Part shown: one piece after another, positions 1 through 64,000 of the stretch
How positions within the stretch are numbered: the first letter of the stretch is position 1
How the letters are laid out: each line of letters begins with the position of its first letter
Origin: Nitrospirota bacterium
GTDB lineage: Bacteria > Nitrospirota > Nitrospiria > Nitrospirales > Nitrospiraceae
DNA: 64,000 nucleotides
Direction of reading: 5' to 3'
Assembly (NCBI GenBank): GCA_040757595.1
Contig: JBFLWP010000001.1
Location: 269,171-333,170 of the forward strand
Notes under the pieces: generated by a model
Database searches by the model: none
Told to the model about the DNA's origin: nothing
Seen by the model: only the letters and a program-made list of their open reading frames with translations
Translations under genes and position numbers: made by a program

Positions 1-546
1 GGCTTCAATGGGGCCACGGCATCGCTGCCGTGGAATCGCCCGGCCGGCGGAACGAGCTGGCGATTTTCACGGTCGCTTCAATGGGGCCACGGCATCGCTG
101 CCGTGGAATCCGTGATGGACGACGAGATCATGAACGGGGACGGCGCGCTTCAATGGGGCCACGGCATCGCTGCCGTGGAATCCAGGGGGCCGCCTGAGTG
201 GGCCGCGGGGGAGCCACGCAGCTTCAATGGGGCCACGGCATCGCTGCCGTGGAATCGAAGGCCGCCCAGCTCGGCTTGACGCAAGCGGGCGTGCTTCAAT
301 GGGGCCACGGCATCGCTGCCGTGGAATCGGGATTCGTGCAGGCCGGCCTGACGCTCTGGGTCGAGCTTCAATGGGGCCACGGCATCGCTGCCGTGGAATC
401 TGTGAGCGGGCAGCTGGACGTGGACCCCGGCGTGAAGCTTCAATGGGGCCACGGCATCGCTGCCGTGGAATCGACGACCACCCCGTCCGTCATGGCCGCG
501 CCTCCAGATGGCTTCAATGGGGCCACGGCATCGCTGCCGTGGAATC
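1..546 (-). CRISPR. CRISPR array, 8 repeats and 7 spacers, cut by the window start
   Basis: Eight identical 36-bp repeats start at 2, 75, 147, 221, 293, 365, 437 and 511. Spacers are 36-38 bp. On the plus strand each repeat begins GCTTCAATGGGG and ends GCCGTGGAATC; on the minus strand it ends ATTGAAGC, the usual form of a repeat 3' end. The minus-strand repeat contains CCACGGCA-GCGA-TGCCGTGG, a perfect 8-bp stem closed by a GNRA-type tetraloop. This orientation matches the cas operon, so the array is probably transcribed leftward from a leader at 547-754 and processed at the hairpin by the Cas6-like part of Csb2. The array probably continues beyond position 1, because no degenerate terminal repeat is seen. 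Confidence 0.97.
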
Positions 547-754
547 AGTTGTCTCGCAACTCAAGACATTGCCTCGCTTTCCAGCGCATGTCGCGAGCGG
601 GTCTTCTCGCATGGTCACGAGGGAACGTTAGCACCGTGGCACCCACCTCCTTTCACTCCAGAATTTCTTGACCACACAGAACATTTCTGCGTTTCGAGCG
701 CTGCGAGCGTCTCGACGACCACCGCACCTCTCGCGCCAGAGGCGGCAGCGCATC
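547..754 (-). promoter_or_regulatory. Putative CRISPR leader
   Basis: This 208-bp non-coding stretch lies between cas2 and the leader-proximal repeat. Its position follows from the minus-strand orientation of the repeats. A short inverted repeat, AGTTG-TCTCG-CAACT (547-561), directly abuts the last repeat and could be an integration-anchoring site; that role is inference. The stretch contains AT-richer patches (about 655-690) where a promoter could lie, but I cannot assign -35/-10 boxes with confidence. Confidence 0.55.
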
Positions 755-1045
755 TCACACCACCACGGCCCGACGCTCAGTCAGCTCATAGGCCCTGCCG
801 ATTGACTCGATGCTCTTAATGGGCCGGCCTTCTGTCGGGCCCAGATCAATGACCAGAACCTGGTCCTCGCTGTGGTTGATGATCCCGCCCAACGCTTCCC
901 TCATCTTGAGAAGATCAATGTCCGGCAAGTCGCACTGAAACACCGATAACTGGAGATGGGTACCAAATCCCTTCATCGTCTTGAACACGCGCCGCAGCCG
1001 CTTCGGATCGCAAATGTCGTACGTCACGATGTACAAGTGGCGCAT
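755..1045 (-). CDS. cas2: CRISPR-associated endonuclease Cas2
   Basis: This 96-residue protein is of normal Cas2 length. It starts MRHLYIVTYDI, the beta1 strand with the conserved Asp of the Cas2 ferredoxin fold, followed by DPKRLRRVFKTMKGFG typical of helix 1. Cas2 dimers bridge two Cas1 dimers in the spacer integration complex. The gene lies 3 bp downstream of the cas4-cas1 fusion and is the last gene before the leader, so it is almost certainly cotranscribed with cas4-cas1. Confidence 0.95.
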   Translation of the reverse strand: MRHLYIVTYDICDPKRLRRVFKTMKGFGTHLQLSVFQCDLPDIDLLKMREALGGIINHSEDQVLVIDLGPTEGRPIKSIESIGRAYELTERRAVVV

Positions 1046-1048
1046 CGG

Positions 1049-2755
1049 TCACCGCGTCGTAAAGGACGGAAACTCTGGAATCTCACCGAGCAGATACCGC
1101 CCCAACAGGCGGGCCTGCACCTCCAGGACGCGCCGATAGCTGATCTGGTAGCCGAAGACCGGGTGGGCAATCTCTTGTCCCATGCGCCGCTCGCAGGTCT
1201 CGATGAATCGCCGCCGGCCCTCCTGGGTCATCGCCACGGCGCCCATCCGTTGGATGAAGTCCCCTGGGCGAATCTCGCCGTTGTTGATCGCCGTCAGCAC
1301 CGCCGAATCGGCAACCAACGGACGGAACTCCTCCATGAGGTCCAGGGCCAGCGCCGGGCGACCGTAGCGAGGCTGATGGTAGAAGCCGAGATAGGGATCG
1401 AGTCCGACGGCTTGCAGCGTCGCGGTCCATTCCCGCACCAGCAGCGCATAGGCCAGCGAGAGCATCGCGTTGACCGGATCACGGGGCGGGCGCCGGTTGC
1501 GTCCGTCAAAGTCAAAAGGCAAGCGCTCGCCGTCTCCCTTCAACATCCCGGCGAATTCCGTGAAGTACCGGCGTGCGGCCGTCCCTTCGATCCCGAGCAG
1601 CTCTTCCAGAGAGTCCGCCGACCCCGCATGCTGCTGATCGTTCTTGAGATCCTGCAGCACCTGCTCCGGCGCCGCCTGGTGATTGCGCCGCAGGATGGTC
1701 CGGCAGTTCGCGATTTTCGCCTGCACGAATCGCCGGGCCAGCGTCAGACACTGCCTCGGATCGGCTGCGACCGCATATTGCCGCCGTCGCAACTCCACAT
1801 TCTTGTGGGCCAGCCCGGTGGTCACCCCGTAGAGCCAGCCGCCGCTGGAGAGATAGGAAATGGGAATCTCCCGCTTGCACAGCTCCTGAACGACCTGGGT
1901 GCTGACTTGCACAGAACCAAACAGCACCACATGCGACGTTTCCACGATACGGGCTTCGGCCAGGAGCGTGTCGCGGTCCCACACCTTCAAGCAGTCGCCG
2001 TCCTTGGCGACCCGCGCCCCGGCCTGCTGCACGTAGAGCGGCAGGGCGTCGTCGCGCGCCGGGAGCAGCCTGCGAATCGCCGCCGAATCCTGGTCGCGAT
2101 CAATCCGCAGCCAGCCGACCTCGTCCGGCAGACAAATCCTCACCAGCGAGCACCGCGGGCACTTGGGACTGTCCACCAGCGGCGGGGGGATGCTCCCGCC
2201 CCTGGCCACCTGCCGCATCTCGTGAATCAGCGTGAGCGTCCGTTCAATCAACTCCGGATCGAAGGAGATCGCCACCCGCTCGCGCGAACCCACAAAATAG
2301 AGGAACCCGCCGTCGCATTCGTACCCGTTCTCCCGCAGGATCAGCCCTTGCGCGCAGAGCTGCACCCGCTCCGGCTCCCACGCGCCCTTGTCCACATGCG
2401 GACGCTTGCCGCGCTTGTAGTCCACCGGGGCCACGGCGGCGCCGACTCCTTCGACCAGATCTATCTTGGCCGTGATCCCCAGCCGCTCCGAAGACAGCCA
2501 CACCGACCGTTGATGGATCGCCTCTTCCTGACCTCCTTCCCCCTCAGTCGGCGTGGGTCGTCTCTTCGGCGCCTCGTCCACCTGCCGGTGGTGGAACCGC
2601 CCCTCGACCGTGTCGGCGCTGTCCGTGAATTCGCTCTGCACCCATTCGAGATAGGCCAATCGCGGACAGTAGGCGAATTCGTTCAGCATCCGAACCGGCA
2701 GGAGCGGCTCCTCGGCCACCAACCGGGCGCCCGCCCCGTTCATGTCCTCGCTCAT
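1049..2755 (-). CDS. cas4-cas1: Cas4-Cas1 fusion protein (type I-G adaptation)
   Basis: The protein has 568 residues. Residues 1 to about 215 form a Cas4 nuclease. Cys30 and Cys199/202/208 can bind the Fe-S cluster, and the RecB-like nuclease motif includes D99 and VDYKRGK (111-117). Residues from about 238 onward are Cas1, with E390 in LGIEGTAARRYF, H460 in GFYHQPRYG and the acidic DLMEEFR cluster at 472-478 as metal ligands. Cas4-Cas1 fusions are characteristic of type I-G (formerly I-U) loci, where Cas4 selects and trims PAM-proximal prespacers before Cas1-Cas2 integrates them. The ATG at 2755 starts MSEDMNG. The adaptation pair is separated from the effector genes by about 1.6 kb of accessory DNA. 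Confidence 0.95.
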   Translation of the reverse strand: MSEDMNGAGARLVAEEPLLPVRMLNEFAYCPRLAYLEWVQSEFTDSADTVEGRFHHRQVDEAPKRRPTPTEGEGGQEEAIHQRSVWLSSERLGITAKIDLVEGVGAAVAPVDYKRGKRPHVDKGAWEPERVQLCAQGLILRENGYECDGGFLYFVGSRERVAISFDPELIERTLTLIHEMRQVARGGSIPPPLVDSPKCPRCSLVRICLPDEVGWLRIDRDQDSAAIRRLLPARDDALPLYVQQAGARVAKDGDCLKVWDRDTLLAEARIVETSHVVLFGSVQVSTQVVQELCKREIPISYLSSGGWLYGVTTGLAHKNVELRRRQYAVAADPRQCLTLARRFVQAKIANCRTILRRNHQAAPEQVLQDLKNDQQHAGSADSLEELLGIEGTAARRYFTEFAGMLKGDGERLPFDFDGRNRRPPRDPVNAMLSLAYALLVREWTATLQAVGLDPYLGFYHQPRYGRPALALDLMEEFRPLVADSAVLTAINNGEIRPGDFIQRMGAVAMTQEGRRRFIETCERRMGQEIAHPVFGYQISYRRVLEVQARLLGRYLLGEIPEFPSFTTR

Positions 2756-2865
2756 GTTGCCTCCACAGGCTATTCAATTGTCAAAGAACAGCACAAACCC
2801 CTGCCGTCATTGCCACGTTAGAGGTGATTTGATAAACTGACGCCTACTTTGGAGAAACGATCAGC

Positions 2866-3438
2866 ATGTCAACCCCAGACCTTCAGACACGCCGCTGGAC
2901 CCGCGCCGAATACGAGCGCATAGTGGAAGCGGGCGTGCTGCAGCCCGAGGAACGCGTCGAGCTCCTTGACGGCGAGATTCTGACCATGACCCCGCAGAAC
3001 AGTCCCCATGCGGCCACAGTCGGACTCGTTGAGCGTGTCCTCCAGCGCGTCTTTGGCCCTGACCATTGGGTCCGTGTCCAGTTGCCGCTCATCGTGGACC
3101 CTGACTCAGAACCCGAGCCGGACTTAGCCGTCGTCTCCGGCACCCCAAGGGATTACGTCGCCGAGCATCCTCGGACCGCCCTCCTTGTTGTCGAAGTCGC
3201 TGATACCACCCTTGAAAAGGACCGGGACCGCAAAGCCGCCATCTACGCCCGCGCCGGCGTCCCGGAATACTGGATTGTCAACTTTGTGGACCGTTGTCTC
3301 GAAGTGTACCAAGACCCGGTTTTCCCTCCTAACCAGCCGGCTCGATACCAAACCAGCCGGCGGCTGATGGCAACCGACAGGATCGCGCCGCTCGCCCGTC
3401 CCGACGCCTCGGTGTCTGTCGCCGACCTGCTGCCGTAA
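2866..3438 (+). CDS. Uma2-family PD-(D/E)XK nuclease-like protein
   Basis: This 190-residue protein has the Uma2 (DUF820) signature: VELLDGEILTMTPQNSPH near the N-terminus, then EPEPDLAVV and VVEVADTTLEKDRDRKAAIYA, which supply the D...ExK residues of a restriction-endonuclease-like fold. The C-terminal part PEYWIVNFVDRCLEVYQDP is also typical. Uma2 proteins are abundant in cyanobacteria and some other bacteria and are often near mobile or defence genes; their substrate is unknown. It reads opposite to the cas genes and sits between cas4-cas1 and the effector block, so it is an insertion in the cas locus. A GGAGAAA Shine-Dalgarno sequence precedes the ATG. Confidence 0.88.
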   Translation: MSTPDLQTRRWTRAEYERIVEAGVLQPEERVELLDGEILTMTPQNSPHAATVGLVERVLQRVFGPDHWVRVQLPLIVDPDSEPEPDLAVVSGTPRDYVAEHPRTALLVVEVADTTLEKDRDRKAAIYARAGVPEYWIVNFVDRCLEVYQDPVFPPNQPARYQTSRRLMATDRIAPLARPDASVSVADLLP

Positions 3439-3442
3439 CTTC

Positions 3443-3493
3443 CTCGCCCACCTCCGAGCCCCTCGCCCTCGAAGGGAGAGGGCCACGGTGAGG
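3443..3493. repeat. Palindromic CCCTCGCCCTC/GGGAGAGGG repeat, copy 1
   Basis: Immediately after the Uma2 gene, CCCTCGCCCTC-GAA-GGGAGAGGG (core 3460-3482) forms a GC-rich hairpin. It belongs to the same sequence family as elements at 11473-11523, 12297-12347 and 13600-13683. It could act as a transcription terminator for the Uma2 gene, but there is no T-tract. Confidence 0.6.
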
Positions 3494-3509
3494 GTGGGCA
3501 TTTCACCCA

Positions 3510-3572
3510 TCACGCATCACCGATCACCGTCTCCTCCCCCACCGCCACACACTGCCCAAGGCCGAAGTGGCA
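3510..3572 (-). pseudogene. Remnant of a second csb2: 3'-terminal 21 codons
   Basis: Read on the minus strand this 63-bp segment encodes CHFGLGQCVAVGEETVIGDA followed by a stop. The intact csb2 ends CHFGLGQFVAVGTETVTSDT and a stop at 4390-4452. The two are collinear without gaps, offset exactly 880 bp, and about 80% identical in DNA. The shared part is the Gly-rich loop expected at the C-terminus of a RAMP/Cas6-type domain. Upstream of the Cys codon similarity stops, and the HEPN gene ends 11 bp away. I read it as the surviving end of a diverged csb2 displaced from this site. The last few codons overlap a GTGATCGGTGATGCGTGATG-type repeat tract, so homology of that part alone would prove nothing. 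Confidence 0.7.
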
Positions 3573-3582
3573 ACTGGCGGGC

Positions 3583-3987
3583 TTATTCCAGGCGTTCATC
3601 CGGAAAGAGCTTGGTGATCAGCGCACGAGCTTCGGGTAATTCGCGACGAACATCTTCGGCTTGCAGTCCTTCGGCTCCGACGCTCGGATAACGCTCGCCA
3701 AGGTAGAATCCGGAAACTCTCTCGCACACGGGGCGCATCGTCGCCGCCTCCGGCGCGAAGGCCGCCGCTTCATCCAGCAAACTTTGTAGCGTATGCACCC
3801 TCTTCAATTTCCATCCCTGCCGCAGCAAGAACGCGTTGAGATACTTCTCCACGGCCTGCTGGAGAAAGAACCCGGCTCCATCCGCATCCCCATCGGCCAG
3901 CAGGACGTGCATCCGATGCCAGTCCCGACGAGCAACCTTCAACCAATCGTCCGCGTAGGGGGAATCTTCTTTCTGTTCGGCGCTCAC
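3583..3987 (-). CDS. HEPN-domain protein, partner of the MNT gene
   Basis: This 134-residue helical protein matches the HEPN family (PF05168 type): GFFLQQAVEKYLNAFLLRQG followed by RVHTLQSLLDEA. HEPN proteins of this kind pair with minimal nucleotidyltransferases (MNT). In several studied pairs HEPN is a ribonuclease toxin that MNT neutralises by adenylylating or nucleotidylating it. The usual Rx4-6H RNase motif is not clear here; RVSGFYLGERYP is at the expected place but lacks the His, so ribonuclease activity is uncertain. The start overlaps the MNT stop by ATGA, giving translational coupling. The pair sits immediately downstream of csb2 and upstream of a csb2 remnant. Confidence 0.85.
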   Translation of the reverse strand: MSAEQKEDSPYADDWLKVARRDWHRMHVLLADGDADGAGFFLQQAVEKYLNAFLLRQGWKLKRVHTLQSLLDEAAAFAPEAATMRPVCERVSGFYLGERYPSVGAEGLQAEDVRRELPEARALITKLFPDERLE

Positions 3988-4313
3988 ACCTCTACCCCGC
4001 TTTGCACAATCTCTTGGACGAACTGATCCTCACGAGCCAGACGGGTTGCCAACTCTTCTGGCGTCAGCACGATCGGCGCAAGAGGAATACCGTGGCTGAT
4101 GTCTCTCACGAGGGCCAGCACCGACCCCATTCGTTCGTAAAACCGCTCATTGGTCGGAGCGACGACCAACAGGTCAATATCGCTGTGCTCGGTCGGCTCG
4201 CCGCGCGAGACCGAGCCATAGACCAGCACCCGTTCCGCGCCATAGCGCTCGCGCAATCGGTCCGCGATCGCCTTGAGCGCGGCCCGTGAAACCAGGCCTG
4301 CGGTGGTCTCCAT
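3984..4313 (-). CDS. Minimal nucleotidyltransferase (MNT), antitoxin-like
   Basis: This 109-residue protein carries the polymerase-beta-like NTase signature VYGSVSRGEPTEHSDIDLLV: GS, RG and two catalytic Asp in DID. It is coupled by ATGA overlap to the HEPN gene. MNT/HEPN pairs act as toxin-antitoxin modules and are common in defence islands. I chose the ATG at 4313 (METTAGL) rather than an upstream in-frame ATG at 4337 because family similarity begins here and AAAGGAGAAG lies just before it. About 75 bp separate it from the csb2 stop. Confidence 0.88.
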   Translation of the reverse strand: METTAGLVSRAALKAIADRLRERYGAERVLVYGSVSRGEPTEHSDIDLLVVAPTNERFYERMGSVLALVRDISHGIPLAPIVLTPEELATRLAREDQFVQEIVQSGVEV

Positions 4314-4389
4314 CTGACTTCTCCTTTCGCTCCTCACGCCCGGTGGTTCGCGGTTATCCCCTCACGCATCGCTTGCCACCCGTCACTTG

Positions 4390-6938
<2,549 letters not shown>

Positions 6939-9119
6939 TTAGCCTTTCGTTGCAGATTCGATTGGAACTCCTTGTTCCGATGGCTTGAGAATGTCTGCGG
7001 CCAGGCGCAGTTCGTCCCGCTTCGAAATGGGGAACAACACCGCTGCAGCAATCCGACGCGTGACCGTCGGTGGCTCCACAACGACTTCCACCATCGGGAT
7101 GAACCCACACCCGCGCAAGAGCTGAATGGCTAGACGAGAAGCTTCACCAGCCTGTCCCATGGCTGCACGCCCGAGGATAGCGGGAATGTAGGGAATCACC
7201 ACGTCCCTCAGCGCGCCTGGAAGGTGAGTCAGTTTCAGGAGCGCGTAGAGTGCGGGTAACGGAACCTCGTTCGTGTCCGATGTCGAAGGCTGAGTTTGAA
7301 CATAATCCCAATTGACCAAACTCAGCCCACGCAGAAGCGCCTCCAACCGCTGTTCGTCCACTCTGCCAGCAATGAACTCGTGGACATCACTAAGCGCGGC
7401 GGGATACCGTCCTCTTAACGGCAGGCCTTTTTGTTCTTCTCGCTGCGCATCCAGACACCGCCTCGACAAGACAGCGATCAAGTTATTCGTGAGCGAACCG
7501 TGCCCCCATACTACGCGGGGATGGGTCTCGGCCTCCAGCCATGTGACGTATCCCGCTCTGACCTCAATGGGCTCCATGTTTTCGCGGATACCGACCGAGG
7601 CCAATGACGCGGCCAGACGGAATTCCGGGCTTTCGTCGTTCGCGACATCTAGCCAGCGCGGTGACAGTAATGGTACGGGTCTCAAGAAATGCTTCTGGCG
7701 AAATTTGGGAGTCTTTGCCGAAGCCGCTTCCGCTTCACCGAGGGCGATCAGAACATTGGCCATCCTGAGCGCGCCTCCGGCTTGGCAATACTCCATGATC
7801 GCTCGCTCGATATTCCTTAAAGCCTCTCCCATTCGCGCAGGGGCGGTGTTCCCCGTAGCGGCTCGGCGAAATTGCATCAACCACCGGTCGAGTTCGTTCA
7901 GAAGGTTCACTTCTGGGCGCGGCCCTACTATCCACCGGCCAATTCCGGTTGCATAGAAATTCTTGCCGTTACGTTGCAAGAAGCCGTACCGGTGAAACAT
8001 CTGAACTCCGCGGTCTGTCCCCAGCGATGCCACTGCACGAGCAAAGTCCACACCGTTGCTGGCCTGTCTTCGGCCAATCTGTGCCCTCCCTTCGGAGAAA
8101 AGACTCGTCACCTCTATGAACCGCGTGGGAGCCGACCAAAGAGGTACCCATACTTCCCCCCGCGGATTGTCACCACTTTCGCTTGAACTCCCATATCCCA
8201 CCGGTGTCGCCCGCGTCGTGAAAGGGTAGCTGAGCTCTCCCGGTCCACTGAGGCATAAACGCTTGGTAGCCGCCGCAGCGAAGACAAGAGCACCTTCCAT
8301 CATGAGAACGAAGTCCCACGGATTGATCAGTGAATCCACCTCGAAGCCAGGGCCTGCATTAGTTCCCCCGGACGCCGCAGGATCAAACTGACCGATTGCC
8401 GCCCCCTTCTTAAGGCCCTTCACCGGAATACCGAGCAACGCCCCCTGCAACCATGCAGAAGCGTGGTTGGATGGCATTCCCGTGGCCCCTTCAACCAAAT
8501 CCAGTAACCTCTGCATAAAATTACTTGAGAAGTCCGTGTTGCCATCATTGCCCCCAGTTCCCAAGAGCGGTGGGTACTTTGGTTTCTGATCTGTGAGCAA
8601 AAAGACCGCGTCCAACCAATGGACTGCCATATCCGGCAACTGGCCGCGAAGCTCTCGCATCAAGGATTCTTTTTCTTCATCGCCCGGCGCTTCCTGATAG
8701 TTTCTCGATTGTAAAATCGAGCGTACTCGCTGGATCACCTGACGGTAGTCAGCGAGGCGATCAGTTGTTGATTTTGCCACTACATCTACAATTCGAGTCG
8801 CAGCCGTCGGCTGATTACGAACACCGGTCTTCTTACGCTTTCCTGTTACAGGGTCTTTTTCCTTGAGCTTTTCTTCTTGATAGTAAAATCCACTACCTCC
8901 GTTCCACGGGGCAACAATCGGCGTCGGGCGATAGTTCACCAGAAAGAACTTCTCCAGTTCTTCGCGCGTCAGTTTCGTCCGGAGCCAGAACACATCCTCT
9001 GCCCACCATCCCCTGGCTTCTGTATCAACCTGCTCGCTGACTAGGCGTAGAACCCCGAGCGCTTTCAGATAGTGGGCCAATGGCTCGGGCCGGCAGCCCT
9101 CAAGCCTCAGATCAGGCAT
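6939..9119 (-). CDS. csx17: Type I-G large subunit Csx17 (Cas8-like)
   Basis: This protein has 726 residues from the ATG at 9119 (MPDLRLEGCRPEPLAHYLKALGVLRLVSEQ). That opening, the GCxPxPLxxYLKALGVLRLV motif, is diagnostic of Csx17. In type I-G the protein is the presumed large subunit for PAM recognition and Cas3 recruitment. A GNGGTGGND-like element (GTGGNDGNTDFSSNFMQRL) and NPWDFVLMMEGALVFAAAATKR in the middle also match the family. It overlaps the cas3 3' end by 8 bp. An upstream in-frame ATG at 9146 would only add residues lying inside cas3, so it is not favoured. Confidence 0.92.
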   Translation of the reverse strand: MPDLRLEGCRPEPLAHYLKALGVLRLVSEQVDTEARGWWAEDVFWLRTKLTREELEKFFLVNYRPTPIVAPWNGGSGFYYQEEKLKEKDPVTGKRKKTGVRNQPTAATRIVDVVAKSTTDRLADYRQVIQRVRSILQSRNYQEAPGDEEKESLMRELRGQLPDMAVHWLDAVFLLTDQKPKYPPLLGTGGNDGNTDFSSNFMQRLLDLVEGATGMPSNHASAWLQGALLGIPVKGLKKGAAIGQFDPAASGGTNAGPGFEVDSLINPWDFVLMMEGALVFAAAATKRLCLSGPGELSYPFTTRATPVGYGSSSESGDNPRGEVWVPLWSAPTRFIEVTSLFSEGRAQIGRRQASNGVDFARAVASLGTDRGVQMFHRYGFLQRNGKNFYATGIGRWIVGPRPEVNLLNELDRWLMQFRRAATGNTAPARMGEALRNIERAIMEYCQAGGALRMANVLIALGEAEAASAKTPKFRQKHFLRPVPLLSPRWLDVANDESPEFRLAASLASVGIRENMEPIEVRAGYVTWLEAETHPRVVWGHGSLTNNLIAVLSRRCLDAQREEQKGLPLRGRYPAALSDVHEFIAGRVDEQRLEALLRGLSLVNWDYVQTQPSTSDTNEVPLPALYALLKLTHLPGALRDVVIPYIPAILGRAAMGQAGEASRLAIQLLRGCGFIPMVEVVVEPPTVTRRIAAAVLFPISKRDELRLAADILKPSEQGVPIESATKG

Positions 9120-11631
9120 GACCGTCTCCTTCTTTCTCTGTCCCACGCCAGTCCGCCACGCGCACCAGACTCTCCATCCAGGCCAACCGGAATGGCCCGT
9201 GTTGTTCGCGAAGCCGGAGCATCCGCTCCAACCAACTCGGACCGTGCGGGCCTTCGCCCATCTCCATGAAACTCAGGGTGAGAACCAGCGGCTGGGTCAT
9301 GATGCCGTCTTTAAGATCAACGGCGGGTAGTTCATCTCCTTCCCATACCCCACGGGCAAACCGGCGACCGTCCGGGGGCATCTCCTCATCCGGTAATGAT
9401 CGAATCGAAAGCCGAACTTTTCCATGATGTGCCGCGGCCAAATAAGCGGCAAGGTCTGATTCCTTGTGGAGTAAGAGCCCCAGGGCCGACGCGAGTTCAT
9501 GCCGAAAATGCTTGCGATCGCAATGGCTGCTTCTGTGATCGGACTTGGCCCATGGACCATCCGTTCTCTTCGGATCAGCAGCAGCCAATGGCGCAAGTAG
9601 CATCTTTTGGAAGACGGGATGCGCCTTTCCAAGATCGTGCCAGCGAGCGGCCGTCAGCAAATCGTTCCAGGGAATCCCGCGCTCTGGATGATCCAGCGCC
9701 GTTTTGAGTTTTGCCATTTCCTGAGCCACGTCCTTTGAGTGCTCGGATAAGAGCACAAAACGCTTGATGAACGTGAACTGGTCCTCGTCAATCGCGTCGT
9801 TAGAAGGTAGCTCGGCCGGAAGCGGGACCGGGGATACGTGGTCTTCAGGGTTTCCAGTCCAGCCGAGGTCCTCGCTATAGCCTCCTTCAGAGATGTGCAG
9901 AAGGATCGTCAGTCCCGGCCAGACATGCTCCTTGGTCACTTGAACCCATTGGCGGTCCAAGCCATCCCATCTGTAGGCACGAACGTCTTTCTTCAGGAAT
10001 TCTTTGAATCGGCCTATTCCGACCGGGCATAACTCGTCGGGACGTGGTGCAGGTGCGTCTATCGGCGGCTGTTCTCCCTCCCACTCACGCCAATACACCT
10101 GCGCATCCGTATCTCTCCCGTCACGGATGTACCGTGATACGTCAATGTCGTTTCCGGCGAGATCGGGCGTTGTGTCAAACAAGTCGAGGGCATCGCGGCG
10201 GCGGAGCACGTGCCCGTACTTCTCTCTTTCAGGCGCTCTGATCTTGGACACTGTGGCTGGACCGACGTCGTTCAGTTTGGTCAATTGCCCACGTGACCAA
10301 TTCAGCTCCTCAAGTTCATAAGGCAAAGCGGCCTGGGGAGACGGTTCCTGTTCCCCCTTCTTGTTGACCGACGACGTTTCTACATCAATCCAGAACACGT
10401 TGGCTGGTTCGTCTTTTTGCCACTCCCCATACCGATTGCAGCGCCCGAACCGCTGGACAAGCGACGACCAAGGTGCCAGCTCAGTGAAGAGGGTTCGCGC
10501 TGAGATGTCCACACCGGCTTCAATCGCTTGGGTGGCCACCACAATTCGGTCTTGGGCCGGTTTCTCTTTTAGGGCTTGATCGAAACGTTTGCGTTCTGTG
10601 TGTCGAAACCGAGAATGAATGAGGCACAGATCGGGTTGGGGTTTCGCACCCTTGAACTTGTGCTGCAACGCCTTGAACACGCTTTGGGCACGGCCCACAC
10701 GATTCACAATCACCAACGTCAGCGCACCTTCTTGATGCTGGTGACACACTTCCTCGGCCAACTCTTCGGCATAAGTGTCTTCACTCTCCTGCGTCCACTT
10801 CGTGAGAGCCCTACGTAAGGACTTCTTGGCATTCACACGCTTCTCAATATCAGCATGCCGGGTGTCATCGCGGCTCAAGGAAAGGCTTGGAAGAGCCTTT
10901 GCTTGTTCGGCAAAATCGACTGTGGCGAGAGCTTCGGTTTTCAACGTGGCTGACATCCACACAGACTTCGCTGGGCCGCACGTGCCAAATCGCTCGCGGA
11001 AGGCCTGTAACTGAGCAGTAGTGGCGAGCCCGACTCCCATCAACTGGACCTCATCCATAACCCACAGGCAATCGTTATTTAACAGGCCATAGTGCATCGG
11101 CCATCGGTACCGGCTCATCGCATAGCCGCGGTTCAACGCGCGTGAAAGCAATTGATCTTGCGTGCCGATCAAGACCGCATCGCCCTCAGGATACGTATCC
11201 CAGTCGTTGTCAATCTCTCCACCCATGAGGATATGCACACCTGGTGGGCGAGCCATTTCTTGGGGATAATGCTTCCCAAGTTCAGCGATCCACTGCTTTG
11301 CTTCCCTGACTGTCTGCTCTACCAGCACCCGCATCGGCAAGCAGTACACCAGCCGGCGCGGTGTTGCTTGGCGGATCGCGTTGTCAGGATGAAACCGCCG
11401 CCGCCACAGCCACCCCAGCACCGCCATCGCGGTCTTGCCGAGGCCGGTGGGCACATCCACTAAGAGACCCGCACCGCTCCGTGCCCCCTCACCCGCACCC
11501 TCTCCCACAAGGGGCGAGGGTCTTGAAAACAGCGTCGGGGCGCAGGCGAAGCGGACCTGAAACGGATACGGGTCATGCCCCGTGGCCTGTTGAAACCAGT
11601 GCCTAAACTGTCTGTTGGTGTCGTTGTCCAT
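9112..11631 (-). CDS. cas3: CRISPR helicase-nuclease Cas3, helicase first, HD at the C-terminus
   Basis: The protein has 839 residues from the ATG at 11631. The order is SF2 helicase (HDPYPFQ near residue 20, Walker A PTGLGKT 61-67, Walker B/DEVQ in WVMDEVQLMG, motif VI-like SLVQRFGRCNRYG), then a C-terminal HD nuclease: WHDLGKAHPVFQ at about 663, HRSSHCD, AAHHGK. C-terminal HD is characteristic of type I-G Cas3. Residues 37-53 (RPSPLVGEGAGEGARSG), between the Q-motif and Walker A, are encoded by a palindromic intergenic-type repeat and look like an in-frame insertion. I prefer the start at 11631 over the in-frame ATG at 11661 because the diverged copy at 12455 begins at the equivalent codon and 11661 would overlap the ORF6N gene. 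Confidence 0.94.
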   Translation of the reverse strand: MDNDTNRQFRHWFQQATGHDPYPFQVRFACAPTLFSRPSPLVGEGAGEGARSGAGLLVDVPTGLGKTAMAVLGWLWRRRFHPDNAIRQATPRRLVYCLPMRVLVEQTVREAKQWIAELGKHYPQEMARPPGVHILMGGEIDNDWDTYPEGDAVLIGTQDQLLSRALNRGYAMSRYRWPMHYGLLNNDCLWVMDEVQLMGVGLATTAQLQAFRERFGTCGPAKSVWMSATLKTEALATVDFAEQAKALPSLSLSRDDTRHADIEKRVNAKKSLRRALTKWTQESEDTYAEELAEEVCHQHQEGALTLVIVNRVGRAQSVFKALQHKFKGAKPQPDLCLIHSRFRHTERKRFDQALKEKPAQDRIVVATQAIEAGVDISARTLFTELAPWSSLVQRFGRCNRYGEWQKDEPANVFWIDVETSSVNKKGEQEPSPQAALPYELEELNWSRGQLTKLNDVGPATVSKIRAPEREKYGHVLRRRDALDLFDTTPDLAGNDIDVSRYIRDGRDTDAQVYWREWEGEQPPIDAPAPRPDELCPVGIGRFKEFLKKDVRAYRWDGLDRQWVQVTKEHVWPGLTILLHISEGGYSEDLGWTGNPEDHVSPVPLPAELPSNDAIDEDQFTFIKRFVLLSEHSKDVAQEMAKLKTALDHPERGIPWNDLLTAARWHDLGKAHPVFQKMLLAPLAAADPKRTDGPWAKSDHRSSHCDRKHFRHELASALGLLLHKESDLAAYLAAAHHGKVRLSIRSLPDEEMPPDGRRFARGVWEGDELPAVDLKDGIMTQPLVLTLSFMEMGEGPHGPSWLERMLRLREQHGPFRLAWMESLVRVADWRGTEKEGDGHA
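11473..11523. repeat. Palindromic repeat read in frame inside cas3, copy 2
   Basis: The plus strand reads CCCTCACCCGCACCCTCTCCC, a short loop, then GGGGCGAGGG: the same family as the element after the Uma2 gene and the one at 13600-13683. In the cas3 frame it adds 17 residues (37-53) rich in Gly, Glu, Ala and Pro, directly before the Walker A motif. The reading frame stays open through it, so the helicase probably tolerates it as a surface loop. Confidence 0.75.
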
Positions 11632-11644
11632 TGCCCCCGCTCGC

Positions 11645-12205
11645 TTATCTCCGTCCTGCACTCGATGGGCGAGCCGACCCGGCCTTCACGTCGAACCCGA
11701 TCCGCCGTCCCGGCTGGGCCGGCTGGCTCATCTGTTGACGAATGGCCTCGACTGGGGAACGAATATGTCCATCATGGCTTTCGACCTTCCGTTCAAGTTC
11801 TGCGAGCTTGTCGGCCAACTCTTTGTTCGCAGCAACCATTGCGCGCAGTTTCACAAAGGCGCGCATAATTGCGATGTTAACCTGGATGGCACGGCGGCTC
11901 CTGAGGACGCTTGATAACATCACGACGCCATGCTCAGTGAAAGCATAGGGAGCAGCGCGACGCGCCCCGCCCCAACTTGAAGTCACAACTTGTGGCTTCA
12001 AGTCTCTAACCTCCTGAAAAGTCAGCTGAAACATAAAGTCGCCGGGAAATCGCTCGACATTCCGTTTGACGGCTTGGACGAGCACCTTGGGTGCAACCCC
12101 GTACAGTTCAGCCAAGTCCGTGCTGAGCATGACTTTGTGCCCACGGATCAGGAAAATCCGCCGCTCGACCTTTTCCTGGACCACCAAGGCTCGGTCACGC
12201 CTCAT
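11645..12205 (-). CDS. ORF6N-domain (phage-type) DNA-binding protein
   Basis: This 186-residue protein contains the ORF6N signature RRIFLIRGHKVMLSTDLAELYGV, AVKRNVERFPGDFMFQLT and YAFTEHGVVMLSSVLRSRRA, followed by a helical region (VKLRAMVAANKELADKLAELERKVE) and a basic tail. ORF6N/KilA-N domains are found in phage antirepressors and in mobile elements. The gene ends 14 bp before the cas3 start and begins 17 bp past the end of a truncated cas3 fragment, so it lies between two copies of the cas3 5' end. It could control the effector operon or simply be cargo; the sequence does not decide. Confidence 0.88.
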   Translation of the reverse strand: MRRDRALVVQEKVERRIFLIRGHKVMLSTDLAELYGVAPKVLVQAVKRNVERFPGDFMFQLTFQEVRDLKPQVVTSSWGGARRAAPYAFTEHGVVMLSSVLRSRRAIQVNIAIMRAFVKLRAMVAANKELADKLAELERKVESHDGHIRSPVEAIRQQMSQPAQPGRRIGFDVKAGSARPSSAGRR

Positions 12206-12221
12206 CCGGAACCTTGGGACC

Positions 12222-12455
12222 CCGCCGCCACAGCCACCCCAGCACCGCCATCGCCGTCTTCCCCAGGCCGGTGGGCACGTCCACTAAGAGACCCGCACCG
12301 CTCCGTGCCCCCTCACCCGCACCCTCTCCCACAAGGGGCGAGGGTCTTGAAAACAGCGTCGGGGCGCAGGCGAAGCGGACCTGAAACGGATACGGGTCAT
12401 GCCCCGTGGGCTGCTCGGACCAGCGTGCGAACTATCTTTTCGTGTCGTCGCTCAT
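12222..12455 (-). pseudogene. Truncated second cas3 (5' 78 codons) with in-frame stop
   Basis: On the minus strand this reads MSDDTKR-stop-FARWSEQPTGHDPYPFQ and continues through Walker A (PTGLGKT) to AVLGWLWRR, then leaves the cas3 frame. It is collinear with intact cas3 11398-11631 at an exact offset of 824 bp with no indels. Divergence is uneven: the first ~15 codons differ at about 20 of 45 bases, the central 130 bp (12280-12409 against 11456-11585, including the palindromic repeat) are identical, and the far end has four mismatches. That mosaic suggests a diverged cas3 allele partly homogenised with the intact one. Codon 8 is TAG, and the fragment joins directly to the ORF6N start. Confidence 0.88.
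12297..12347. repeat. Palindromic repeat inside the cas3 remnant, copy 3
   Basis: This is identical to the element at 11473-11523, since it lies in the perfectly matching 130-bp core shared by the two cas3 copies. It was either present before the copies diverged or transferred by gene conversion. Confidence 0.75.
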
Positions 12456-12553
12456 GTGTCCCACTCTTCCACCTCAGAGATGGCGCTCACCGTCCGTACC
12501 CGGTCACGCCGGCGGAGAAGGTCATCGGTCGGCCGCCTTTCCGCGACGATCCC

Positions 12554-12585
12554 TTGACAGAGAGACCAAGCCCCGTGTAATTACA
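12554..12585 (+). promoter_or_regulatory. mazEF promoter with overlapping palindromic operator
   Basis: TTGACA (12554-12559), a 16-bp spacer, then TGTAAT (12576-12581) makes a good sigma-70 promoter 39 bp before the mazE start. The -10 box overlaps a perfect palindrome, TGTAATTACA (12576-12585). Autorepression by the AbrB-fold antitoxin or the toxin-antitoxin complex at such a site is the normal control of mazEF; that this palindrome is the operator is inference. Confidence 0.55.
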
Positions 12586-12619
12586 TCGTAGCCACATCTG
12601 GCAGAGAGGCACCTTCGTC

Positions 12620-12874
12620 ATGAAAACCAAGATCGTCCGCATCGGGAACTCTCGCGGCATCCGCATTCCGAAATCGCTGCTCCATCAGTGTCATCTCGAC
12701 GGTCCCGTGGAAGTCGAGGTCCAGGGGAGCCAGTTGGTCGTGCGTTCAGCCTCACGGCCCCGCAGCGGCTGGGACGACGCCTTCCGCGCCATGCACCAGA
12801 CCGGAGACGACCAATTCCTGGACCACGGGCGTATGTCCCCCTCTCGATGGGATCGAGAGGACTGGCGGTGGTAG
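12620..12874 (+). CDS. mazE: MazE-like antitoxin (AbrB/SpoVT fold)
   Basis: This 84-residue protein starts MKTKIVRIGNSRGIRIPKSLL, a swapped-hairpin AbrB DNA-binding domain, followed by VEVEVQGSQLVVRS. The acidic and aromatic tail (WDDAFRAMHQTGDDQFLDH, ending WDREDWRW) is the likely toxin-wrapping segment. Its stop overlaps the GTG start of the toxin gene by 7 bp, the typical antitoxin-first layout. Confidence 0.9.
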   Translation: MKTKIVRIGNSRGIRIPKSLLHQCHLDGPVEVEVQGSQLVVRSASRPRSGWDDAFRAMHQTGDDQFLDHGRMSPSRWDREDWRW

Positions 12875-13191
12875 CCCGTCGCTTCGACGTCTACCTCGTT
12901 CGCCTCGATCCCACGGAAGGACGGGAGATCAGAAAGACTCGCCCCTGCCTGGTGATTTCTCCCGATGAAATGAATCGCCACATTGATACGGTCATCGTCG
13001 CACCGATGACGACGAAGAGCCGACCCTACCCCACTCGCGTACCTGTTCGTTTCCGGCGCAAGACCGGGCAAATCGTCCTGGATCAACTCCGCACGGTGGA
13101 CAAAACCCGCTTGGTCAAACGCCTGGGCACGATCGACCAAGCCACGGCCGACCGCGTACTGGCACTCCTTGCAGAACTGTTCGCTCCGTAG
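12868..13191 (+). CDS. mazF: MazF-like mRNA interferase toxin
   Basis: This 107-residue protein from GTG at 12868 has the MazF/PemK core: RFDVYLVRLDPTEGREIRKTRP, CLVISPDEMNRHIDTVIVAPMT, and a late strand GQIVLDQLRTVDKTRLVKRLG. MazF toxins cut mRNA at short sequence motifs; RKTRPCLVIS and DQLRTVDK carry the conserved Arg and Thr/Ser region of the active site. It overlaps mazE by 7 bp. A longer open frame runs upstream from 12688, but it only reads through mazE in another frame, so the GTG start is preferred. Confidence 0.9.
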   Translation: MVARRFDVYLVRLDPTEGREIRKTRPCLVISPDEMNRHIDTVIVAPMTTKSRPYPTRVPVRFRRKTGQIVLDQLRTVDKTRLVKRLGTIDQATADRVLALLAELFAP

Positions 13192-13211
13192 CCCGACACG
13201 CATCATGGCCC

Positions 13212-13565
13212 TTATCTCCTTCGGCCACTCCCCCCGTCCAGCGGCGCGAACGGCACGTCGGGATTGTAGCGGTTGATGGGGTTCAGGGGATTGTCCGGGC
13301 GATATTCGTTGATCGGGTTGAAGGGGTTGTTCGGGTTGTAGCGATTGATCGGGTTGGCGGGATTGCCCGGGTCATACCGGTTGATCGGGGTGAAGGGGTT
13401 CCGCGGGTCCACCGCGTTGATCGGGTTCAGCGGATTGTCTGGCCGCAGCTCGGTGATCGGGTTGAAGATGTTATAGTCTCGTTCGTACTTGGAATCGAAC
13501 CCCGTCTCAGCCCAGGCCGCCGCGCTCCAGAGCATCAGTACCACCACGAGACCGTTGATCCGCAT
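13212..13565 (-). CDS. Exported protein of six 12-residue Asn-Pro repeats
   Basis: This 117-residue protein has a signal peptide (MRINGLVVVLMLWSAAAWA) followed by tandem 12-residue units. The units begin at residues 39, 51, 63, 75, 87 and 99, with pattern x-[YLV]-x-P-x-N-P-x-N-P-I-N, as in RYNPNNPFNPIN. A half unit (YNIFNPIT) precedes them and a GGSGRRR tail follows. I know no named family with this unit. Regular Asn-Pro turns suggest an extended or solenoid-like periplasmic or surface protein. The ATG at 13565 is preferred, with AGGAGGTTGCC before it, over an upstream ATG inside a repeat tract. Confidence in the gene is good; the function is unknown. Confidence 0.75.
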   Translation of the reverse strand: MRINGLVVVLMLWSAAAWAETGFDSKYERDYNIFNPITELRPDNPLNPINAVDPRNPFTPINRYDPGNPANPINRYNPNNPFNPINEYRPDNPLNPINRYNPDVPFAPLDGGSGRRR

Positions 13566-13599
13566 GGCAACCTCCTGACCCCTGACCGACTCTGTCTCC

Positions 13600-13683
13600 C
13601 CCCTCCCCCGTCCCCTCTCCCACGGAGGGGAGAGGGATTCACAGCGCTCCCTCTTCCATCCCCTCTCCCGCAGGGTGGAGAGG
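13600..13683. repeat. Two adjacent CCCTCTCCC/GGGAGAGGG palindromes, copy 4
   Basis: Two hairpins lie in tandem, CCCCTCTCCCAC-GGAGGGGAGAGGG and then CATCCCCTCTCCC-GCAGGGTGGAGAGGG, upstream of the Asn-Pro repeat gene. They belong to the same family as the elements at 3443, 11473 and 12297. The remaining 160 bp up to the WYL gene shows no gene. Confidence 0.65.
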
Positions 13684-13842
13684 GCGATCAAAGGAGCTTT
13701 TTACGGAAGCATCGTAGCAAGGGACTGTGACATCGCAGGTCCTATCGTAAAAAAATGCCTCAGCGCCTCGATTCTCTTTGTGAACCAAGCACTTCCGCAC
13801 TCAATCGTCGGACAAGCCAACCGGAGCTCGTGACAACCGAGG

Positions 13843-14826
13843 TCACGTTCGACCAAGAATCTTCCTGGCTTCTTCTTCAACCGTCTTCCGGAGACTCTCA
13901 GGCTGGACCACTCGGACACCGGCTCCGAAGCTCAAGACCCATCCCAGCAACTCGCGCGTGTCGGCGACGGTCAGGGTCATGCGGAGCCCGCCGCCTTTGA
14001 GCCGCGTGAGCTTCTGACTCGAGTGCCAGATCCGGTCTTTGGCCCAGGCCGCGGTGGTCTTGTCGAAGAGGAGTTCCACCTCAATGCGCTTTCCCCGCAT
14101 CACGACCAACGCATCCTCCACGTAGGCGTCCACGTTGAAGTGCAACGGCATCTGATACGGGTGGTCGGTCAGCGTGAGCGCCTTGACCCGCTCGACGGCG
14201 AACATCCTGACATCCTTTCGCCAGTGGCAATACCCAATCAGATACAACGCGCCGTCCACGTACCGGAGACAGTACGGGTCCACCTCTCGACGTCTGGTTT
14301 CATTCCGAGACGCCGAGTAGTAGCGCATCTGCACGGTCCGTTTCTGCGTCGCGGCTCGGGTGAGCGCATCAATGGTGTCCCGGTGCTGCCTGTAGCTCTT
14401 GTGCGGGCCGAGGCCCACGGAGAAGGCGCTCTGAAGTTGTTGCACAAAGGTCATCGCGTGCGGGGAAATGCGGGCTGACACCTTGGCGAGGGCCGAATTC
14501 AGGGCGCTTTGCACCTCGGTTCCCTGCAGCGGCGTCAGCAAGTGCCGGCTGAAGGCCAGAGCCATCAGCTCGGTGGGAGCAAACGCGAGCGCCGGAACGT
14601 TCCGAAATTCCTCCATGAGGCGCCACCGGACCTGCCCGTCAACGCGCTCGGCGAGGAGGGGAAACTTGACCGTCAGGGCTTCCAGATCCCGGCGGATGGT
14701 GCGCGCATGCCGGGCATACTCCGACGGGAGCCTTTCCTGTAACTGCTCAAGCGTGAGACCGCGCTGGGAAGCCTGAAGATGCTGGAGCAGGTGCCACTGG
14801 CGGATGACTTGGTCGTTACGGGGCAT
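13843..14826 (-). CDS. WYL-domain transcriptional regulator
   Basis: This 327-residue protein has an N-terminal helix-turn-helix ([26 protein letters not shown], then [16 protein letters not shown]) and a WYL domain from about 145 ([36 protein letters not shown], then FAVERVKAL). A C-terminal extension ([29 protein letters not shown]) follows. WYL regulators bind nucleic-acid-like ligands and frequently control CRISPR, BREX and other defence operons. Its place at the edge of the cas/TA island suggests control of nearby defence genes, which is inference. Confidence 0.9.
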
Positions 14827-14955
14827 CGGATACCACCCACAAAGCGGGGAAGTGAGCGTAGCAATTTTCTCCTAGCATGGCAAGCGGGCCGGGCGCGGGC
14901 ACGGGCTACAGGGCGGGAATGGCGTCCACGGCCCGCTTGTGATAAAGTCGGTCTC

Positions 14956-15879
14956 ATGCGGAACGTCGTCATCATCGGCTCGGGACCGGCGGGGTTGACC
15001 GCCGCCATCTACACGGCGCGGGCGAATTTGTCTCCGCTGGTCGTCGAGGGGCTGCAGGCGGGCGGGCAACTGACCACCACGACCGAGGTGGAGAACTATC
15101 CCGGCTTCTCCCGCGCCATCCTGGGACCGGACCTGATGAAGGACATGCGGGCCCAGGCGGAGCGGTTCGGGACGCAATTCCTGTCCGGCGACGTGACCTC
15201 CGTGGACCTCGCCAGCCGGCCGTTCACGATCACGATCGAAGGGGAGCAGCCGGTTCAGGCCAAGGCCCTCGTCATCGCCACCGGCGCCTCGGCCATCAAG
15301 CTCGGCGTGCCGGGCGAGTCCCGGCTGACCGGCTACGGCGTCTCCACCTGCGCCACCTGTGACGGATACTTCTTCCGGGGGAAGGAACTCGTCGTGGTCG
15401 GGGGCGGGGACAGTGCGATGGAGGAAGCTGGCTTTCTCACGAAATTCGCGACGAAGGTCTCGGTCGTGCACCGGCGGGACAGGCTGCGCGCTTCCAAGAT
15501 CATGCAGGACCGGGCGTTCAAGAACGAGAAGATCGCGTTCGTCTGGAACTCGGTGGTGGAGGAGGTCCTGGGCGGAACGGTCGTGACCGGCGTGCGCCTC
15601 AAGAACGTGGTGACGGGCAAGGTCTCGGAGCTGCCTTGCGCCGGGGTCTTCGTGGCGATCGGCCACCGGCCCAACACGGACCTCTTCAAGGGGCAGGTCG
15701 AGATGGACGAGCGGGGCTACATCCTGACCAAGGACGGCACCGCAACCAGCGTGCCCGGCGTCTTCGCCGCGGGCGACGTGCAGGATTCCCGCTACCGCCA
15801 GGCCATCACGGCCGCCGGCTCCGGCTGCATGGCCGCCATCGACGCCGAACGCTTCCTCGAAAGTCATGGTGATACGTGA
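14956..15879 (+). CDS. trxB: Thioredoxin reductase
   Basis: This 307-residue protein has the FAD-binding [16 protein letters not shown] near the start, the redox-active pair in CATCDGYFF (about residue 136), an NADPH-binding [13 protein letters not shown] and a C-terminal FAD motif GVFAAGDV. It uses NADPH to reduce thioredoxin in the cytoplasm. The ATG at 14956 (MRNVVIIG) is chosen over an upstream in-frame ATG at 14779 because the family starts here. The last codons lie in the left arm of an intergenic inverted repeat. Confidence 0.96.
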
Positions 15880-15962
15880 TGGGTGATGTGTGACGGGCGG
15901 AGACTGATTAGGACAACGTTCTTCTCCCCACTTATCACCCATCACCCTTCACTCATCACCCT
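15865..15962. repeat. Inverted repeat of degenerate TGATGGGTGAT units
   Basis: The left arm (15865-15897) is a run of GTGATACGTGATGGGTGATG-type units, and the right arm (15930-15962) is the matching ATCACCCATCACCCTTCACTC run. Together they form a long imperfect hairpin between trxB and thiI. The left arm covers the trxB stop codon. Confidence 0.7.
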
Positions 15963-15968
15963 CTAAAC

Positions 15969-17150
15969 ATGCGCTGCGTCATCGCCCACTACCACGAGCT
16001 GGCCCTCAAGGGCCGGAACCGCCCCTTCTTCGAGCAGCGGCTGGTCAAGAACCTGCGTCTCCTCCTGCGCGACCTGGGCCTCAGGCAGGTCGAGGCACTG
16101 CCAGGGCGCATCCGCATCCTGCTCCAGGAAGAAACTTCCTGGGACCTCGTGAAGGATCGCCTCGCCCGCGCCTTCGGGGTCGTCCACTTCTCCCTGGCCC
16201 ATGCGGTCCCGCTGGACCGGTCGCGCCCGGACCTGAGCGCGCTGAAACAGGCGGTCGGCGAAGAGGTGCGCGGCCTGTCGTTCGAGACCTTCCGCGTCTC
16301 GACGAAGCGCGCCGACAAACGGTTTCCCTTCACCTCGATGGACGTGGATCGGGAGATCGGCGCCCACCTCTGTCGGGTGACCGGGAAACGGGTGAGCCTG
16401 AGCCGCCCCGATCTCACGGTCCGCATCGAGATTCTCGCACGCGAGGCCTACTATTCGACGCGCCGCGAAGAGGGACCGGGCGGATTGCCGGTCGGCATGA
16501 GCGGGAAGGTGGCCTGTCTGATTTCAGGCGGCATTGATTCTCCCGTCGCCGCCTATCGGATGATGAAGCGCGGCTGCAAGGCCGTCTTCGTGCACTTCCA
16601 CGGGCGGCCGTACGTGTCCCGCGCGTCGGAGGAGAAAGTCCGCGAGCTCGTCGAGCACCTGACGCCCTATCAGCACCATTCCCGCCTGTACCTGGTCCCG
16701 TTCGGCGAGATTCAGCGGCAGATCGTGCTGGAGGCGCCGGCTCCCTTCCGCGTGGTCCTCTACCGGCGGATGATGCTGCGGATCGGGGAGGAGGTGGCCA
16801 GGAAGGAACGGTGCTGGGCGCTGGTGACGGGCGACAGCCTGGGCCAGGTCGCCTCCCAGACCCCGGAGAACTTGAGCGTCGTCGGCGAGGCTGCGCAACT
16901 GCCCGTCCTCCGCCCGCTGATCGGGATGGACAAGGCGGAGATCACGGAGCAGGCCCAGCGGATCGGCACCTTCGAGACCTCGATCGAGCCGGACCAGGAC
17001 TGTTGCCGCCTGTTCGTGCCGCCCCATCCGGCCACGAGGGCCACGCTCGACCAGATTCGGAAGGTCGAGCGGCCCTTCGACCTCGCCGGGCTGGTCAAGC
17101 AGGGCCTGGAGCAGGCGGAGGTCGCCGAGTTCGTCTTTCCCCGTCAGTGA
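15969..17150 (+). CDS. thiI: tRNA 4-thiouridine synthase ThiI (no rhodanese domain)
   Basis: This 393-residue protein starts with the family motif HYHELALKGRNRPFFEQRL, then a THUMP domain (about 60-165) and a PP-loop ATP pyrophosphatase (CLISGGIDSPVAAYRMMKRG, about 178-197) with LVTGDSLGQVASQTPENL downstream. It thiolates U8 of tRNA and in some organisms also feeds thiazole synthesis. It lacks the C-terminal rhodanese domain of the E. coli enzyme, as in many bacteria, so a separate persulfide donor is needed. Its 3' end overlaps the convergent downstream gene by 7 bp. Confidence 0.95.
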   Translation: MRCVIAHYHELALKGRNRPFFEQRLVKNLRLLLRDLGLRQVEALPGRIRILLQEETSWDLVKDRLARAFGVVHFSLAHAVPLDRSRPDLSALKQAVGEEVRGLSFETFRVSTKRADKRFPFTSMDVDREIGAHLCRVTGKRVSLSRPDLTVRIEILAREAYYSTRREEGPGGLPVGMSGKVACLISGGIDSPVAAYRMMKRGCKAVFVHFHGRPYVSRASEEKVRELVEHLTPYQHHSRLYLVPFGEIQRQIVLEAPAPFRVVLYRRMMLRIGEEVARKERCWALVTGDSLGQVASQTPENLSVVGEAAQLPVLRPLIGMDKAEITEQAQRIGTFETSIEPDQDCCRLFVPPHPATRATLDQIRKVERPFDLAGLVKQGLEQAEVAEFVFPRQ

Positions 17151-17692
17151 GCCCGCTTCTCCACCGCCCGTTGCAGCAGATGAAAGTGCTTTTCGAGCTG
17201 GCGGCGGAGCTCGAACGCCACGAGCCAGTCCGGCGCCCAGGTGTCGGCTTCCACCAGGAGTTCGAACTCCGCCCTGGTCGCGGCTGGGTCCCCGTCCGGG
17301 CTGAGCTTCCAGACCCGGTGGTATCGTTTGAAGTCCCCCGAGAGGAGCGAGGTCACCAGCCCTCCTTCCGGCAACTCACGGTTCTCGGAGACCAGCCGGC
17401 TTTCCCCGAAGAGAAAGGGATGGCCGATGGCCAGGTCCACGAGGACCAGGCCTGGACGGCGGTCCACCCGGTTCACCCGCATCGTGACGTTGAACAGGCT
17501 CGGCCAATGGTCGTAGTCGGTGAGGATGTGCTGGACGGCGGACGGCGGAGCCGGCAGGTGCAGCGTGGCCCTGGCCCGGAGACCGCCGGCCGGCTCGGAC
17601 TGCACCAACAGACCTTCGGCCGGCTCTCCGGCGGCCCGGGCCAGGCTCGGAAGGACCAACAGCGCCGTTACGAGAAGCCGCGAGAGCTTCAC
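17144..17692 (-). CDS. Exported SRPBCC (START/polyketide cyclase-like) protein
   Basis: This 182-residue protein starts at GTG 17692 with a signal peptide (MKLSRLLVTALLVLPSLARA) and then an SRPBCC-type fold: ARATLHLPAPPSAVQHILTDYDHWPSLFNVTMRV and a long C-terminal helix (WAPDWLVAFELRRQLEKHFHLLQ). Such proteins bind hydrophobic ligands in a cavity; a periplasmic lipid or membrane-stress role is plausible but not shown. GTGA overlap with polX indicates translational coupling. Confidence 0.8.
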   Translation of the reverse strand: MKLSRLLVTALLVLPSLARAAGEPAEGLLVQSEPAGGLRARATLHLPAPPSAVQHILTDYDHWPSLFNVTMRVNRVDRRPGLVLVDLAIGHPFLFGESRLVSENRELPEGGLVTSLLSGDFKRYHRVWKLSPDGDPAATRAEFELLVEADTWAPDWLVAFELRRQLEKHFHLLQRAVEKRAH

Positions 17693-19407
17693 GGAGAGCG
17701 CCGGCGTGCCGCCAAAGCGGGGAGAATCTCTTCGGCCCCCAGGGTGTTCACGACGTCCGCCGCCGTGAGCCCGCCCTTCCTGGCCACGTTCACGCCGAAG
17801 GGCACGTCCTCCAGCCCGTCCGTCGCGTGCGCGTCGGGATTGATGCTCACCTTCACCCCTTGGGCCTTCGCGTAGGAGCAGAGCCGCCAGTCCAGATCCA
17901 GCCGGTGGGGGTTCGCGTTGATCTCCACCACCTTGCCGCAGTCCCTAGCCGCGTCGAGCACGCGCGTCATGTCGATCCGGTAGCCCTCCCGCGAGAGCAG
18001 CAGCCGGCCCGTGGGGTGCCCCAGCATCGTGACGTAGGGATGGGCCAGCGCCCGGACCACACGCGCGGTCTGCTCTTCCTCCGACAGGTTGAACCGGCTG
18101 TGGACGGAGCCGATGACGAAATCGAACCGGGCCAGGACCTCGTCCGGATAGTCCATCGTCCCGTCGGGCAGGATGTCGGCCTCGATGCCTTTGAAGACGG
18201 CGATGCCGGAGACGCGCTTGCGCAGCGCCTCGATGGCCGCGTGCTGCGCGCGAACCCGGTCCTCCTTCAGGCCGTTGGCGTAAAAGGCCGACTGGCTGTG
18301 GTCAGAAATGCCGATGTAGCGATAGCCCAGGGCCTTGGCCGAGGCGACCATCTCCTCCAGACTGGCTGATCCGTCGCTGTCGGTCGTGTGGTTGTGGAAC
18401 ACGCCCTGGATGTCCCTTGCCTCGACCAGACGCTCCAGGCGGCCGGCTTCGGCCGCCTCGATCTCGCCCAGCCCCTCCCGCAACTCCGGCTCGATGAAGG
18501 GTAGGCCGAGCACGCGGTACAGGTCCTCCTCCGAGTCGGCCTCGGGAACCTTCTGGCCGGCCGCATCGAGGTCGAGGCTCCAGGGGACGCGGAGCCGCGC
18601 CGCCCGTTCGGCCAAGGCACGGAGATGGGCTTCGCTGCCGGTCCTGGCCATCAGGAGCTGCGGCGTGATGTCGTCCACGATCTCCACCCGCACCGGCACG
18701 CCGAGCGGGGACTTGCCCGTGATCGCGGCGCCGCTGCTTGCGAGATCGCCAATCCCTCCGACCTGCCGCAGCCCATCCAGTACGGACGCGGGGCGAGCCG
18801 CGCCGACGAGCACCTCGATCGAGCGAACCACCTCCAGACACCGCCGCAGGTCCCCGACCGCTTCCACTCGTCGAACTCCGGCGGCGTTCCGGAGCGCCTC
18901 GATGATCCGCCTGGTCTCTCCCAACGCCGTGGCGTAGAGATGCCAGCCCTGCCGCTTCTTGAGTTGGAGAATCCCCTGCTGGATCTTCTCCTGGGTTTTC
19001 TGCCCGAAACCGGGAAGACCGACCAGGCGATTCTCGACGCAGGCGTACTCCAATTCCCCCACGGTCGTGATGCCCAACTGGGTCCACAGAGTCTGAATCT
19101 TCTTAGGTCCGAGCCCGGGAATGACCGTGATCTCGACCAGGCCGGGCGGGACGGTCCGCTTCAACTCTTCGTAATAGGCCAGCCGGCCCGTTCCGACCAG
19201 CTCCGCCAGCTTCTCCGCCAGGGCCTGGCCGATCCCGGGCAGTTCCCGAATCCGCCCGGAAGCGACCAGGGCGTCCACGTCCTCGGTGAGGGTCTCGATC
19301 ACCCGGGCCGCGTTGTAATAGGCCTTGCTCTTGAACGGGCTCTCGCCCTTCAGCTCCAGGAGGAGCCCGATTTCCTCAAGGACCCCGGCAATCTCGCGCT
19401 TGTCCAT
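17689..19407 (-). CDS. polX: PolX-family protein with degenerate polymerase site and intact PHP domain
   Basis: This 572-residue protein is of standard bacterial PolX length. Residues 1 to about 150 hold the HhH regions (ELPGIGQALAEKLAEL, IPGLGPKKIQTLW). In the palm, the usual GS[LF]RR...E...D-x-D metal site reads GDLRRCLEVVRSIEVLV: the two catalytic Asp are Ser and Glu, and the later strand Asp is Glu (VRVEIVDD). The C-terminal PHP domain is complete (FHNHTTDSDG, GISDHSQS, GIEADIL, SVHSRF, GHPTGR, INPDAHATDG). It is therefore probably a 3'-5' exonuclease or other PHP phosphoesterase without polymerase activity. The start is ambiguous between ATG 19407 and GTG 19413. Confidence 0.92.
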   Translation of the reverse strand: MDKREIAGVLEEIGLLLELKGESPFKSKAYYNAARVIETLTEDVDALVASGRIRELPGIGQALAEKLAELVGTGRLAYYEELKRTVPPGLVEITVIPGLGPKKIQTLWTQLGITTVGELEYACVENRLVGLPGFGQKTQEKIQQGILQLKKRQGWHLYATALGETRRIIEALRNAAGVRRVEAVGDLRRCLEVVRSIEVLVGAARPASVLDGLRQVGGIGDLASSGAAITGKSPLGVPVRVEIVDDITPQLLMARTGSEAHLRALAERAARLRVPWSLDLDAAGQKVPEADSEEDLYRVLGLPFIEPELREGLGEIEAAEAGRLERLVEARDIQGVFHNHTTDSDGSASLEEMVASAKALGYRYIGISDHSQSAFYANGLKEDRVRAQHAAIEALRKRVSGIAVFKGIEADILPDGTMDYPDEVLARFDFVIGSVHSRFNLSEEEQTARVVRALAHPYVTMLGHPTGRLLLSREGYRIDMTRVLDAARDCGKVVEINANPHRLDLDWRLCSYAKAQGVKVSINPDAHATDGLEDVPFGVNVARKGGLTAADVVNTLGAEEILPALAARRRSP

Positions 19408-19416
19408 CAACACCCC

Positions 19417-19506
19417 AATGATGAACGATGAACGCGAAACGATGAATGGCGGAAAGGATACTCTCCACGCCCTCGTTCAGCGTTTATCATTCAGCATTCA
19501 TCGTTG
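19417..19506. repeat. Inverted repeat of degenerate GATGAACGATGAA units
   Basis: The left arm ATGATGAACGATGAACG (continuing to 19450) pairs with the right arm CGTTTATCATTCAGCATTCA ending at 19506, upstream of polX. A further single arm (GGATGAACGATGAAG, 19580-19594) lies just before the next gene. The unit sequence differs from that between trxB and thiI although the architecture is the same. Confidence 0.6.
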
Positions 19507-19608
19507 CCTTGCCGCCGATTCTACGCCCCGCTGCCATTGGCCGCAAGGGAACGGCTGTGCTAGCATGGAAAAGTGTGAAGGATGAACGATGAAGTATGGA
19601 GAGGTGGA

Positions 19609-20013
19609 ATGAAGACCATGACGTACAGACAAGCCCTCGGACTCTCGATCGGCCTGCTCGGCCTCTGGCTCGCGGTCCCCGGCCAGGCCGAGGCGGCCCC
19701 GCCTGGCGACTCGACCCCCACGACCGAATCCACTTGCACCTTCGGCATGACCAAGGGCCAAGCCAAGCAGAGCTGCCAGGTGCCGATCCCTCCCGGCTGC
19801 CTCGTCGCCCGCGTCCCAGACACGACCAAGCCCTGGGCCAACATCTCGAAGGGGGGCAACACGAGCTGCCGGTTCAGCGAGAAGGACACGGACTGGAAGA
19901 CCAAGATCACCGGCACCTGCGACCGGTGCAAGAGCAGTCAATGCTCGGCGCGGTTCGCGGTGGTCTTCGACTGCTCGGGCACCGGCGCCCCGTACCAGCC
20001 GCAATCCCGATAG
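19609..20013 (+). CDS. Small exported Cys-rich protein, unknown function
   Basis: This 134-residue protein has a signal peptide (MTYRQALGLSIGLLGLWLA, mature from about residue 29 after AEA). The mature part has seven Cys spread as CTFG, SCQVP, GCLVA, SCRF, and CDRCKSSQC, plus a late DCSG, suggesting disulfides or a metal site in the periplasm. GAGGTGGA directly precedes the ATG at 19609. I do not recognise the family; neighbouring genes (polX divergent, queG downstream) give no hint. Confidence 0.65.
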   Translation: MKTMTYRQALGLSIGLLGLWLAVPGQAEAAPPGDSTPTTESTCTFGMTKGQAKQSCQVPIPPGCLVARVPDTTKPWANISKGGNTSCRFSEKDTDWKTKITGTCDRCKSSQCSARFAVVFDCSGTGAPYQPQSR

Positions 20014-20056
20014 GCGCCGTTCATCGGCCGGCTCGTCGCCCGGCACGGCCTGACCC

Positions 20057-21034
20057 ATGGTCCTGACCGAGCGGATCAAGCAGGAAGCGCGGCACCTGGG
20101 GTTCGACGAGGTCGGGATCGCCCGCGTTGATGCTTCCCCCGCCTCCCCCTCCCGGCTGCCCGATCAACTGTTGGCCAGGCTCCGTGAATGGCTCCGGCGC
20201 GGCTATCACGGCGCCATGGCCTGGATGGCCCGCACTCCCGAGCGCCGGGCCGACCCTGGATTGGTCCTGCCCGGCTGTCGCTCCGTGATCGCGGTGGGTA
20301 TGAACTACTATACGGGGCACCGGGCGGACGAAAGTCCCGGCCACGGACGGATCGCCCGCTACGCCTGGGGCCAGGATTACCACCGGGTGTTGGCCGGGCG
20401 GCTGGAGGAGTTGGAAGAACGGATCAAGGGGCTCGCCCCGGATGCCCGGACCCGCAGCTACGTGGACACGGGCCCGATCATGGAAAAGGCCTGGGCCCAG
20501 CAGGCCGGCCTCGGGTGGATCGGCAAACATTCCAACCTGGTCTCGCCCCGATTCGGCTCCTGGCTCCTCCTGGGGGAAGTCCTGACGACGCTGGCCCTTG
20601 AGCCGGACGAACCGGGCACGGACCTCTGCGGGTCCTGCACCCTCTGCCTCCGCGCCTGTCCGACCGGCGCCATTGCAGAACCCTACATGGTGGACGCGAC
20701 CCGATGCATTTCGCACCTGACCATCGAACTGCATCGTCCGGACGACGAGATTCCCGCCGAGCTGGCGCCCAAGCTGGGGAACCGCATCTTCGGCTGCGAC
20801 GACTGCCTGGACGCCTGCCCCTACAACGTCGAGGCCACGCCGACGACGGAGCCGGCCTTCCAGCCATCTCCGCTGACCCTGGCTCCCCATCTGGCGACGC
20901 TCCAGAAGCTGAGCGAGCAGGACTTCGCGTCCACGTTCCGGCACAGTGCGATCAGACGAGCCAAGCACGCCGGCCTGCTCCGCAACGTCCGGCTCTCGCT
21001 GGAAAACCTGATGCCCCGGACCGCCGGCCGCTAG
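20057..21034 (+). CDS. queG: Epoxyqueuosine reductase QueG
   Basis: This 325-residue protein reduces epoxyqueuosine to queuosine in tRNA, the last step of Q synthesis, using cobalamin and two 4Fe-4S clusters. The N-terminal half is the B12-binding reductase fold (IKQEARHLGFDEVGIARVD, GYHGAMAWMA, YVDTGPIMEKAWAQQAGLGWIGKH, with the usual catalytic Asp in DTGP). The C-terminal half has the ferredoxin motifs CGSCTLCLRACPTGAI and CDDCLDACPYN. The length is slightly short because the C-terminal HEAT region of some homologues is absent. Confidence 0.95.
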   Translation: MVLTERIKQEARHLGFDEVGIARVDASPASPSRLPDQLLARLREWLRRGYHGAMAWMARTPERRADPGLVLPGCRSVIAVGMNYYTGHRADESPGHGRIARYAWGQDYHRVLAGRLEELEERIKGLAPDARTRSYVDTGPIMEKAWAQQAGLGWIGKHSNLVSPRFGSWLLLGEVLTTLALEPDEPGTDLCGSCTLCLRACPTGAIAEPYMVDATRCISHLTIELHRPDDEIPAELAPKLGNRIFGCDDCLDACPYNVEATPTTEPAFQPSPLTLAPHLATLQKLSEQDFASTFRHSAIRRAKHAGLLRNVRLSLENLMPRTAGR

Positions 21035-21158
21035 CGCGCCCCGCCTGGGCCGCGCCGGAGTCGGCCCTTGAGCCTTGCCCTTCAGCCCGGCTCGCAGTAC
21101 CATGAACCAACAAGGATGAAGGCTGAATTCATCGTTCGTACTTCCACCTTGTCTTGAC

Positions 21159-22523
<1,365 letters not shown>

Positions 22524-22583
22524 AGCGTCGTTCGTATCTCGCGTCTCGTCACGAGGTACGCCTCACGATGGACGAGCGACGGC

Positions 22584-24542
22584 ATGGAACGGACCGGGGG
22601 CCTTCAAAAGAAGTTTTTCGTCGCTCTCTTGATCGTCGGGATCGTGCCCGGCGTCGCGGCGCTCCTGGCCACCTACCTCTACAGCACCGAGAGCCTGAAA
22701 CATTCCATCGGGAACGGCTTCCAGGAGATCGCGCGCTCGACCGCCATCCGCATCGCCGCGGCGGTGGACATGGAAATCGACCGCGCCGAGCGGCTCGCGC
22801 TGGTGCCGGTCCAGATCCGGCAGGCCGTGGAGAAAGCCAACCGCCGCTTCGACGGCAAGACTGAGGCGCAGATCCGGGCCCTTCTGAAAGCCGAGCACGC
22901 CGACTGGCTGGCGGCCCGCTCGAAGGGGCTCCCGCTCCCCTTGCCCAGCACCACCACCTATCTGAACGAATGGGCCCGCGAAGTCGGCTACTACGTGCGG
23001 GTCGTGATCGCGGACAGCCGCGGAGCGCTCGTCGCGGCGTCCGATCCCAAAGCCTCCTACCTCTACGGCGACAAGGAATGGTGGCAGGAAGCCTTCGAGG
23101 AAGGCACGGCCTACGTCGGCTCCATCCAGTTCGACCTCCCGCTCAACGACTACGTCTTCGAGGTGGCCGTGCCCATTTTCGACAAGCGCCATACGGAGCC
23201 GATCGGAGCCGTCGGGCTGGTCGTCAGACGCGCCGTGCTCGTGAATACGATCCTGCCGATCCACATCGGCAAGACCGGCCACGGGATGCTCCTGGATACC
23301 GAGGGCACCCCGCTCATCTGTCCGGTGCTGCCGCCGACCGCACACCTGATCCACCAGGCCCTCCTCAATCAACTGGCCCGGGATCAACCGCTGTGGCTGG
23401 TCGCGGAGGACGACGCCCACGGCGGCCACAATTCCATCGTCGGAGCCGCCCCGGTCCAGTTCGCCCACAAGCTGAGCACGTCCAGCCTGGGAGGCGAGCG
23501 CTGGTTCTCCTTCGTCCGGCAGCAGCCGGAGGAGACCTACGCGCCGATCTATTCGCTGTTGGTGACGGTCGGGCTGATCGGGTTCGGGCTGGTCATCGTC
23601 CTGGCCTCGCTGGGCTTCGTCGTGGGGCGGCGCATCGTCGGCCCCATCCTGACGCTCCGGCGCCAAGCGGATGCCCTGCGACGCAACGTGGCGGCGCTGC
23701 CCGAGTCAGTCGACGCCTTCACGCCCCAGCCGGACCCGACTCCGGTCGAGATTCGCACCGGCGACGAGATCGAGGACCTGGCGCGGACCTTCCAGGCCAT
23801 GCGGAGCGCGCTGGAAACGAGCCTGCGCACCGTCAAGGCCCAGCAGGAGGAGCTGATCCGGCGTGAAAAGCTGGCCTCGGTCGGCCAGTTGCTGGCGGCG
23901 CTGGCGCACGACCTGCGGAATCCCCTGGGCGTGATCCGCAGTTCCGCCCAACTGGTGCTCGAGACGCAGCAGTCGGACGCCGTCAAGCAGGAAGTCGCCC
24001 GGTACATCATGGACGAGGTGGACCGGCTCACGCACCGGATCAACGATTTCCTCCGCTATGCGCGGCAGAAGCCGCCGGAGCCCAAGGCCATGGCGCCGGA
24101 CGCCCTTGCGGAAGCCGCCCTCTGGCAGTGGAAGGCGCAGGAAAGACCCGAGCGCATCGAGGTCCTCACCGACTTCGCCGAGCACCTCCCGTCCGTCAAC
24201 GTGGATCCCCAGCAGGTGAAGGAAGCCCTCGTGAACCTGCTCATCAACGCCCGGGAAGCCATGCCGGACGGGGGCCGCCTGACGGTCTCGACCAGAAGCG
24301 ACGACGGATGGATCGAGATCGAGGTGGCCGACACCGGTTGCGGCATCCCCCGGGCCAGCCTGGAGCGGATCTTCGAGCCGTTCTTCACGACCAAGGAATA
24401 CGGCACCGGCCTGGGCCTGACCAACGTCAAGCGGTTGATCGAGGGCAACGGCGGCACGCTCACCGTGGACAGCGAAGAGGGGAAGGGCAGCCGGTTCCTG
24501 GTCCGATTCCCATCCGGCCGGGCCGCCGGAGCCACGGCTTGA
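22584..24542 (+). CDS. Membrane sensor histidine kinase (dCache-HAMP-HisKA-HATPase)
   Basis: This 652-residue protein has a first membrane helix (FFVALLIVGIVPGVAALLATYL), a large periplasmic double-Cache-like sensor (about 40-310, with EWWQEAFEEGTAYVGSI and GAVGLVVRRAVLV), a second helix (LLVTVGLIGFGLVIVLASLG), HAMP, the H-box LAALAHDLRNPLGVIRSSAQ, N-box NLLINAREAMPDGG, G1 VADTGCGIP and G2 GTGLGLTNVKRL. Cache sensors usually bind small organic ligands in the periplasm. It is the probable partner of the preceding NtrC-type regulator. The short gap and shared strand suggest an operon continuing to clpX. Confidence 0.94.
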   Translation: MERTGGLQKKFFVALLIVGIVPGVAALLATYLYSTESLKHSIGNGFQEIARSTAIRIAAAVDMEIDRAERLALVPVQIRQAVEKANRRFDGKTEAQIRALLKAEHADWLAARSKGLPLPLPSTTTYLNEWAREVGYYVRVVIADSRGALVAASDPKASYLYGDKEWWQEAFEEGTAYVGSIQFDLPLNDYVFEVAVPIFDKRHTEPIGAVGLVVRRAVLVNTILPIHIGKTGHGMLLDTEGTPLICPVLPPTAHLIHQALLNQLARDQPLWLVAEDDAHGGHNSIVGAAPVQFAHKLSTSSLGGERWFSFVRQQPEETYAPIYSLLVTVGLIGFGLVIVLASLGFVVGRRIVGPILTLRRQADALRRNVAALPESVDAFTPQPDPTPVEIRTGDEIEDLARTFQAMRSALETSLRTVKAQQEELIRREKLASVGQLLAALAHDLRNPLGVIRSSAQLVLETQQSDAVKQEVARYIMDEVDRLTHRINDFLRYARQKPPEPKAMAPDALAEAALWQWKAQERPERIEVLTDFAEHLPSVNVDPQQVKEALVNLLINAREAMPDGGRLTVSTRSDDGWIEIEVADTGCGIPRASLERIFEPFFTTKEYGTGLGLTNVKRLIEGNGGTLTVDSEEGKGSRFLVRFPSGRAAGATA

Positions 24543-24592
24543 GTTGCCCGTCGGTCAAGGCTATCATGGGGCGTTGAAGGAACCCGTCCGCG

Positions 24593-25867
24593 ATGTTTTG
24601 GGAATCCAAGCCGAGTCGGAACAAGCCACGCCAGTGCTCCTTCTGCGGCAAGCCGGAGCCGGCCGTCAGAAGCCTCGTCGAAAGCCCGGCTCCCTACCAG
24701 TGCGAGAGCTGCCACGCCGGCGCCAGCCTGCTCATCTGCAACGAGTGCGTCAAGCTCTGCAACACGTTCCTGGCCGAGGGGGGCGGGGCCGGGCCTACCG
24801 GCGGGGGCCAACCGGCGGTGCTGCCCAAGCCGACCGAGATCAAGGCCCTCCTGGACCAGTACGTCGTGGGCCAGGATCGGGCCAAGAAGGTGCTCTCGGT
24901 CGCGGTTCACAACCACTACAAGCGGGTGTTCAGCCGATCGCGCCTGAAGGAGGTCGAACTTCAAAAGGGCAACATTTTGATGATCGGCTCGACCGGCACC
25001 GGCAAGACCCTCCTCTCTCAGACCCTCGCCCGCATCCTGCATGTTCCCTTCGCGATCGCCGACGCCACCACGCTGACGGAAGCCGGCTACGTCGGGGAGG
25101 ACGTGGAGAACGTCGTGCTGAAGCTGGTCCAATCCGCGGACTTCGACGTCAAGCGGGCGGAGGCCGGCATCATCTACATCGATGAAATCGACAAGATCAG
25201 CCGGAAGTCCGAAAGCGCCTCGATCACCAGGGACGTCTCCGGCGAAGGCGTCCAGCAGGCGCTGCTCAAGCTGGTGGAGGGCACGGTCTGCAACGTGCCT
25301 CCCAAGGGCGGCCGCAAGCACCCGGAGCAGGAATACATCCAGGTCAACACCACCAACATCCTGTTCATCTGCGGGGGCGCGTTCGTGGGGCTCGACCAGA
25401 TCGTGGCCCAGCGGACCACGCACCGGCAGATCGGGTTCGGATCGGGCCCGACCGCACGCGAGGCGGCCGGGCACAGCGGCCTCCTGGAGCGGACCCAGCC
25501 TGAGGACCTGCTGAAATTCGGCCTGATCCCGGAGTTCATCGGCCGGTTCCCGGTCTTGACGACGCTCGCCGATCTCGACGAGGCCGCGCTGGTCCGCGTC
25601 CTGACCGAGCCCAAGAACGCGCTGATAAAGCAATACCAGTCCCTGTTCGAGCTGGAGCAGGTGCACCTGGAATTCACCCCCGCGGCGGTCAAGGCGATCG
25701 CGCATCGCGCGGCCTCGATGAAGACCGGCGCGCGCGCCCTCCGGGCGATTCTCGAGGACGTCATGCTGGACCTCATGTACGAGGTTCCGGCGCTGAAAGG
25801 CGTCAAGGGGGTCGTCATCACGGACGACGTGATCACGGGGTTGGGGCAACCGCAAATCCTGACGTAA
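24593..25867 (+). CDS. clpX: ClpX-type AAA+ unfoldase with an extended zinc finger
   Basis: This 424-residue protein has the ClpX features: Walker [16 protein letters not shown], Walker [26 protein letters not shown], a GGRKHP pore loop region and the ClpP-docking IGF tripeptide (RQIGFGSG), so it should pair with ClpP. The N-terminal zinc finger is unusual. Cys15/18 and Cys37/40 have the E. coli spacing, but a further CxxC (C49/C52) follows with the family's NECVKLC motif, so the finger has three CxxC pairs. No clpP or tig is adjacent; the gene sits between a kinase and a response regulator, which is not the usual tig-clpP-clpX order. It may be a second, specialised ClpX. Confidence 0.92.
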
Positions 25868-25921
25868 GACGTGAACCGTGAGGCGTGAGACGAAACCCCT
25901 TACGCCTCGCCCCTCACGAAC
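25868..25921. repeat. Inverted repeat of degenerate CGTGAGGCGTGAG units
   Basis: The left arm GACGTGAACCGTGAGGCGTG pairs with the right arm CTTACGCCTCGCCCCTCACG in the 54-bp gap between clpX and the next gene. It has the same architecture as the element between trxB and thiI but a different unit sequence. Confidence 0.55.
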
Positions 25922-27253
25922 ATGGCGTCCAAAATCCTCGTAGTGGACGACGACCCCAAGTGGCTGCGGGTGGTGTCCCTCTACCTTCAGGCCCACGACT
26001 ACCGGGTCGACACGGCCGTGGACGGTGAAGCGGCTCTGCGCAAGATCTCCGAGGATTGCCCGGACGTCATCGTCGCCGACATCGGCATGCCCGGCCTGGA
26101 CGGGTACGAGCTCTGCAGCCAGATCCGACGGGACGCCAGGACCCGCGCCATCCCGTTCATTTTCCTCACCGCACGCGATCAGGACACGGACCGGACCAAG
26201 GCCCGGAAAATCGGCTCCGACGACTACCTGACCAAGCCCTGCCCGCTCGAGCGGCTCACCCAGAGCGTGGAGACCCTCATGGATCGCCTCCAGCTGGTGC
26301 GCAACATTCCCCTGGAACGGATCGGCCTGAGCGGCCGGCTGGAGGACGTGGACCTGTTGGACATGATCCAGGCCTTGGAGATGGAGCAGAGAACCGGTGC
26401 CCTCGTGCTCAGCCACGGCGAGCGGACCGGCACGATCTATTTTCAGGACGGCGTGATCGTGGAAGCCGACATCCGCTCCCCGAAGCGGGAGGAGCCCCTG
26501 TTCATCTTGCTCGGGTGGAAGAGCGGTCGGTTCCTGTTCCTTCCGGATGCGGTTCCGGAGCGGATGCCGATCACGGCGAGCATGGCCAACCTGCTCCTGC
26601 AAGACCTTCGAACGCTGGAGGAGCACGAGGCGGCGGCTTCGCCCCGAGAGGCTCCCGACGAAACCGGGAGCGGAGCGCAATCGGAGCTGGTTGGAAGGAT
26701 TCTGAATCGTCTCGAGGCGGTCGCGGAACAGATACGCACGTCACGGACGGTCGTCGGGGAGCCCCCGCCGGCCAGCATCCGCCTGCTGGTCGCCGGCGTC
26801 CGCCGGTCCGGCAAGAGCGAGCTGATTCATGCGCTGGTCAAGGACCTGTCCTCCTCGCGATGGGCCGCCGTGGGCGTCGAGGAGCCGCAGCCCAACCACC
26901 GCATTGATGTCGGCCGGATCAGGATCTCGCCTAAAACCGTCCTGCACCTCGTCGCCGTCCGCACCGAGAAGCGGTTCTGGTCGGTCTGGGAACAGTACTT
27001 GCCCGAGGCGACCGGCCTGTTGTTGCTGGTCGATCCTGCCTCCGGGGACTCGCTGGTCCACACCCAGGCATTCCTGAAAGCCCGTGAAGCCCTGGCTCCG
27101 GACCTTCCGGTACACGCGCTCATGCCTTCCAAGGCGGCGGACAAGGCCTTTCTCCACCTGCCGGACTCGGCCATCTCCGTCGGTTCGCTGAGCGACCAGA
27201 CGATGCGGCTGACGGCCCTCGACGAACTCCTTCAACAGTGGCTCGATGCCTAA
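25922..27253 (+). CDS. Receiver-PATAN-GTPase fusion protein
   Basis: The protein has 443 residues. Residues 1 to about 125 are a receiver (ILVVDDDPKWLRVV; phosphoacceptor in VIVADIGMPGLDGYEL; FIFLTARD; DYLTKPC). Residues about 135-230 are a PATAN/DUF4388 domain (GRLEDVDLLDMIQALEMEQRTG...GTIYFQDGVIVEADI). From about 285 a P-loop NTPase follows (Walker A AGVRRSGKSELIHAL; LLLLVDPAS; HALMPSKAADK), resembling small Ras/Arf/MglA-type GTPases, though the NKxD base motif is not canonical. PATAN proteins act in gliding, phototaxis and pilus control. A phospho-controlled GTPase output is inferred. Confidence 0.85.
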   Translation: MASKILVVDDDPKWLRVVSLYLQAHDYRVDTAVDGEAALRKISEDCPDVIVADIGMPGLDGYELCSQIRRDARTRAIPFIFLTARDQDTDRTKARKIGSDDYLTKPCPLERLTQSVETLMDRLQLVRNIPLERIGLSGRLEDVDLLDMIQALEMEQRTGALVLSHGERTGTIYFQDGVIVEADIRSPKREEPLFILLGWKSGRFLFLPDAVPERMPITASMANLLLQDLRTLEEHEAAASPREAPDETGSGAQSELVGRILNRLEAVAEQIRTSRTVVGEPPPASIRLLVAGVRRSGKSELIHALVKDLSSSRWAAVGVEEPQPNHRIDVGRIRISPKTVLHLVAVRTEKRFWSVWEQYLPEATGLLLLVDPASGDSLVHTQAFLKAREALAPDLPVHALMPSKAADKAFLHLPDSAISVGSLSDQTMRLTALDELLQQWLDA

Positions 27254-27292
27254 GGCGGCTGGCTAACGGCCGCCAGCTAGTCGCTTTCCCCG

Positions 27293-28894
27293 TTACGGCG
27301 CGTCCGCCGCGCAGCGGAAGCCCAGGGTTGGCCCCCAGTAGGTCATCTCGTCCCATCCCCGATAACTGGTTCGGAGTTCCAGCGGCCCCTGGCTCCAGTC
27401 CCCCCCGCGGAAAACCCGGAAGGAGCCCCTGAGCGGCCCCTGCGGATCATGGGCCGGAGCCGTCGCGTAAAAATCGTCCGCGTACCAGTCTTTCACCCAT
27501 TCCCACACGCCGCCGGTCAGATCGAAGACCCCATAAGGCGAGGCGGTTCCGGGAACCGCCCCGACCGGCCCCGTGCCGTTACCGTCCGGCTTCAGAGCCC
27601 GCTCTTTCAGCCTCACCTTGACGACGTCGAAGGAATTCCCCCAGGGGTACCGCCGCCCATCGGTACCGCGCGCCGCTTTCTCCCACTCGGCCTCGGTCGG
27701 GAGGCGCCCTCCCTTCCATTCGCAAAAGGCACGAGCCTGTGCCCACGTCACGTTCGTCACCGGGTGGTCGGCCTTCTGGGGATCGTCAAAGGCGCGCGTG
27801 TCCTTCGGCGGCGAACAGGCCCCACTCCTGACGCAGGCGCGATACCGTTCGTTGACGACTTCGTACTGGTCGATCCAGAAGGAGCTCACGTAGGTGCGAT
27901 GTCTGGGTCTGGTATCGGGCAGCCCGTCTTCGGAGCCCATCAGGAATTCTCCGGCCGGAATCAACACCATGCCCGGCGGCGACGGGATCCCCTGCTGCGC
28001 CAGCCGACGCAGTTCTTCCTGCTGAGTCGTCGCCAGTTGCTGATTCACCTTGACGATCTCTCCGGAATCATCCCGCTCCTCGGCGGCCGGTTTGCGACCG
28101 GGCTCCTGCTTCTGGCCGGCCATCGCCTCCCGCCCGGAGGCCAGCGCGGGGGGGACGGCGGTCCCCGCGGGCGGCTCCGGCACCGTGACGGTCTCGATCC
28201 GCACCGTGGTCCTGGCCACCTCCCGCACCGACTGTTCCATGTCCAACGTCCGCGCCTTGCGCTTGCTCGTGCTTCTGCCAGCCAGGCCGATGGCCGTGAA
28301 GTCGAAATCCGGAATGTTGGCCAGCAGCGGAGTCGCATAACTGATGGGCACGGCGAAGGCCATGCCTTCCGGCACGATTCCGGAGGGATGGTGGAACTTG
28401 GTCGTCATGATCCCGATCACTTCGCCGAATCGGTTGAACACCGCCCCCCCGCTATTGCCCGGATTGACCGCGGCATCGATCTGGAAGACGCGACGCACCC
28501 CCTTCGTGCGAACCGCGGTCACGCGCCCGCGCGAGACCGAGACCTCGCGCAGCCCGAAAGCAAACCCGGCCGCGATGACTTCCTGATCCAGCCTCACCAT
28601 GCCGGCATAGCCCAATGGTGCTTTCGACAATCCGACGGTCTCGATTTTCAGCAGGGCCAGATCCTGGTCGCGATCCGCGCTCACCAGCAAGGCCGGCGCG
28701 CGAAACTCCCCCGGCGTGACGACCGTGATCCGTTTGGCGTTGGAAACGACGTGGTAGGCGGTCAGGACGTACCCGTCTTCGTGCACGATCACGCCGCTGC
28801 CGGCCGGCTTCTCGGTCGGTCCCGGCTGACTTTCGGCGGCGCTGGCGCTGCCCGAGCCTAGCAGCAACAATAGGAACAGAGCAGTCCGTATCAT
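27293..28894 (-). CDS. Exported trypsin-like protease fused to an FGE-sulfatase domain
   Basis: This 533-residue protein from ATG 28894 has a signal peptide (MIRTALFLLLLLGSGSASA). Residues about 25-235 form an HtrA/trypsin-like serine protease with His in LTAYHVVSNA, Asp in DRDQDLALLKIE and Ser in NPGNSGGAVFN. After a linker of about 80 residues, a formylglycine-generating-enzyme-type domain follows (GMVLIPAGEFLMGSEDG, VTNVTWAQARAFCEWKGGRLPTEAEWEKAARG, RVFRGGDW, LGFRCA). The FGE fold here is more likely a ligand or peptide-binding module than a true sulfatase-maturing enzyme. The start overlaps the upstream gene stop by ATGA, so the two are coupled. Confidence 0.88.
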   Translation of the reverse strand: MIRTALFLLLLLGSGSASAAESQPGPTEKPAGSGVIVHEDGYVLTAYHVVSNAKRITVVTPGEFRAPALLVSADRDQDLALLKIETVGLSKAPLGYAGMVRLDQEVIAAGFAFGLREVSVSRGRVTAVRTKGVRRVFQIDAAVNPGNSGGAVFNRFGEVIGIMTTKFHHPSGIVPEGMAFAVPISYATPLLANIPDFDFTAIGLAGRSTSKRKARTLDMEQSVREVARTTVRIETVTVPEPPAGTAVPPALASGREAMAGQKQEPGRKPAAEERDDSGEIVKVNQQLATTQQEELRRLAQQGIPSPPGMVLIPAGEFLMGSEDGLPDTRPRHRTYVSSFWIDQYEVVNERYRACVRSGACSPPKDTRAFDDPQKADHPVTNVTWAQARAFCEWKGGRLPTEAEWEKAARGTDGRRYPWGNSFDVVKVRLKERALKPDGNGTGPVGAVPGTASPYGVFDLTGGVWEWVKDWYADDFYATAPAHDPQGPLRGSFRVFRGGDWSQGPLELRTSYRGWDEMTYWGPTLGFRCAADAP

Positions 28895-29682
28895 TTGCCA
28901 ATCGGGATCGTCACGCTGATCGCTCCTGCGTTCTGTCCCAGCCTGAGCCCCTCCCTGGGGTGGCCGGTCCGGTCCGGAGCGCCCTTCGGCTCTCCGTGAC
29001 ATTCCAGACACCGCCGCGTCGTGTAGAGCGGGTACATGAGTCTCAGCGCCCCGCTCTTGGCGGTAACTTCGCTGATCACCTTCTCCTTCGGATAGGCGGA
29101 GGCGGCAAATTCCTGGAGCGCCGCCCGCTCGAAGGCGTCGGGCCCGTTCGACGGATTGCGCGGAGCAAGCGCCGTCTGTTTGAGCCGTACGCCCGTCAGC
29201 TCCAGAAACCGCCCAGCCACCCGCGCACCGAAGACGGCGGGAATGAATCCCTTGAAGCCGACCCCCCGCTGGTTGATTTGGGCCTGAGCTTCCGCCACGA
29301 CCTGCTTGCCGGTCGTGACGAGGACCGGAAGCAACTCCTTGGCTCGCTGCGGCACGCGCGCCGTCGCGAGGTCGCGCAGGTCGATCGTGGAACGGCTCCG
29401 GAAATCCTCGACGAGCTGCTGCTCGAACACCCCCGGAGAAAATCCCTTCTCCCCTTTGCCGGGATCGTCGAAGAGATCCTGATTTTCATTGATCACAGCG
29501 CGGCCGGATTCGAGGAGAATGGCAAGAAAGCGCGCCGTCGTTTCGAATTCGAGCACGGTCTGAAGGGCCGGACCCTGCGGCGAAAACTCCCGCTCCTTCG
29601 CACAAACGCCTTCCGCGGGGAACGCCGCCACCCACCCCACGGCCATCAGTGCCGGCAACACCCAACGCTCAACGGTCCGCAT
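28891..29682 (-). CDS. Tll0287-like (DUF3365) periplasmic haem protein
   Basis: This 263-residue protein starts at ATG 29682 with a signal peptide (MRTVERWVLPALMAVGWVAAFPAEGVCA). The rest matches DUF3365/Tll0287-like proteins, with a C-terminal haem c site in YTTRRCLECHGEPKGAPD and the usual closing strand AISVTIPIGK. These domains are redox or gas sensors, free or fused to kinases. ATGA overlap with the protease-FGE gene suggests a two-protein periplasmic unit in which a haem sensor is linked to a protease; the link is inference. Confidence 0.82.
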   Translation of the reverse strand: MRTVERWVLPALMAVGWVAAFPAEGVCAKEREFSPQGPALQTVLEFETTARFLAILLESGRAVINENQDLFDDPGKGEKGFSPGVFEQQLVEDFRSRSTIDLRDLATARVPQRAKELLPVLVTTGKQVVAEAQAQINQRGVGFKGFIPAVFGARVAGRFLELTGVRLKQTALAPRNPSNGPDAFERAALQEFAASAYPKEKVISEVTAKSGALRLMYPLYTTRRCLECHGEPKGAPDRTGHPREGLRLGQNAGAISVTIPIGK

Positions 29683-29835
29683 CGAGTCTGCCCTCGGCGC
29701 AACCGGATTTCGAAACGTTCGCCCGTGGCGAAGAGACGCGGCCCGCCCGCCTGCTGAACGCTCGGCAGGCGGGTAAAGCACGCTCGCAACGATGGTACTG
29801 GCGGTTCGGGGGCAAGTCAAGGCATTCGGGCACGA

Positions 29836-30336
29836 TCAGCGGGATCGGTGGATGTCGATCACCGTATTGTCCTCGTCCAACTCGACTGTGACTGTCGCGC
29901 CTGCCTGGAAGACCGAGAGCTTGCTCCCGCTCAGCGTATCGACCGGAAACCGTTCGATTCCCTCCGGAGTCGAGAGCTTGATCTCTTCCCAATAGAGGTC
30001 CGCATAGTCCAACCTGCCGTTCACGAGGCGATGTCCGGCCGGCGGAACGCCCGCCTTGTGCGCATCTACGAGCACGTTGCCCTCGTCAACCACCAGGGTC
30101 ACCTGTTCGCCCGGCTGGACTTCGTGCAGTCCCATCCGTTCGGCTTTCCCTGGGCTAATGCCGCGAAACTGCAGCCCGTTCGGCGGCTGCACGAAGATCA
30201 GGCCCGACCGAATCTTCTTCACCTTTCCGGTCATGGTCTTGTGTGTGCCGATGCCTCCATGATCGCTCTGATCGGCCAGCGCCGGAACCGCCATTGACAC
30301 CATCGCCAGACTCAAGATCGAAGCCGCAAGGCGCAT
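29836..30336 (-). CDS. Exported protein of unknown function
   Basis: This 166-residue protein from ATG 30336 has GGAGGAACGTC immediately upstream. It has a signal peptide (MRLAASILSLAMVSMAVPALA) and two similar beta-rich segments: KTMTGKVKKIRSGLIFVQPPNG...GEQVTLVVDEGNVLVDAHKAG and VFQAGATVTVELDEDNTVIDIHRSR. The recurring V-x-V-D/E-[DE]-x-N-x-V-[IL]-D-[AI]-H pattern suggests an internal duplication. It may be a small periplasmic beta-barrel binding module. No family is recognised. Confidence 0.7.
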   Translation of the reverse strand: MRLAASILSLAMVSMAVPALADQSDHGGIGTHKTMTGKVKKIRSGLIFVQPPNGLQFRGISPGKAERMGLHEVQPGEQVTLVVDEGNVLVDAHKAGVPPAGHRLVNGRLDYADLYWEEIKLSTPEGIERFPVDTLSGSKLSVFQAGATVTVELDEDNTVIDIHRSR

Positions 30337-30420
30337 GACGTTCCTCCATGGCAACACGGCCGGGATGCACGACGCGCGTTCCATCCCGGCCGCGGGTTGA
30401 CTCCGTCTCCCAGCTCCTCA

Positions 30421-30795
30421 TTACTGAGCCAGTATCGGTGCGGGCACCGAGATCCCGTATTCCTGAACGGGCGTCACCATGACCGAGAAGTTGAACAGCT
30501 CGTCCGCAGCGACGTCGTTGATCCCGTGCGCCCGTCCCTGGAGCATCCTGAAGAACCGGTTCATCTCGACCTTGACGGTGCGTTGATCGCCCCGGTTCAT
30601 GGCGTCACGGACGAGGTTCAGCTTCTGCAGGTAGGGATCCCAGTTCGAGGAGGGATAGTTAGTTTTGTAGAAGGCCAACGAGTTCGTGATCTCGTCGACC
30701 CAATTGCTCTGGGCCAGCGCGATGGCCGCGACCAGACACAGGGAGCAGGCACCGGCCAGGGCAATCGACAAGCGATTCAATCCGGGGCCTTTCAT
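30421..30795 (-). CDS. Small exported helical protein, unknown function
   Basis: This 124-residue protein from ATG 30795 has a strong GGAGGTGG ribosome site. It has a signal peptide (LSIALAGACSLCLVAAIALA), and the mature protein looks mostly helical (WVDEITNSLAFYKTNYPSSNWDPYLQKLNLVRDAMNRGD). It lies in a minus-strand row of short envelope genes with 50-85 bp gaps. No family is recognised. Confidence 0.65.
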   Translation of the reverse strand: MKGPGLNRLSIALAGACSLCLVAAIALAQSNWVDEITNSLAFYKTNYPSSNWDPYLQKLNLVRDAMNRGDQRTVKVEMNRFFRMLQGRAHGINDVAADELFNFSVMVTPVQEYGISVPAPILAQ

Positions 30796-30844
30796 AGCCA
30801 CCTCCTTCTTTGATCGCGTTCCGCTTCGCCCCATTGAGGCGGGC

Positions 30845-31174
30845 TCAGAAGCCGAGGCTGGAAATCTCGTCCTGCAGCCTCATGTCCTCGAGCGTCTGCT
30901 CATCGAAGATCTGCCGCTCGCCGTAGGGGCTCTTGGCGTCCTCCCTCCCTATGCTCTCCGGCACCTTCATCGGACGCTCCATGCCGGGACCCAGTTCGGT
31001 GTGGGACGATGCCTCCTTCTGCGGCGCGGCCTTGGTCTCAATGTTCTGTTGCGTCGCCTCCTTTTGCACTGAAGAGCCTTGCCCCGGCTGATCGGCCGCG
31101 AGGACCAGCGGAACGCTGAGCAGGGCCAGCGCGACGACGATGACGACTCCGCCTATGAGCGCATGGACTCTCAT
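30845..31174 (-). CDS. Small exported or anchored protein, charged tail
   Basis: This 109-residue protein from ATG 31174 follows AAGAAGGAGGTGTGG. The N-terminus is a hydrophobic segment (ALIGGVVIVVALALLSVPLVLAA) that may be a signal peptide or anchor. The rest is polar, low-complexity and probably disordered, with SSVQKEATQQNIETKAAPQK and an acidic end (FDEQTLEDMRLQDEISSL). No family is recognised. Confidence 0.6.
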   Translation of the reverse strand: MRVHALIGGVVIVVALALLSVPLVLAADQPGQGSSVQKEATQQNIETKAAPQKEASSHTELGPGMERPMKVPESIGREDAKSPYGERQIFDEQTLEDMRLQDEISSLGF

Positions 31175-31266
31175 AACCACACCTCCTTCTTGAACGACGG
31201 GGTTGGGACTGCTGGTGACCGCCTGTCCAACAATGCCGTATAGCCTCCCGCCCACAGAACGTTCGA

Positions 31267-31515
31267 TTAGGCTCCGGAAGAGTGCAGTTGTTCGACGCGG
31301 CGGGCCCCAACCTGACGGCACACCAGCAATTCGTACTCGAACCCTCGCTTGCGGAGAAGGACGACGCCCTGACGACTCAGGGCGTCGACGGCGTGGAAGA
31401 TCTCGTTCCAGCTCAATTGGGGGAGTTGCCGGCTCAACTGTTCCATCGTGATGACCGAGCCGGACGGGAGCGCCTCGAGCACGAGGGTTTCGGAACGTGG
31501 TCTCTCGGAAGCCAT
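31267..31515 (-). CDS. Small winged-helix-like protein
   Basis: This 82-residue protein reads like a winged helix: SETLVLEALPSGSVITMEQLSRQLPQLSWNEIFHAVDALSRQGVVLLRKRGFEYELLV has three helices followed by a beta wing. GAGGGG precedes the ATG. It could regulate the neighbouring envelope genes. The domain call rests on pattern alone, so confidence is moderate. Confidence 0.55.
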   Translation of the reverse strand: MASERPRSETLVLEALPSGSVITMEQLSRQLPQLSWNEIFHAVDALSRQGVVLLRKRGFEYELLVCRQVGARRVEQLHSSGA

Positions 31516-31583
31516 GGCTACCCCTCAGGCAAAGCCCGGCTGCCCAGGCTTGCCTCGATCCGCCTCACCAAGCAGGCAGATCG

Positions 31584-31751
31584 TCAGGCCGCATGCTTCG
31601 AGCTGGATCCTGTCTGTTCGGAGCGACCGGCAGGCGCCGTTTCGTCCCCGATCGTCATCCGTCGCCCGGAGTACAGGATTTCCAGGCAGATGAAAACCAG
31701 TGACAGCAAAGCCACGAGACCTGCAACGATCCCCCAGTATCCCCACGACAT
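31584..31751 (-). CDS. 55-residue single-pass membrane protein
   Basis: From ATG 31751, preceded by GGAGAAATTGCC, the peptide reads MSWGYWGIVAGLVALLSLVFICLEILYSGRR and then a polar tail. One membrane helix with a cytoplasmic basic end is clear. It lies 28 bp downstream of a larger membrane protein gene and is probably cotranscribed; it could be a small partner subunit. Confidence 0.6.
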   Translation of the reverse strand: MSWGYWGIVAGLVALLSLVFICLEILYSGRRMTIGDETAPAGRSEQTGSSSKHAA

Positions 31752-31779
31752 GGCAATTTCTCCGGCCAGGCCGGCGTTG

Positions 31780-32736
31780 TTACGCTGTCTTCCGGTATGT
31801 TCCCCCGGCAGCCTCCGCCTGGCCCTCCGCCACAAAAACCGGTTCATGCTCGACGCTCGGCGTGAGCAGCCCGGCCAGGAACAGCCCGACCAACAGAGCC
31901 GACGCCGCGAACAGGAACCCGACCGGCACCTCCGGCCAGGAGCGCGGCTGCGTCATCGGCACGGTCTCTCCGGGCCTCGTCAGGGCGTCGGCTGAGGCAA
32001 GGTGATCGAAGCGATCCGCGACCTGCTCGTGGTGAATCGAGGCGATGGTAACCGCAGCCAGTTGCTCCTGAGTTCCAGCGCGGGCTTCTCGGTACCCATC
32101 CTGAACCAGCGTAAAGGCGGCGATTGCCTCCCCCATCCGCTGCTGCACCTGGCTCGCGAGCTGATCGTGGGCCAGGCTGGTCGCCACGATTTGCCACCCA
32201 AGCAGCGACTGATGAAGGCGCTGGTAGTCCTCCTCCATCCGGCCGGCGTTCAGCTCGGCGAGACGGATCATTCGCCGGTTGTAGCCCCCGTCAAGTTGGG
32301 CCGGCGACAGGAGCCCGTTTTTCACGCCTCTCGTCGTAAAGTTCACGATCGTGCGCCCCAGCACGTACTGGACCCGGATGGCATGGTCGGCCTCCAGGGA
32401 GGTCTCGTACATTCCGACCCGCTCAACCAGTTCGAACGGCGTGAACTGCACGCGCTGGCCGGTGAGCAGCGCCCGGCTCAGCGCCATCGCGGCCTTGGCC
32501 ATGTCGCGCTGTTCCTGCCGCTCCAGGAGGTAATCCTCCACGATCGCCTGTCCCAGAGCCGGCTGCACCCATTGCATCGCGTCCAACGGGCTCACGAGCT
32601 GTGCGGCCGAGTCCGTCTGGGATGCGGCCGCTTCGAGGGTGCCGTTTGCGGATATGAAGATGAAGTATCCGCCGAGCACCGTTGCAAAGACGCCCACCGC
32701 GACCATCAAATCGACTGGTTCAAGCCGTCGTTTCAT
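31780..32736 (-). CDS. Two-helix membrane protein with a long periplasmic helical domain
   Basis: This 318-residue protein has a first membrane helix at about 10-30 (LMVAVGVFATVLGGYFIFIS) and a second at about 270-290 (VGFLFAASALLVGLFLAGLL). About 240 residues lie between them, nearly all helical and Gln/Ala-rich, resembling a four-helix-bundle sensor domain of chemoreceptors but without HAMP or a signalling domain. GGAGGTTGCG precedes the ATG. No family is recognised; a scaffold or sensor acting with the adjacent 55-residue protein is possible. Confidence 0.7.
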   Translation of the reverse strand: MKRRLEPVDLMVAVGVFATVLGGYFIFISANGTLEAAASQTDSAAQLVSPLDAMQWVQPALGQAIVEDYLLERQEQRDMAKAAMALSRALLTGQRVQFTPFELVERVGMYETSLEADHAIRVQYVLGRTIVNFTTRGVKNGLLSPAQLDGGYNRRMIRLAELNAGRMEEDYQRLHQSLLGWQIVATSLAHDQLASQVQQRMGEAIAAFTLVQDGYREARAGTQEQLAAVTIASIHHEQVADRFDHLASADALTRPGETVPMTQPRSWPEVPVGFLFAASALLVGLFLAGLLTPSVEHEPVFVAEGQAEAAGGTYRKTA

Positions 32737-33096
32737 CGCAACCTCCTCCCTTGCCGCCCCGGCCGCCGTTTCGGCTCAGCCGAGCGCCATCACCGTGACC
32801 AGGGTTATCCCCGTCTCCGCACCCCTTCTGTGTGAGGCAAGCGCAATGCCACGCAGCTTCCCTCCAAGCTCTTGATCTTCTTCATGAGACCGCTCGATGG
32901 ACAGAGTCATCCTGGTGGCTTTCCACCACCAACAGACCAAAACCACCAAGATCACCTGCCTCAAGCCGGTGCGTGCGACAACCGATACTAGAGGTGCCCC
33001 GTGTCCCGGACTCGGAAGTTTCCCCGTTCTTTGCCGTGCTCCGATCAGCACGAGACGATTGCGCAGCGCGTCTCGACAAGATCCGCATCGAGAAAG
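32737..33096. other. Intergenic stretch, no gene seen
   Basis: This 360-bp gap lies between a minus-strand and a plus-strand gene. Short open frames cross it on both strands but lack ribosome sites and family patterns. It should hold divergent promoters for the membrane protein gene and the PilZ gene; I could not assign boxes with confidence. Confidence 0.5.
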
Positions 33097-33414
33097 ATGC
33101 AACGAGAATTGTACAGAGTCAGAATCAGCCGGACAGGGCAACTCTGTCACGGGGACAGACGGGCCACCTGTGAAGTTGTGGAGGTCACCCAGAAGGGGAT
33201 CGGGCTGAAGACGGAGATGACTCTGGCCCAGGGCGATTCCATAGAGCTCGAATGTGCGCTCTCAGCCCGGCACCCGCTCCGCTGCACGCTGCAGGTGATC
33301 CATGCGGCCTACCCGCACGTGGGGGGACGGATTACCGTCATATCCCCCGACCATGAACGGCAGCTCTTCCGGTTCATCGAGGACCATGCGGCCGCCTGCT
33401 TAGGCACCTGCTGA
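33097..33414 (+). CDS. PilZ-domain protein
   Basis: This 105-residue protein from ATG 33097 (MQRELYRVRISRTGQLCHG) has the PilZ layout: an N-terminal RxxxR-like RVRISR, then CEVVEVTQKGIGLKTE in place of the D/NxSxxG strand, and later beta strands (DSIELECALSA, GGRITVISP). The second c-di-GMP motif is weak, so binding is not certain. PilZ proteins transmit c-di-GMP signals to motility or secretion; a GGDEF cyclase is encoded about 3.4 kb away. Confidence 0.72.
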   Translation: MQRELYRVRISRTGQLCHGDRRATCEVVEVTQKGIGLKTEMTLAQGDSIELECALSARHPLRCTLQVIHAAYPHVGGRITVISPDHERQLFRFIEDHAAACLGTC

Positions 33415-33427
33415 GGGGAAGCGGCTC

Positions 33428-34321
33428 ATGGTCTTCAGCCATTCAGACAGCTCTCGCGACTCCACCTCCCTCGTCTACCTCCTCTCCGCCATGCTGATGC
33501 TCAGCACGGTGTCGCCCGTGACCAAAGACGTGTTGAAAGAGGGCACCATCCCTCCGTTCGAGCTGGTCTGCCTGCGGCTGTTGATCGCCTTCCTGTTTCT
33601 CTTCCTGATCGCGCTGACCGGCCCGCGCCAGGAGCTGTTCGGCTTGACGTGGAAAGACGTGTTCCGGTTGACCCTGCTGGGTCTCCTGGGAGTCGGGGTG
33701 GCCTACGGATGCGCCGCCTGGGCTCTGCTGTACACCAGCGTGACCCACTACGCCCTGATCTACAGCCTCAACCCCTCCCTGACCGCCCTGTTCAGCTTTC
33801 TCATGAGAAAGGAGCGGTTGAGTCTCGCGAAGGTCTCGGGGATCCTGCTGTCGCTGGCCGGTTGCCTGCTCTCGATCCCGGAGGGGTTTCAGGACCGGGG
33901 CGTCGGGTTCGGCGATGCGCTGGTCTTCGTCTTTACGGTTTCCGCCTCAGCCTCGATCGTGCTCAGCTCCGGCATCGTGCGACGGTACGGGGCCCCCATC
34001 GCCACCACCGTCATGTTCGGCAGCAGCACGTTCATCCTCCTGTTCGGGGGCCTTGTCTGGTCGGTCCCCTACAACCTGCACCTGACGGTCAAGGACGGGT
34101 TCTGGATCCTGTACATCGGGCTGGCCACGGCCGGCGTCTTCGTTCTGCGCCACCTCTCGCTGAGGGCCCTCTCGCCGGTCACGGTCGGTGCATTCCACAA
34201 CCTGGTCCCGATTTTCGGGGTCGTGCTGGCCTATCTGTTTCTGGATGAACCGGTGACGGCCCAGATGGTGCTCGGAGGGGCCACGATCCTGACCGGGGTG
34301 GAGCTGGTCAGGCGCGGCTGA
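33428..34321 (+). CDS. EamA/DMT-family transporter
   Basis: This 297-residue inner-membrane protein has ten hydrophobic helices in two EamA repeats of about 140 residues. The first ends in LYTSVTHYALIYSLNPSLTALFSFLMRKERL. The second ends in LRALSPVTVGAFHNLVPIFGVVLAYLFLDEPVT. DMT proteins export amino acids, metabolites or nucleotide sugars; the substrate cannot be told. It follows the PilZ gene by 13 bp and may be cotranscribed. Confidence 0.9.
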   Translation: MVFSHSDSSRDSTSLVYLLSAMLMLSTVSPVTKDVLKEGTIPPFELVCLRLLIAFLFLFLIALTGPRQELFGLTWKDVFRLTLLGLLGVGVAYGCAAWALLYTSVTHYALIYSLNPSLTALFSFLMRKERLSLAKVSGILLSLAGCLLSIPEGFQDRGVGFGDALVFVFTVSASASIVLSSGIVRRYGAPIATTVMFGSSTFILLFGGLVWSVPYNLHLTVKDGFWILYIGLATAGVFVLRHLSLRALSPVTVGAFHNLVPIFGVVLAYLFLDEPVTAQMVLGGATILTGVELVRRG

Positions 34322-34332
34322 ACGGAGGGCCG

Positions 34333-36762
34333 TTATTTCAGCTCGGCGACCGTGACGCCGTCTCCGCCTTCGGACCGGTCCCCCGGCCTGAACGAGGCGA
34401 CGTAGGGAGAGTGGGTCAGATACTCCCGGACGGCCGTCTTGAGGCGGCCGGTTCCGTGTCCGTGAATGATGCGGAGGAAGGGCTCGCCGTTGAGCGCCGC
34501 CCGGTCCAGCGAGGCCGTGACGGCTTCCACGGCTTCGTCGGCGGCCATGCCGCGGAGGTCCACGACGCCGGCGGCTTCGGAGTCGGCGGAGGACCCTTGC
34601 CCGTGGCGCGCCGGAGCAGGCCGCCCGCTTGACCGCTGGGGCTCCGCCCCCTTGCCGGCCAGCCCCACGAGGCCCGACGGGGCCACGGACATCTCAGTCT
34701 CGCCGATGCGGATCCGCACGCGCTTCCTCCCCTGCGGCGCCTCCAGCAACGTCCCGACCGTGCCCAGCCCGACGATCTCGACCCGATCCCCCGGACGAAG
34801 CCGCTCGACCGGCACGGTCTCGGCCGGCTTCACCAGAAGCTGGCGGGCCCGCTCCCCAATCTCCGCCAGCCGTTGTTTGGTCTCGCGAGCCCTGGCCTGC
34901 GTCCGTTCGTGCTTCAGCTCGTCCAGCGCGGCCTGCACCTGAGCACGGGCGTGCAGGAGCGTCTCCGTCAGCTTCCGCTTGGCTCCCTTCCGCTCCTCCT
35001 GCTCCGAGCGGCGCAGCCGCTCCGCGATCGCTTCCGCCTCCCGCGCGGACCGCTCCGCCTCCTCTCTGAGCGCCGCGGTCCGCTCGAGGTCCTCGTCCAG
35101 CCGCCGCTGCCGGTCGTGGAGATCCGTCAGCATCCGCTCCAGCGTCTGGTCCTCCCGCCTCAGGAGTCCGCGGGCGTGGGCCAGCAGCTCCTCGTCCATC
35201 CCGAGACGGCCGGCGATCTCGATGGCGGAGGAGCCGCCGGGCAGATTCATCAGGAGCCGGTAGGTCGGAGCCAGCCGGGCGACATCGAACTCGACGCAGG
35301 CGTTCAGGAAGCCGGGCGTCGTCTGGGCCAGGACCTTGAGCCGGTTGTAGTGGGTCGTCACGATCACCTTCATCCCCAGCGAGGCCAGGCGCAGCAACAG
35401 GGCCTCCGCGAGCGCCGCCCCCTCGGCCGGGTCGGTGGAGGTGACGGGCTCGTCGAGGAGCACGAGCGCCCCGCTGCCTCCCGACGGCGCCTCTCCGGCC
35501 CCGCGAGGCCGGGACGCCGAGGCCGCGTGCTCCAGGAGCCGGATCATCTGGGTGACGTGGGCGGAGAAGCTGGAGAGGTCCCGGGTCAGGTCCTGGGCGT
35601 CCCCGATGTCCGCGTAGACCTCCGGAAAGAACGCCATGACCGAATCGGCCCCGCAGGGCACCGGCAGGCCGGCCCGCACCATGAGCGCGAACAGGCCGAG
35701 GAGCTTGAGGGTGACGGTTTTCCCGCCGGTGTTCGGTCCGGAAACGATCAATACCCGCACGGATTCGTCCAGCAGGATGTCGTTGGCGACGACCCGCTCC
35801 CTGGCCAGGACGAGCAGCGGATGACGCGCCTGCCGCAGCGCCACGCGCCCGACCCCGTTCAAGGCGACGACCCGGCCGTTGACCAGCCGGCCGAAGGCCG
35901 CTTTGGCCGCGATGCAGTCCAGCTCGGCCAGGCCTTCGGCGCCCAGCTTCAGCGCCAGCCCGTGGGCCGCCACCTGGACGGACAGGTCCGCGAGGATCCG
36001 CTTGACCTCCCGCTCCACATCCAGCTCCGCGACCTTGATCCCGTTGTTCAACTCAACCAGCTCGCGCGGCTCGAAGAAGACCGTGGCCCCGCTGGCCGAG
36101 ACGTCGTGCACGATGCCGGGAATCTTCGTGCGCATTTCCGACTTGACCGGCACGACGTACCGCCCTTCCCGTTGCGCGAAGTACCGCTCCTGCAGGACCT
36201 CGGCGTAGCGGGCCGAGGCCAGGATCGCCTCCAGCCGGTGCCGCATCTGCTGCTTGAGGTCCTGCGCATGGCGGGTCAGCCGGCGCAGATCGGGCGTGGC
36301 CGACTCGCGGACGTTGCCTTCCTGATCCACGCACTGGTCGATCGCGTCCCTGAGAGACTCCAGTTGGCCCAACCCCTCCACGCCCGACGCCGCGGCGCAG
36401 AGGGCCGGGGCCTGCTCGGCCCGAGCCCGCAGGTAGCGGACGACCTGCCTCCCCACGCCCAGCAGGATCGAGAGGTCCCGCAGGTCGTGAGCCTCCAGGG
36501 ACGCGCCCTTGGCCGCACGGCCCAGGGCCTCGCGCACGTCGGGGAAGGCCGGCGACGGGAACGGGTCCGTGCCCTCGCCCAGCGCCAGCATCTCCGCGGT
36601 TTCCCGGAGCCGGCTGGTCGCCGCATCGAGCCCGGCCTCCGGCGGAAGGGATCGGCACCGCTCGATCCCCATGGTGGAGCGAGCCTGGCCGGCCAGGATC
36701 TCCAAGACCCGGTCCCATTCGAGCACGCGCTCGGCCTGTCGGAATGGCGTCTGGCCATCCAT
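34333..36762 (-). CDS. mutS2: MutS2 ATPase with C-terminal Smr nuclease domain
   Basis: This 809-residue protein has the MutS2 order: core and clamp helices, the ABC-type ATPase (Walker A SGPNTGGKTVTLKLLGLF; LVLLDEPVTSTDP; ST...HYNRLK), a long coiled coil rich in Glu/Arg (about 520-640), a KOW-like segment (RPGDRVEIVGLGTVGTLLEA) and an Smr domain (VDLRGMAADEAVEAV, FLRIIHGHGTGRLKTAVREYL). In Bacillus and Helicobacter MutS2 acts on collided ribosomes or suppresses recombination. It lies about 2 kb from rqcH, another ribosome quality-control gene. Confidence 0.95.
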   Translation of the reverse strand: MDGQTPFRQAERVLEWDRVLEILAGQARSTMGIERCRSLPPEAGLDAATSRLRETAEMLALGEGTDPFPSPAFPDVREALGRAAKGASLEAHDLRDLSILLGVGRQVVRYLRARAEQAPALCAAASGVEGLGQLESLRDAIDQCVDQEGNVRESATPDLRRLTRHAQDLKQQMRHRLEAILASARYAEVLQERYFAQREGRYVVPVKSEMRTKIPGIVHDVSASGATVFFEPRELVELNNGIKVAELDVEREVKRILADLSVQVAAHGLALKLGAEGLAELDCIAAKAAFGRLVNGRVVALNGVGRVALRQARHPLLVLARERVVANDILLDESVRVLIVSGPNTGGKTVTLKLLGLFALMVRAGLPVPCGADSVMAFFPEVYADIGDAQDLTRDLSSFSAHVTQMIRLLEHAASASRPRGAGEAPSGGSGALVLLDEPVTSTDPAEGAALAEALLLRLASLGMKVIVTTHYNRLKVLAQTTPGFLNACVEFDVARLAPTYRLLMNLPGGSSAIEIAGRLGMDEELLAHARGLLRREDQTLERMLTDLHDRQRRLDEDLERTAALREEAERSAREAEAIAERLRRSEQEERKGAKRKLTETLLHARAQVQAALDELKHERTQARARETKQRLAEIGERARQLLVKPAETVPVERLRPGDRVEIVGLGTVGTLLEAPQGRKRVRIRIGETEMSVAPSGLVGLAGKGAEPQRSSGRPAPARHGQGSSADSEAAGVVDLRGMAADEAVEAVTASLDRAALNGEPFLRIIHGHGTGRLKTAVREYLTHSPYVASFRPGDRSEGGDGVTVAELK

Positions 36763-36849
36763 GTCGCAGGCATGCTATCGGGCGCCTCGGGCACCGTCAA
36801 GCCTCGCCGACAGGACGGAAGAAGAAGAAAGGGAAAGGGAGGGAAGGGA

Positions 36850-37749
36850 TTACCGCAGACAGACCTGGTTCCGCCCGCTCTGCTTGGCGAGATAGAGCAT
36901 GCGGTCCGCCATCTGGATCAGTTCTTCCAACTCGCGTCGTCCTCCGCAAGAAGGAACCACGGTGGCGCCGCCGATGCTGATGGTGACGGGAACGGTCTCC
37001 GCCCCTCCCTCGCGCAGGAATGGGCTGACCGCCACGGCTTCCCTGACCCGCTCGGCGATGTCCCGCAACTCCTGAACGGAGGGAGAGAGCAGGATGATGA
37101 ACTCCTCTCCGCCCCACCGCCCGATGACATCGGTGGGACGGAACTGCTGCAGGAGCAGGGTCCCGAGCGTCTTCAACACCTGGTCGCCGACGGCGTGCCC
37201 CCAGGAATCGTTGATCAGCTTGAAGTGGTCGATGTCCGCGAGCAGGACGCTGAGCGCGTCGGCGTCGTGGGCCGCCCGGCCGACGATCCGCTCCACCTTG
37301 TCCATCCATCCGCGGCGATTCAGCAGCCCGGTCAGGGGATCGAGCGAGGCCAAGGCCTCAAACCGATCCTTGAGCTCACGATACTCCTGCTCGCGCTGCT
37401 TCGAGTCCGTGATGTCGGTAATGGTTTCCACGGCCAGAAGCCGGCTGTCCTTCGAGCGGATCGGGGACCACTGGACCAGCAGCCACTGTCCGTTCGGCAT
37501 GGGAACCTCCGAGGAGGTGGCTTTTCCGGTCCGCAGGGCCTCGAGGGCCCGGCAAAATCCGCACCGGGCCGGCTGCTTCGGGATGTGCTGATAGCAGGTC
37601 TTCCCGTCGAGCTGGCCCATCAACTGCCGGCCGCTTTGATTCTGATACCGGACCTCCCACCGATCCGTGTCGATCACCGAGATGATCGCGGGGCTGGCGT
37701 CGATCAGCTCACGAATGCTGAATCCCTGTGCCGACGTGGCGGAACTCAT
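36850..37749 (-). CDS. PAS-GGDEF diguanylate cyclase
   Basis: The protein has 299 residues. Residues about 10-130 form a PAS domain (LIDASPAIISVIDTDRWEVRYQNQSGRQLMG) with a Cys-containing CGFCRALEALRTG segment, followed by a linker helix. The GGDEF domain (from about 135) has LDPLTGLLNRRG, ADIDHFKLINDSWGHAVGD and the active-site GGEEF in GRWGGEEFIILL, so it should make c-di-GMP. An RxxD inhibitory site upstream of GGEEF is not evident. No membrane helix is seen, so it is probably a cytoplasmic sensor cyclase. Confidence 0.93.
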   Translation of the reverse strand: MSSATSAQGFSIRELIDASPAIISVIDTDRWEVRYQNQSGRQLMGQLDGKTCYQHIPKQPARCGFCRALEALRTGKATSSEVPMPNGQWLLVQWSPIRSKDSRLLAVETITDITDSKQREQEYRELKDRFEALASLDPLTGLLNRRGWMDKVERIVGRAAHDADALSVLLADIDHFKLINDSWGHAVGDQVLKTLGTLLLQQFRPTDVIGRWGGEEFIILLSPSVQELRDIAERVREAVAVSPFLREGGAETVPVTISIGGATVVPSCGGRRELEELIQMADRMLYLAKQSGRNQVCLR

Positions 37750-37909
37750 CGCGGATTCCCTGCCGTGTGTCGATCCTGCCGGATTGGCTGACTGCGGCGG
37801 TCACGCCGCCGGAGGTGCGCGGCAGGCTGGCCGCCGGAGCGGCCAGCCGTGCCTCTCGCCGGGAGGGCTTGCGCCTTCCGGGCGATCCATTCGGTGGGGG
37901 AGAACGGAA

Positions 37910-38134
37910 TCATGCGCTGAGCTTCACCGTCTCGTAGGTCCGCCCGGCGTCCCGACCGGCCAGGGCCTTGCCCAGCCGCGAGCGCAGGAGCAGCCGGCGC
38001 TGGCGGATCTGCGAATCCACCACGTCGCCGCACGTGATGCACCGCCAGGCGCGCAGCCAGAGATGCCCGCTGTCGTCTTCCATGTCGATGTAATGATCTA
38101 CCACCATGAGTCCCCGGCACCGTTGGCATTTCAT
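37910..38134 (-). CDS. Small zinc-ribbon protein
   Basis: This 74-residue protein has two Cys pairs, MKCQRCRGLMVVDHY and WRCITCGDVVDSQI, spaced 28 residues apart, as in a zinc ribbon, and a basic tail (RQRRLLLRSRLGK). GGGATGCCGCG precedes the ATG, which is a weak ribosome site. It may bind nucleic acid or protein. About 160 bp upstream of the cyclase gene separates the two. Confidence 0.6.
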   Translation of the reverse strand: MKCQRCRGLMVVDHYIDMEDDSGHLWLRAWRCITCGDVVDSQIRQRRLLLRSRLGKALAGRDAGRTYETVKLSA

Positions 38135-38191
38135 CGCGGCATCCCCTTTCTGCGCGCGGATCGGTCGCGCGCCTGAGTCGCCCGCCTTCGC

Positions 38192-38353
38192 TCACCCTCC
38201 TGCCAACCGAAACAGGAGCATCGAGAGCCCCGTCAGCAGACTGGCGGCTCCCACCCCCATGAAGAGCACGATCGTGGCCGATAGGTTCATGTCGTTCACC
38301 ACGGCGTCGAGCTTGCGCCCCCGCTTGCCGATTCGGCTCCTGTTCCGTGCCAT
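38192..38353 (-). CDS. 53-residue membrane protein
   Basis: From ATG 38353, with GGGGGG upstream, the peptide has a basic head (MARNRSRIGKRGRKLDAVV) and one or two hydrophobic stretches (LSATIVLFMGVGAASLLTGLSMLLFRL). The function is unknown. Confidence 0.5.
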   Translation of the reverse strand: MARNRSRIGKRGRKLDAVVNDMNLSATIVLFMGVGAASLLTGLSMLLFRLAGG

Positions 38354-38653
38354 ACGCCCCCCGCGTTCGTTATCGGCGTCCACGGGACTTTCCTTAACCT
38401 GTCCCCCCTCAACACCCCAGCAACCGCTGTGCCAACGCGAAGACCGCGGATTTCCGCCGGCTCCCCTTCGAGCCTGGCGAGGAGCGCACCATCCCTTCCC
38501 CGGACGACTGGGCATTCCCTGCCGGCCCAGGCAGGAACGGCGCAAAGGGCAGCCCCCCGGCGCTCAGGCGCCAACCGGCTCCCTTGATTTGCGGCCATCT
38601 TCCCGTCACACTGGCGGCGGTTTTTCTCGGTTGCCGACCGTTGAGAGAGTCCC
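38354..38653. other. Intergenic stretch, no gene seen
   Basis: This 300-bp region lies between a minus-strand small gene and plus-strand rqcH. No coding pattern, tRNA or clear terminator was seen. It must carry the rqcH promoter. Confidence 0.5.
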
Positions 38654-40108
38654 GTGAGCCTTACATCCGCAGAGTTGGCCGCCGTCCTCCGCGAAATCCG
38701 TCCGGCGTTGATCGGAGGCTGGATCCAGAAGGTCTTCCAGCCCGCACCGCACACGATCACCCTGGAAATCCGATCGTCCGGGAAGACCTTGCTCCTTCTG
38801 CTCTCCGCCGACCCGGGCACGGCCCGCCTCCACCTGCTCTCGCAGCGCCTGCCCAACCCGCCCTTTCCGCCGTCCTTCTGCCAGTTCCTGCGCGCCCAGA
38901 TTCAGGGCGCCCGCATCGAGGCGATCGAGCAGGTCGGGGGGGACCGCGTCGTCCGCCTGGGCCTGACGGCCCACGCCGGGCCCCGGGCGTTGCTCGCCGA
39001 GCTGACGGGCAAGAAGTCCGATCTCCTGCTGCTGGACGCCCAGGAGCGGGTGCTTGCGACCCTCAACGAGGGCTCCGAGGAGGCAGGCGCGCTCTATCAC
39101 CCGCCGGCCAGACCTCCCCACGCTACGGGCGGAGCAGACGTCGCGGAGCCTCTGCCTCAGCCCGGTCGTCCCTCTCCCTTTCCCCTGTCTCTGGCCATCG
39201 AAGAGCGGTACGGGCAGCGTGAGGAGGAGTTGACTCGTGAGCGGCTGCGCCAGGCCCGACTGGGGGAGCTGCGCAAGGCCGTCAAGAAGGCCGTCAGACG
39301 GATCGAGGCGCTCCGATCGGACCTGGACAAGGCGGAACGGTACAGGGACTATGCACGTTACGGGGAGCTGTTGAAGGCCAACCTCGGCCGGATCAAGAAG
39401 GGACAGGAGCAGATCGCCGTCGTGGACTACTTCGATCCGGCGCTCCCCGAACTGGTCATCCCGCTCGATCCGGCCAAGGGCCCGCAGGGAAACATGGACG
39501 ACTGTTTCCGCAAGCACCGCAAGCACCTCTCGGCTCAACAGGAGATCCGTCCCAGGCTGGAGGCGGCGGAGAGGGAGCTGGAGCGTGTCCGGGCGGAGAT
39601 GGCGGCGCTGCAGCGTGAAGAATGGACCCCATCGCCACCGGAATCGGCCCCGGCCCGACAAGATCGTTCCCGACCCATCGCCCGTCACCCATCACCCGTC
39701 ACGCGTCACCCCTCCCGCTCCGGCCCCTTCCGCCGCTTCGCGTCGGCCGACGGCCTGCCCATCTACGTGGGCCGCAACGCCCGCGAGAACGAGGAGCTGA
39801 CTTTCAAGTTCGCCCACAGCGACGACCTCTGGCTCCATGCCCAGGGCGCCCCCGGCTCGCACGTGGTCGTGCGGCTGGGGAAGGGCGACGCCCCGCCGCC
39901 CGAGACCCTGAAAGACGCGGCGACCCTGGCCCTGCTCTACAGCGACTTGAAAAAGAGCGGCAAAGGAGAGGTGATCTACACCAGAAGGAAATGGGTCCGG
40001 AAGGCCAAGGGACAGCCGCCCGGCACGGTGACCGTCACGCAGGAGAAGGCCGTCTTCGTCCAGCTCGATCGCACCCGATTGGACCGGCTCAAGGAAGGGC
40101 TGGGCTGA
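38654..40108 (+). CDS. rqcH: RqcH/NFACT ribosome quality-control protein
   Basis: This 484-residue protein starts at GTG 38654. It has the NFACT-N domain (ALIGGWIQKVFQPAPHTITLEI, GDRVVRLGL with the conserved Asp-Arg used to bind tRNA), a coiled-coil middle (about 215-320, ERLRQARLGELRKAVKKAVRR) and NFACT-R (FASADGLPIYVGRNARENEELTF, DLWLHAQGAPGSHVVVR, YTRRKWVRKAKG). RqcH binds obstructed 50S subunits and directs Ala tailing of stalled peptides. The linker at about 338-355 (PIARHPSPVTRHPS) is encoded by an intergenic-type repeat tract. It is somewhat shorter than B. subtilis RqcH. Confidence 0.93.
   Translation: MSLTSAELAAVLREIRPALIGGWIQKVFQPAPHTITLEIRSSGKTLLLLLSADPGTARLHLLSQRLPNPPFPPSFCQFLRAQIQGARIEAIEQVGGDRVVRLGLTAHAGPRALLAELTGKKSDLLLLDAQERVLATLNEGSEEAGALYHPPARPPHATGGADVAEPLPQPGRPSPFPLSLAIEERYGQREEELTRERLRQARLGELRKAVKKAVRRIEALRSDLDKAERYRDYARYGELLKANLGRIKKGQEQIAVVDYFDPALPELVIPLDPAKGPQGNMDDCFRKHRKHLSAQQEIRPRLEAAERELERVRAEMAALQREEWTPSPPESAPARQDRSRPIARHPSPVTRHPSRSGPFRRFASADGLPIYVGRNARENEELTFKFAHSDDLWLHAQGAPGSHVVVRLGKGDAPPPETLKDAATLALLYSDLKKSGKGEVIYTRRKWVRKAKGQPPGTVTVTQEKAVFVQLDRTRLDRLKEGLG
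39668..39718. repeat. CCCGTCACCCATCACC repeat tract inside rqcH
   Basis: This is a run of degenerate 7-9 bp units (CCCATCGCCCGTCACCCATC and so on), the same kind as one arm of the intergenic inverted repeats at 15865, 49704 and 57603. Here it is read in frame as a Pro/His/Arg/Ser-rich linker before the NFACT-R domain. Only one arm is present. Confidence 0.7.
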
Positions 40109-40242
40109 GCCGCTCTTGACACTTGCCTCGAAGGGGCCTAGCCTTGGGCCCATCCTGCGGCTTCTTCTTATTGCCGGTGAGCAGGCGCGCGCCCCTCTGA
40201 GCCGGAACCCAACCCGGCGGCTCGCCGGCTGGTGGCCAGGCG

Positions 40243-41025
40243 ATGCCGCTCCGCGGGCAGACGGTTCTGATCACTGGCGCCTCAAGCGGGATCGGCGCGG
40301 CCACAGCGCTGGCCCTGGCCGGTAAAGGCGCCCGGCTCCTGCTGACGGCCCGCCGCGAGGACCGGCTCAAGGCCGTTGCGGAGGACGTCAGGGCCGCAGG
40401 AGGACGGGCGTCGGTCTACCCGGCCGACCTCGCCGACGCGCCGGCGGTGGCGCGCATGGCCGCCGGCGTCCGCGCGGACGCCGGCGTCCCCGACGTGCTG
40501 ATCAACAATGCCGGCGCGGGCCGCTGGCTCCCCCTGCTCGAAACCTCCCCTGACGACGCGCGGCGCATGATCGAGGTGCCCTACCTCGCCGCCCTCTACG
40601 TGACGCGCGAGTTCCTCGGGGACATGGTGAAGCGGGGAAGCGGCCACCTGGTCAACGTGACCTCCCCCGCGTCTTTCCTGGCCTGGCCCAACGCCTGCGG
40701 CTACATCGCGGCGCGTCACGCCTTGCGCGGCTTTACCGAGGCCCTGCGGGCCGAGCTGCGGGGAACGGGGCTTCACGTGACGCTCGTCGTGCTCGGCAAG
40801 GTCGCCAGTTCCTACTGGACGCACAACCCCGGCAGCGAAGAGAAGGCCCCCAAGGTGGTCTCCCTGCTCGCCAGAGACCTGACGACGGACGAAGCGGCTT
40901 CCGCCATCGTCGAGGGCCTCGAACGGCGCCGGCGCCAGATCGTCAAGCCGGCCATCTACCGATTGCTGATGAGCCGCTACGTGCCGGCCTGGGTGACCGG
41001 CACGATGGCCGGATGGCCCGGCTAG
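40243..41025 (+). CDS. Short-chain dehydrogenase/reductase with altered active site
   Basis: This 260-residue classical SDR has a Rossmann motif TGASSGIGAATALALA, DVLINNAG (NNAG motif) and catalytic Ser in NVTSPAS. The usual YxxxK reads YIAAR, so the catalytic Lys is Arg. RREDRL after the second strand favours NADP(H). The Lys-to-Arg change should weaken oxidoreductase activity or alter chemistry. The substrate is unknown. It lies 43 bp before an OYE-family gene on the same strand. Confidence 0.9.
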   Translation: MPLRGQTVLITGASSGIGAATALALAGKGARLLLTARREDRLKAVAEDVRAAGGRASVYPADLADAPAVARMAAGVRADAGVPDVLINNAGAGRWLPLLETSPDDARRMIEVPYLAALYVTREFLGDMVKRGSGHLVNVTSPASFLAWPNACGYIAARHALRGFTEALRAELRGTGLHVTLVVLGKVASSYWTHNPGSEEKAPKVVSLLARDLTTDEAASAIVEGLERRRRQIVKPAIYRLLMSRYVPAWVTGTMAGWPG

Positions 41026-41067
41026 GCCGTCTCGCCTCGCCTGGCGCACAGACGAAAGGAGGGGCCC

Positions 41068-42507
41068 ATGCCCAGCTCCAGGACAACCGTCGCGCCGCCC
41101 GCTCCCACCAGCGATGAGGACCGGCGGGTCATCTTCCAACCCCTGCGATTCCGCAGCCTGGAGGTCAAGAACCGGCTGGTCCGGTCGAACGTCTCGGGGA
41201 CGTTCGACGACTACAACGGGCACGGCACCAACGCGCGCCTCAACTGGGAGGAGAAGTTCGCGCGTGGCGGGGTGGGGGCGATCATCTCGTCCTTCACCCC
41301 CGTGACGGTCCGCGGGCGCATCATGACCAGCTACGCCATGATTGACCACGACGACAAGATTCCGTTCTGGCACGCGGTGGGCGAACGCGTCCACCGCCAT
41401 CAGTGCAAGTTCATCCTCCAGTTGAGCCACTCCGGCCGGCAGCAGGACGTGGGCGGGGTCGAGAATCTGTACAAGAAGGCCCAGAGCTCGACCAGCCGGA
41501 AGGACTATTTCCACGGCCTCCTGAGTCAGGCCATGACCAAGCAGGATATCCGGGAGACGATCGCGCTGTTCGCGGAAGGCGCGCGGCGGGCCAGGGAGGC
41601 GGGGCTGGACGGGGTCGAGCTGCACGGGGCGAACGGCTACTTGATCACGCAGTTCCTGAGCTCCGGCATCAACGACCGGACGGACGAATACGGCGGGTCC
41701 GTCGAGAACCGGACGCGGTTCGTGATCGAGATCGTCCGGGCGATCCGCGAGCGGGTCGGGCGCGGCTTCCACCTCCAGATGAAGATCAACGCCGTGGACC
41801 ACAACGACTGGCTGTACCCCTGGGAGAAGAAGGGCAATACGCTCCAGGACACGATCGAGATCTGCCAGCGGCTGGAGGACGGGGGCGACGGTGTGGACGC
41901 CTTCCACATCTCCAGCGGCAGCACCTTTCCCCACCCCCGCAACCCGCCCGGCGACTTTCCGCTCGTAGCGGCCAGACGGTGGTACGACATCATGCTGAAT
42001 CAGGGCGTCCGGACCCACTTCAATTACTTCGTCTTCAACCACCGCCTGCCGGGGCTGGCCTTCCGGTGGCTGTGGCGGCGCCGTCGAGGTCCGGTGATCG
42101 AAGGGATCAACGCCGAGTACGCCAGGGAGATCAAGCGGCACGTGCAGGTGCCCGTCCTCTGCACCGGCGGGTTCCAGCACGCGTCGCGCATCGCCCAGGT
42201 CATCCGGGACGGCTGGTGCGATGCCGTCTCCATGGCGCGCCCCCTGATCGCCAACAACGACCTGCCCCGGATACTCGATCGGCAGGACGGGCCTGATCCC
42301 GGGAAGGAATGCACCTATTGCAACAAGTGCCTGCTGAACGACCTGGAGAACCCGCTCGGGTGCTACGAGCTGTCCCGGTACGACGGGGCCACCTTCGAAG
42401 AACGATACCGGAACATGATGGACAGCGTGATGTCGGTCTTCTCCCCGCCGACCTTTACGGCCATGCCGCGCCAAACCGGAGGGGGCGCCCCCTCCCCCGA
42501 CCGATGA
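41068..42507 (+). CDS. OYE-family NADH:flavin oxidoreductase with Fe-S motif
   Basis: This 479-residue protein is an FMN TIM barrel of the Old Yellow Enzyme class (FQPLRFRSLEVKNRLVRSN; FILQLSHSGRQQ; GVELHGANGYLITQFLS; NDRTDEYGGSVENRTRF; PVLCTGGFQ; DAVSMARPLIAN). It continues with CTYCNKCLLNDLENPLGC, a Cys-rich 4Fe-4S site as in 2,4-dienoyl-CoA reductase or BaiC-like enzymes, but it lacks their C-terminal FAD/NAD(P) domains. Enoate or enone reduction is likely; the electron donor and substrate are unknown. AAAGGAGG lies before the ATG. Confidence 0.9.
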   Translation: MPSSRTTVAPPAPTSDEDRRVIFQPLRFRSLEVKNRLVRSNVSGTFDDYNGHGTNARLNWEEKFARGGVGAIISSFTPVTVRGRIMTSYAMIDHDDKIPFWHAVGERVHRHQCKFILQLSHSGRQQDVGGVENLYKKAQSSTSRKDYFHGLLSQAMTKQDIRETIALFAEGARRAREAGLDGVELHGANGYLITQFLSSGINDRTDEYGGSVENRTRFVIEIVRAIRERVGRGFHLQMKINAVDHNDWLYPWEKKGNTLQDTIEICQRLEDGGDGVDAFHISSGSTFPHPRNPPGDFPLVAARRWYDIMLNQGVRTHFNYFVFNHRLPGLAFRWLWRRRRGPVIEGINAEYAREIKRHVQVPVLCTGGFQHASRIAQVIRDGWCDAVSMARPLIANNDLPRILDRQDGPDPGKECTYCNKCLLNDLENPLGCYELSRYDGATFEERYRNMMDSVMSVFSPPTFTAMPRQTGGGAPSPDR

Positions 42508-42560
42508 GACTCCCTCCCGGAAAGACCGCGAAACGGCGGGCCCCGAAAGGAGAACGAACC

Positions 42561-42689
42561 ATGGGACAGGATGATCCGCTGACACCCGTTGAACTCGAGA
42601 TGCGTAAGAAGCAGCGGTGGCGTCGGTTGGCGGTGCTCGCGTTGGTCCTCGTCGCCGCGTATCTGTTCAGGCAGAACGGGTTCTGCTGA
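42561..42689 (+). CDS. 42-residue membrane protein
   Basis: From ATG 42561, preceded by AAAGGAGAACGAACC, the peptide has a polar head (MGQDDPLTPVELEMRKKQRW) and a single hydrophobic helix (LAVLALVLVAAYLF). It follows the OYE gene by 53 bp and may be cotranscribed. The function is unknown. Confidence 0.55.
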   Translation: MGQDDPLTPVELEMRKKQRWRRLAVLALVLVAAYLFRQNGFC

Positions 42690-42769
42690 AAATCCCCCTC
42701 TGGCGTGCTTTTCCGGAGGACTTGGCATATCCTTCGGAGGACGCAACGTCCGCCAGCAGGAGGGGGAGC

Positions 42770-43534
42770 ATGCGGAAGGATTGTGGCCGGGTCGCCGACT
42801 CGATCGGGAGGGCGAGGCTGACGGGATTCGCGGAGCTGGCCGGCTTGGCGTCGTGTCTGGCCTTGACCGTGGCCGTGGGGATCCCGGTGGCTCACGCCGA
42901 CGCCCCGATTGACACCCTGTTCGACCAGATGAAGCAGCAGGCGAAGGGGAATCCCTACCTCGAAGACCGCATCCACGACGTCCTGCACGAGTTGGCCAAG
43001 GAGTTGAAGGAGGAGCGTCTCCAGACGCAGCTCCGCAACACGACCCCCCTCGAATTGCTGCGCGGCATCGAGCGGACCGAGAAGGGCGACCACATCCTCG
43101 CGGTGGACTACGGGATCGACTGGGAGGGGATGGACTTCACTCCCTACCTCGGCGCCAACCTGGAAGCGGCCGGGCGCGGCGTGAAGATCACGCGCATCTT
43201 CATCGTCGCGGGCAAAGCGCCCAAGCGCGGGCTCTGCCACGTGATGAGCCGCATGCAGCAGGCGGGCATCACGGTCCTGGTCGCGAGCAAAGACGACCTG
43301 ACCGGACGTCGCGAGTACGAAGAGTCCAAGGCCGCCCGCGTCATCTTCCACTACCGGAACAAGTATGCGGTGCTCATGATCGAGACCACCCCGCTCCCCG
43401 ACCTGAGGCTGGGCGATCCCTATCTCCTGGACGTGACCTGGAGCATGCCCAAGGTCTCTGAGTCGATCAAATACGTGGACTGGCTCATGGACAAGAAGCG
43501 GTCCGTCCCCTTCACTCCGGCTATCTGCAAGTGA
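42770..43534 (+). CDS. Exported protein of unknown function
   Basis: This 254-residue protein from ATG 42770 (AGGAGGGGGAG upstream) has a signal sequence centred on LASCLALTVAVGIPVAHA. A helical segment (LHELAKELKEERLQTQL) is followed by an alpha/beta domain (DHILAVDYGIDWEGMDFTPYLGANLEAAGRGVKITRIFIVAG, ITVLVASKDDL, RVIFHYRNKYAVLMI). The latter resembles the regulatory PLD-like fold seen in some bacterial proteins, without HKD motifs, but I cannot assign a family. Confidence 0.7.
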   Translation: MRKDCGRVADSIGRARLTGFAELAGLASCLALTVAVGIPVAHADAPIDTLFDQMKQQAKGNPYLEDRIHDVLHELAKELKEERLQTQLRNTTPLELLRGIERTEKGDHILAVDYGIDWEGMDFTPYLGANLEAAGRGVKITRIFIVAGKAPKRGLCHVMSRMQQAGITVLVASKDDLTGRREYEESKAARVIFHYRNKYAVLMIETTPLPDLRLGDPYLLDVTWSMPKVSESIKYVDWLMDKKRSVPFTPAICK

Positions 43535-43544
43535 ATTGCGGCGC

Positions 43545-44015
43545 TCAGGCGTCCGGAACGTCCTGGCCGGGCACGATCTCCACCGCCCCGTCCGCCTGGA
43601 TGTAGACCTCGTTCCCGTTGAGCCCGTCCTCCAAGGCGTCCTCCCAGAGACGCGCCGGGAAGCCGTCCCCGGCCGGGTCGGTCCCGAAGTAGAGCGGGTT
43701 GGCGCTGACCGCATAGACGAGGCCTCCGCCCGTCCGCTCGCTCTGGTACAGGATCACGGGCACGGAGTCCTGCGCAAACACGTCATCCGGCGAGGCGGGC
43801 AGGGTGGCCAGGACCCGGTGGAGGGTCACGTGGGTGACCCGGCCGGTCAAGGGATCGGCGTAAGACACCATCAGAAGCCCGTTGGGCAGGATCTGGATGT
43901 CGGCGGTCGAACCGAGCAGAAACGCGTCCGGATCGGGAACGGATTGGCAGGCATACAGTGAGGGAGTGGGCTGCAGGAGGACCAGAAGCAGAATGAGGAG
44001 CAGCAGGAAGTGCAT
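43545..44015 (-). CDS. Exported protein of unknown function
   Basis: This 156-residue protein starts MHFLLLLILLLVLLQPTPSLYAC, a signal peptide ending at a Cys (residue 23), so it may be lipidated although the lipobox is poor. The rest is beta-rich with acidic residues. CAGGAGGTGTGCC precedes the ATG. It is convergent with the preceding gene, with only 10 bp between stops. Confidence 0.65.
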   Translation of the reverse strand: MHFLLLLILLLVLLQPTPSLYACQSVPDPDAFLLGSTADIQILPNGLLMVSYADPLTGRVTHVTLHRVLATLPASPDDVFAQDSVPVILYQSERTGGGLVYAVSANPLYFGTDPAGDGFPARLWEDALEDGLNGNEVYIQADGAVEIVPGQDVPDA

Positions 44016-44090
44016 GGCACACCTCCTGGGTGGCTATCCCCGGCCTCACCACTCAGGTTTCGAGTGACGCATAGTCCCTTCCATCGCCAG

Positions 44091-44183
44091 TCAATTCATC
44101 GCCCCGGTGACGATGCTCACCAGCCAGAGCAGCGTAGTGGCGGCCTCGATGAGCAGCACCATGATGACGGGTAAAGAAGACAT
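44091..44183 (-). CDS. Possible 30-residue membrane peptide
   Basis: From ATG 44183, preceded by AAAGGAAACGCGGG, a 30-residue peptide consists almost wholly of one membrane helix (LPVIMVLLIEAATTLLWLVS, then IVTGAMN and stop). It is too short for statistical support; hydrophobicity and a plausible ribosome site are the only evidence. Confidence 0.35.
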   Translation of the reverse strand: MSSLPVIMVLLIEAATTLLWLVSIVTGAMN

Positions 44184-44464
44184 CCCGCGTTTCCTTTAAT
44201 TTGCGCGTCGGCCAGACCCGATTCCGTTCAGGCTCCGCTGGCCTCACGTCTCTTCTATCGGCTCGCAAGGGTTTCCCCTTGAGCAACACCAGTGCCGGCA
44301 CTCCTCCGGCGTAAATCTCAAGATTCATCCCGACAGATTCTGAACGGATACAGGCAGTTCTTGCCCGTTGTTAGGTAGAGACGGTGACGCAAGGACGGGC
44401 GGGGTGGGCGGCGACAGGCCCCGTTCAGCGTCCTTCCTGTCCCTTCGTCAGCCGAGGCACACCC
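44184..44464. other. Intergenic stretch, no gene seen
   Basis: This stretch lies between the possible 30-residue peptide and the ABC permease gene. A 91-residue open frame on the minus strand crosses it but has no recognisable domain and is mostly basic low-complexity sequence, so I left it out. Confidence 0.45.
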
Positions 44465-45256
44465 TCATTCCCCGACCCGCACCAGCAACCCTTTTTCCTT
44501 GCAGACGTTGAACGTGTAGTGGAACAGGGCGACCATGATCGTCAGGTAGAGGAGGTTCAGGCCGAAGGCCCAGACCAGGTGGGTGGCCGGCAGCGTGCCC
44601 TGGGTGAGCACCAACCGCATCCCTTCGAACACATGGGCGGCGGGGTTGGCCCAGGCCATTGCCTGGAGCCAGGAAGGCAGCACGTCGAGCGGATAGAACA
44701 CGCAGGAGATCGGCTGGAAGAGGAACACCATCCCCCAGGCCAGCACCTCCGCCTCCTGCCCGAACCGCATGATCAGCGAGGTGGTCAGGACGCCGATGAT
44801 CCAGCCGGCCACGAGCAGGTTCAGCACGAAGGGGATGAGGGACAGGCCGATGACGAGCACGTTGTAGGAATAGAACAGGAGCGCGGAGAGCGCCATCACG
44901 ACCGAGACTGCCACGACCTTGAAGACGCTCATCACCATGGTGGCCGCCAGGAACTCGCCCGGCGTGAGCGGACTCGCGAAGAGGTTCATGAGGTTCCTGG
45001 CCCAGATCTCCTCCAAAAACGAGATCGTGATCCCCTGCTGCGCGCGGAAGAGCACGTCCCAGAGGATCAGGGCGCCGAGGAAGAAGGTCACCACGCCGGG
45101 GAGCTGCCCCTGGAACTTCATCAGGTAGACCGTGATGAAGCCCCAGACGACCAGGTCCAGGAAGGGCCAGTAGAAGATCTCCATCAGCCGGGGCAGGCTG
45201 CGGCGGTAGAGGTACAGGTGGCGGGCGACGAGCGCGTTGATCCGGTGCACTTTCAT
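44465..45256 (-). CDS. ABC-2 type transporter permease
   Basis: This 263-residue protein has six membrane helices of the ABC-2 fold: MEIFYWPFLDLVVWGFITVYL, VVTFFLGALILWDVLF, EIWARNLMNLFASPLTPGEFLAATMV, VMALSALLFYSYNVLV, VFLFQPISCVFYPLDVLPSWLQ and a last helix. It works with the ATP-binding subunit encoded about 95 bp upstream on the same strand. ABC-2 exporters move polysaccharides, lipids or drugs; nothing adjacent identifies the substrate. Confidence 0.92.
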   Translation of the reverse strand: MKVHRINALVARHLYLYRRSLPRLMEIFYWPFLDLVVWGFITVYLMKFQGQLPGVVTFFLGALILWDVLFRAQQGITISFLEEIWARNLMNLFASPLTPGEFLAATMVMSVFKVVAVSVVMALSALLFYSYNVLVIGLSLIPFVLNLLVAGWIIGVLTTSLIMRFGQEAEVLAWGMVFLFQPISCVFYPLDVLPSWLQAMAWANPAAHVFEGMRLVLTQGTLPATHLVWAFGLNLLYLTIMVALFHYTFNVCKEKGLLVRVGE

Positions 45257-45267
45257 TCAACAACTCC

Positions 45268-45335
45268 GGCAAGAGGTTCGAGGTACGAGGCGCGAGGGAT
45301 GTCCGAGTTTTTCCTCCTCGATCCTCGATCCCAGT
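45268..45335. repeat. Inverted repeat of degenerate CGAGGTACGAGG units
   Basis: The left arm GAGGTTCGAGGTACGAGGCG pairs imperfectly with the right arm TCCTCCTCGATCCTCGATCC, separated by about 25 bp including TTTTT, between the ABC permease and ATPase genes. Confidence 0.5.
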
Positions 45336-45350
45336 GCCCCGAGCCTGCTG

Positions 45351-46079
45351 CTACCGTTCACGTGCCAATTTCAGAAACACTTCTTCCAAATCCCTCTGCC
45401 CGAACCGTTCCATGACCGCCTGCGCCGTGCCCTCGGCGACGATCTTCCCCCGCTGGAGGAAGATGATCCGGTCCGACATCTCCTCCATCTCCCGCATGTT
45501 GTGGGAGGTGTAGAGGATGCTGAGGCTGCCCGACCGGCGCACGTCCTTCAGGAAGGCCCGGATCTTGTGCGCGATGTCCGGGTCGAGGCTGGCCGTCGGC
45601 TCGTCCAGGAACAGGATTTTCGGCTCGGTCAGGATCGCCTTGGCCAGGGTCAGCCGCGTCATCTGGCCGGAAGAGAGCCGCCTCGTGACCTTGTGCCGGA
45701 ACTCCTCCATCTCCAGCTTCTTGACCACCTCGTCAATGCGCCGCGGAACCTCGGTGAGCCCGTAGAGCTTCGCCACCACCCGCAGGTTCTCTTCCACGGT
45801 GAGCGAGAAGGGCATCGAGATGTAGGTGGAGGAGAAATTCACCTGGCTCAGGATCTCCTCCCGGTGGGCGGCCAGGTCCTTGCCGAACACCCGGATGGTC
45901 CCCGCCGTGGGCGTGATGAGCCCCAGGAGCATCTGGATCGTGGTCGTCTTCCCCGCCCCGTTGGGCCCGAGCAGGCCGAGGATCTCCCCCTGCCGGATTT
46001 CGAACGAGATCCCGTCCACGGCGGTGAAGTCGCCGAACCGCTTGGTCAGATTTTGGACTTGGACGACGGGAAACGGCAT
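45351..46079 (-). CDS. ABC transporter ATP-binding protein
   Basis: This 242-residue protein has Walker A GPNGAGKTTTIQMLLGL, signature LSSGQMTRLTLAKA (Ser for the usual second Gly of LSGGQ), Walker B ILFLDEPTASLDP and the switch His in YTSHNMREME. It is the ATPase of the ABC-2 exporter completed by the neighbouring permease gene. The signature change is common among ABC-2 ATPases and should be functional. Confidence 0.94.
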   Translation of the reverse strand: MPFPVVQVQNLTKRFGDFTAVDGISFEIRQGEILGLLGPNGAGKTTTIQMLLGLITPTAGTIRVFGKDLAAHREEILSQVNFSSTYISMPFSLTVEENLRVVAKLYGLTEVPRRIDEVVKKLEMEEFRHKVTRRLSSGQMTRLTLAKAILTEPKILFLDEPTASLDPDIAHKIRAFLKDVRRSGSLSILYTSHNMREMEEMSDRIIFLQRGKIVAEGTAQAVMERFGQRDLEEVFLKLARER

Positions 46080-46177
46080 AAGAAGTTATCGGTTGTCAGT
46101 GTTCAGCTTCTTGATGAGCGTGGCAAGCATCTGCTTCACCTCCTCTGCCTGCCCGGCAAGCTGCCTGTGGTCTGTTC

Positions 46178-46885
46178 TTAGTTAAACAGAAACTCCCCGA
46201 TCTTCTCCGGCAGGTGGCAGGTCTCGCAGCGTTTGCTGAGCACCTTGCCCTCGTAGGTCGTCTTGTTGTCGTGGCACCGGAAGCAGTCGGCCAGCGACGA
46301 GGCCCGCAACCTGGAGCCTTCCGGGTGCTCCGGCTCGTAGGCCTTGGTGTCCACCGCCACGTGGCCGCGCGGGATGACGATCGGATAGCCCTTGATCGGC
46401 TGCTCGTGCACCACCCGCGCGTGGCAGGTCGTGCAGCCCTCCCCCCGGCCCCGCTTGGCGAAGGCCTCCATGTGCTTCCGGTGGCTCATGACCAGGCCCA
46501 CGTCCTTCACGGGCGGCGGAAGGTCGCGGGGGGCCACTTCCGAGACGCGCAGGATCTCCCGGTGGCAACCCAGGCACACCTCGGAGTGGACGGTCGCCTG
46601 GAGGTTGTGCGGATCGGTGGGGGTGCCGAAGAGATAGACCGCCACGTCCTTGAGCCCCGCGACGGCCTTGTCGCGGACGAACCCCTCCACCCCGGGCCTC
46701 ACGTGGCAGTCCACGCAGGTGACCTCCTTGTGGGACGACCTGGTCCAGCTCTCGTAGGAGGGGCGGATGTTGTGGCAGCTCGCGCAGAACTTGGGATGGT
46801 CCGTGACCGACACCGCAGCCGGGGCCAGGATCAGCGCGCCGGCGAAGATCGCCATGAGGACGCTGGCCTTGGGAGCACTGATCAT
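46178..46885 (-). CDS. Hexahaem c-type cytochrome, NapC/NrfH-like N-terminus
   Basis: This 235-residue protein has an N-terminal membrane anchor or signal (SVLMAIFAGALILAPAAVSV) and six CxxCH haem sites: CASCH, CVDCH, CLGCH, CTTCH, CFRCH and CETCH. The first segment (HPKFCASCHNIRPSYESWTRSSHKEVTCVDCHV) is like tetrahaem quinol dehydrogenases of the NapC/NirT type. It probably passes electrons from the quinol pool to a periplasmic acceptor. The start overlaps the mobB stop by ATGA, an unusual coupling of a cytochrome to a molybdenum-cofactor gene. Confidence 0.9.
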   Translation of the reverse strand: MISAPKASVLMAIFAGALILAPAAVSVTDHPKFCASCHNIRPSYESWTRSSHKEVTCVDCHVRPGVEGFVRDKAVAGLKDVAVYLFGTPTDPHNLQATVHSEVCLGCHREILRVSEVAPRDLPPPVKDVGLVMSHRKHMEAFAKRGRGEGCTTCHARVVHEQPIKGYPIVIPRGHVAVDTKAYEPEHPEGSRLRASSLADCFRCHDNKTTYEGKVLSKRCETCHLPEKIGEFLFN

Positions 46886-47394
46886 GCCGGCGGGGTCTTG
46901 GGGAAGTGACGGACGATGACGTCGCGAACGGCCGTGATGTCGTCCGGATGCAGGCAGGGCACGCCGAGGTCCACCGGCTTGTTGGATACGACCGCCAGCA
47001 GGCCGTCCGGCGCAACCGGCACTTCGCCGAACTGGTCCCGCAGCACGACGATCTTGGGATAGCCCTCGCTCTTCCAGCCCTCCGCGATGATCAGGTCCAC
47101 GGACGCCGCGTCCAGGAACCGGTCCCGGAGCTCCTCCACCTTGATCTGCTCGGACACGTCCGAGAACATCGCCAGGCTGCCCTTGGAGAGCACGAGCACG
47201 GAGCTGGCTCCGGCGCGCTTGTGCCGCCAACTGTCCTTCCCCTCCGTGTCCAGGTCGAACCCGTGGCCCGCGTGCTTGATCGTGGCCACGCGGTAGCCGG
47301 CCTGCACGAGCTCGGGGATCAACCGTTCGATCAACGTGGTCTTGCCGCTGTTCGAGCGGCCGACGAAGCAGAGGATGGGAATGGGAGCCGGCAT
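46882..47394 (-). CDS. mobB: MobB, molybdopterin-guanine dinucleotide synthesis GTPase
   Basis: This 170-residue P-loop protein has the MobB opening LCFVGRSNSGKTTLIERLIPELV and IKHAGHGFDLDTEGKDSWRHKRAGA, then DLIIAEGWKSEGYPKIVVLR. MobB assists MobA in attaching GMP to molybdopterin. It lies 22 bp downstream of moeA and overlaps the cytochrome gene by 4 bp, in an operon devoted to Mo cofactor. Confidence 0.94.
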   Translation of the reverse strand: MPAPIPILCFVGRSNSGKTTLIERLIPELVQAGYRVATIKHAGHGFDLDTEGKDSWRHKRAGASSVLVLSKGSLAMFSDVSEQIKVEELRDRFLDAASVDLIIAEGWKSEGYPKIVVLRDQFGEVPVAPDGLLAVVSNKPVDLGVPCLHPDDITAVRDVIVRHFPKTPPA

Positions 47395-47416
47395 GGTTAT
47401 AAACCTGTCATTCTTC

Positions 47417-48640
47417 TCAATACCTGCTGAGGACGTGGACGGTGACCGTGTCGCCCGGATTCAGCCGCTCGACGGCCTCCGGCACGTCGATCAGGCAGTT
47501 GGCCTTCACCATCGAAGTCAGGATGCCGGACCCCTGGTCGCCCGTCGTGCGGACGGTCAGAACGTCGCCCTCCTTCTTCAGGATGCCCCGCAGGAAGTGG
47601 CGCCGGTCGTTCCGCTTCGAGAATTTTTCCTGGAAGGCCGCCTGCATGACCGGGCGGCCGTAGCTGCGGTGTCCGGACATCTTGAGCATGGCCGGCCGCA
47701 CCAGCATCTCGAACGTGACCATCGAGGAGACCGGATTGCCCGGCAGGCCGAAGGCCAGCTTGCCCTGGATCTTCCCGAAGGCCAGCGGCTGTCCTGGCCG
47801 GATCGCGAGCTTCCAGAAGTTCATCTCGGCGCCCAGCTCCTTGAAGACCGCCTTGGTGAAGTCGTAGTCGCCCATCGAGACGCCGCCGGAGAGCACGAGG
47901 ATGTCGGCGTTCAGCCCGTGCGCGATCTTTTCTTTCAACGCCGCCGGCTGGTCCTTGGCGATGCCGAGCAGGATCGGGATGCCGCCCGCCTCCTGCACGG
48001 CCGCAGCGAGCCCGTAGCTGTTCGAGTTGACGATCTTGTCTTCGTCGAGCCGCTCGTCCAGGTCGGCCAGCTCGTCGCCGGTGGAGAGGATCGCCACCCG
48101 GGGCCGCTGGTGGGCCACCACGAAGGATTTGGCCAGGATGGCCAGCATCCCCACCTCGGCCGGCCGGAGCTGGGTGCCTTTGGCGATGATGCAGTCGCCC
48201 TTGCGGACGTCCTCCCCCTGGGGCCGGATGTTCGCGCCCCGCTCCACCTCCTTGAAGACCTTCACCGACTCGGGGGTGCACTCGGTGTCCTCGACCTTGA
48301 TTACGGTGTCGGCGCCCTTGGGGACCGGCGCGCCGGTCATGATCCGGATCGCCTGGCCCGGCCCGACCGTCTTGGCGGCCATCTTGCCGGCCGGCACGTC
48401 CTCGATGACCGTGAGGACCTTCGGCTTGGTGATCGCGTGCTCCTGCCGGATGTCCTCCCAGCGGACCGCGAAGCCGTCCATGGCGGAGTTGTCCCAGGGC
48501 GGATTGTCCCGCGGGGCGATCACATCCTCGCCCAGCACCCGGCCGATCGCTTCCATCAGCCCGACCTTTTCCAGGCCCAGCACCGGCGTGGCGGCCAGGA
48601 CCGTCTTCTGTGCGTCCTGTAACGGCGTCAAGTCTTGCAT
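47417..48640 (-). CDS. moeA: Molybdopterin molybdenumtransferase MoeA
   Basis: This 407-residue protein inserts molybdate into adenylylated molybdopterin. It has the MoeA pattern NPPWDNSAMDGFAVRW, GQAIRIMTGAPVPKGADTVIKVEDT, LSTGDELADLDERL, SGGVSMGDYDF, PGQPLAFGK and GLPGNPVSSMVTFEMLVRP. ATG 48640 (MQDLTPLQDAQ) is chosen over a TTG or other codon upstream because an inverted repeat occupies 48655-48740. It is the first gene of moeA-mobB-cytochrome. Confidence 0.95.
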   Translation of the reverse strand: MQDLTPLQDAQKTVLAATPVLGLEKVGLMEAIGRVLGEDVIAPRDNPPWDNSAMDGFAVRWEDIRQEHAITKPKVLTVIEDVPAGKMAAKTVGPGQAIRIMTGAPVPKGADTVIKVEDTECTPESVKVFKEVERGANIRPQGEDVRKGDCIIAKGTQLRPAEVGMLAILAKSFVVAHQRPRVAILSTGDELADLDERLDEDKIVNSNSYGLAAAVQEAGGIPILLGIAKDQPAALKEKIAHGLNADILVLSGGVSMGDYDFTKAVFKELGAEMNFWKLAIRPGQPLAFGKIQGKLAFGLPGNPVSSMVTFEMLVRPAMLKMSGHRSYGRPVMQAAFQEKFSKRNDRRHFLRGILKKEGDVLTVRTTGDQGSGILTSMVKANCLIDVPEAVERLNPGDTVTVHVLSRY

Positions 48641-48654
48641 ATAAATTCCCCGGC

Positions 48655-48740
48655 TAGGGGCGCGAGAGGCTAGAGGCAATGGGGGAAGCCGACCCCTTTC
48701 CTCAACCTCTCGCCCATTGCCTCGTGCCTCGCGCCTGTCA
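48655..48740. repeat. Inverted repeat of degenerate GCGAGAGGCTAGAGGC units
   Basis: The left arm GGGGCGCGAGAGGCTAGAGG (running on to CAATGGGG) pairs with the right arm CTCTCGCCCATTGCCTCGTG (running on to CCTCGCGCC), between moeA and mrp. The architecture is shared with the elements at 15865, 49704 and 57603, but the unit sequence is different. Confidence 0.65.
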
Positions 48741-48745
48741 CAGGC

Positions 48746-49696
48746 TCAGTTCCGTTTCGGCGCGATTTTCAGGAGCGACCCGCTCTTCTTGCAGAAGGCC
48801 TCGACCTTGTTCGCGATCTCGTGGTAGGCGTCGGCGGTGGGCGTGTCCGAGTAGAACATCGCGAAGGGCTCTCCCGCGTCGCACTGGGTGACCACCTCCG
48901 GGTCCAGCGGGATGCGGCCCAGGAACGGCACGCCCATGTCCAGCGCGGAGGCCTCGCCGCCGCCCTTCCGGAATACCTCGATGTGCTTCCCGCAATGGGG
49001 GCAATCCAGCCCGCTCATGTTCTCCACGATCCCGATGATCGGAATCTCGCTGTCCTTGGCGAACGTGACGGACTTGCGCGAGTCCAGCAGCGCCACCTCC
49101 TGCGGGGTCGTCACGATCACGCAGCCGCTCACGTTCCCGATCAGGTCGATGGTCGTCACCGACTCGTTCCCGGTCCCCGGAGGCAGGTCGATGAGCAGGA
49201 AGTCCAGGTCCTGCCATTCCACCCCGCCCAGGAGCTGGTTGATGAACTCGTACTTGTAAGCGTCGCGCCAGATGATCGGATCGTCGGAGTTCTGGAGCAA
49301 AAAAGACATCGAGGCGATCTTGAGGTTGTAGGTCTGGAACGGGATGATCCCGCCCGAGGTGCTGATCTTGAGCTTCTGCCCCTCCGCCCCGACCATCTTC
49401 GGGATGTTGGGCCCGTGGATGTCCATGTCGCAGATACCGACCTCGTGGCCTTTGAGCGCCAGGCTCACGGCGAGGTTGGTGGTGACCGTGCTCTTCCCCA
49501 CCCCGCCCTTGTTGCTCATGACGAGCACCTTGTACTGGATGCGCTCCATGCGCTTGGCGACCAGCCAGCGGCTGTGCCCTTCCTTGTCCTTTTGGCAGGT
49601 CTCGGTCTCGTCGCAGATCGCGCAGGCCCACAGGTAGGTGCAGACGTCCCCGCTGCCGGAGCCCGGTTGCTGGATGATGTTCAGTTCCTTCGCCAC
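48746..49696 (-). CDS. mrp: Mrp/Nbp35-type Fe-S cluster carrier ATPase
   Basis: This 316-residue protein from GTG 49696 (GGGGAG before it) has a deviant Walker A SNKGGVGKSTVTTNLAVSL, GICDMDIHGPNIPKMVG, DFLLIDLPPGTGNE and a C-terminal CxxC in LDCPHCGKHIEVF used to bridge a 4Fe-4S cluster between subunits. The N-terminus adds CTYLWACAICDETETC, a four-Cys motif like that of eukaryotic Nbp35, so it may hold a second cluster. An earlier ATG at 49777 would extend the protein through the intergenic repeat and is not favoured. Confidence 0.93.
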   Translation of the reverse strand: MAKELNIIQQPGSGSGDVCTYLWACAICDETETCQKDKEGHSRWLVAKRMERIQYKVLVMSNKGGVGKSTVTTNLAVSLALKGHEVGICDMDIHGPNIPKMVGAEGQKLKISTSGGIIPFQTYNLKIASMSFLLQNSDDPIIWRDAYKYEFINQLLGGVEWQDLDFLLIDLPPGTGNESVTTIDLIGNVSGCVIVTTPQEVALLDSRKSVTFAKDSEIPIIGIVENMSGLDCPHCGKHIEVFRKGGGEASALDMGVPFLGRIPLDPEVVTQCDAGEPFAMFYSDTPTADAYHEIANKVEAFCKKSGSLLKIAPKRN

Positions 49697-49703
49697 GTCA
49701 AAC

Positions 49704-49803
49704 TCCCCGTGATCGGTGATAGGTGATCGGTGCGCAGCGACGAACGAAGCAGAGGCCTTGCTCTTTGGTCTTGCCACCCATCACTCATCACCCATGACCC
49801 TTC
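49704..49803. repeat. Inverted repeat of degenerate GATCGGTGATAGGTGAT units
   Basis: The left arm CCGTGATCGGTGATAGGTGA pairs with the right arm CACCCATCACTCATCACCCA, ending in CCCTTCACC at the mogA 3' end, between mrp and mogA. The right arm overlaps the last codons of mogA (KGHG). Confidence 0.65.
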
Positions 49804-50270
49804 ACCGCCTTCATTTTCTCCACCGTATGCTCCAGCACCGGCAGGACGACCGCCAGGTTCTCCTTGGCACCCCTGGGACTGCCAGGCAGGTTGACGATCA
49901 GCGTCTCGCCCCGGATGCCGGCGGTCCCGCGGGAGAGCATGGCCGTCCGGACCTTCTTCAGGCTCTCCTGCCGCATCGCCTCCCCGATGCCAGGGACCTC
50001 CTTCTCGATCACGTCGCGCGTCGCCTCCGGCGCCCAGTCGGTGGGACGGACGCCCGTGCCGCCCACCGTCAGGATCACGTCCGGCCGGAGCTCCCCGCAC
50101 CAGTGGACCAGCCCGTTCCGGATCTCCTTCCGGTCGTCCGGAACCACCCGGTAAGCCAGCACCTCGCCGGGCAGGTCGCGGACCATCTGCTCCAGCACTT
50201 CGCGCTCCTGGTCGGGCTCGGCGCCGGTCGCGATCTTGCTGCTGACCACGAGGACCGCCACCCGGATCAT
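49788..50270 (-). CDS. mogA: Molybdopterin adenylyltransferase MogA/MoaB
   Basis: This 160-residue protein has the MoaB/Mog fold: IRVAVLVVSSKIATG, VILTVGGTGVRPTDWAPEATRDVI, GIGEAMRQESLKKVRTAMLSRGTAGIRGETLIVNLPGSPRGAKENL. It activates molybdopterin by adenylylation before MoeA inserts Mo. It is 18 bp downstream of tatC. mogA and moeA flank mrp, so this is a coherent Mo/Fe-S maturation cluster. Confidence 0.93.
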   Translation of the reverse strand: MIRVAVLVVSSKIATGAEPDQEREVLEQMVRDLPGEVLAYRVVPDDRKEIRNGLVHWCGELRPDVILTVGGTGVRPTDWAPEATRDVIEKEVPGIGEAMRQESLKKVRTAMLSRGTAGIRGETLIVNLPGSPRGAKENLAVVLPVLEHTVEKMKAVKGHG

Positions 50271-50288
50271 CGGGAAGCCGACACCGAG

Positions 50289-51230
50289 TCAGCGCCGCCG
50301 GCCGCCGGTCTGCACGCCCACATACTCGCTCTCGCCGGCCACCGCCGGCTGGGCTACGACCGACCGGGCGACGCTCGCGGCCGTCGCCGCCGCCCCGCCC
50401 TCGGCCGGCGCGGTCGCCCGGGTCTTCTTCTTGCTGAAGAAACCGGCGCTCACGATCCCGACTTCATAGAAGACGTACATCGGGAGCGCCATCAGACACT
50501 GGTTGAAGGGGTCCGGCGTCGGAGTCAGGATCGCGGCGACCAGGAACGCTCCCAGGAAGGCCCATTTCCGGTAGCGCTTGAGGAACGGCGCATCCACCCA
50601 CCCCAGCTTGGCCATCAACGTGATGGCCAGCGGGACCTCGAAGATCAGCCCGAAGATCAGCAGGAACCAGAGGGCAAAGCCGACGTATTGCGCGATCGAG
50701 AGCTGCGGGATGAACCCGGCGTTGACCCCGTAGGAGATCAGGAAATTCAGCGCGAACGGCAGGACGAAGAAAAACGAGAACAGGATCCCGGCGTAGAACG
50801 CCGCCGTGCTGATCAGCACGAACGGCCCGACGAACCGCCGCTCGTGCACGTGGAGCCCCGGCACCACGAACTGCCAGGTCTCCCACAACACGTACGGAGT
50901 CGAAAGGACCAGCGCGAAGAGGCCGGCCACCTTGACGTTCTGCCACAGGGCCTCGGCCGGAGCCAGGAAGACGAACGGGATCAACGGCAGGTCGGTCGGC
51001 TCCCAGGCTAGTTGGCCCGGGATGAACATGTTCTGGAGGGGCACCCGGAGCCACTGCACCAGCTCGTCGGCGAAGAAGAACGTCCCGACGAAGACCAGCC
51101 CCACGACCACGACCGCCCGGGTGAGCCGGACCTGGAGCTCCACGAGGTGCTCCATGACCGGCATCTTCTTGTCCTCGAGGGGCGTGAAGACCGAATCCTG
51201 GAGCCACTTCTTGATCTTCGAGGTGTCCAT
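50289..51230 (-). CDS. tatC: Sec-independent translocase subunit TatC
   Basis: This 313-residue protein has six membrane helices and the TatC opening PVMEHLVELQVRLTRAVVVV, whose E-H-x-x-E-L motif helps to bind the twin-Arg signal. Typical inner segments follow (FVFLAPAEALWQNVKVAGLFALVLSTPYVLWETWQFVVPGL, FALWFLLIFGLIFEVPLAITLM). A C-terminal tail of about 60 residues beyond the last helix (KKKTRATAPAEGGAAATAAS) is longer than in E. coli. No tatA is adjacent. Its place beside Mo-cofactor genes fits Tat export of folded molybdoenzymes. Confidence 0.94.
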   Translation of the reverse strand: MDTSKIKKWLQDSVFTPLEDKKMPVMEHLVELQVRLTRAVVVVGLVFVGTFFFADELVQWLRVPLQNMFIPGQLAWEPTDLPLIPFVFLAPAEALWQNVKVAGLFALVLSTPYVLWETWQFVVPGLHVHERRFVGPFVLISTAAFYAGILFSFFFVLPFALNFLISYGVNAGFIPQLSIAQYVGFALWFLLIFGLIFEVPLAITLMAKLGWVDAPFLKRYRKWAFLGAFLVAAILTPTPDPFNQCLMALPMYVFYEVGIVSAGFFSKKKTRATAPAEGGAAATAASVARSVVAQPAVAGESEYVGVQTGGRRR

Positions 51231-51301
51231 CGGCGCGACAGCGATCAGCCTTCAGCCTTGAGCAATCAGAACCTCTGCGGCTGAATGCTGACGGCTCCCG
51301 G

Positions 51302-52849
51302 TTATTTCGGATTCACCGCCACGAACAGGTTGTTGCCCTGCCGGCTGAGCAGGAGGACCGCCATCTCTTCCTTTTTGATCTTGGCCGCGGCCTTCTGATA
51401 GTCCTCCAGGCTCTTGATCACCTCGTGGTTGATCTCCTGGATCACGTCGCCCCGCTGGAGGCCGGCCGCTTCCGCCGGGGTCCCCGGCTCCACCTGGCTG
51501 ATCACCACGCCCGAGACCTTGCCCGGCACGTTCAACTGGCTTTGCGTCTCCGGCGTCAGCGGCTGGACGCGCAAGGCCGCCAACACGTTGTCCGGGGGCT
51601 TCACCTGCGGCTCCGAGGGAGCCGGCGCCGCCGGCTCGCGGCGCGCGAGCATCTCGTCGGAGGGCCGCTCGGCGATCTTGACCGTGACGATCTGTTCCTG
51701 GCCGCTGCGCAGCACCTTCACCTTCGCGTCGCGGCCGACCGTCGTGCGCGCGACCATGTTCCGGAGCTGGCTGACGTTCTGGACCTCGCGGTCGTTGAAC
51801 CCGATGATCACGTCGCCCCGCTTGAGGCCGGCGGTGAACGACGGGCCGTTCTCGTTCACGTCGCTGACGAGCACGCCCTTGCGCTGCTCGGGAATCTTGA
51901 AGGACTTGGCCAGCGCGGGCGTGATCTCCTGGATCGCGATCCCCATCCACCCGCGGACGACCTTGCCGGACTTGATCAGGCTGTCGGCGATGTCCAGCGC
52001 GATGCTGCTGGGAATCGCGAAGCCGATGCCCTCGGAGCCGCCCGTCCGGGAGAAGATCGCGGTGTTGATCCCGAGCAGCTCGCCGTTCATGTTGACGAGC
52101 GCGCCGCCGGAGTTGCCCGGGTTGATCGCCGCGTCCGTCTGGATGAAGTCCTCGTAATCCGTGATCCCCACGTTGCCGCGGCCCAGCGCGCTGATGATGC
52201 CCAGGGTCACGGTCGAGCTCAGGCCGAACGGGCTTCCGACCGCCAGCACCAGGTCGCCGACCTGCACCTTCTCGTAGTCGGCCCACTTGAGCGACGGCAG
52301 GTTCTGCGCCTCGATCTTGACGACCGCGAGATCGGTCTTCGGGTCCGTGCCCACGACCTTGGCGGGGAACTCGCGCTTATCGCTCAGCGTCACCGTGATC
52401 TGGCTCGCGTTTTCGACGACGTGGTTGTTGGTGACGATGTAGCCCTGCGCGTCGATGATGACGCCGGAGCCGGCGCTCTGCTCAGGGCGGCCGGGCGGGC
52501 CGGGCATCGGCGGCGGAATGGGCGGCTCCATGCCGGGCGGCTCCTCACCCGGAGGTCCGCCGCCGGGCGGCTCCCCGAACGGCCCCGGCGGCAGCGGCCG
52601 GCGCCGCGGCCCGCCTTCCCGTCGCCCTTCCCCGCCGGTCACCGCGATGTTCACGACCGCAGGCGTGACCTTCTTGACGATCTCCGAAAAGCCCTGGGCC
52701 AGCGACGGGGGCACTGCGGCGTCCCCGACCGACGGCAGCAGGCCGCAGGACGCAGCCACCAGCCCCACCCCCAGGACGCCCGCCAGCCAGACCGACAGCC
52801 AGCCGTTCCGACCCCATCGCCCTTCGTCACCTCGCTCGCGCGTCAGCAT
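51302..52849 (-). CDS. HtrA/DegP-type periplasmic serine protease
   Basis: This 515-residue protein has a signal peptide (about 17-40, ending near LVAASC), a trypsin-like domain with His in VTNNHVVENA, Asp in DPKTDLAVVKIE and Ser in NPGNSGGALVN, and two PDZ domains (about 300-390 and 415-510). It degrades or refolds damaged envelope proteins. The segment before the protease strand (about 82-115) is nearly all Pro, Gly, Glu and Arg (PPGPFGEPPGGGPPGEEPPG), a long disordered LA-loop region unlike E. coli DegP. Confidence 0.94.
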   Translation of the reverse strand: MLTRERGDEGRWGRNGWLSVWLAGVLGVGLVAASCGLLPSVGDAAVPPSLAQGFSEIVKKVTPAVVNIAVTGGEGRREGGPRRRPLPPGPFGEPPGGGPPGEEPPGMEPPIPPPMPGPPGRPEQSAGSGVIIDAQGYIVTNNHVVENASQITVTLSDKREFPAKVVGTDPKTDLAVVKIEAQNLPSLKWADYEKVQVGDLVLAVGSPFGLSSTVTLGIISALGRGNVGITDYEDFIQTDAAINPGNSGGALVNMNGELLGINTAIFSRTGGSEGIGFAIPSSIALDIADSLIKSGKVVRGWMGIAIQEITPALAKSFKIPEQRKGVLVSDVNENGPSFTAGLKRGDVIIGFNDREVQNVSQLRNMVARTTVGRDAKVKVLRSGQEQIVTVKIAERPSDEMLARREPAAPAPSEPQVKPPDNVLAALRVQPLTPETQSQLNVPGKVSGVVISQVEPGTPAEAAGLQRGDVIQEINHEVIKSLEDYQKAAAKIKKEEMAVLLLSRQGNNLFVAVNPK

Positions 52850-52949
52850 AATCAGGCCCTCAATAATTCAAGTCTTTTCCCCGTCCCGTCCGCCGGTTCC
52901 ATCCCGGCCGTGGGGCCATTCTACACCAACCCGCGAGCCGCCTTCAAAG

Positions 52950-52993
52950 ACAAAAACTCCCTGTCGGCGCGGCAATCGCGGGGCCGACAGGGA
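52950..52993 (-). terminator. Rho-independent terminator
   Basis: On the minus strand TCCCTGTCGGC and GCCGACAGGGA form a perfect 11-bp stem (52958-52968 with 52983-52993) followed by GTTTTTG. It lies 40 bp beyond the stop of the lipoprotein gene at 53033 and should end its transcript. Confidence 0.7.
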
Positions 52994-53032
52994 ATCGAAC
53001 GGACGCGGCTCAGTAAAGGGATGGGCGGCTCC

Positions 53033-53815
53033 TCAGCTCCGCAGAGCCGCCATCTCTGCGTCGCGCTTGACGAGCCAGGCCTGTTGGAGGTTCAGCACCA
53101 GGCGCTTGACCGCCTCGTGCATCGCGATGATCCGGAGCGTATGGGGAGCGCCTTCGTAGGTCGGCGGCCACCAGCGCCAGTTGGGCTCCAGAGGCCGTTT
53201 CCAGATGACCGGATACCAGAGGTTGACGTCCGGCACGGTGGGCCGATCCAGCGTGGCCCAGCCCCGCCCCTCCGCATGCAGCAGGGAGCGGCCGGCCTTC
53301 ACGTCCACCAGCGCGACCTCGACCAGCGACCAGTTGTCGCGCCGCAGACCCGGCACGACTTGGCTTGTCCACATCACGGCGACGTAGATCGGATACTCCA
53401 CCTCGGTGCTGGAGACCACGGCGACGACCAGATAGTCCAGCCCGTGCTTCTTCCCCAACGCCGAGAACTGGGCGGCCTCTCCGTCCGGCCTGAGGCCCTC
53501 CGCCGGCACGATCCTGTCGATGCGGATCGCCGTGACCTTCGAGACCTCCGCCTGCAGTTGCTCCGCCATCTGGTTCAGCGCCTCGTCGGGTAGGCGGGGG
53601 GCCGCATCGGGCGCAGTCGTGTCCGCGATCAGCACCAGGCCCGCGTGGATCGGCCGTTGCTCGGGCAGCGCCGACTCGGGCAGGGACTCGGCCAGCGCCT
53701 GCTGGCCCATGTAGGCTTCCATCCGGCTGGGGGGAACCGTGGACGCGCATGCGGCCAGGAGCGCCGTTCCCGCCAGCAGGCTGACGGACCGTGCGAGGGA
53801 ACCGATCGGAGACAT
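53033..53815 (-). CDS. Outer-membrane or periplasmic lipoprotein, unknown function
   Basis: This 260-residue protein from ATG 53815 (GGGAGGTACGTC upstream) has signal MSPIGSLARSVSLLAGTALLAAC with a lipobox LLAAC and lipidated Cys at about 23. The mature part is an alpha/beta domain (AGLVLIADTT, VTAIRIDRIVPAEG, LDYLVVAVVSSTEVEYPIYVAVMW, LVEVALVDVKAGRSL) reminiscent of proteins that test total signal in the periplasm. No family is named. Confidence 0.72.
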   Translation of the reverse strand: MSPIGSLARSVSLLAGTALLAACASTVPPSRMEAYMGQQALAESLPESALPEQRPIHAGLVLIADTTAPDAAPRLPDEALNQMAEQLQAEVSKVTAIRIDRIVPAEGLRPDGEAAQFSALGKKHGLDYLVVAVVSSTEVEYPIYVAVMWTSQVVPGLRRDNWSLVEVALVDVKAGRSLLHAEGRGWATLDRPTVPDVNLWYPVIWKRPLEPNWRWWPPTYEGAPHTLRIIAMHEAVKRLVLNLQQAWLVKRDAEMAALRS

Positions 53816-53985
53816 GACGTACCTCCCGCTCTGGAGAGAACTTTTGCTCATTATCCCTTGCTTATCTCGTTGACGCAAGGGCGCCGGAGGCTTCGCGCCC
53901 GGATCCGGCTTGCAATCCTCTCCCCGGCGGGGTAGGCTGGCGCCCACTTGTCGCCACCCGCTCTCAGCGGAGGCCCGGAGCCTGC

Positions 53986-54741
53986 GTGACCACCTCTGGC
54001 CCGATCACCCTCTCCGTCGTCATCCCGGCCTACAACGAGTCAGCCCGTATCGCCCCGTATCTCGCCGGCATCACGGCCTATTTCTCACGCCGGCACGTCC
54101 CTTACGAAGTCCTCGTCGTGGACGACGGGAGCACGGACGGGACCGCCTCACTGGTCGAGAAATTCGGGACCGACGAGCCGGCCGTGCGGGTCATCCGCCT
54201 CGCCCGGAACAGCGGCAAGGGGTGCGCCGTCCGGACCGGCATGCTCCAAGCCCGAGGGGCGCTGCGCCTGATGGCCGACGCGGACGGAGCCACGCCGATT
54301 CAGGAATGGGAACGGCTGGAGGCCGCCATCCGCGACGGGGCGGACCTGGCCATCGGCTCGCGCCCCCTGGCCTATCGCGACCCCCGCTACACGGTCCTGG
54401 TCCGCCGGCACCGCTCCCTGCTTGGGAACCTGTTCAACCGGGTCGTGCAGCGGCTGGGCGTTCCCGGCATCGCCGACACGCAATGCGGGTTCAAGCTGTT
54501 CCGGGCGGCCGTGGCCCAGGCTCTCTTCTCCGTGGCCCGGATCGACGGCTACGGGTTCGACCTGGAGCTGCTCTACGTCGCCCAACGGCGGGGATACAGG
54601 ATCGCGGAGGTGCCGATCAACTGGGCCGACCAGCCCGGCTCCAAGGTCCGGGTCCTGCGCGACGGGCTGCGGATGTTCCGCGAACTGCTGGCGGTGCGGC
54701 GGAACTACGCACGAGGTCTGTACAACCACCCCCGGGCCTAG
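53986..54741 (+). CDS. Family 2 glycosyltransferase, dolichyl-phosphate glucose synthase-like
   Basis: This 251-residue protein from GTG 53986 has a GT-A fold: LSVVIPAYNESARIAPYL, VLVVDDGSTDGT, LARNSGKGCAVRTGML, LMADADGATPI (metal-binding DxD-like), and DTQCGFKLF, the motif typical of ALG5/polyprenyl-phosphate sugar transferases. It probably transfers a hexose from a nucleotide sugar to polyprenyl phosphate at the membrane. There is no membrane helix in the C-terminus. Confidence 0.92.
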   Translation: MTTSGPITLSVVIPAYNESARIAPYLAGITAYFSRRHVPYEVLVVDDGSTDGTASLVEKFGTDEPAVRVIRLARNSGKGCAVRTGMLQARGALRLMADADGATPIQEWERLEAAIRDGADLAIGSRPLAYRDPRYTVLVRRHRSLLGNLFNRVVQRLGVPGIADTQCGFKLFRAAVAQALFSVARIDGYGFDLELLYVAQRRGYRIAEVPINWADQPGSKVRVLRDGLRMFRELLAVRRNYARGLYNHPRA

Positions 54742-54778
54742 CTACCTAATCTCTAACCGCGTTGGATGCACGCTGCAT

Positions 54779-54807
54779 TTGACCGAATCTAGGTTTTCAG
54801 ATAGGCT
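54779..54807 (+). promoter_or_regulatory. Putative promoter of the DUF433/DUF5615 pair
   Basis: TTGACC (54779-54784), a 17-bp spacer and TAGGCT (54802-54807) resemble sigma-70 boxes 28 bp before the antitoxin start. The -10 is weak. Confidence 0.35.
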
Positions 54808-54834
54808 AGGTTGCCACAAGGATGTCTGATCGCC

Positions 54835-55107
54835 ATGCCGAAGGTGCTACATCCTCATATCACCAGTGATCCGGCTGTCTGTGGCGGCAGCCCGTGCATT
54901 ACAGGGACTCGGTTCACCGTCCGGGCCGTGGTGATCTATATCCTGCAGCACGGGAATACCCCCGAAGAACTTCGTGTGACCTTTCCCCATCTCAGCCTTG
55001 CGGCGATTCACGATGCACTCTCCTACTACTATGACCACCGGGACGAGATCGATCGGGAAATCGCCGAACACGAATCCCTCGATCCAACGATCGACGTCAA
55101 GCCCTGA
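54835..55107 (+). CDS. DUF433 antitoxin-like protein
   Basis: This 90-residue protein from ATG 54835 matches DUF433: HPHITSDPAVCGGSPCITGTRFTVRAVV, then GNTPEELRVTFPHLSLAAIHDALSYYYDHRDEID. These small winged-helix-like proteins are antitoxins for DUF5615 PIN-like toxins, one of which follows. An alternative upstream ATG at 54811 would add eight residues. Confidence 0.88.
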   Translation: MPKVLHPHITSDPAVCGGSPCITGTRFTVRAVVIYILQHGNTPEELRVTFPHLSLAAIHDALSYYYDHRDEIDREIAEHESLDPTIDVKP

Positions 55108-55135
55108 AGACAGCCCCCGCTCATACACGCATCCG

Positions 55136-55477
55136 GTGAAGCTCTACCTCGACGAATCTGTCTCGACTGTGCTGGCCTCGTTCCTCTCACAACAAGGAGT
55201 GGACTGTCAGACGGCGCAGCAGGCTGGTCGCCTCGGCGCCTCTGATGAAGACCAGCTTCGTCACGCGACCCGGACTGGCCGTGCAATCTTGACCCATGAC
55301 ACGCGGGATTTCCTACGACTCGCCCGGGAGTGGGGCCAAGCCGGCCGTTCCCACAGCGGCATTATCTTGTCCCATCAGGTTCCGTACCGGGTCCTCGTGA
55401 AGCGGCTCCATTCCTTTTTGTCAACCTACCAAGGCGCCGATCTCACCGATCAAGTCCTGTGGCTCCCACCGCCGTAA
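55136..55477 (+). CDS. DUF5615 PIN-like toxin
   Basis: This 113-residue protein from GTG 55136 has the PIN-like core: KLYLDESVSTVLASFLSQQGVDC, then ASDEDQLRHATRTGRAILTHDTRDFLRLA with acidic residues (D5/E6, D31, D49/D52) placed as in Mg-dependent RNases, and SGIILSHQ. It is the partner of the DUF433 protein 28 bp upstream. Longer in-frame starts at 54998 would overlap the antitoxin gene and are rejected. Confidence 0.87.
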   Translation: MKLYLDESVSTVLASFLSQQGVDCQTAQQAGRLGASDEDQLRHATRTGRAILTHDTRDFLRLAREWGQAGRSHSGIILSHQVPYRVLVKRLHSFLSTYQGADLTDQVLWLPPP

Positions 55478-56115
55478 GAGCCACAGCGAACCTGATTCCC
55501 TAGCCTTTTCGGGTGGATCAGCTATTGCCCCCTATTTCTCAGAGTCCGCACAGGCGGACCCAGGTCAAGCAGATAAACCACGTCATGCGCAGGATTCCGC
55601 CGCGCATCGGCAGCAGCCGCGCTTGCCTGTCTTTGGCGTTTTGCTGAACCCTGTTTGAATCGGATGGCCGCTAACTAATGAATATACTGACCGGTATATC
55701 CCGCTCCCGCTAGACTGGGATCGATTGCGCGATTCTCATATGTTTCGACGGCTTGTCAAGGATATCCACAGCGCAGGGCTGGCGTGCTATACAGACCGGC
55801 ATAGTGCCTTTTAAGTCCATTGGTGTAGATCCTCGAGGCACTGACATCTACGGGGACAGGTCCAACGAGCGACCTGTCCCCGTCACCGTTTCTTTAGCCT
55901 CGGATTGACGGCCGGGTGGAACGGATGCGCGCTGAGGGCCGCGACATGGCGTGAAACTGCCTGTCGAGAGCAGGACCCGGTGCCGCACCCCGTTCTGTTA
56001 TTCCGATGAGGGGTGCGGCCAACAGGAGGGCCGCAACCGGCAGCCCAGCGCCAACGCATCATGGCGCCACCGAATGCGCGCGCCGTTCGTCACCCGGCCA
56101 ACCTACCTCCTCGAT
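55478..56115. other. 638-bp intergenic region with two perfect hairpins
   Basis: No coding pattern or tRNA is seen. Two perfect inverted repeats stand out: ACGGGGACAGGTC (55851-55863) with GACCTGTCCCCGT (55872-55884), a 13-bp stem and 8-nt loop; and GCCGCACCCC (55982-55991) with GGGGTGCGGC (56010-56019), a 10-bp stem and 18-nt loop. The first resembles GGGGACAGGTC palindromes widespread near RAYT-type elements. This is the longest gene-free stretch in the window and could be a decayed mobile element. Confidence 0.6.
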
Positions 56116-57660
56116 TCATTTCCGCCGGACAAAGATCGTGACCTTCGGATCTCCGTAGACCTCCCGCCAAGCCGGCTCCTGTGCCAGGGTGTCGTCGAGG
56201 AGGGTATTGCGCCCGACGATGGCCCAGTCCACGCCGTACTTGTCCAGCACCCGCAGTTCCGGCGGGTCCCAGGCCGTGAGCGCGACATAGTCGTAGAAGA
56301 TCCACCGGTCGCCGATCCGCCAGGCCGGCATCCGCCCGTCAATGAAGATCTTCTCCTCCGGCAGCCACCAGAGGAGGAACCCGCCCAGCCCGTAATCGTT
56401 GTAGAGTTTCGTCCCGACCTGCTCCCGATGGCCCTTGATCCATTGCACCGCCTCGATCGGATAGTCGGTCGTCTTGAAATAGGCCTCCGGCTCCAAGCCT
56501 GCCAGCAGCACCCGCTCCAGATGGTCCGGTCCCAAAGAGGCGATGACGAGCGCCGCCGCCACCGTCGCGGCCAGGAGCCACCGCTTCTGCGCGCGAGGTT
56601 CACCGATGCGCGCCGAGACCCGCCTGGCCGCCTCGCCGAGCAACTCGGCCCAGAGCGGCACGCTCAGCAGGAGGAAGAACAGGAGGTTCCGCCAGTGACG
56701 CAGCGAGAGCGCGAGAAAGACGAGCAGGACCGTCCAGCGCAGGGGCTCGATCCGGCGATAGAGCCCCGCGACCGCCAGCCCCAGCGCGATCAAATACCCC
56801 ACGTACGTCGCCCCGGCCCGGTTGCCCAACGAGACCGGCTGCCACTCGTGCAGGGTCTGGATCATCAGCTTGTCCGTCAAGGAGCTGAAGATCTCCCCGT
56901 GCAGCCGCCAGCCGTAGGGGTTGACCAACGTCGCAGCTGAGGCCGCCACGAGCACGAGCGCAAGATGTGCGATCTGGGGCCAGGTCAAGGCCGGCTCGTC
57001 CAAACGGGAGGCCAGCGCAGGCCAGCGGACGAGCAGGAGCTGCACGATCACCGCCGCGACGACGAACAGACCCAGGACGAACAGACCGGCGGTGAACCCC
57101 CCGTGCAGATTCGCCCACAGGAGGAACAGCGGCGGAAGGCCCCAGAGGGACGAAACCCGCCCGGCGCGATACAAGTCGAAGCACCGCAACGTCACCGCCA
57201 GCCCGAGCAGGGTCACCAACTGGGTCCTGGTGCCGAGGAACGGGAGAGCGACCCAGAGGGCCCCGGACACGGCCAGCAGCCGGCTCGTGCTTCCAGCCCT
57301 CGCCTGCCCGGCGCTCACCAGGAACGCGGCGGCGGTCACCGAGGCAAAGAAGAGGATGACGCCCAGGGACCCGGCCTGCCCCAGCCCCCCGTACAACCAC
57401 CCGATCAGGGCGTCCGTCCCCCAGGCATGGTTCACCCAGGGCCAGTCCGGCATGGTGTGGGAGTAGGGATCGGTGGCCGGCACCCTCAGCCCCTGCTCCA
57501 GCAGATCGAGGCCGTTCCGCAGGTGCCAGCCGAAGTCCGGCTCCACGGGCGGCTGCAAGGCGAGATTCAGGACGAAGACCAGGAGAAAGATATCGAGGGT
57601 TAGGGGCGATGAGTGATGAGTGACGGGTGATGGGTGATGGGTATTGTCTTCGGATCTCAC
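56116..57660 (-). CDS. Polytopic membrane protein, possible GT-C type glycosyltransferase
   Basis: This 514-residue protein has about ten to twelve membrane helices and an extracytoplasmic motif DFGWHLRNGLDLLEQG followed by DPYSHTMPDWPWVNHAWG near the N-terminus, as in a family of bacterial membrane proteins thought to be lipid-linked sugar transferases. A C-terminal soluble part follows (WIKGHREQVGTKLYNDYGLGGFLLW, DGRMPAWRIG, PELRVLDKYGVDWAIVG). The GTG at 57660 places HHPSPVTHHSSP, encoded by an intergenic repeat arm, at the N-terminus; the true start may differ. It is next to a carbamoyltransferase, so surface-glycan work is plausible. Confidence 0.75.
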   Translation of the reverse strand: MRSEDNTHHPSPVTHHSSPLTLDIFLLVFVLNLALQPPVEPDFGWHLRNGLDLLEQGLRVPATDPYSHTMPDWPWVNHAWGTDALIGWLYGGLGQAGSLGVILFFASVTAAAFLVSAGQARAGSTSRLLAVSGALWVALPFLGTRTQLVTLLGLAVTLRCFDLYRAGRVSSLWGLPPLFLLWANLHGGFTAGLFVLGLFVVAAVIVQLLLVRWPALASRLDEPALTWPQIAHLALVLVAASAATLVNPYGWRLHGEIFSSLTDKLMIQTLHEWQPVSLGNRAGATYVGYLIALGLAVAGLYRRIEPLRWTVLLVFLALSLRHWRNLLFFLLLSVPLWAELLGEAARRVSARIGEPRAQKRWLLAATVAAALVIASLGPDHLERVLLAGLEPEAYFKTTDYPIEAVQWIKGHREQVGTKLYNDYGLGGFLLWWLPEEKIFIDGRMPAWRIGDRWIFYDYVALTAWDPPELRVLDKYGVDWAIVGRNTLLDDTLAQEPAWREVYGDPKVTIFVRRK

Positions 57661-57740
57661 AGACGGTTGTTCCCGCTCAAACCTTATTCACCCGCTGCCC
57701 TTCCACACCTACTCACTCGTCACGCGTCACCGATCACGCG
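57603..57740. repeat. Inverted repeat of degenerate GATGAGTGATGAGTGACGG units
   Basis: The left arm GCGATGAGTGATGAGTGACG (running on to GGTGATGGGTGATGGG) pairs with the right arm CTACTCACTCGTCACGCGTC (running on to ACCGATCACGCG). The left arm encodes the N-terminus of the membrane protein, and the right arm covers the end of the carbamoyltransferase gene. Confidence 0.7.
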
Positions 57741-59447
57741 CCCTCCTGGGCGCCTGACCAGCAGGTTGCCCAGCACGAGCCAATCCACGTCCGTTCGGAG
57801 GAAACAGCGGACGGCTTCCTCCGGCGTGCAGACGATCGGCTCGTTGACGTTGAAGGAGGTGTTCAGGAGCACGGGGACGCCGGTCAGCCGGTCGAAGGCC
57901 TCGAGCAACTTCCGGTACTTGGGGTTCGCCGTCCGATCCACGGTTTGGACGCGGGACGTTCCGTCCGCGTGGACCACGGCGGGGATGATGCCCTTGGCCG
58001 AGGGGCGCACCGGACAGGTGAACAGCATGAAGGGGGACGGCTCCGGGAGGTCGAAATACTCCGTCGCCCGTTCCTCCAGCACGGAGGGGGCGAAGGGCCG
58101 GAAGGGCTCCCGCAGCTTCACCTTGCTGTTGATGAGCTCCCGCATGTCCTCCCGCCGCGGATCGGCCAGCAGGCTCCGGTTGCCGAGGGCCCTGGGACCC
58201 CATTCCATACGATCCTGGAACCAGAAGACCAGGCGCCCCCGGGCCAACTCCGTCGCGACCCGGACGCACAAATCCTCGTCCGGCAGCGTCTCCCAGGTCA
58301 GCCCGGCCTGGGCGAGGGTCCGCCGGTACTCGGCTTCGCCGAACCGGGGCCCGAGGTAGGTCTGGGTCATGACCTCGCGCCGGGCGAGGGTTCCGCGCCG
58401 GGCGGACAGCCAGAGCGCCGCGCCGAGCGCCGCGCCCGCATCCCCGGCCGCCGGCGGAACATAGATTTCGCGGAATTCCGACTCCCGGCGCAGCCGGCTG
58501 TTCGCCACGCAGTTGAAGGCCACCCCTCCGGCCAGACAGAGACGGTCCACCTTCGTCAGGCGGTGCAGGTGGCGCGCCAGGTGGAGCAACGTCTCTTCGA
58601 GCACGAGCTGGGCGCTGGCCGCCAGATCGCGATGCCGCTGGGTGATCTCCTCCCCCGGCTTCCGGTTCGGCCCCAGCAGGCGGACGAGGTCCGGCAGGAA
58701 GACGCCGACCCGGGCCAGGTGGAAATCGAACAGCCGGACGTTCAGGGAAAACCCGCCGTCCGGCTCCAGCCGCAGGATGTGCTCGCGGAGGAGCGGCGCG
58801 AGCGTCGGCTCGCCGTAAGCCGCCAGCCCCATCACGATATATTCGTCCTGATCCGGGACAAAGCCGAGGAAGGCCGTGACGGCCGCGTAGAACTGGCCGA
58901 GCGAGTGGGGCAGGGCGATCCGCGAGAGGACCTTGATGGAGCTCCCCTCCCCCACCCCCAGCATCGCCGTGTGGGCCTCGGAGGCCCCGTCCACGACCAG
59001 GATCGCGGCCCGTTCGAACGGCGAGACGAGAAAGCTGCTGGCGGCGTGGCAAAGGTGATGGTCCAGAAAGACCGGCTGGGCCCGAACGGGCCCGAGGGCG
59101 GCGGCCAGCTTGCGCGAGAGCAGGGCCAATTCGGCCCACTCGCGGCCCAACCGTTCGACTCCCCTCGTCCCCTTCACCCGGAAGAGCGTCGGCGAGCGCA
59201 GCATGGCGGTCAGGGCCAGGGCGGCGCGGCGGCCGATCATCCAATACTTCCAGGGGACCGCGATCGCATCCACCTGGTCCAGCCGGATGCCGGCCTCCTC
59301 TACACAGTATCGGATCGCGTGGAGCGGGAGCGCGGTGACGTGCTTGATGCGGACGAACCGTTCCTCTTCGGCCGCGGCCAGGATGCGCCCGTCCTGAACC
59401 AGGGCCGCTGCCGCATCGCGCATGTTCAGGAGCCCGAGGACGCGCAT
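57720..59447 (-). CDS. NodU/CmcH-family carbamoyltransferase
   Basis: This 575-residue protein transfers a carbamoyl group from carbamoyl phosphate to a sugar or antibiotic hydroxyl. The N-terminal ATPase-like domain has VLGLLNMRDAAAALVQDGRILAAAEEERFVRIKH and VFLDHHLCHAASSFLVSPFERAAILVVDGASE; LCLAGGVAFNCVANSRL follows. The C-terminal YrdC-like domain contains RMEWGPRALGNRSLLADPRR and RPFAPSVLEERATEYF. No antibiotic cluster is visible; with the neighbouring membrane protein it may modify a cell-surface glycan. Confidence 0.93.
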   Translation of the reverse strand: MRVLGLLNMRDAAAALVQDGRILAAAEEERFVRIKHVTALPLHAIRYCVEEAGIRLDQVDAIAVPWKYWMIGRRAALALTAMLRSPTLFRVKGTRGVERLGREWAELALLSRKLAAALGPVRAQPVFLDHHLCHAASSFLVSPFERAAILVVDGASEAHTAMLGVGEGSSIKVLSRIALPHSLGQFYAAVTAFLGFVPDQDEYIVMGLAAYGEPTLAPLLREHILRLEPDGGFSLNVRLFDFHLARVGVFLPDLVRLLGPNRKPGEEITQRHRDLAASAQLVLEETLLHLARHLHRLTKVDRLCLAGGVAFNCVANSRLRRESEFREIYVPPAAGDAGAALGAALWLSARRGTLARREVMTQTYLGPRFGEAEYRRTLAQAGLTWETLPDEDLCVRVATELARGRLVFWFQDRMEWGPRALGNRSLLADPRREDMRELINSKVKLREPFRPFAPSVLEERATEYFDLPEPSPFMLFTCPVRPSAKGIIPAVVHADGTSRVQTVDRTANPKYRKLLEAFDRLTGVPVLLNTSFNVNEPIVCTPEEAVRCFLRTDVDWLVLGNLLVRRPGGRVIGDA

Positions 59448-59579
59448 GGCCGCCTAGGATAAACGAGCGGCCCGACTGGGGCAAGCTTCGCGCCGGTTGC
59501 AATTGCCACCCGATTCCGGTACGGTGGCTGGCGTGCGGCACGCGTTCCACCCCTCTCAACGTTGCACCGTCGCCGAATC

Positions 59580-61496
59580 ATGAGCAACCTCCGGATCACC
59601 CATCAGGGTCGCATCCCGCTGCGATGCGGCCTCGCGGGGCTCGCACCCGTGCTGCTGATCGCGCTGCTGACCGGATGCGACAAGGCCAAGGGGGTCTTCA
59701 TGCGCGCCACCCTGCCGGACATGGGGCCGCCGATCCCCATGTCGGTCAGGATTGACTTCGATCCTTCGCTGGTCAAGGCTCGCGACCAGTTCACCAACGC
59801 CTGCAACGCCCCCCAGGAGATGCGCATCGGGGAAGAGCTCGAATCGGTGCTGATCCAGGCCGCCTATCAGAACTTCAAGGCCGTCTATACCGGCGGCAAG
59901 GTCCCGGCCGGCGTGAAGCCTGACGTCGAGGTGTACCTGACGCTCCAGCAGGCGGGGCTCAAGATTCAGACGGACGGCATTTACGACCGCCTGCCCACCG
60001 ACCTGACCCTCGAGGTGTTGGCCCTCTTCAAGGACTCCTCCGGCAAGGTGCTGCTCGAACAGCCGATCAAGGCGAACCGGCAGGAGAAGCTGATCCTGGA
60101 ACCAACTCAGCACCGGTGCGCCTACCTCGGGTCGGAAAAATTTCTCCACGATGCAGCCGTCGGCCTCGCCGTCCAGTTCGTCCAGCACGCGCGCAACCTC
60201 CTCGCACCCGACGCGGCCTACGCCCAGGCCGCCGGACCGCCGGGCGAGCCGGCTCCCCCGGTCCAACCCGCCCCTGCGATCCAGGCCGCGCCTGCGCCAG
60301 TCCCGCCACAGGCCGGCCCGGCCGGCCTCACCTTCAAGGCGACGGTCCTGGATGAGAACAACAACGCCGTGCTGGAGAGCGGCGAACGGGTCAAGGTCCG
60401 CGTGGACCTGATCAACGCCGGCCAAGCGCCAGCCCAGAACGTCTCCGTTTCCTTGAGCGGCTCCCCCGCGATCCTTTCGCAATTCCCGGCCACGAGCCTG
60501 CCGATCGGGACGCTCCAGCCCGGCGAATCACGCTCCGTGGAGTTTCCCGCGACGCTCCCCCCCTCGGCCGGAGAATTGCGGGGCGAGCTGCAGGTGTCCC
60601 TCGCCGCAGCCGGCGCAGTCGCGGCCCCGGTCCAGACTGTGGCCGTCACGGTCAGGCCGGCAGGAACGCGCGCGTCGGCCGGCCCGCAGGCAGCCCGCTC
60701 CTATGAAGACGTGGATCGGGTGCCGGCCTCCTCGGGGCTCCAGCGGCCCCAGACGCACTTGGTCGCCATCGGCCTGGGGAGCTACCGCGACCAGCAGATC
60801 CCGGCCCGCAAATACGCCGCGCGGGACGCCGAACTCGTTGCCTCGTATTTTCAGTCCCTGGGCGGCGTGTCGGCCTCGAACGTACGGGTGCTCCAGGATC
60901 GGAAGGCGCTGCGAGCGGACATCGAGGAGACGCTGATGGACTGGCTGCCGCCCCGCCTGACCGGCGAGTCGGTCGTGATCGTGTACTTCGCAGGCCACGC
61001 CAAGGTCGACGTCTCAGGCGAGACCTACCTGGTGCCGTACGAAGGAAGCGGCACCTCGGCGGCGCGGCTTTACCCGGTCAAGGACCTCCAGGACACGCTC
61101 GGCAAGCTGAAGGCGCGGCACGCCCTGCTCATCTTCGACGGATCCGTGACGCGGCTCGGAAAGGACGCGAAGGCGAAAGGCAAGTGGCCCAAGTGGGCCG
61201 GCGGCAACGGCAACCTGGTCGAGCTGATCGGGACGACCGGCACACAGCCGGGGCTCGAGCCGGAGCAGCTCAAGCACGGGCTGTTCACGTACCATCTCCT
61301 GCGCGGGCTTGCGGGCGAGGCCGACGCGAATCGCGACGGAGACGTGACGCTGGGCGAGTTGGCCTCGTTCCTCCGCCAAGCCGTTCCGACTTCAGCCAAG
61401 GGCGACTTCGGCCAGGACCAGCGCCCGCAGATCTTGCCGCCGCTGACCGCTTCCAGCAAAGCCGCCGGACTCACCTTGACGAGAACCGCCCGCTAG
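59580..61496 (+). CDS. Lipoprotein with caspase-like domain lacking the catalytic Cys
   Basis: This 638-residue protein from ATG 59580 has a lipobox (LLIALLTGCDKAKG) with Cys about 33. After a domain of unknown type come a Pro/Ala-rich linker (about 220-260), a CARDB-like beta domain (TFKATVLDENNNAVLESGERVKVRVDLINAG) and a C-terminal peptidase-C14 fold (about 395-638). The catalytic His is present (VIVYFAGHAKV), but the DxC motif that carries the Cys reads FDGSVTR, so Cys is Ser. An EF-hand loop (DANRDGDVTLGE) follows, as in many bacterial caspases. It is probably an inactive peptidase used for binding, or an unusual Ser variant. Confidence 0.85.
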   Translation: MSNLRITHQGRIPLRCGLAGLAPVLLIALLTGCDKAKGVFMRATLPDMGPPIPMSVRIDFDPSLVKARDQFTNACNAPQEMRIGEELESVLIQAAYQNFKAVYTGGKVPAGVKPDVEVYLTLQQAGLKIQTDGIYDRLPTDLTLEVLALFKDSSGKVLLEQPIKANRQEKLILEPTQHRCAYLGSEKFLHDAAVGLAVQFVQHARNLLAPDAAYAQAAGPPGEPAPPVQPAPAIQAAPAPVPPQAGPAGLTFKATVLDENNNAVLESGERVKVRVDLINAGQAPAQNVSVSLSGSPAILSQFPATSLPIGTLQPGESRSVEFPATLPPSAGELRGELQVSLAAAGAVAAPVQTVAVTVRPAGTRASAGPQAARSYEDVDRVPASSGLQRPQTHLVAIGLGSYRDQQIPARKYAARDAELVASYFQSLGGVSASNVRVLQDRKALRADIEETLMDWLPPRLTGESVVIVYFAGHAKVDVSGETYLVPYEGSGTSAARLYPVKDLQDTLGKLKARHALLIFDGSVTRLGKDAKAKGKWPKWAGGNGNLVELIGTTGTQPGLEPEQLKHGLFTYHLLRGLAGEADANRDGDVTLGELASFLRQAVPTSAKGDFGQDQRPQILPPLTASSKAAGLTLTRTAR

Positions 61497-61534
61497 CCGA
61501 CCCGCGTGGGCCGGTTTTCGGCGGCCAGCCGAGG

Positions 61535-61569
61535 CAAAAGAAAAGGCGGAGGGGGACGCCCCTCCGCCT
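61535..61569 (-). terminator. Rho-independent terminator of the cytochrome c gene
   Basis: On the minus strand AGGCGGAGGGG-CGTC-CCCCTCCGCCT forms an 11-bp stem with a 4-nt loop (61544-61569), followed by TTTCTTTT. It lies 28 bp after the cytochrome c stop. Confidence 0.8.
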
Positions 61570-61597
61570 CTCCGATTCCGCAAAGCCCTGGCGGCGC

Positions 61598-62047
61598 TTA
61601 GTCGCCGCTCTTGCAGAAGCTCCGCTCGTAGTTGATGATCGTCCAGGCCTCTTCTTCGTTGATCGCGGCCGGAATCAGCGGCACCATGCCGGTCCCCGGG
61701 CTGCCGTTCTTGATCACCCAGAAGAGCTCGCCGTCCTTCCGCTTCTTGTGGAACTTGCAGTTCGTGAAGTTCCGCGGGCTGGGGTTCAAGATCTGGCCGG
61801 CCGGGCCGTCGCCCTTGCCTTCCTTGCCGTGGCAGTTGAAGCAGGTGCCCTTCCCCTCGAACAGGGCCTTGCCCTTGGCGACGTTCTCCGGCGTCGCGGG
61901 AACCGGGTTCTTCATCGCCTTGGCCTCGGCGATCTTGTCGGCCGGAACCCGGGGCTTCAGCGGGTCCCGCTCCTCCGCCACCGCCGCGGTGGCCGCCACG
62001 AACATCAGCGCGGTCAAGAGACCGATTGACCTCGAAACATACCGCAT
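61598..62047 (-). CDS. Monohaem cytochrome c
   Basis: This 149-residue protein from ATG 62047 (GGAGGAGCTGTG upstream) has a signal peptide (SIGLLTALMFVAATAAVA), haem site GTCFNCHGKEGKGDGPAG and a likely axial Met in GSPGTGMVPL, as in class I cytochromes. Extra Cys at NCKFH and near the C-terminus (FCKSGD) may form a disulfide. It carries electrons in the periplasm; the partner is not identified here. Confidence 0.92.
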   Translation of the reverse strand: MRYVSRSIGLLTALMFVAATAAVAEERDPLKPRVPADKIAEAKAMKNPVPATPENVAKGKALFEGKGTCFNCHGKEGKGDGPAGQILNPSPRNFTNCKFHKKRKDGELFWVIKNGSPGTGMVPLIPAAINEEEAWTIINYERSFCKSGD

Positions 62048-62231
62048 CACAGCTCCTCCTTTGTTTGGATCAAGGTTGCGAGAAAATAAAGACGGGTAAC
62101 CCCCGCTAAAGCGGCAGGAATATAGCAACCGCTTCTCGGGCTTGTCAAGAAAATTTGAGCCCTTTCAGCCGCTTCTCCGCCAGCGACAGAGGCTTTCCCT
62201 GTGCGGTCGGCCAGGGGCTGCCGGGCTCCGT

Positions 62232-63044
62232 TCACAGGCGGCGAAGGACCCCCTCCAGCACGGCCCCGACCGACGCGGCGCGCCTCTCCGCCTCCGCGAC
62301 GACCAGCTCGTGTCCCTGCTGTTGGCTCAACGGGGCCCCGGCCCGGTTGGTCAGCAGCGCCAGCCCCAGGACCCGGAGGCCCAGGGCGCGCGCCACGATC
62401 ACTTCCGGCACGACGGACATGCTGACCGCGTGGGCCCCCAACCGGGCCAGCATGGCCGCTTCCGCAGCCGTTTCATAGCTCGGCCCCGTGACGGCCGCCA
62501 GAATCCCGCGACGGACGGGCAGGCCGGCGGCCCTGGCCGCGCCCTCGGCCTGGCCCAGAAGGTCCGGATCGTAGGCCCGCGCCATCTCGACGAATTGAAA
62601 TCCGGCGCCGGCCAGGGGATTGTCGCCCATCAGGTTCAGGTGATCCTCGATGAGCAGGAGCGTCCCCGGCTGTGCGTCGTCCAGCGCTCCGGCCGCGCAG
62701 GTCACGATCAACGTCTTGACGCCGAGCCCGGCCAGGACGCGGACCGGCCGCGTGACCGTCTCCAGGGAATGGCCTTCATAGCGGTGGACGCGTCCCTGCA
62801 GGATCGCCACGCGGGGACCGCAGCGGTCCGTCAGGACCAACCGGCCCGCGTGTCCGGCCGCGGAACAGGCGGCGAATCCCGGAATCTCCGTGTAGGGAAT
62901 TGTGGCGAGAATGGGGAGTTGATCGGCGAAACGACCGAGGCCGGAGCCGAGAATGACGCCGACCGTGGGAAGCGCCGGGAGGCGGGAGCGGAGGGAGTCG
63001 ATCGCCTGTTGCGTCAGAGAGGAAGGAGAGCCGTCACCCGTCAT
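62232..63044 (-). CDS. Purine nucleoside phosphorylase
   Basis: This 270-residue protein is of the trimeric PNP/MTAP class: VGVILGSGLGRFADQL (phosphate loop), HAGRLV, GRVHRYEGHSLETVTRPVR, NLMGDNPLAG, VTGPSYETAAEAAML, VSMSVVPEVIVARALGLRVLGLALLTN (base-binding region). It cleaves purine nucleosides with phosphate. The ATG at 63044 overlaps the RodZ-like gene stop by ATGA. Confidence 0.93.
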   Translation of the reverse strand: MTGDGSPSSLTQQAIDSLRSRLPALPTVGVILGSGLGRFADQLPILATIPYTEIPGFAACSAAGHAGRLVLTDRCGPRVAILQGRVHRYEGHSLETVTRPVRVLAGLGVKTLIVTCAAGALDDAQPGTLLLIEDHLNLMGDNPLAGAGFQFVEMARAYDPDLLGQAEGAARAAGLPVRRGILAAVTGPSYETAAEAAMLARLGAHAVSMSVVPEVIVARALGLRVLGLALLTNRAGAPLSQQQGHELVVAEAERRAASVGAVLEGVLRRL

Positions 63045-63895
63045 GGACGTTTGATCACGATGTCGCGGGCGACTTTGCCGCTGGGACCGAACGGTCCGAC
63101 CGGCTTGCCGTTCAGCTCCACGCGGACGCCCCCGGCGTTGCCGAGCGTGAGCGTGAACCGGTCCGCGGCCTTCCACCGGGCCCGTTCCCCCGGCCGGAGC
63201 AGGGCCTCGTGCGGGCTGGCTCCGTCCACCTGCACCACGACCCAACTGAGCTCCAGCGCTTCAATATCCAAGGTCAGCCCGTCCCGGGACGCGTCCCCTT
63301 CCAAGGGAAGCCCGAGCAACGGCTCGTTCGGCGCGCTGGTCATCGGCAGGGAGGCGGCCGGCTCGCTCGGCTGGCTCCCCTGGGTCTGGGGCGCCACCGC
63401 AGGCGCCGTCTCTGACGGCGCCGGTGCTGGCTGAGCCGGGGCGGGCCGGCTTGGGACCGCCAGCTTCTTGCCGGTCTGCTCCGGTTCCCCGCTCTGGCGA
63501 CCGGGGGACACGGCGGCCTGCTCACGCCCCAGGAGCAACACCAGCGCGAGCAGGGCGACGGCGACGGCGGCGATGACCACCTTGCGATTGGCCTTCTTGC
63601 GCCGCTCGTCTTCCTCCTGCCGGACCCGCAGTTGCTCCAGCTCGGACTGCTTCTCGTAGAACGTCCCCGCCGATTCCACGAACCGGCGCATGGCGTCCTC
63701 CTCGTCCAGACCCAGGGACCGGGCATAGGACCGCACGAATCCCTTGGCGAAGACCTGATCGGGCAGCTTGGAGAAGTTGCCCTCCTCCAGGGCTCGCAGG
63801 AAATCGGGGTTGATGCGGGTCTTCGAGGCCACCTCGTCGAGGGTGAGCCCCTTGGTCTCGCGCACCTGTTTGAAGAAGTCGCCGACTGATTCCAT
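63041..63895 (-). CDS. RodZ-like transmembrane HTH protein
   Basis: The protein has 284 residues. Residues 1-75 form an HTH_25 domain (DFFKQVRETKGLTLDEVASKTRINPDFLRALEEGN, FAKGFVRSYARSLGLD). A coiled part, a membrane helix (VVIAAVAVALLALVLLLG, about 112-130), a Pro/Ala-rich periplasmic linker and a DUF4115 beta domain (LSWVVVQVDGASPHEALLRPGERARW, LTLGNAGGVRVELNGKPVGPFG) follow. RodZ links MreB to the envelope in rod-shaped cells. It is coupled to PNP by ATGA overlap. Confidence 0.93.
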   Translation of the reverse strand: MESVGDFFKQVRETKGLTLDEVASKTRINPDFLRALEEGNFSKLPDQVFAKGFVRSYARSLGLDEEDAMRRFVESAGTFYEKQSELEQLRVRQEEDERRKKANRKVVIAAVAVALLALVLLLGREQAAVSPGRQSGEPEQTGKKLAVPSRPAPAQPAPAPSETAPAVAPQTQGSQPSEPAASLPMTSAPNEPLLGLPLEGDASRDGLTLDIEALELSWVVVQVDGASPHEALLRPGERARWKAADRFTLTLGNAGGVRVELNGKPVGPFGPSGKVARDIVIKRP

Positions 63896-63904
63896 GATGC
63901 CTCG

Positions 63905-64000
63905 CTACGGCTTCAGCCGCCGGAGCCACTTCTCGGCGTCAGCGGCAAACTGCCCGCCCTTGTCCAGAGCCGTCACCTGCCTCAACGACTCGCGGGCCTT
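63905..64000 (-). CDS. C-terminal end of a gene cut by the window edge
   Basis: The last 31 codons before a TAG stop read KARESLRQVTALDKGGQF followed by AADAEKWLRRLKP, a helical sequence resembling the end of a tetratricopeptide-repeat protein. The gene continues beyond 64000. It ends 9 bp before the RodZ-like gene start, so the two are likely in one operon. Confidence 0.6.
   Translation of the reverse strand, partial: KARESLRQVTALDKGGQFAADAEKWLRRLKP

Follow-up and report, generated by a model that had tools for sequence, protein, structure and literature searches.

A predicted exported Asn-Pro repeat protein of Nitrospirota as a probable member of a WYL-linked defence regulon

As described so far, WYL-domain regulators linked to anti-phage defence act locally, on the island in which they are encoded. 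CapW, the WYL regulator of CBASS, is a repressor. BrxR, which accompanies BREX systems, is a repressor as well, and binds inverted repeats (PMC9122601). DriD of Caulobacter is a WYL-domain activator that is triggered by single-stranded DNA (ssDNA); it activates DNA-repair and cell-death genes, and its consensus site, ATACGAC-N7-GTCGTAT, overlaps the -35 region and lies at a fixed distance from a weak -10 (PMC12340889). PafBC, the mycobacterial DNA-damage activator, is a heterodimer that reads one half-site, and its promoters have the form tTGTCRgtg-8nt-TannnT (PMC5656591). The PafB residues R181, Y196, R204 and R208 are needed for ssDNA binding (PMC11804915).

The current study concerns a 64,000-nucleotide stretch of a Nitrospirota genome (contig JBFLWP010000001.1), here called the window, which contains a small gene for an Asn-Pro repeat protein (NP gene; Table 1). 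The initial annotation had covered the protein itself, but it missed the WYL regulator gene upstream, the operator, and the CRISPR-Cas or restriction-modification operons that lie downstream of such genes; this context is the best guide to NP function. The operon in the window is of type I-G, as Cas3g, Cas8g/Csx17, Cas7g/Csb1 and Cas5/6g/Csb2 were all recognised (E 1e-49 to 1e-280) together with an array. It was also observed that a REP-like sequence, SRPSPLVGEGAGEGARSGAG, appears to be inserted in frame into cas3, immediately ahead of the Walker A motif, and that similar REP-like DNA occurs elsewhere in the region. A literature search combining Nitrospira, WYL and CRISPR found no relevant paper.

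Table 1. Features at and around the NP-repeat gene (positions in the window)
Feature	Position	Strand	Remarks
CRISPR array	2..546	-	Eight repeats, each about 36 nt long, at intervals of 72-74 nt; Rfam CRISPR-DR16
cas5/6g (Csb2)	4393..5970	-	Stop-to-stop limits
cas7g (Csb1)	5958..6938	-	Stop-to-stop limits
cas8g (Csx17)	6939..9146	-	PADLOC assignment
cas3, type I-G CRISPR-Cas	9112..11661	-	PADLOC assignment
ORF6N-domain protein	11645..12205	-	Immediately ahead of cas3; L023, L033 and L035 have relatives too
MazE-like antitoxin	12620..12874	+	Pfam score just under cut-off
PemK/MazF-type toxin gene	12688..13191	+	Between NP gene and cas operon, opposite strand
NP-repeat gene	13212..13565	-	ATG start, open frame of 117 codons, 117-aa exported-type product
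-10-like box TACGAT (TAnnnT)	13711..13716	-	Fixed distance after proximal operator
Proximal operator AGGACCTGCGATGTCAC	13727..13743	-	Profile score 20.7 including its -10
Distal operator GTGACCTCGGTTGTCAC	13830..13846	-	Score 26.4; first bases contain WYL stop codon
HTH-WYL-WCX transcription regulator	13843..14826	-	327 aa; directly upstream of NP gene

The NP-repeat protein consists of a signal peptide, a conserved head, six Asn-Pro-rich units of 12 residues and a basic tail (LDGGSGRRR). Its N-terminus, MRINGLVVVLMLWSAAAWA, has the form of a clean signal peptide with an AxA cleavage site and no lipobox, and is followed by the head, ETGFDSKYERDYNIFNP; no anchor was found in the protein. The signal-peptide sequence thus predicts export, in agreement with the secretion proposed earlier. 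The six 12-residue repeats were likewise recovered; the frame is open over its whole length, and Tandem Repeats Finder detected a 36-nt period at 13272-13467; beneath the 12-residue units runs a triplet rhythm, NPx NPx Nxx xPx. The statement that the protein holds nothing beyond signal peptide, repeats and tail was right for these three parts, but it overlooked the head, whose 15 residues (GFDxKYERDYNIFNP) are nearly invariant among relatives. In a ten-sequence alignment each unit had its own consensus across species (DPGNPANP in unit 3, NPNNPFNP in unit 4 and PFAPL in unit 6), and because this position-specific consensus is kept between species, the repeats are fixed parts and not a fluctuating array.

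Searches of Pfam (best matches Bflower, E 0.031, and Amelogenin, E 0.088), NCBIfam and the PDB sequences all gave no match above cut-off, so that the NP-repeat family, as judged by sequence, is undescribed, as the initial annotation had supposed. Matches to MucBP, collagen-like and tail-fibre proteins obtained by tblastn against plasmids and phages were rejected as relatives, because they reflected Asn-Pro composition only and the head motif was absent. MucBP-type adhesins and collagen-like phage tail proteins are rich in Asn-Pro like the NP protein, but they share less than 50% identity with it and are long multi-domain or anchored proteins. The AlphaFold2 model, built on a 45-sequence alignment, was of moderate confidence only (mean pLDDT 68, 72-82 in the array; pTM 0.44) and contained no strands, with a single short turn in each 12-residue unit, and Foldseek with this model found no similar fold in the PDB. 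An extended or beta-helical surface fibre, as first suggested, is therefore not supported by an array of about 73 residues that has a fixed length, no anchor, no predicted strands and no Foldseek match, and the strand-rich solenoid that such a fibre would be expected to form did not appear in the model. A turn-rich extended chain would be a better guess than a beta-helix.

Within the same bacterial family, 59 of 118 genomes contained an NP-repeat match at E<=1e-20; matches were also present in 12 of 41 near relatives and in 54 of 296 genomes of the phylum, where the best reached E 1e-50 to 1e-60. A scan of 84,980 species genomes yielded 45 loci, all but one of them titled Nitrospira or Nitrospirota, and the single outlying record is titled Nitrosospira and is perhaps mis-binned. 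Nitrospira moscoviensis has two copies, and no relatives were found among the IMG/VR viral contigs. As far as searched, the family appears to be limited to Nitrospirota. Median dN/dS over 429 codon-aligned pairs was 0.24 for the whole gene and 0.13 for the array (signal peptide 0.68, tail 0.65), and the array is thus under strong purifying selection. Strain-variable repeat number, which the initial annotation had suggested looking for, is ruled out for the main copies, as 65 of 83 copies have six units and measure exactly 73 residues from the head to PFAPL; the shorter arrays were mostly secondary, decayed or contig-cut copies.

The commonest neighbour of the NP genes is the HTH-WYL regulator; at 23 of the 46 loci first surveyed its gene immediately precedes the NP gene in the same orientation. 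CRISPR-Cas or restriction-modification operons follow on the same strand, their types varying by locus, and the NP stop codon can be as close as 100-200 bp to hsdM or cas3. The idea that all these genes share one chromosomal hot spot was considered and rejected, as the WYL-NP unit occurs in several different syntenic contexts. Tandem cassettes of operator and NP gene were seen at four loci (L194, L213, L148, L207), and four others (L030, L032, L149, L214) have a C-terminal piece of the NP gene immediately ahead of cas3; together they point to repeated recombination at the NP gene. A frame for a DUF6036/AbiEii-like nucleotidyltransferase recurs at six loci (L026, L027, L029, L031, L032, L050), where it directly follows the NP gene but lies on the opposite (minus) strand.

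The operator was first found by side-by-side reading of the upstream regions and was then resolved into the palindrome GTGACCYYGGATGTCAC. The 13-mer GATGTCACRGTCC alone had been tried and gave too weak a signal in its own genome until the palindrome was recognised. Two copies lie between the WYL and NP genes of the window, 103 bp apart, and elsewhere two copies 99-107 bp apart are often present; the scores of the window copies (Table 1) compare with 7.7 for the best of five shuffled windows, and the left arm of the proximal copy is degenerate. For most clade A genes (see below) the operator is located 57-115 bp ahead of the NP start codon. At 72 sites the palindrome is followed, after 10 bp, by a TAnnnT box (T 0.82, A 0.90, T 0.90). 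A -35 hexamer was found in these sites at none of the usual spacings from this box. The layout is therefore GTGAC-N7-GTCAC, 10 bp, TAnnnT, that is, GTGACCYYGGATGTCAC-N10-TAnnnT.

Read as TGTCACRS-N8-TAnnnT, this layout has the same spacing as the mycobacterial PafBC promoter, which is of the form TGTCxxxx-N8-TAnnnT and likewise has no -35 element. The GAC-N7-GTC core with its seven-base spacer is that of the DriD consensus, which differs in the outer bases of the half-site (GTGAC in the Nitrospira operator, CGAC in the DriD site). By sequence, then, the putative operator-promoter has the geometry of PafBC promoters and the core of DriD sites.

The regulator itself shows the same relationships. 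The window protein matched Pfam WYL (2.4e-21) and WCX (2e-18), both above cut-off, has the order wHTH-WYL-WCX, and aligns end to end with DriD over residues 3-322; its top PDB sequence matches were PafBC (1.7e-19) and full-length DriD (2e-11). At the positions aligned with the ssDNA-binding R181, Y196, R204 and R208 of PafB, the residues R, Y, R and R were present in 34, 34, 34 and 33 of 34 orthologues, respectively (R180, Y195, R203 and R207 in the window protein); the positions were mapped via the fused PafBC of entry 6sj9, and the residue spacing equals that in PafB. Unlike the PafBC heterodimer, the single WYL gene and the full palindrome suggest a homodimer, and the target genes differ.

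An orthologue of the WYL protein (57-100% identity) was single-copy in all 54 genomes possessing one. It was present in all 35 genomes with an exact operator versus 19 of the 83 others (Fisher 1.6e-16, a value that overstates independence since the genomes are related), and at least some of these 19 carry variant operators, as the genome of the window does. From this co-occurrence we infer that the WYL protein is the regulator that binds the palindrome, and by analogy it would be an ssDNA-dependent activator of the DriD/PafBC kind.

Across 118 Nitrospira-family genomes the exact palindrome was found at 71 sites, which are spread over 35 of the genomes; the reversed pattern, used as a control, was found at none. 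A defence ORF followed on the same strand within 6.5 kb downstream at 67 of the 71 sites (66 by a second route), a count in which families were assigned with PADLOC, some reference proteins had been taken from operator loci beforehand (each PADLOC-assigned independently), and the assignments of MkoA, HelII (type II helicase) and one HsdR (HsdR2) are weaker. No site had a defence ORF on the opposite strand (0 of 71), and none of 11 random control regions contained one. The systems behind the operator comprise CRISPR types I-B, I-C, I-E, I-G and II (Cas9), type I and type III restriction-modification, and also Hma (HmaA), Ssp-like (SspC) and Mokosh-like (MkoA-like) systems. For 33 of the 71 sites an NP gene or part of one was located no more than 700 bp away, and about half of the sites have no NP gene. 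Four exact sites lack a recognised defence operon (L229, L216, L225 and L232, the last cut by the contig end); at L229 the operator is followed by a 1208-aa AAA_27/SMC-like ATPase, which is a candidate unassigned defence system.

Like BrxR and CapW, the Nitrospira WYL protein lies beside anti-phage systems and is predicted to bind an inverted repeat. BrxR and CapW, however, repress the adjacent island. In Nitrospira a single regulator in each genome goes with operators spread over many defence loci, and the layout of the promoter speaks for activation. The predicted targets also differ from the repair and cell-death genes of DriD, as they are whole anti-phage systems and an exported repeat protein.

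In a tree of 63 NP proteins, clade A (50 proteins) was set apart from clade B (13). The operator was present for 48 of the 50 clade A genes versus none of the 13 in clade B, and for one of the two clade A exceptions (L035) a near-operator, ATGACCTCGGATGTCAC, lies some 0.8 kb upstream. Clade B genes are, as a rule, also without a defence operon, some of them occur in genomes without the WYL gene, and their neighbours (RadC, DUF72, fatty-acid isomerase, LapB-like) have no common theme. Since clade B shows the family outside the regulon, it may represent an older role outside defence, with the defence role possibly a later recruitment.

Because the clade A gene shares its operator-promoter with defence operons, the repeat protein is probably a secreted member of a defence regulon, one probably switched by ssDNA. 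The reading preferred here, to which we assign a probability of roughly 0.6, is that the NP gene encodes one output, an exported one, of a Nitrospira defence regulon switched on by the WYL protein and ssDNA, and that the product serves as the arm of this response at the envelope. The ssDNA, arising from phage attack, from restriction or from DNA damage, would bind the WYL domains; the WYL dimer would then bind the palindrome and bring RNA polymerase to promoters with an extended -10 and no -35, so that the defence operons and the NP-repeat protein would be turned on together. In the least certain step, the exported, turn-rich Asn-Pro protein would work at the cell surface or in the periplasm. 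Its simplest modes of action would be to hinder the adsorption of phage or the entry of DNA, or to limit re-infection and spread. Such envelope-level anti-phage action is guessed from the signal peptide and from membership in the regulon. Counting against this account are the clade B proteins, the roughly half of the exact operator sites that have no NP gene, the degenerate left arm of the proximal operator in the window, and the PemK/MazE pair, which on the other strand separates the NP gene of the window from cas3. The wider proposal, a genome-wide ssDNA-triggered immune regulon under one WYL activator, with an exported repeat protein (clade A or the NPF-repeat family described below) as a previously unknown envelope defence layer, is tentative, and we hold it well short of even odds.

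Whether the WYL protein activates or represses bears directly on this reading. A repressor of the BrxR/CapW kind, keeping defence operons and NP gene silent until released by a ligand, would agree with the best-studied defence-linked WYL regulators and with a palindrome that overlaps the region bound by RNA polymerase. Such promoters would nevertheless offer the polymerase no -35 hexamer at any usual spacing from TAnnnT, and activation by ssDNA is the favoured model because promoter geometry and half-site match PafBC and DriD, which are also the top PDB sequence matches of the protein; repression thus seems doubtful. The NP protein could also be an ordinary envelope or surface component that hitch-hikes in defence islands without a role in defence. 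Its head-plus-array build looks structural, clade B relatives occur without WYL gene, operator or defence operon, and 14 of the 59 NP-positive genomes lack the WYL gene; hitch-hiking is still unlikely, given that the promoters of nearly all clade A genes themselves contain the defence operator, that NP genes lie beside different defence systems in several chromosomal places, and that operator and NP gene were duplicated together as cassettes (L194, L213).

The same tandem cassettes, and the C-terminal fragments before cas3, would suit a gene that matters mainly as DNA, a repeated leader serving as a recombination handle for swapping defence cassettes, with its product secondary. A DNA handle would need neither the strong amino-acid constraint on the array nor a signal peptide kept throughout, and this explanation is considered improbable. 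The frame was also considered as an untranslated low-complexity artefact, in line with the simple Asn-Pro matches in unrelated MucBP, collagen-like and tail-fibre proteins. An array dN/dS of 0.13, together with the conserved start, signal peptide, head and shared length, contradicts such a reading and upholds the translation assumed in the initial annotation, so that an artefact can practically be discounted.

The shared defence promoter and its single candidate regulator are the larger finding: in a family of nitrifying bacteria, operons for many unrelated kinds of defence bear one conserved operator, which extends the known control of defence by WYL proteins. The operator can serve as a tool that predicts defence genes and points to unassigned candidates such as the ATPase at L229, and joint control of CRISPR and restriction by damage-type ssDNA sensing becomes directly testable. 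The presence of an exported repeat protein within the defence programme suggests an extracytoplasmic step that has not yet been looked for and, if true, would add a new layer of defence. Nitrospira are key organisms of nitrification, and their phage biology is little known.

A second, unrelated family of secreted Asn-Pro/Phe repeat proteins (NPFDxDSTSNPFG...SPFSPD), without a Pfam match, adjoins the WYL gene or operator in several genomes. It was found at L234 (some 866 bp beyond the operator at 2032), at G172 C1:21172 and G154 C35:25872, and in G170, G212 and G002, and it occupies the position held elsewhere by clade A NP genes. This points to an exported Asn-Pro protein as something that the regulon needs time and again, and not as an accident. 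A small Cys-rich protein, MAWNEETQIRCRFSFKCPRLW...VRHCHECDRDVY, was also observed to be conserved between the operator and CRISPR operons at 11 loci that have no NP gene (L135, L147, L196, L201, L204, L211, L212, L218, L227, L228 and L231).

Follow-up and report, generated by a model that had tools for sequence, protein, structure and literature searches.

A receiver-PATAN protein of Nitrospiraceae with a predicted MglA-like, probably pseudoGTPase, domain is encoded next to a second ClpX

In the present study, P0001, which is encoded in a stretch of 64,000 nucleotides from a Nitrospiraceae genome (contig JBFLWP010000001.1; hereafter the window), was found to unite a receiver domain, a PATAN (DUF4388) domain, and a C-terminal domain with a predicted Arf/MglA-like fold in one polypeptide. 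Judged from its motifs, the C-terminal domain does not resemble a functional GTPase and is best labelled a pseudoGTPase according to the published definition that we adopted (PMC5593906), with the P-loop kept and the other GTPase motifs tested lost. We tentatively favour the view, which we regard as possible rather than probable, that P0001, a response regulator whose output would be protein binding, acts as a phosphorylation-controlled adaptor or recruiter of the neighbouring ClpX, the pseudoGTPase serving as its binding platform. The occurrence of PATAN and MglA genes as neighbours is already known; the one-chain form with a degenerate GTPase domain appears to be new.

Domain organization and conservation of P0001

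The features of P0001 and its upstream genes are listed in Table 1. In a domain-architecture search, which had been suggested along with the original prediction for this gene, the Pfam models for the receiver and PATAN both matched far above their cut-offs (71.3 bits for PATAN against a cut-off of 25 for PF14332), and sequence alone settles the identity of these two domains with certainty. The C-terminal part matched no Pfam model at the cut-off, and DUF463, AAA_14, and Arf appeared as sub-threshold matches with E-values of 0.04-0.14. The acidic residues around D10/D11, the phosphoacceptor D53, T83, and K105 of the receiver were intact in the window protein and in all of the aligned rows holding the N-terminus (7/7); the C-terminal fragment L014 makes up the eighth row and lies outside this count.

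Table 1. Features of P0001 and of the genes upstream of it, with positions in the window
Feature	Position	Strand	Basis or remarks
NtrC-type response regulator: receiver, sigma-54 activator AAA+, Fis-type HTH	21159..22523	+	domain scan
Sensor histidine kinase: dCache, HAMP, HisKA, HATPase	22584..24542	+	domain scan
Second ClpX (paralogue), directly upstream of P0001	24593..25867	+	NCBIfam ClpX above cut-off, alignment, tree
Receiver-PATAN-pseudoGTPase protein P0001	25922..27253	+	ATG start, 443 aa, uninterrupted frame
Receiver domain, residues 5-116	25934..26269	+	Pfam PF00072, E 1.9e-28
PATAN / DUF4388, residues 137-235	26330..26626	+	Pfam PF14332, E 9.6e-20
Variable linker, residues 236-284, predicted helix 251-274	26627..26773	+	mean pairwise identity 26%
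Predicted MglA/Arf-fold domain with degenerate GTPase motifs, residues 285-443	26774..27250	+	profiles, predicted fold, motif table
G1 / Walker A (P-loop), residues 292-301	26795..26824	+	motif alignment, 8 rows
G3 / switch II place, residues 341-353	26942..26980	+	A-hydrophobic-R-x-E-K/A-R-F instead of GTPGQ/DxxGQ

Homologues with the same architecture were detected in 7 further genomes within the family, with identities of 45-88% depending on the domain and the pair compared, and P0001 is therefore not a chance ORF. The mean pairwise identity of the homologues was highest in PATAN (81%), followed by the receiver (69%) and the Ras-fold domain (53%). The homologous gene in G003 was split across two contigs (L050 and L051), and L011 and L018 represent one contig (11,608 bases each), only one of which was used in A1.

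Distribution in the family and phylum

The Ras-fold P-loop domain was present in 8/147 genomes of the family, counting the window's own genome and dropping one chance match, and in 3/395 genomes of the phylum sample, all of which belong to the same family. The match dropped as a carrier was L017 (E-value of 6.6e-4), an ORF that reads as Ppx/GppA-like, while the fourth match in the phylum sample, L029/L086 (G120), was rejected because it is a small GTPase of a different type with intact motifs. PATAN is widespread in the phylum, with a match in 189/395 genomes, and a C-terminal Ras-like domain was found in 0/30 of the new PATAN loci that were read among the matches listed from these 189 genomes. 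Two further DUF4388 matches, L043 and L044, were not counted as PATAN regulators; their ORFs of 742-744 codons were read as CheA-like. Five genomes of the sister family f3 encode a receiver-PATAN protein that ends after PATAN and carries no P-loop domain, and this short protein is 45-49% identical to the fused protein over the common part.

Predicted fold of the C-terminal domain

When the PDB was searched with a single sequence, Sar1/Arf chains were matched with an E-value of 0.03 at best. With a profile of the eight homologues, Rab4B was matched with an E-value of 5.8e-6, followed at lower ranks by numerous Rab, Sec4, and Arf-like chains. Profile-profile comparisons yielded an E-value of 8.6e-10 against three small GTPases with GTPGQ from one cyanobacterial genome; against a set of six small GTPases whose motifs are conventional, taken from the window's own family and from cyanobacterial genomes, the E-value was 5.5e-9. 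The AlphaFold2 model of the domain alone, the input for which consisted of two sequences only (the window protein and L018), was of moderate quality (mean pLDDT of 71.7 and pTM of 0.71). In the full-chain model, the ten-residue blocks from residue 331 onward were at 68-93; the receiver and PATAN parts were both modelled poorly, and thus no structural claim is made for them.

In comparisons of the domain model with known structures, MglA filled the top seven places by Z (3t12 first, with a Z of 16.0 and 2.8 A over 153 residues), and Ras and Arf entries trailed MglA by approximately 1.5 Z at most. Foldseek placed Rab4a at the top for the same model (E-value of 9.2e-8), and Arf1 (16.2) and MglA (15.9) tied for the full-length model. 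Since the profile searches of the PDB, the profile-profile comparisons, and the predicted fold agree, the assignment of an Arf/MglA-like fold is well supported, and the original prediction that a receiver, PATAN, and an Arf/MglA-like P-loop fold are joined in one chain is borne out by Pfam, the profiles, and the predicted fold.

GTPase motifs

The Walker A motif of the window protein reads G-V-R-R-S-G-K-S, and among the eight rows the glycines of GxxxxGK[ST] were present in 8/8 and the Lys and Ser in 7/8. The exception, L016 from genome G026, has lost both the Lys and Ser and has kept the remaining domain. No conserved threonine for G2 (switch I) was found in either plausible register of the eight rows, the alignment of this loop being uncertain. 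Neither the DxxGQ of Ras nor the GTPGQ that is published for MglA Groups 2-5 and found in the nearest intact relatives was present at G3 in the eight rows; this site reads A-V-R-T-E-K in the window protein, A-V/I/L-R-x-E-K/A in 7/8 rows, and S-V-R-A-E-K in L014. The Arg, Glu, and Arg-Phe of the rewritten G3 were invariant (8/8 rows), with Glu at the position of the Gln in all eight, and the conservation of the rewritten form itself argues for a new constraint and not for plain decay. The G4 motif [NT]KxD was found in 0/8 rows. This absence weighs less because MglA Groups 2 and 3 are also described as departing from G4, and CvnD9, a Group 2 protein, still has GTPase activity (PMC4316618).

No match to Roadblock/MglB (PF03259) was obtained above the threshold in the eight carrier genomes, three of which are merely 72-84% complete; the same test was positive in G013 and in 3/14 control genomes. 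A query with a Rup-type GTPase gave no match in the window's own genome, where there was no positive control, and a search of this genome with the Arf model gave one match, inside a frame of 889 codons. An MglA-like ORF with a T-V-P-G-Q form of G3 was observed at L088 (G441:C251), in a genome reached via a Myxococcota record.

These results do not sustain the part of the original prediction in which the Ras-fold domain was a GTPase switch: of the G motifs tested, only G1 was kept, in 7/8 rows, and the G2 threonine, G3, G4, and a detectable Roadblock/MglB partner were absent. The condition that was named at the time as refuting the prediction, a C-terminal domain lacking a nucleotide site in a reliable structural model, does not hold outright because the P-loop sequence is present, but the residues for reading guanine and the gamma-phosphate are absent.

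Gene neighbourhood

The window holds, all on the plus strand, an NtrC-type regulator, a Cache-HAMP kinase, ClpX, and P0001 in this order. The second ClpX behind the kinase and the NtrC-type regulator is the most informative part of the context, and it had not been noted in the original prediction. ClpX is encoded immediately upstream of the receiver-PATAN gene in 13/13 genomes, namely, 8/8 with the fused gene (f1) and 5/5 with the short gene (f3). The NtrC-type regulator and the kinase both lie upstream in G000, G018, G002, G025, G418, and G439, whereas a single one of them was seen in G003 and G438. Contigs stop early in G012, G031, and G435, which limits the upstream view there, and in G026 and G355 neither was found upstream of ClpX within the stretch read. 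G026, the source of the homologue without the Walker A Lys and Ser, is thus also a genome in which no kinase or NtrC gene was seen at this place (L049; G026:C183:1-5212).

By alignment and tree, the ClpX in the window is distinct from the housekeeping ClpX. The same genome encodes a further ClpX elsewhere, which shares 65% identity with the window copy, and the operon ClpX copies of f1 and f3 formed one clade (support of 1.000), apart from the canonical ClpX of the same genomes. Walker A, the GYVG pore loop, RKH, and the IGF-type ClpP loop are all retained in the second ClpX, and we take the GYVG, RKH, and IGF loops to be its unfoldase and ClpP-docking motifs; its zinc domain is enlarged by an insertion of 8 residues that brings an additional CxxC. 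The zinc domain of ClpX is where adaptors bind. Among the matches listed, a second ClpX was detected in at least 28 further genomes of the family that have no P-loop gene, and neither an NtrC-type nor a receiver-PATAN gene stood alongside it in the 14 of these 28 loci that were opened. Since the second ClpX is found apart from the regulator, it does not need it, and the dependence is one-sided: the regulator was always seen with ClpX and ClpX often without the regulator, which is compatible with an accessory adaptor.

No signal above chance was obtained for a sigma-54 promoter or a terminator. Three other features were observed in the window. A protein that is probably membrane-anchored and has no Pfam match is encoded on the minus strand (31780-32736); homologues of it are found close to the second ClpX in 8/14 of the opened loci and between the NtrC and ClpX genes in three sister-family genomes. 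The gene at 27293-29011 (minus strand) encodes trypsin-like protease and formylglycine-generating-enzyme-like (SUMF1) domains in one chain, with homologues near the receiver-PATAN gene in G012 and G018. Two CRISPR-DR16 direct repeats are located at the window edge (75-183, minus strand).

Discussion

P0001 shares features with several known systems and departs from each of them. With the MglA family (Groups 1-5; Wuichet and Sogaard-Andersen, 2014), it has the predicted fold in common (Z of 16.0 to 3t12), and the profile of its Ras-fold matches cyanobacterial relatives that carry the GTPGQ published for Groups 2-5 (PMC4316618); however, MglA is a single-domain protein, whereas the Ras-fold of P0001 is part of a receiver-PATAN chain, lacks the switch I threonine, GTPGQ, and [NT]KxD, and occurs in carriers in which no MglB was detected. 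The response regulators PixG, PixE, LsiR, and PatA resemble P0001 in having a receiver and PATAN/DUF4388, and differ from it in that the order in P0001 is receiver, PATAN, and Ras-fold domain and its neighbour is ClpX. In PatA, PATAN is N-terminal, as its name tells. The ClpXP adaptors CpdR and RssB are, like P0001, phosphorylatable receiver proteins, and P0001 is tied to a ClpX by gene order. RssB has an output domain unlike that of P0001, and the receiver protein CpdR is small. In comparison with the pseudoGTPases p190RhoGAP pG1/pG2, CENP-M, Rnd, and RGK, the domain in P0001 differs by being bacterial and MglA-like and by keeping Walker A.

The original prediction had linked PATAN to separate GTPase proteins, which agrees with what has been published on gene neighbours: MglA genes of Groups 1 and 5 at times adjoin PATAN genes, PATAN-MglB neighbours are also reported (PMC4316618), and a table for Anaerolinea lists a PATAN gene adjacent to a GTPase gene (PMC8756737). 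A description of the one-chain degenerate form was not found in the literature searched, the scope of which excluded Makarova 2006, the supplements of PMC4316618, and protein-database annotation; the literature search on bacterial pseudoGTPases likewise gave no description of this fusion.

The gene order and the precedent of CpdR, a response regulator described as an adaptor for ClpXP (PMC11519897), lead us to infer an adaptor role for P0001. The neighbouring kinase would phosphorylate both the NtrC-type regulator, which would alter transcription, and the receiver-PATAN-pseudoGTPase protein, in which phosphorylation of the receiver would switch its interaction with either the adjacent ClpX or a client. 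P0001 may then recruit or deliver the client to ClpX, in the manner of CpdR for ClpXP. The pseudoGTPase would be a lineage-restricted platform to which the client, the zinc domain of ClpX, or a partner of PATAN binds, and its P-loop perhaps holds a nucleotide or phosphate as a structural element with no GTP cycling. Counting against this reading are the second ClpX found elsewhere without the regulator, the two genomes (G026 and G355) with no kinase or NtrC gene in the stretch read, and the type IV pilus proteins targeted by those PATAN regulators that have a known partner, with T2SSE ATPases being encoded everywhere tested. It is rather unlikely, on our estimate, that P0001 is a kinase-controlled adaptor with two keys for a private ClpX, in which the MglA-derived domain does not hydrolyse GTP any more and its P-loop and the rewritten, invariant R-x-E-x-R-F of switch II sense a nucleotide or carry the client. 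If so, a former Ras-like switch would have become the substrate selector of a dedicated unfoldase.

An effect on type IV pili was also considered, in which PATAN would bind a PilB-type extension ATPase in a manner similar to PixE and the pseudoGTPase would mimic the MglA surface that recruits pilus regulators. PATAN-pilus links are reported in cyanobacteria, as for PixE and PilB1 (PMC7690835), and MglA is described as controlling pili in Myxococcus (PMC11580455). T2SSE-family ATPases were encoded in 18/18 genomes tested, including the window's own; however, their presence was the same in genomes with and without the receiver-PATAN-Ras-fold gene, no pilus gene was found among the neighbouring window genes scanned, and the constant neighbour is ClpX. 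We consider this explanation unlikely.

The motif data bear on two further possibilities. A fused and active switch, in which GTP binding and hydrolysis take place in the MglA-like domain at an unusual site formed by Walker A and the invariant Arg and Glu of G3, with receiver phosphorylation acting as an internal exchange factor or GAP, would be consistent with the Walker A motif in 7/8 rows, the MglA-like predicted fold, the replacement of the G3 Gln by Glu in 8/8, and the activity of CvnD9 despite the deviation of MglA Groups 2 and 3 in G4 (PMC4316618). We regard it as distinctly improbable because the G3 glycine, the switch I threonine, and G4 are all missing, L016 has dispensed with the Walker A Lys and Ser in an otherwise retained domain, and no Roadblock partner was detected in the carrier genomes; a working GTPase switch was accordingly rejected as the leading reading, with the switch I threonine, G3, and G4 lost. 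The domain may also be an inert relic, acquired through fusion, that has become functionless and persists as a folded tail. That it is the least conserved folded part (53% against 69 and 81%) and is missing from the sister-family protein would suit such a history, whereas its in-frame presence in every homologue read and its 31 invariant columns, which include part of the rewritten G3, argue against it, and we give little credence to this possibility.

The presence of PATAN genes beside MglA and MglB genes was noted, with no physical explanation, in PMC4316618 and the 2006 work that it cites, and the union of PATAN and an MglA-fold in one polypeptide points to direct cooperation between them. 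Should the domain prove to be a pseudoGTPase, a class for which most descriptions come from eukaryotes would gain a bacterial example, one whose natural homologues vary precisely at the lysine of the P-loop. The second ClpX, as the constant neighbour, represents a concrete candidate output for PATAN regulators besides type IV pili, and P0001 may steer protein degradation in these bacteria instead of acting as a GTP switch.
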